Shown: positions 1 through 10,386 of the stretch, in pieces
Position numbering within the stretch: the stretch's first letter is position 1
Layout: the number at the start of each line of letters is the position of its first letter
Assembly (NCBI GenBank): GCA_020217165.1
Contig: JAIWOE010000135.1
Coordinates: 1 to 10,386 of the forward strand
Direction: 5' to 3'
Length of the DNA stretch: 10,386 nucleotides
Source of the DNA: Desulfovibrio sp.
GTDB lineage: Bacteria; Desulfobacterota; Desulfovibrionia; Desulfovibrionales; Desulfovibrionaceae
Translations under genes and position numbers: made by a program
The notes under the pieces: generated by a model
What the model saw: the letters and a program-made list of their open reading frames with translations, nothing else
What the model was told of the DNA's origin: nothing
The model's database searches: none

Positions 1-253
1 CTGATTCACGAAGGGATTACGACCGACAGGCCGGCAATGTCCTGCCCCGTGACGGGGCAGGAGTGGGCTCTGTACTGACCTGATTCACGAAGGGATTACG
101 ACAGGATGCCCGCGGCGCATGTCACGTCGCAGGCATCCTCCCCTCTGTACTGACCTGATTCACGAAGGGATTACGACATCATCCCGCCCCCACCCGCAAT
201 GCGGGCAGGAGGAGGTGGCTCTGTACTGACCTGATTCACGAAGGGATTACGAC

Positions 254-441
254 TCCGACGGCGAAGCCTGCTCGAAGCAGGCTTCGCAAATCTCTGTACT
301 GACCTGATTCACGAAGGGATTACGACGGCAAAGTGGAGGTCGTCATCAATTTGCACCACCTGGATCTCTGTACTGACCTGATTCACGAAGGGATTACGAC
401 TGCTCGAAGCAGGCCTCGCAAACATCAACCTCCCTCGTCCA
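254..441 (+). repeat. Two related spacers sharing a 22-nt core
   Basis: The spacer at 254-291 and the spacer at 401-441 share 22 nt (269-290 and 401-422) with one mismatch (T283 against C415). The shared piece starts 15 nt into the first spacer and at the first base of the second, so they are shifted captures of related sequence rather than a duplicated repeat-spacer unit. In the first spacer the core is half of a 12-bp hairpin, GCGAAGCCTGCT / AGCAGGCTTCGC with loop CGA (261-287). Confidence 0.9.
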
Positions 442-976
442 CTCTGTACTGACCTGATTCACGAAGGGATTACGACCGGACGTTTTTGGACGTCCTGAAC
501 GAAAAAACATGTGCTGAACTCTGTACTGACCTGATTCACGAAGGGATTACGACTGAGGTTAATGCCGGCCCCGAAGGAGTCGAGGCCGACAACTCTGTAC
601 TGACCTGATTCACGAAGGGATTACGACGCGTGTACACAGGTGTACAAATTGTCCGTGGAGACGAAAATCTCTGTACTGACCTGATTCACGAAGGGATTAC
701 GACAAACGCCCGCCGCAGCAGGGCTTCCATCGCCGCCGCTAATCCGCTCTGTACTGACCTGATTCACGAAGGGATTACGACTGGTGCCCGCGGGCACCAC
801 ATTCACGGCAGGTGACGGAAGACTCTCTGTACTGACCTGATTCACGAAGGGATTACGACGGCAGATCAGAGGCTAGGCGGTTTCCCACTGCCGGGCCGGC
901 TCTGTACTGACCTGATTCACGAAGGGATTACGACCGGGAGAAAATCTCCCGGGTATGTTTAGTCATAAATTTGGCC

Positions 977-1011
977 CTCTGTACTGACCTGATTCACGAA
1001 GGGATTAAGAC
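977..1011 (+). repeat. Degenerate terminal CRISPR repeat
   Basis: This is the last repeat of the array. It matches the other copies except for a C-to-A change at 1008, which turns the 3' end from ATTACGAC into ATTAAGAC. Such decay is typical of the oldest, leader-distal repeat and fixes the array orientation as left to right. No further copy follows. Confidence 0.93.
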
Positions 1012-1185
1012 TCAACGTGGGCGATCTACCATCAGCAGCGTTACGATGATGACTTTCAGCCGCGTTACGATAACGATGACTATTGAGCCCCACGCCGGTG
1101 GCTCACCAAAACTCTACCTTGAGAGCCACACTGCCATGCGGCTGGCAGTTGGCAATTTTCATGCAAACCTCGTCAAGGAGCCACC
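1012..1185 (+). other. Spacer region between array and CARF operon, with a coding-tail-like remnant and hairpins
   Basis: There is no complete gene here. The frame ending at the TGA of 1084-1086 reads as an acidic, tyrosine-rich tail (QRYDDDFQPRYDNDDY) but is closed upstream by a TAA at 1006-1008 inside the last repeat, so at most it is the end of a lost gene. It contains an imperfect tandem repeat (1034-1057 and 1058-1084), both copies carrying CGTTACGAT. Two hairpins follow. One at 1085-1104 is GAGCC..GGCTC with a 2-nt bulge and no T-tract. The other at 1130-1149 is ACTGCCA/TGGCAGT with a 6-nt loop. I see no convincing promoter for the next gene. Confidence 0.5.
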
Positions 1186-2310
1186 ATGTCTGCCACCGGT
1201 CAGCCTATCCACTTATGCATTGTTTCCGAACAGCTTGTGCCCAACCTGCTCCCGGTTTTGCTGCCTGGGCACAAACCCCAGGCGTGCATGCTGCTCGCCA
1301 GCCAGGCCATGCAGGGCCAAGCGCAACGTCTCAAGGACATGCTCTCGGTTCGAGGAGTGCAAACCAGCGTCCACTCCATGCACGACACCGACCTGGACAC
1401 GGCCTTCGGCCAGCTGGCTAGCCTGGAGCCTTCACTGGCCGGTGCTGCGGTTACCTTGAACATCACTGGGGGCACCAAACTGATGACGCTGGTGGCGTAC
1501 GAATTCGCCAGGGAGATCAAGGCCCGCGTCGTGTATGTGGATACCCGCAATCAAAGGCTGATCCAGCTTGCGCCAAAGAGGCTGGAGACGCCCTTGCCCG
1601 ATGCGCTTACCGTGGCCGATGCGCTGGCTTGCGCTGGCTACAGCGTGGAGAAGAAACACCAGGGTGCGGTACCGGCCCAGCTCAGGGACTTGGCCGAAGA
1701 ACTTATCCGTAACCTGTCACGATTTCAGAGTATTCTTCCGGTGCTCAACCATGTTGCCATGCGGGCCTCCGAAACTATGGTCACCTCGTTGGAAACAGGA
1801 GAATTGCGCAAGCCGGCCTTGCTTGAGTGCCTTTCGCTGTTTGAAAAGGCGGGGTACTGCAGTGTTGCCGACGATGCCGTGGTGTTTGCTGATGATGAGG
1901 CTCGGAAGCTGATGAATGGCGGCTGGTTGGAAGTGTACGTGGCCTCTGTGGCCCATCGACTCCGCGGCGCGGGGGGGATGTATGACTGGTGCTCCAATGC
2001 GAAAATCACCAACGACCATGGTGTTCGCAATGAAGTGGACCTCGCTTTCACCAGCGGAAACCGTCTGCATCTCATTGAATGTAAAACCCAGCACCCCAAG
2101 AGCATGAATGGCAAAGACGATGCCCCACACTACAAGATCAAAGCGCTGCGAGATCATCTCGGTGGCGTCATGGCAAAGGCTATGCTATGCAGTGCCATTT
2201 CACTGCGCTCCGTTGATAGGGAACGCCTAGCAGAATACAAAATCAGAGTTGTGGAAGGCCCTGCCCTAGTGCATCTCGAAAAAACATTACGCCAATGGAT
2301 GAATGAATGA
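1186..2310 (+). CDS. Card1/Can2-like CARF nuclease (DUF1887 family)
   Basis: The 374-aa protein has two parts. Residues 1-150 form a CARF (Rossmann-like) ligand-binding domain with the signature NITGGTK at 92-98, and VVYVDT at 115-120. The C-terminal part is a PD-(D/E)xK nuclease with GGWLEVYV at 245-252, NEVD at 282-285 and IECK at 297-300, so D285, E298 and K300 are the likely catalytic set. Known family members (Card1, Can2) are activated by cyclic tetra-adenylate from Cas10 and cut single-stranded DNA and/or RNA or nick DNA. Length and domain order fit that family. The ATG at 1186 follows AAGGAG by 5 nt. The stop overlaps the next start by 4 nt (ATGA), so the two genes are co-translated. 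The choice between Card1 and Can2 activity cannot be made from sequence alone. It is probably an ancillary effector of the type III system whose array lies just upstream. Confidence 0.9.
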   Translation: MSATGQPIHLCIVSEQLVPNLLPVLLPGHKPQACMLLASQAMQGQAQRLKDMLSVRGVQTSVHSMHDTDLDTAFGQLASLEPSLAGAAVTLNITGGTKLMTLVAYEFAREIKARVVYVDTRNQRLIQLAPKRLETPLPDALTVADALACAGYSVEKKHQGAVPAQLRDLAEELIRNLSRFQSILPVLNHVAMRASETMVTSLETGELRKPALLECLSLFEKAGYCSVADDAVVFADDEARKLMNGGWLEVYVASVAHRLRGAGGMYDWCSNAKITNDHGVRNEVDLAFTSGNRLHLIECKTQHPKSMNGKDDAPHYKIKALRDHLGGVMAKAMLCSAISLRSVDRERLAEYKIRVVEGPALVHLEKTLRQWMNE

Positions 2311-3620
2311 ACACCAAATCCCAAGCCATCAAGGTTTTGCTTGTTTCCGTGGGCGGCACACCTGCCCCCATTATTCACAGTATTCTGCAACAACAACCAG
2401 AATATGTGATATTTTTTTGTTCGAAATCAACTCGCGCAGTTGTGCAACAGTCCATCCGACCCGCTTTGGATATTCCGCTAAAGGATACCGAAATCATCAC
2501 GACCAACGAGGAAGATCTGGTGCAGTGTTGCAGGGTGCTGTTCCAGAAACTTCCGGAAGTGTTGGAGATGTGGGGCTTGGATTACCACGACCTCGCCGGG
2601 GACTTTACCGGTGGTACCAAGGTCATGTCTGCTGCAGTGGCCATGGTCCTGGCCGGCATGGGGTGCCGGTTCTCCTACGTGGGCGGAGGGTCCCGGAACA
2701 AGAACGGACTGGGTCAGGTCGAGGATGGCGCCGAATCCTTGCGCATCATCCAAGACCCCATGGATGTCCTGATGGTCGATCGCCTCAGAACAATGGAGTC
2801 GTTGTTCAACTCTCGCCAATACTTGGCCATGGGTAGTTTGGCCGCAGAAGTATCACGCTCCACCTCGGCCAGGGCTCCTTTTTTTCGCGCCATGGAGGAT
2901 GTGGCAGCAGGCTATTATAGTTGGGACAACTTCGATTACCGCACTGCAATGCATAAACTAGCCGCAGCACGCAGCATTCTTAGAGCACAAGAAGCCCTTG
3001 ATGGCACGGGCGTCATTGCTCATTTTCTGCTGCAGATGGAGAACAACATCAACTTTCTCAACTCGCTGTCGCCGGAGTTGGAACTGCTGCAAAAACGGAC
3101 GTCCAGCAAGATTCAAAGTGGGGCGTCATCCATATCGCCTGCATTGGTGCAGGATCTGGTTTCCAACGCGATTCGTTGTGCCGAACAAGGCGAGCGCTAT
3201 GATGACGCCGTGATTCGCCTTTACAGTGCTGTGGAAAAGCTGGCCAAGCTTCGGTTGTTGATGACCTACGGGCTGAACAACTCTGCACTCAATCCAGACT
3301 CCTTGACGCACCAGGGTGCAAGAGATTTCCTGGCGTCCCGCTGCAGCGACGAAACGCCTCCCCTCAAGCTTCCTTTGCAACGCAGCTACGAATTGCTGGA
3401 AGTCCTCGGCGATTCCTTGGGGGCAACATTCATGAAGCATGCGGATGAGCTTCAAAAACTCCAGGACTTGCGCAACCACTCCATCCTTGCCCATGGAATC
3501 AATTCTCTTGGAAAGGAAAAATACGAGAGCATGCTCAATATCACACTGAATTTCCTTGAGATGGATGCGCAACACTTGCCCCGCTTCCCGCAGATGGCCT
3601 GGAAGGGGCTCGGATACTGA
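2307..3620 (+). CDS. CARF-HEPN protein, TIGR02710/Cas02710 family (Csm6/Csx1-like)
   Basis: The 437-aa protein has an N-terminal CARF-type domain of about 150 residues, with SVGGTPAPI at 14-22 and DFTGGTKVMS at 99-108; these are the loops that hold cyclic oligoadenylate in this superfamily. A helical middle (about 160-300) leads to a C-terminal HEPN-like segment. That segment has the helix DDAVIRLYSAVEKLAKLRL (299-317) and the motif RNHSILAH (389-396), an R-x6-H version of the HEPN RNase active site. The architecture and the ending QDLRNHSILAHG are those of the TIGR02710/PF09670 CRISPR-associated family, as I recall it. It is predicted to be a cytoplasmic, cOA-activated RNase. Its ATG lies within the stop of the upstream CARF nuclease (ATGA), so expression is coupled. 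Base composition looks less GC-rich than the rho-prs block, fitting a transferred module. Biochemical activity of this exact subfamily is inferred. Confidence 0.85.
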   Translation: MNTKSQAIKVLLVSVGGTPAPIIHSILQQQPEYVIFFCSKSTRAVVQQSIRPALDIPLKDTEIITTNEEDLVQCCRVLFQKLPEVLEMWGLDYHDLAGDFTGGTKVMSAAVAMVLAGMGCRFSYVGGGSRNKNGLGQVEDGAESLRIIQDPMDVLMVDRLRTMESLFNSRQYLAMGSLAAEVSRSTSARAPFFRAMEDVAAGYYSWDNFDYRTAMHKLAAARSILRAQEALDGTGVIAHFLLQMENNINFLNSLSPELELLQKRTSSKIQSGASSISPALVQDLVSNAIRCAEQGERYDDAVIRLYSAVEKLAKLRLLMTYGLNNSALNPDSLTHQGARDFLASRCSDETPPLKLPLQRSYELLEVLGDSLGATFMKHADELQKLQDLRNHSILAHGINSLGKEKYESMLNITLNFLEMDAQHLPRFPQMAWKGLGY

Positions 3621-3729
3621 ACCGACTGCAACGGACAAAAGTATCCAGGGACATGACCCGTTACGACCTTAGGGAGACACGACTTCTTACGAGGTCTGCG
3701 TGTTGGGGGACATCTCCAGGGTGTCGGGG
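3621..3729. mobile_element. Possible terminal region of the IS21-type remnant
   Basis: This short non-coding stretch lies between the stop of the CARF-HEPN gene and the end of the istB remnant. On the minus strand it carries several GTCCC/GTCTCC-type words (for example TGTCCCTGG at 3646-3654 and TGTCTCCCTAAGG at 3667-3679), similar to the repeated motifs of IS ends. An inverted near-copy, TGTCCCCTAAGG, is at 4675-4686. I could not define exact IS termini or a target duplication. Confidence 0.35.
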
Positions 3730-4285
3730 TTAGGGGACTGAACCGCACCGGGCCCTTGAGCCGATAGGAGCGGCCGGTGACGTTGACGACGTGGTTGCGG
3801 TGCAGCAGACGATCCAGGATCGCCGTGGCCATGACCTCGTCGCCAGCCAGGATTTCCGGCCAGTCCTTGACGGATTTGTACGTGGTGATGATGGTGCTGC
3901 GCCATGCGTGACGTGGGCGTAGCGCGAGTTGACGACACGGAAGAACAGGCCCGCCTCCTGCCTGGACAGGGGCTGGAATCCCGTCTCGCCGATGACCAGC
4001 AGCGCGGATTTCAGGTATTTCACCCCGCGCAGACGCTGCAAGGGCCGGTCAGCGTCCTTTTCACGGCGTGCAGCAGGTCTTCGAGGGTGTAGAAGGCCAC
4101 GGAGAAGCCATTTTCCACGCCTTGACCCCCAGGGCGACGGAAAGATGCGTTTTGCCCGTGCCTGGTGGCCCCTGGATGAGGATGGTTTCGTGTTGCCGGA
4201 TGTAGGCGCAGGTGGCCAGCCCACGTGTTTTTTGCCCGTGGACGCACTTCTGCTTGCAGAACGGCTGATTGGTGAACAAGGAGCG
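3730..4285 (-). pseudogene. istB: IS21-family IstB helper ATPase, broken by frameshifts
   Basis: Pieces of one IstB protein occur in order in different minus-strand frames. First comes LATCAYIRQHETILIQGPPGTGKTHL with the Walker A motif GPPGTGKT at 4148-4171. Then ENGFSVAFYTLEDLLHAVKR follows after a one-base loss near 4119, and GVKYLKSALLVIGETGFQPL after another near 4058. After a third shift near 3900 come ITTYKSVKDWPEILAGDEV and ATAILDRLLHRNHVVNV. The Walker B region reads VIGETGF where VIDE is usual, so a catalytic Asp is lost. The first 80 or so residues of a normal IstB of about 250 aa are missing, and no IstA transposase is present. This is a dead IS21 remnant. Confidence 0.85.
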
Positions 4286-4290
4286 GATGC

Positions 4291-4527
4291 ATGAAAGTCC
4301 CCAACGGTCAGCAAATGGCCAAAACTTGGCCTTACACGCGATACAAGAGTTTCGAGGCGTCTCTGCGCAAGGCTGCGGAACAATGGTTTAGCAAACGGGG
4401 ACACGAAACCCATCCCAAGATGGGGTACTGTCTCGCCCGTCATGATCTGTGGCCCAAGAATCTTATCTGTGAAGATGTCGCGGATTACATTCTAATTCTA
4501 ACTAACAGCTTACCCGGTATACGATGA
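4291..4527 (+). CDS. Small hypothetical protein, 78 aa
   Basis: The ORF starts at an ATG preceded by AAGGAG with a 7-nt spacer, a strong ribosome binding site. The product is basic and aromatic at the N-terminus (residues 1-30 include KTWPYTRYKSFEASLRKAAEQWF) and then has RGHETHPKMGYCLARHDLWP and a hydrophobic stretch DYILILTNSLPG. No known domain was recognised. It begins only a few bases beyond the truncated 5' end of the istB remnant, on the opposite strand, so it could be the surviving front of a gene cut by decay of the mobile element, or a chance ORF. The last residues before the stop give no sign of a natural domain end. No paralogue is seen in the window. Confidence 0.45.
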   Translation: MKVPNGQQMAKTWPYTRYKSFEASLRKAAEQWFSKRGHETHPKMGYCLARHDLWPKNLICEDVADYILILTNSLPGIR

Positions 4528-4921
4528 TGAAGCAGCGTCTGTCAAAAACTGAATAAGGTCGGCGAGGTTGAAAAAAGTCCTTCGCTGACGGCGAGTAGCC
4601 TGATTGTCCGGCAATCCGCAGGAAAAGACCGTCATGCCGTTCTCGGCACCTGGGGAGGCAGACTCAAATTCTCCTGTCCCCTAAGGATGGGAGGTAGGGA
4701 GTAAGAGCCAGCCCAAAATGAAACAGCCCACCGTACCTCATGTCTCATACGGTGATGGAGCATGTCAGAGGAAATAGCAGAAGGATGTCTGAAGCACCCG
4801 GGAAATTAGGGGGCAGACTTCATCCTTTTCATACAAGTTCAGATACAGTGATTACAATGACTTAAACAGTTCTCTCCAACACCCCGGTCAACCAGAGGTT
4901 CACCAGGAGGTTGACAGGCAC
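4528..4921. other. Gene-free region with imperfect inverted repeats, probably decayed mobile DNA
   Basis: No convincing gene is present; the longest open stretch (from 4531 in the plus strand) lacks a start and any recognisable motif. Palindromic features include CACCGTA/TACGGTG around a 12-nt loop (4729-4754), a GGGG..CCCC imperfect palindrome at 4652-4681, and an inverted pair CTGTCCCCTAA (4674-4684) and TTAGGGGGCAG (4806-4816), 10 of 11 positions pairing and 121 nt apart. The word GGAGGCAGACT (4654-4664) recurs as GGGGGCAGACT at 4809-4819. This pattern resembles REP/MITE-like debris. Confidence 0.4.
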
Positions 4922-4958
4922 GAAAAATGGGCCAGTCAACTTTGTCAGTTAACTGGCC
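4922..4958 (-). terminator. Rho-independent terminator of tRNA-Pro
   Basis: On the minus strand, 20 nt past the CCA end of the tRNA, an 11-bp stem GGCCAGTTAAC / GTTGACTGGCC (one T-G wobble) closes a 7-nt loop and is followed by CATTTTTCG. The T-tract corresponds to 4923-4927. The other side also has AATTTTC, so it might work weakly in both directions. Confidence 0.85.
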
Positions 4959-4978
4959 AATTTTCTTGGGGAAATCTG

Positions 4979-5055
4979 TGGTCGGGATGAGAGGATTTGA
5001 ACCTCCGACCCCCTGAACCCCATTCAGGTGCGCTCCCAAGCTGCGCTACATCCCG
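4979..5055 (-). tRNA. tRNA-Pro (anticodon GGG), CCA encoded
   Basis: The 77-nt minus-strand sequence folds as a complete cloverleaf. The acceptor stem is CGGGATG/CATCCCG with discriminator A, and CCA is encoded at 4979-4981. The D-stem is GCGC/GCGC with a 9-nt loop. The anticodon stem CCTGA/TCAGG encloses loop ATGGGGT, putting anticodon GGG at 5019-5021. The variable loop is 5 nt, and the T-stem GGAGG/CCTCT encloses TTCAAAT. The GGG anticodon reads CCC and CCU proline codons. It stands alone with its own promoter and terminator. Accessory DNA lies on its 3' side, which makes it a candidate integration site, although I found no duplicated 3' end in the window. Confidence 0.97.
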
Positions 5056-5068
5056 ACGCGAGAGGTTG

Positions 5069-5097
5069 TGTCTACCCTTCGAGGGGGTTGGTGTCAA
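5069..5097 (-). promoter_or_regulatory. Sigma70-type promoter of tRNA-Pro
   Basis: On the minus strand a consensus -35 box TTGACA (5092-5097) is followed after 17 nt by TAGACA (5069-5074), a weak -10 with 3 of 6 matches. Transcription would start about 7-10 nt before the tRNA 5' end at 5055, the usual arrangement. The exact -10 choice is uncertain. Confidence 0.6.
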
Positions 5098-5257
5098 GGA
5101 AGTTTCTTGAGATTGTGCAATTTTTTTGCGCGGGGTGGGGGAAAGGGATCAAAGGTCGATGGAGCCGAGATGGCTCGAGCTGCGAACGGTGGTTCCCCGG
5201 TTGAAGCGTCACCCCTGGGCCATGGTCGCTCTTCCATTGCACGTGGCGGCAACAGAT

Positions 5258-5278
5258 AAACGCCCCGGCGGGGCGTTT
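5258..5278 (-). terminator. Terminator downstream of rho
   Basis: A perfect 9-bp stem AAACGCCCC / GGGGCGTTT with a 3-nt loop lies 43 nt beyond the rho stop codon. The T-run in the minus direction is short (TTTATC), and the A/T flanks are symmetrical, so it may act in both directions. It closes the carD/rho transcript. Confidence 0.8.
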
Positions 5279-5321
5279 TCTGAAGCAATGGAGGCGTGCG
5301 TCCCTCGCCAGGCACGTCGCG

Positions 5322-6848
<1,527 letters not shown>

Positions 6849-6950
6849 GTGAAAATTCTCACAAAAAGATGCTGGGAGATGCGTCACTAATGGAAAACAG
6901 GCCTGAACATGGGCAAGGTGCAACAAGGCACGCCTGCAAGAAATTTGTGA

Positions 6951-6980
6951 AGTAAAAGGTACGCAACGCGATTGAGTCAA
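6951..6980 (-). promoter_or_regulatory. Candidate rho promoter
   Basis: On the minus strand, TTGACT (6975-6980, 5 of 6 matches to -35) is followed after 18 nt by TTTACT (6951-6956, 4 of 6 matches to -10). It would give a leader of roughly 95 nt before the rho start. This is pattern matching only. Confidence 0.35.
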
Positions 6981-7242
6981 GCCATGCAATGCGATGGAAT
7001 ACACATGCGCAGCATGCTGAACACGTTTGGGGCAACGTCGAAATGCTGTACAGGATGATTAGCTGCAATGCAAGGGCAAAGCAGCAAGTGCAGCATTCAA
7101 TGCCCGGTGAAAAGGCTGATCGAAAAACACGCTCAATCTGTTGTCTGAACTGCACGCAAGTATGTGTGCGTGCCGCATCCTTACGCATGTGCAAGGATGT
7201 CGCACCAGTCAACCGTAAAGAATGACTCGGATGGATATCAAT

Positions 7243-7261
7243 GAAAATCGCCTCTGGCGAT
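7243..7261 (-). terminator. Terminator-like hairpin between carD and rho
   Basis: On the minus strand ATCGCC AGA GGCGAT forms a 6-bp stem with a 3-nt loop and runs into TTTCATT. It could end carD transcripts or act as an attenuator ahead of rho. The short stem and interrupted T-run make it uncertain. Confidence 0.4.
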
Positions 7262-7463
7262 GCGACATTCAGGGGACTGTGGTGTCAGACAAGAAGTGGA
7301 CTATACAGTGCTGTCGCCACAAGGGCAGGCACTACGTCATGAGCCACAATCTTGTATCGCAACCGGACCCGGAAAGCAAGTGGGGGGGCGGGGATTTCGG
7401 CCCGATCCTGAGCGAACCAGGAAAATTCTCCTGTAGAGGCCGTGGGTTACTGGGCTGCGCCCC

Positions 7464-7994
7464 TTATTCTTTGCCGTCCCCGTCCTTGTCCGTGGCTGGC
7501 TTGAGCACATCCTGGAACAAGGTTTCGATCTCTTCCCGGATGTGGTCCTGCTCCTGCTGCATGGCGTAGGAGAGCTCCATGGTCAGCAGCCCCATGGCCT
7601 GTTCCAACAGCCGACGTTCTCCAAAAGAGAGTTCCTTGTCCCGGCCAATAAGCAGTAATTCCTTGAGAACATAGGCCACGTCCCCAAGGTTTCCGCTTTT
7701 GAGCTTTTCGGAATACTCCCGGTAGCGGCGGTTCCAGTTCTGCCCGGAATAGCCGGTAAACGTGGAACGGTCCTTCAGGGATTCGAGGATGGCCTCGCCC
7801 TCGCTGGCGGTGCATACGGGCCGAAGGCCCACGGCGCCGGCATTGCGCACGGGAACCATGAGCGTAACATTGTTGGAGAGGATGCGCACGATATAAAACT
7901 CGGCGGTGGCGCCGCCGATTTCCTTGATCTCAATGCGGTCAACTCTGCCAACACCCTGCGCAGGATAGACCACCAGTTCTTCCACTGCGAACAC
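7464..7994 (-). CDS. carD: CarD/CdnL-family RNA polymerase-binding transcription regulator
   Basis: The 176-aa protein has an N-terminal Tudor-like RNA-polymerase-interaction domain (residues 1 to about 58, with EELVVYPAQGVG near the start and NNVTLMVPVRNAGAVGLRPV at 41-60). A helical C-terminal domain follows with GYSGQNWNRRYREYSEKL (81-98), in which W87 is the likely promoter-DNA wedge residue. CarD/CdnL binds the beta subunit and stabilises open promoter complexes, often at rRNA promoters. I chose the GTG at 7994 because GAGG lies 5 nt upstream and the protein then begins MFAVEELVVYPAQGVG, like relatives. An upstream GTG at 8021 would add nine residues (MNIRRQEVN) but has no good ribosome binding site. 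The tail is acidic and charged. It lies between pth and rho. Confidence 0.93.
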   Translation of the reverse strand: MFAVEELVVYPAQGVGRVDRIEIKEIGGATAEFYIVRILSNNVTLMVPVRNAGAVGLRPVCTASEGEAILESLKDRSTFTGYSGQNWNRRYREYSEKLKSGNLGDVAYVLKELLLIGRDKELSFGERRLLEQAMGLLTMELSYAMQQEQDHIREEIETLFQDVLKPATDKDGDGKE

Positions 7995-8070
7995 GTTTAC
8001 CTCTTGCCGGCGAATATTCACTCGTTCGACACGTCGCCACGCGGGACGTCACCGGCCGTACGAGAAATCA

Positions 8071-8099
8071 ATCATACCGTAAAAAAGACGCATCGTCCA
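8071..8099 (-). promoter_or_regulatory. carD: Candidate carD promoter
   Basis: On the minus strand, TGGACG (8094-8099, 4 of 6 matches) and TATGAT (8071-8076, 5 of 6) are separated by 17 nt, about 75 nt ahead of the chosen carD start. It overlaps the T-tract of the pth terminator, so a new transcript would begin just where the previous one ends. Inferred from pattern only. Confidence 0.45.
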
Positions 8100-8124
8100 T
8101 GGTCCGGCGCGGCGTTGCGCCGGA
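8081..8124 (-). terminator. Terminator downstream of pth
   Basis: About 30 nt beyond the pth stop, the minus strand has an 8-bp stem TCCGGCGC / GCGCCGGA (8103-8124) with a 6-nt loop. Then comes a small GACG ATG CGTC stem (8087-8097) leading directly into TTTTTT (8081-8086). The second stem plus T-run has the form of an intrinsic terminator. Confidence 0.65.
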
Positions 8125-8154
8125 TAAGGATGCGGAATCGCCAGACGCCGGGGG

Positions 8155-8766
8155 TCAGGGCTCGGCAGGGCGGAAGCGATTTATTCGCTCCTGCGCGGGC
8201 TTGCGCGCGCCGGAAAGAAACTGCAGCACACCGTCGGCAGCTTCCGCCAGCACGGCGTCGAACACGGGACGCTCCTGCGGCGCAAAGCCCGTCAGCACAT
8301 ACTCCCGCGTTTCGCCGGGGGCAGGCCGGCCCACACCAAGCCGCAGGCGGTGGAAGCCGTCCCCGCCCAGGTGGCTGATGACGGATCGGATGCCGTTGTG
8401 GCCGGCGGGGCCCCCGCCGAATTTGAGCTTCATGCGGCCCAGGGGCAGATCCAGTTCATCGTGCAGGATGAGGACATCCTCGGGCAAAATGCGATAGTAC
8501 CGCGCCGTCTGCCCCACGGCTTCCCCGGAGAGATTCATGAATGCCAGTGGCTTGAGGGCAAGCCAGCGGGTGTCCGGGCCATCGAGCCGCCAAAGCTGGA
8601 GCTTGCCGGGCTTGTCCTGAAGCTGATGCACCTGCCAGTCACGGGAGGCGTCCAGGCGGCGCAGCACCTCGTCAAGCACAAGAAATCCAAAATTATGTCG
8701 GGTGCCCTCATATTGCCGGCCCGGATTGCCCAGGCCGGCCACGAGGCCGGCAAACACATCCGCCAT
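8155..8766 (-). CDS. pth: Peptidyl-tRNA hydrolase (Pth)
   Basis: The 203-aa enzyme cleaves the ester bond of peptidyl-tRNA released from stalled ribosomes and so recycles tRNA in the cytoplasm. Family signatures are complete: GLGNPGRQYEGTRHNFGF (11-28) with catalytic His24; FMNLSG with Asn78; LHDELDLPLG with Asp103; and GPAGHNGIRS (119-128) with Asn124. These correspond to E. coli His20, Asn68, Asp93 and Asn114. The length is normal. The ATG at 8766 has AGGAG 9 nt upstream. It follows rplY after 117 nt that hold a GC-rich hairpin, and a terminator lies beyond it. The rplY-pth pairing is common in bacteria. Confidence 0.97.
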   Translation of the reverse strand: MADVFAGLVAGLGNPGRQYEGTRHNFGFLVLDEVLRRLDASRDWQVHQLQDKPGKLQLWRLDGPDTRWLALKPLAFMNLSGEAVGQTARYYRILPEDVLILHDELDLPLGRMKLKFGGGPAGHNGIRSVISHLGGDGFHRLRLGVGRPAPGETREYVLTGFAPQERPVFDAVLAEAADGVLQFLSGARKPAQERINRFRPAEP

Positions 8767-8823
8767 GGCTGGAGGCTCCTGGATGGTTCTGGCAGCAGGG
8801 GGGCGGGCACAGTCCGCGAGAAA

Positions 8824-8856
8824 CCCCGGCCGCAGGCGCAGTGCCTGGGGCCGGGG
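8824..8856 (-). promoter_or_regulatory. GC-rich hairpin between rplY and pth
   Basis: An 8-bp stem CCCCGGCC / GGCCGGGG continues, after one mismatch, into CAGGC / GCCTG around a 5-nt loop. On the minus strand it is followed by TTTCTCG, a poor T-tract. It lies 27 nt past the rplY stop. It may be a partial terminator or an RNA-stability or processing element that sets rplY and pth levels. Confidence 0.5.
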
Positions 8857-8883
8857 TCCATCATGCTGCGGGGAGGGTGGCGG

Positions 8884-9471
8884 TTATTCCTTGCCGCCGG
8901 GGCCGGGGGCCGCCTTGCGGGTGGCCACCACGCTCAGCAAGGCGTAGTTCTGCTTGTACACGGCAGTCACTGATTCGGGCAGCACCACGTCCTTGACGGT
9001 CAGGGCATCGCCCACCTGCATCTTGCTCACGTCCAGATCCACATGGGAGGGGATGTCTCCGGGCAGGCAGGTGACGGTGATGGTGTTGTGGAAAGTTTCC
9101 ATCATGCCGCCGAGCTTGAGGCCCGGAGCATCGCCCACCTGGCGCAGGGGGACGTTGAGGGTGACCTTCTTGTTGAAATCCACCCCGTAGAGGTCCAGAT
9201 GCACCACCTGACGCTTGAAGGGGTGCTTCTGCACCTTCCACACCAGGGTGGGCCGACCTTCTTCACCGTCGACCACCAGGGAGAAGAGCTTGCTGGTGCC
9301 CACCTGACGGTACGCCTTTTCGAAGGCGAGGGCGTCAATGCTCAGGGCGATGTTGTCGCCAGACGCGGTGTAATAAATGGCGGGAATCTCACCAGCCACG
9401 CGCAGACGACGATTGGGGCCCTTGCCGGCAGAGTCGCGCCGAATGGCGGCGAGAGTGATTTGCTCAGCCAT
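8884..9471 (-). CDS. rplY: 50S ribosomal protein L25, long Ctc/TL5 form
   Basis: The 195-aa protein binds 5S rRNA in the large ribosomal subunit. The N-terminal L25 domain spans about residues 1-95 (with the conserved HPFKRQVVHLDLY, 83-95). It is followed by the extra beta-rich TL5/Ctc domain (about 97-185, VPLRQVGDAPGLKLGG), which is absent from the short E. coli L25. The tail is Gly/Pro/Lys-rich. The ATG at 9471 (MAEQ) was chosen over an in-frame TTG two codons earlier; AAGGAG lies 10 nt upstream of the ATG and 4 nt from the TTG, so this choice is not certain. It follows prs after only about 36 nt, with its ribosome binding site in the gap, so the two are cotranscribed. Confidence 0.96.
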   Translation of the reverse strand: MAEQITLAAIRRDSAGKGPNRRLRVAGEIPAIYYTASGDNIALSIDALAFEKAYRQVGTSKLFSLVVDGEEGRPTLVWKVQKHPFKRQVVHLDLYGVDFNKKVTLNVPLRQVGDAPGLKLGGMMETFHNTITVTCLPGDIPSHVDLDVSKMQVGDALTVKDVVLPESVTAVYKQNYALLSVVATRKAAPGPGGKE

Positions 9472-9507
9472 GATCAATGTGCTCCTTCACATGCACCGGC
9501 GGCGCGT

Positions 9508-10386
9508 TCAGACGAACAGGACGCTCACCGAGGATTCGGTATGAATATTGTGGATGGCCTTGGCCAACAGACCGGCCACGGACATGACCTCGATCTTGGG
9601 GCAGGCCTCCTTCTTTTCGCCAAGGGGAATGGTGTTGGTCACCAGAATCTTGGAGAATTTGGACTGCTGCAGCCGTTCGATGGCCGGACCGGACAACACG
9701 GGGTGCGTGGCGCAGGCAATAACATCTTCCGCGCCAGCGGCCAGCAGCACGTCGGCTGCGGCCACGATGGTGCCGGCAGTGTCGATCATGTCGTCCAACA
9801 CCACGGCGCGCTTGCCTTTCACGTCGCCGATGACGTTCATGGCCTTGGCTTTGTTGGGCTCGTCGCGGCGTTTGTCGATGATGGCCAGGCCAGCGCCCAG
9901 GCGCTTGGCGTAGGCGCGGGCGCGTTCGGTGCCGCCGGCGTCGGGGGAGACGCACACGATGTCGCCCTCCAGGCCGCGCATGTATTCCAGGAACACGGGC
10001 AGGGCGTAGAGGTTGTCCACGGGCAGGTCAAAGAATCCCTGGATCTGCCCGGCGTGCAGGTCGATGGTGATGAGGCGATGCATGCCAGCCACGGTGAGGA
10101 AATCCGACACCAGCTTGGCGCTGATGGGGGCGCGGGGCACCACCTTGCGGTCCTGCCGGGCATACCCGTAGTAGGGGACCACCGCGGTGACGCGGCCGGC
10201 GCTGGCGCGTTTGAGGGCGTCCAGAATCAGGCACAGCTGCATCAAGTGAAAATTGACCGGGGCGCACGTGGGCTGCACGACAAAGACGTCGTTGCCCCGT
10301 ACGTTGTCTTTGATCTCCACGCGGATTTCGCCGTCGCTGAAGGTCTCGGTCACCGCCGGTGTCAACCGACAGCCCAGGTGGTCGCA
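9508..10386 (-). CDS. prs: Ribose-phosphate pyrophosphokinase (PRPP synthetase), 5' end outside window
   Basis: The 292 visible residues cover all but about the first 20 of a class I PRPP synthetase (about 315 aa). It makes PRPP from ribose 5-phosphate and ATP for purine, pyrimidine, histidine and tryptophan synthesis. Motifs, counted from the first visible residue: [10 protein letters not shown] (16-25), [10 protein letters not shown] (72-81), the divalent-cation and ribose-phosphate motif [11 protein letters not shown] (109-119), [12 protein letters not shown] (145-156), and the PRPP-binding loop [12 protein letters not shown] (195-206). The frame stays open to the window edge and reads HLGCRL before TPAVTETF, as expected of the family's N-terminus, so the TTG at 10365 is not the start. 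It is the first visible gene of the prs-rplY-pth run. Confidence 0.97.

Follow-up and report, generated by a model that had tools for sequence, protein, structure and literature searches.

A CRISPR array at the start of a 10,386-nucleotide stretch of Desulfovibrio sp. DNA, taken together with the arrays of its relatives, suggests that CRISPR systems of this kind prefer to store DNA that forms hairpins. The stretch (hereafter the window) is the entire contig 276 of a draft genome of 2.96 Mb that comprises 340 contigs and is 87% complete. Our favored reading, which we consider probable but far from assured, is that type III-A adaptation by a Cas1-Cas2 free of reverse transcriptase (RT) preferentially captures DNA able to fold back on itself. 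The mechanism is most likely the structure preference already published for RT-free type III-A adaptation; as far as the literature searched extends, what is new is that this preference has left its imprint on arrays from nature, most of them from Deltaproteobacteria, and that the hairpin lies inside the spacer.

The window begins inside the array (1..1011, plus strand), which consists of 14 repeats of 35 nt (CTCTGTACTGACCTGATTCACGAAGGGATTACGAC), the first of them shortened by the contig start, and 13 complete spacers of 38-44 nt spanning positions 24-976. The last repeat (977-1011) carries one change, as expected of a leader-distal end. Because csm5 and a repeat-free stretch come before the array in two related loci (L035 and L037), the leader of the window array would lie to the left, outside the contig, and the window would hold the old, leader-distal end. 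Straight after the last repeat, at 1012-1085, is an open frame ending in an acidic, aromatic tail (DDDFQPRYDNDDY).

Five stems in these spacers had been singled out in the earlier note, and all five are present where it had located them. Spacer 1 (24..67, plus strand, as are all that follow) contains a stem of 10 bp with the 3-nt loop TGA at 40-62 (stem p 0.0015, energy z -2.8). Spacer 2 (103..142) contains an interrupted stem of 8+6 bp at 103-139 (stem p 0.0075, energy z -5.3), folding with a 1x1 internal loop at -24.1 kcal/mol, and spacer 4 (254..291) a stem of 12 bp with a 3-nt loop at 261-287 (z -5.4), a length matched in 0 of 2000 shuffles. Spacer 11 (782..824) begins with a perfect 18-nt palindrome at 782-799, which amounts to a 7 bp stem around a 4-nt loop (stem p 0.023, z -2.0), and spacer 13 (935..976) has a 7 bp stem with an AAA loop at 935-951 (stem p 0.0205, z -2.9). 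Spacer 6 (401..441) holds only one arm of a hairpin and represents the same kind of site as spacer 4. Stems were counted when perfect and of at least 7 bp with a loop of at least 3, and expectations were drawn from 2000 sets of dinucleotide shuffles, spacer 1 entering the window statistics from position 25, one base short. By this count 5 of the 13 spacers carry a stem versus 0.40 expected (0.5 in a repeat run of the shuffles), and none of the 2000 shuffled sets reached five stem spacers, the maximum being four. The observation made in the window is confirmed by this folding check, and the rough expectation of 0.3 in 13 spacers given at the time was close to the shuffled value. The weaker stems then proposed (178-218, 477-518, 554-592 and 628-668) fared less well: none was significant by stem length (p 0.10-0.65), and only 554-592 drew support from energy (p 0.046). 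Seven of the 13 spacers (178-218, 327-365, 401-441, 477-518, 628-668, 704-746 and 860-899) reached p 0.05 by neither stem nor energy.

To the right of the array lie a gene for a Card1/Can2-like CARF nuclease, a type III CRISPR ancillary effector (1186..2310, plus strand; PF23400 and PF09002 over cut-off; best solved relative Can2 7bdv, E 1.1e-40), and one for a TIGR02710 family CARF protein with a Csm6-type HEPN domain (2307..3620, plus strand; 182 bits vs a TIGR02710 cut-off of 83.9; PF09670). Right of these CARF genes follow apparent broken transposon sequence, tRNA-Pro, rho and carD, along with other housekeeping genes named by eye. On the minus strand of 3650-4520, broken frames resemble, by eye, a decayed IS21-type IstB helper gene and are followed by a truncated ORF; one plus-strand fragment in the same interval had no Pfam match. 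Neither cas1 nor cas2 is found between the window array and the Card1-like gene, where relatives have cas1, as if the cas1 next to the array had been deleted or moved, and no cas1 was found in the window's own draft genome at 87% completeness.

Within 288 genomes of the same bacterial family, the window repeat recurs at E 0.001 or better in two others, G113 (89% identity over 35 nt) and G105 (92% over 26 nt). Their contigs, read together, show cas10, csm2, csm3, csm4, csm5, a leader-like stretch and an array on one contig, and an array end, a plain cas1 and then the Card1-like and TIGR02710 genes on another. In G105 (locus L037), TIGR02578, TIGR01870, TIGR02582, TIGR01903 and TIGR01899 all score over the curated type III-A cut-offs, and an ORF without a family match stands at the usual cas6 place; the array is located between csm5 and cas1 across two contigs, which by eye seem to join through 16 bases common to their ends. 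In L038, a locus of the same genome, two consecutive cas2 genes (2252-2813), both over the TIGR01573 cut-off, follow cas1. The order of the Card1/Can2-like and TIGR02710 genes in L038 is that of the window, and the protein of 1186..2310 is 30% identical to its homologue there. Across the 57 array loci of the Cas1 clade described below, relatives of the Card1/Can2-like and TIGR02710 proteins occur in 24 and 25, respectively; at least one Csm gene occurs in 39 and none in the other 18, on the DNA fetched and with effector type judged by Csm queries only. Cas1 in these related loci is of the ordinary kind, about 386 aa long. Judged by its repeat, by the order of the genes to its right and by its ancillary proteins (its own effector and adaptation genes not being assembled), the window array probably belongs to a type III-A system with an RT-free Cas1-Cas2 like that of these relatives.

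The hairpin excess is real and general in this Cas1 clade. Loci were gathered by Cas1 similarity, blind to their spacers, from family members (Cas1 matches taken by rank, ORF length and contig position) and from the 80 best-ranked among 278 relatives detected in a public genome collection; by record title these are mostly Deltaproteobacteria with a few other names. Eleven of the 80 copied family loci already in the set, and 23 of the 69 new ones had no usable array. With 37 spacers sharing 22 nt with another removed, N-containing spacers removed and loci L218-L221 left out, the set came to 1429 unique spacers from 57 loci (11 family, 46 other), or 1442 with the window's 13. Without the window, stems of at least 6, 7, 8 and 9 bp were present in 196, 89, 36 and 18 of the 1429 spacers versus 99.3, 23.1, 5.5 and 1.2 expected from shuffles, and the clade ratio was 3.99 (95% interval 3.08-4.95 by bootstrap over the 57 loci). 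When loci with at least eight unique spacers are considered, window included, 31 of 42 lie above expectation and 11 lack any stem of at least 7 bp. Loci with Csm genes on the fetched DNA gave 52 of 947 spacers vs 14.9, those without such genes 37 of 482 vs 7.4. Family members alone gave 13 of 202 vs 4.4, so that the statistical power derives largely from loci beyond the window's family. The ratio was largest for loops of 3-5 nt (33 vs 6.1) and least for loops of at least 15 nt (11 vs 5.2), with 26 vs 5.7 at 10-14 nt.

Part of this effect is background, since type I arrays and intergenic DNA also stand about twofold over shuffles. Type I arrays of the window's bacterial family (nearly all I-C, with one I-E-like array of 58 spacers and some near-I-C repeats; 113 of 2378 spacers dropped for 22 nt in common with another) held stems of at least 7, 8 and 9 bp in 51, 12 and 4 of 2265 spacers vs 26.5, 5.6 and 1.2. 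Once all spacers were cut to 34 nt, III-A still surpassed I-C at 7 bp or more (58 of 1429 vs 37 of 1682, P = 0.003), at 8 bp or more (27 vs 10, P = 0.001) and at 9 bp or more (17 vs 4, P = 0.0015). For the non-array DNA of the fetched loci, on which ORFs were called crudely, stems of at least 7 bp were counted in 142 of 6587 coding pieces vs 119.1 and in 64 of 1326 intergenic pieces vs 27.0, with 335 mixed coding/non-coding pieces (11 vs 6.9) left out. When matched for GC, natural coding DNA would give 30.5 and intergenic DNA 60.7 stems of at least 7 bp where 94 of 1442 spacers had one, and 1.4 and 3.9 of at least 9 bp where 20 did. The excess is specific to reverse-complement geometry, mirror repeats being present at 35 vs 28.8 and parallel complements at 28 vs 19.0; the repeat excess is in part unspecific, direct repeats reaching 57 vs 31.1, much as in type I arrays (58 vs 32.5). 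The bias to fold-back DNA that the earlier note had proposed as one of its explanations is supported, recurring in the 57 other loci as a group and withstanding type I, natural-DNA, mirror and direct-repeat controls; its suggestion of RT-Cas1 is not supported, nor is that of terminators for the two window spacers with a plausible target.

The same backgrounds bear on an alternative in which adaptation is blind to structure and the recorded elements are themselves rich in palindromes, as origins, transfer origins, regulatory regions and REP-like repeats may be. It draws support from the intergenic host DNA, which is 2.4-fold over shuffles, and from spacer 26 of L154, which with its GTAGGGGCGACC arms resembles a dispersed repeat; moreover, the comparison was made with host DNA. 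Yet even if every spacer were intergenic, the counts would exceed the prediction at both stem lengths, most of the excess is missing from the type I arrays of the same bacterial family, and window spacers 4 and 6 read as coding. We consider this explanation unlikely, if deserving of serious attention.

Spacers 4 and 6 are the only window spacers with a plausible target, and their coding character lends no support to the idea, raised in the earlier note, that terminator regions are targeted. In reverse complement, spacer 4 reads CEACFEQASPS and spacer 6 reads WTREVDVCEACFEQ (translated by eye); they have 22 nt in common save one change, which is synonymous in the frame read. The degenerate codon pattern of the peptide led to a match of 23 of 23 nt to spacer 4 in two viral contigs (L136 and L137), inside a 70-aa protein with two CxxC motifs. 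This small protein (FICEACFEQAVYC; L136 7515-7727, L137 around 4654) is encoded beside a replicative-helicase-like gene that we take to be DnaB-like. The two-CxxC protein is probably kin of the target of spacers 4 and 6, which plausibly derive from within a phage gene and would give a crRNA antisense to its mRNA.

No credible target was found for the other window spacers. The whole array matched one phage record (E 4) and six plasmid records (E 0.9-3), all at chance level, and the matches listed for the 288 family genomes, the best one or two candidates per genome, comprised only other arrays and short weak matches, with a best E outside arrays of about 0.001. Among these listed matches, spacer 10 (704-746) showed short ones of roughly 20-30 nt in many family genomes (query about 705-745), attributable either to chance in GC-rich DNA or to conserved host-like sequence. 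Searched against phages, the arrays of L183 (7,921 bases), L070 and L069 gave none, none and one weak match. Eight scans of viral contigs gave matches in two and none in six; the matches of G105 spacers were located in one case within coding sequence and in the other within a hairpin that resembles a terminator, and were too short to be decisive. In L179, spacers 1, 3, 4, 6, 7 and 8 come from versions of a single hairpin site with CTAACGR arms and differ by a few bases in their end points, apparently a recurrent acquisition site, and spacers 24 and 27 of L191 likewise represent one hairpin site acquired repeatedly with shifted ends. Many sites lacking long stems were also taken more than once: of 37 overlapping spacer pairs, 6 involve a stem of at least 7 bp. 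By open-frame counts, hairpin spacers are not separable from other spacers.

Under the favored reading, in which the fold-back DNA itself is preferred, the adaptation step performed by an ordinary RT-free Cas1-Cas2 would take up stretches able to fold back in preference to others. The substrate would most likely be single-stranded or extruded hairpin DNA, exposed during replication or transcription, and the entire hairpin is contained within the captured spacer. The bias would act at acquisition and on DNA, with Cas1-Cas2 or a helper nuclease recognizing the fold. Stems start at the first spacer base in 16% of cases (natural DNA 12%, shuffles 9%) and at the second in 10% (natural DNA 10%, shuffles 7%); stem ends show no clear coincidence with spacer ends, and no cleavage geometry is therefore indicated. 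The RT-free type III-A systems of this large clade are expected to use no PAM. It is conceivable, and we advance it only tentatively, that the fold replaces the PAM, such that the internal hairpin serves as a positive signal and Cas1-Cas2, or a nuclease working with it, takes up single-stranded DNA of ~36-42 nt in folded form.

The placement of the bias at acquisition was approached through the age of the spacers. From the leader end, successive fifths of the arrays (arrays of at least eight, duplicates kept) contain 18, 24, 15, 12 and 23 hairpin spacers among 291, 269, 275, 265 and 295; these figures reveal no trend with array age, and this flat profile points to acquisition, not retention. 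If hairpin spacers were instead kept longer for the better protection they confer, for example through a palindromic crRNA that recognizes transcripts of both strands, a clear increase at the old array end might be anticipated, and none is apparent. Type III systems require an antisense crRNA, and a palindrome could thus serve in either orientation; window spacers 2, 1, 3 and 4 indeed match their own reverse complement at 26, 24, 24 and 24 positions. Across the clade, however, such a match extends to at least 26 positions in only 9 of 94 hairpin spacers and to at least 30 in one, with a median of 20. Targeting of both strands was judged unlikely on that count, too few hairpin spacers being near self-complementary, and differential retention as a whole seems to us quite improbable.

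The earlier note had also raised the possibility that structured RNA enters the array through an RT working with Cas1, a proposal that finds no support in the relatives, whose loci have an ordinary Cas1 with no RT found beside it in the fetched DNA. The left end of the window array is absent from the contig, which leaves room for such a gene, but the window's own draft genome (87% complete) yielded no RVT_1 match. No RT was found beside the clade Cas1 in the fetched DNA, where four weak matches of an RT-containing query proved to be Cas6; the same query recovers all seven RT-Cas1 proteins of the family. Those seven loci (L084-L090) encode fusions of 876-940 aa with RVT_1 and Cas1 domains in 7 of 7 and a Cas6 domain over cut-off in 5 of 7, N-terminal in most, and they provide a natural comparison for RT-free type III-A adaptation. 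Their arrays are without excess, stems of at least 7 bp being present in 2 of 108 spacers vs 1.98 expected; these are small numbers, and a 3.85-fold excess would yield so few with probability 0.018. Together with five further loci outside the III-A clade (2 of 84 vs 1.06), the non-clade total is 4 of 192 vs 3.0. More favorable to RNA capture is that the target strand, the expected mRNA, is slightly more structured than the crRNA strand, by 0.078 +- 0.028 with RNA parameters and 0.044 +- 0.017 with DNA parameters. This asymmetry, not expected from a model based purely on double-stranded DNA, fits folding of the transcript-sense strand as either DNA or RNA and is not decisive. All told, we regard RNA capture as very unlikely. 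Chance, in the sense of one extreme array out of many, is refuted for the clade by loci that were collected blind to spacers and show the same kind of excess, and we give it scarcely any credence except as a possible source of the window's extra height, the array having been picked for looking extreme: its 5 of 13 against a clade rate of 6.2% (P = 0.0008, lower than in any other of the 42 loci, window included, that have at least eight unique spacers) makes it the extreme of a real trend, standing above even its own clade.

It is not settled how spacers are chosen by RT-free type III systems in the absence of a PAM, and a preference for fold-back DNA bears directly on it. With length-matched controls, a signature legible in natural arrays opens this question to tests in any lineage that has been sequenced, and the clade of Cas1 proteins named here is available for biochemical tests; the answer would also matter for which phage and plasmid regions come to be remembered. 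In the literature searched, no account of hairpins within natural spacers was found, although Zhang et al. (2021) might contain one, and the parts of PMC8482600, PMC5513706 and PMC7515739 (on Thermus) that were available yielded nothing on the subject. To call the selection rule undescribed was nonetheless too strong, as the structure preference of RT-free type III-A adaptation is already published (PMC9048733, in part); the available part of that source lists as unsolved whether type III Cas1-Cas2 itself recognizes secondary structure.

Several known systems invite comparison. The plasmid-borne type III systems of Thermus and Rhodothermus resemble the present clade in having no RT annotated in the regions fetched, but unlike it they are mixed III-A/III-B loci. 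Three of their repeat types with a similar 3' end (GGGGATT[GA]CGAC) hold hairpins in 7 of 109 unique spacers vs about 2.9, an excess that is suggestive only, the 109 having been picked from 166 unique spacers of nine repeat types of which the other 57 held none (about 0.9 expected). The RT-Cas1 type III systems of Marinomonas and others have type III adaptation in common with our clade and differ in an RT that is fused or adjacent, none having been found here (PMC5513706 and PMC11014452, each in part). The III-A system of Staphylococcus epidermidis (Aviram et al., 2022) is RT-free as well and prefers rRNA and tRNA genes in adaptation, a preference tied there to transcription and free DNA ends (PMC9048733, in part). 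Closest of all is the RT-free III-A system of Streptococcus thermophilus (Zhang et al., 2021, doi 10.1093/nar/gkab1193, via PMC9048733, in part), which, like the clade described here, takes structure-forming DNA, preferring single-strand origins, oriT, attenuators and rRNA/tRNA genes, a preference that the host's type II-A system did not show. There, on the same partial account, the evidence consists of regions enriched among new laboratory spacers and of the encoding strand, with hairpins seen as a double-stranded substrate; here, by contrast, it comes from the natural arrays of other bacteria, in which both arms and the loop of the hairpin lie inside one spacer.
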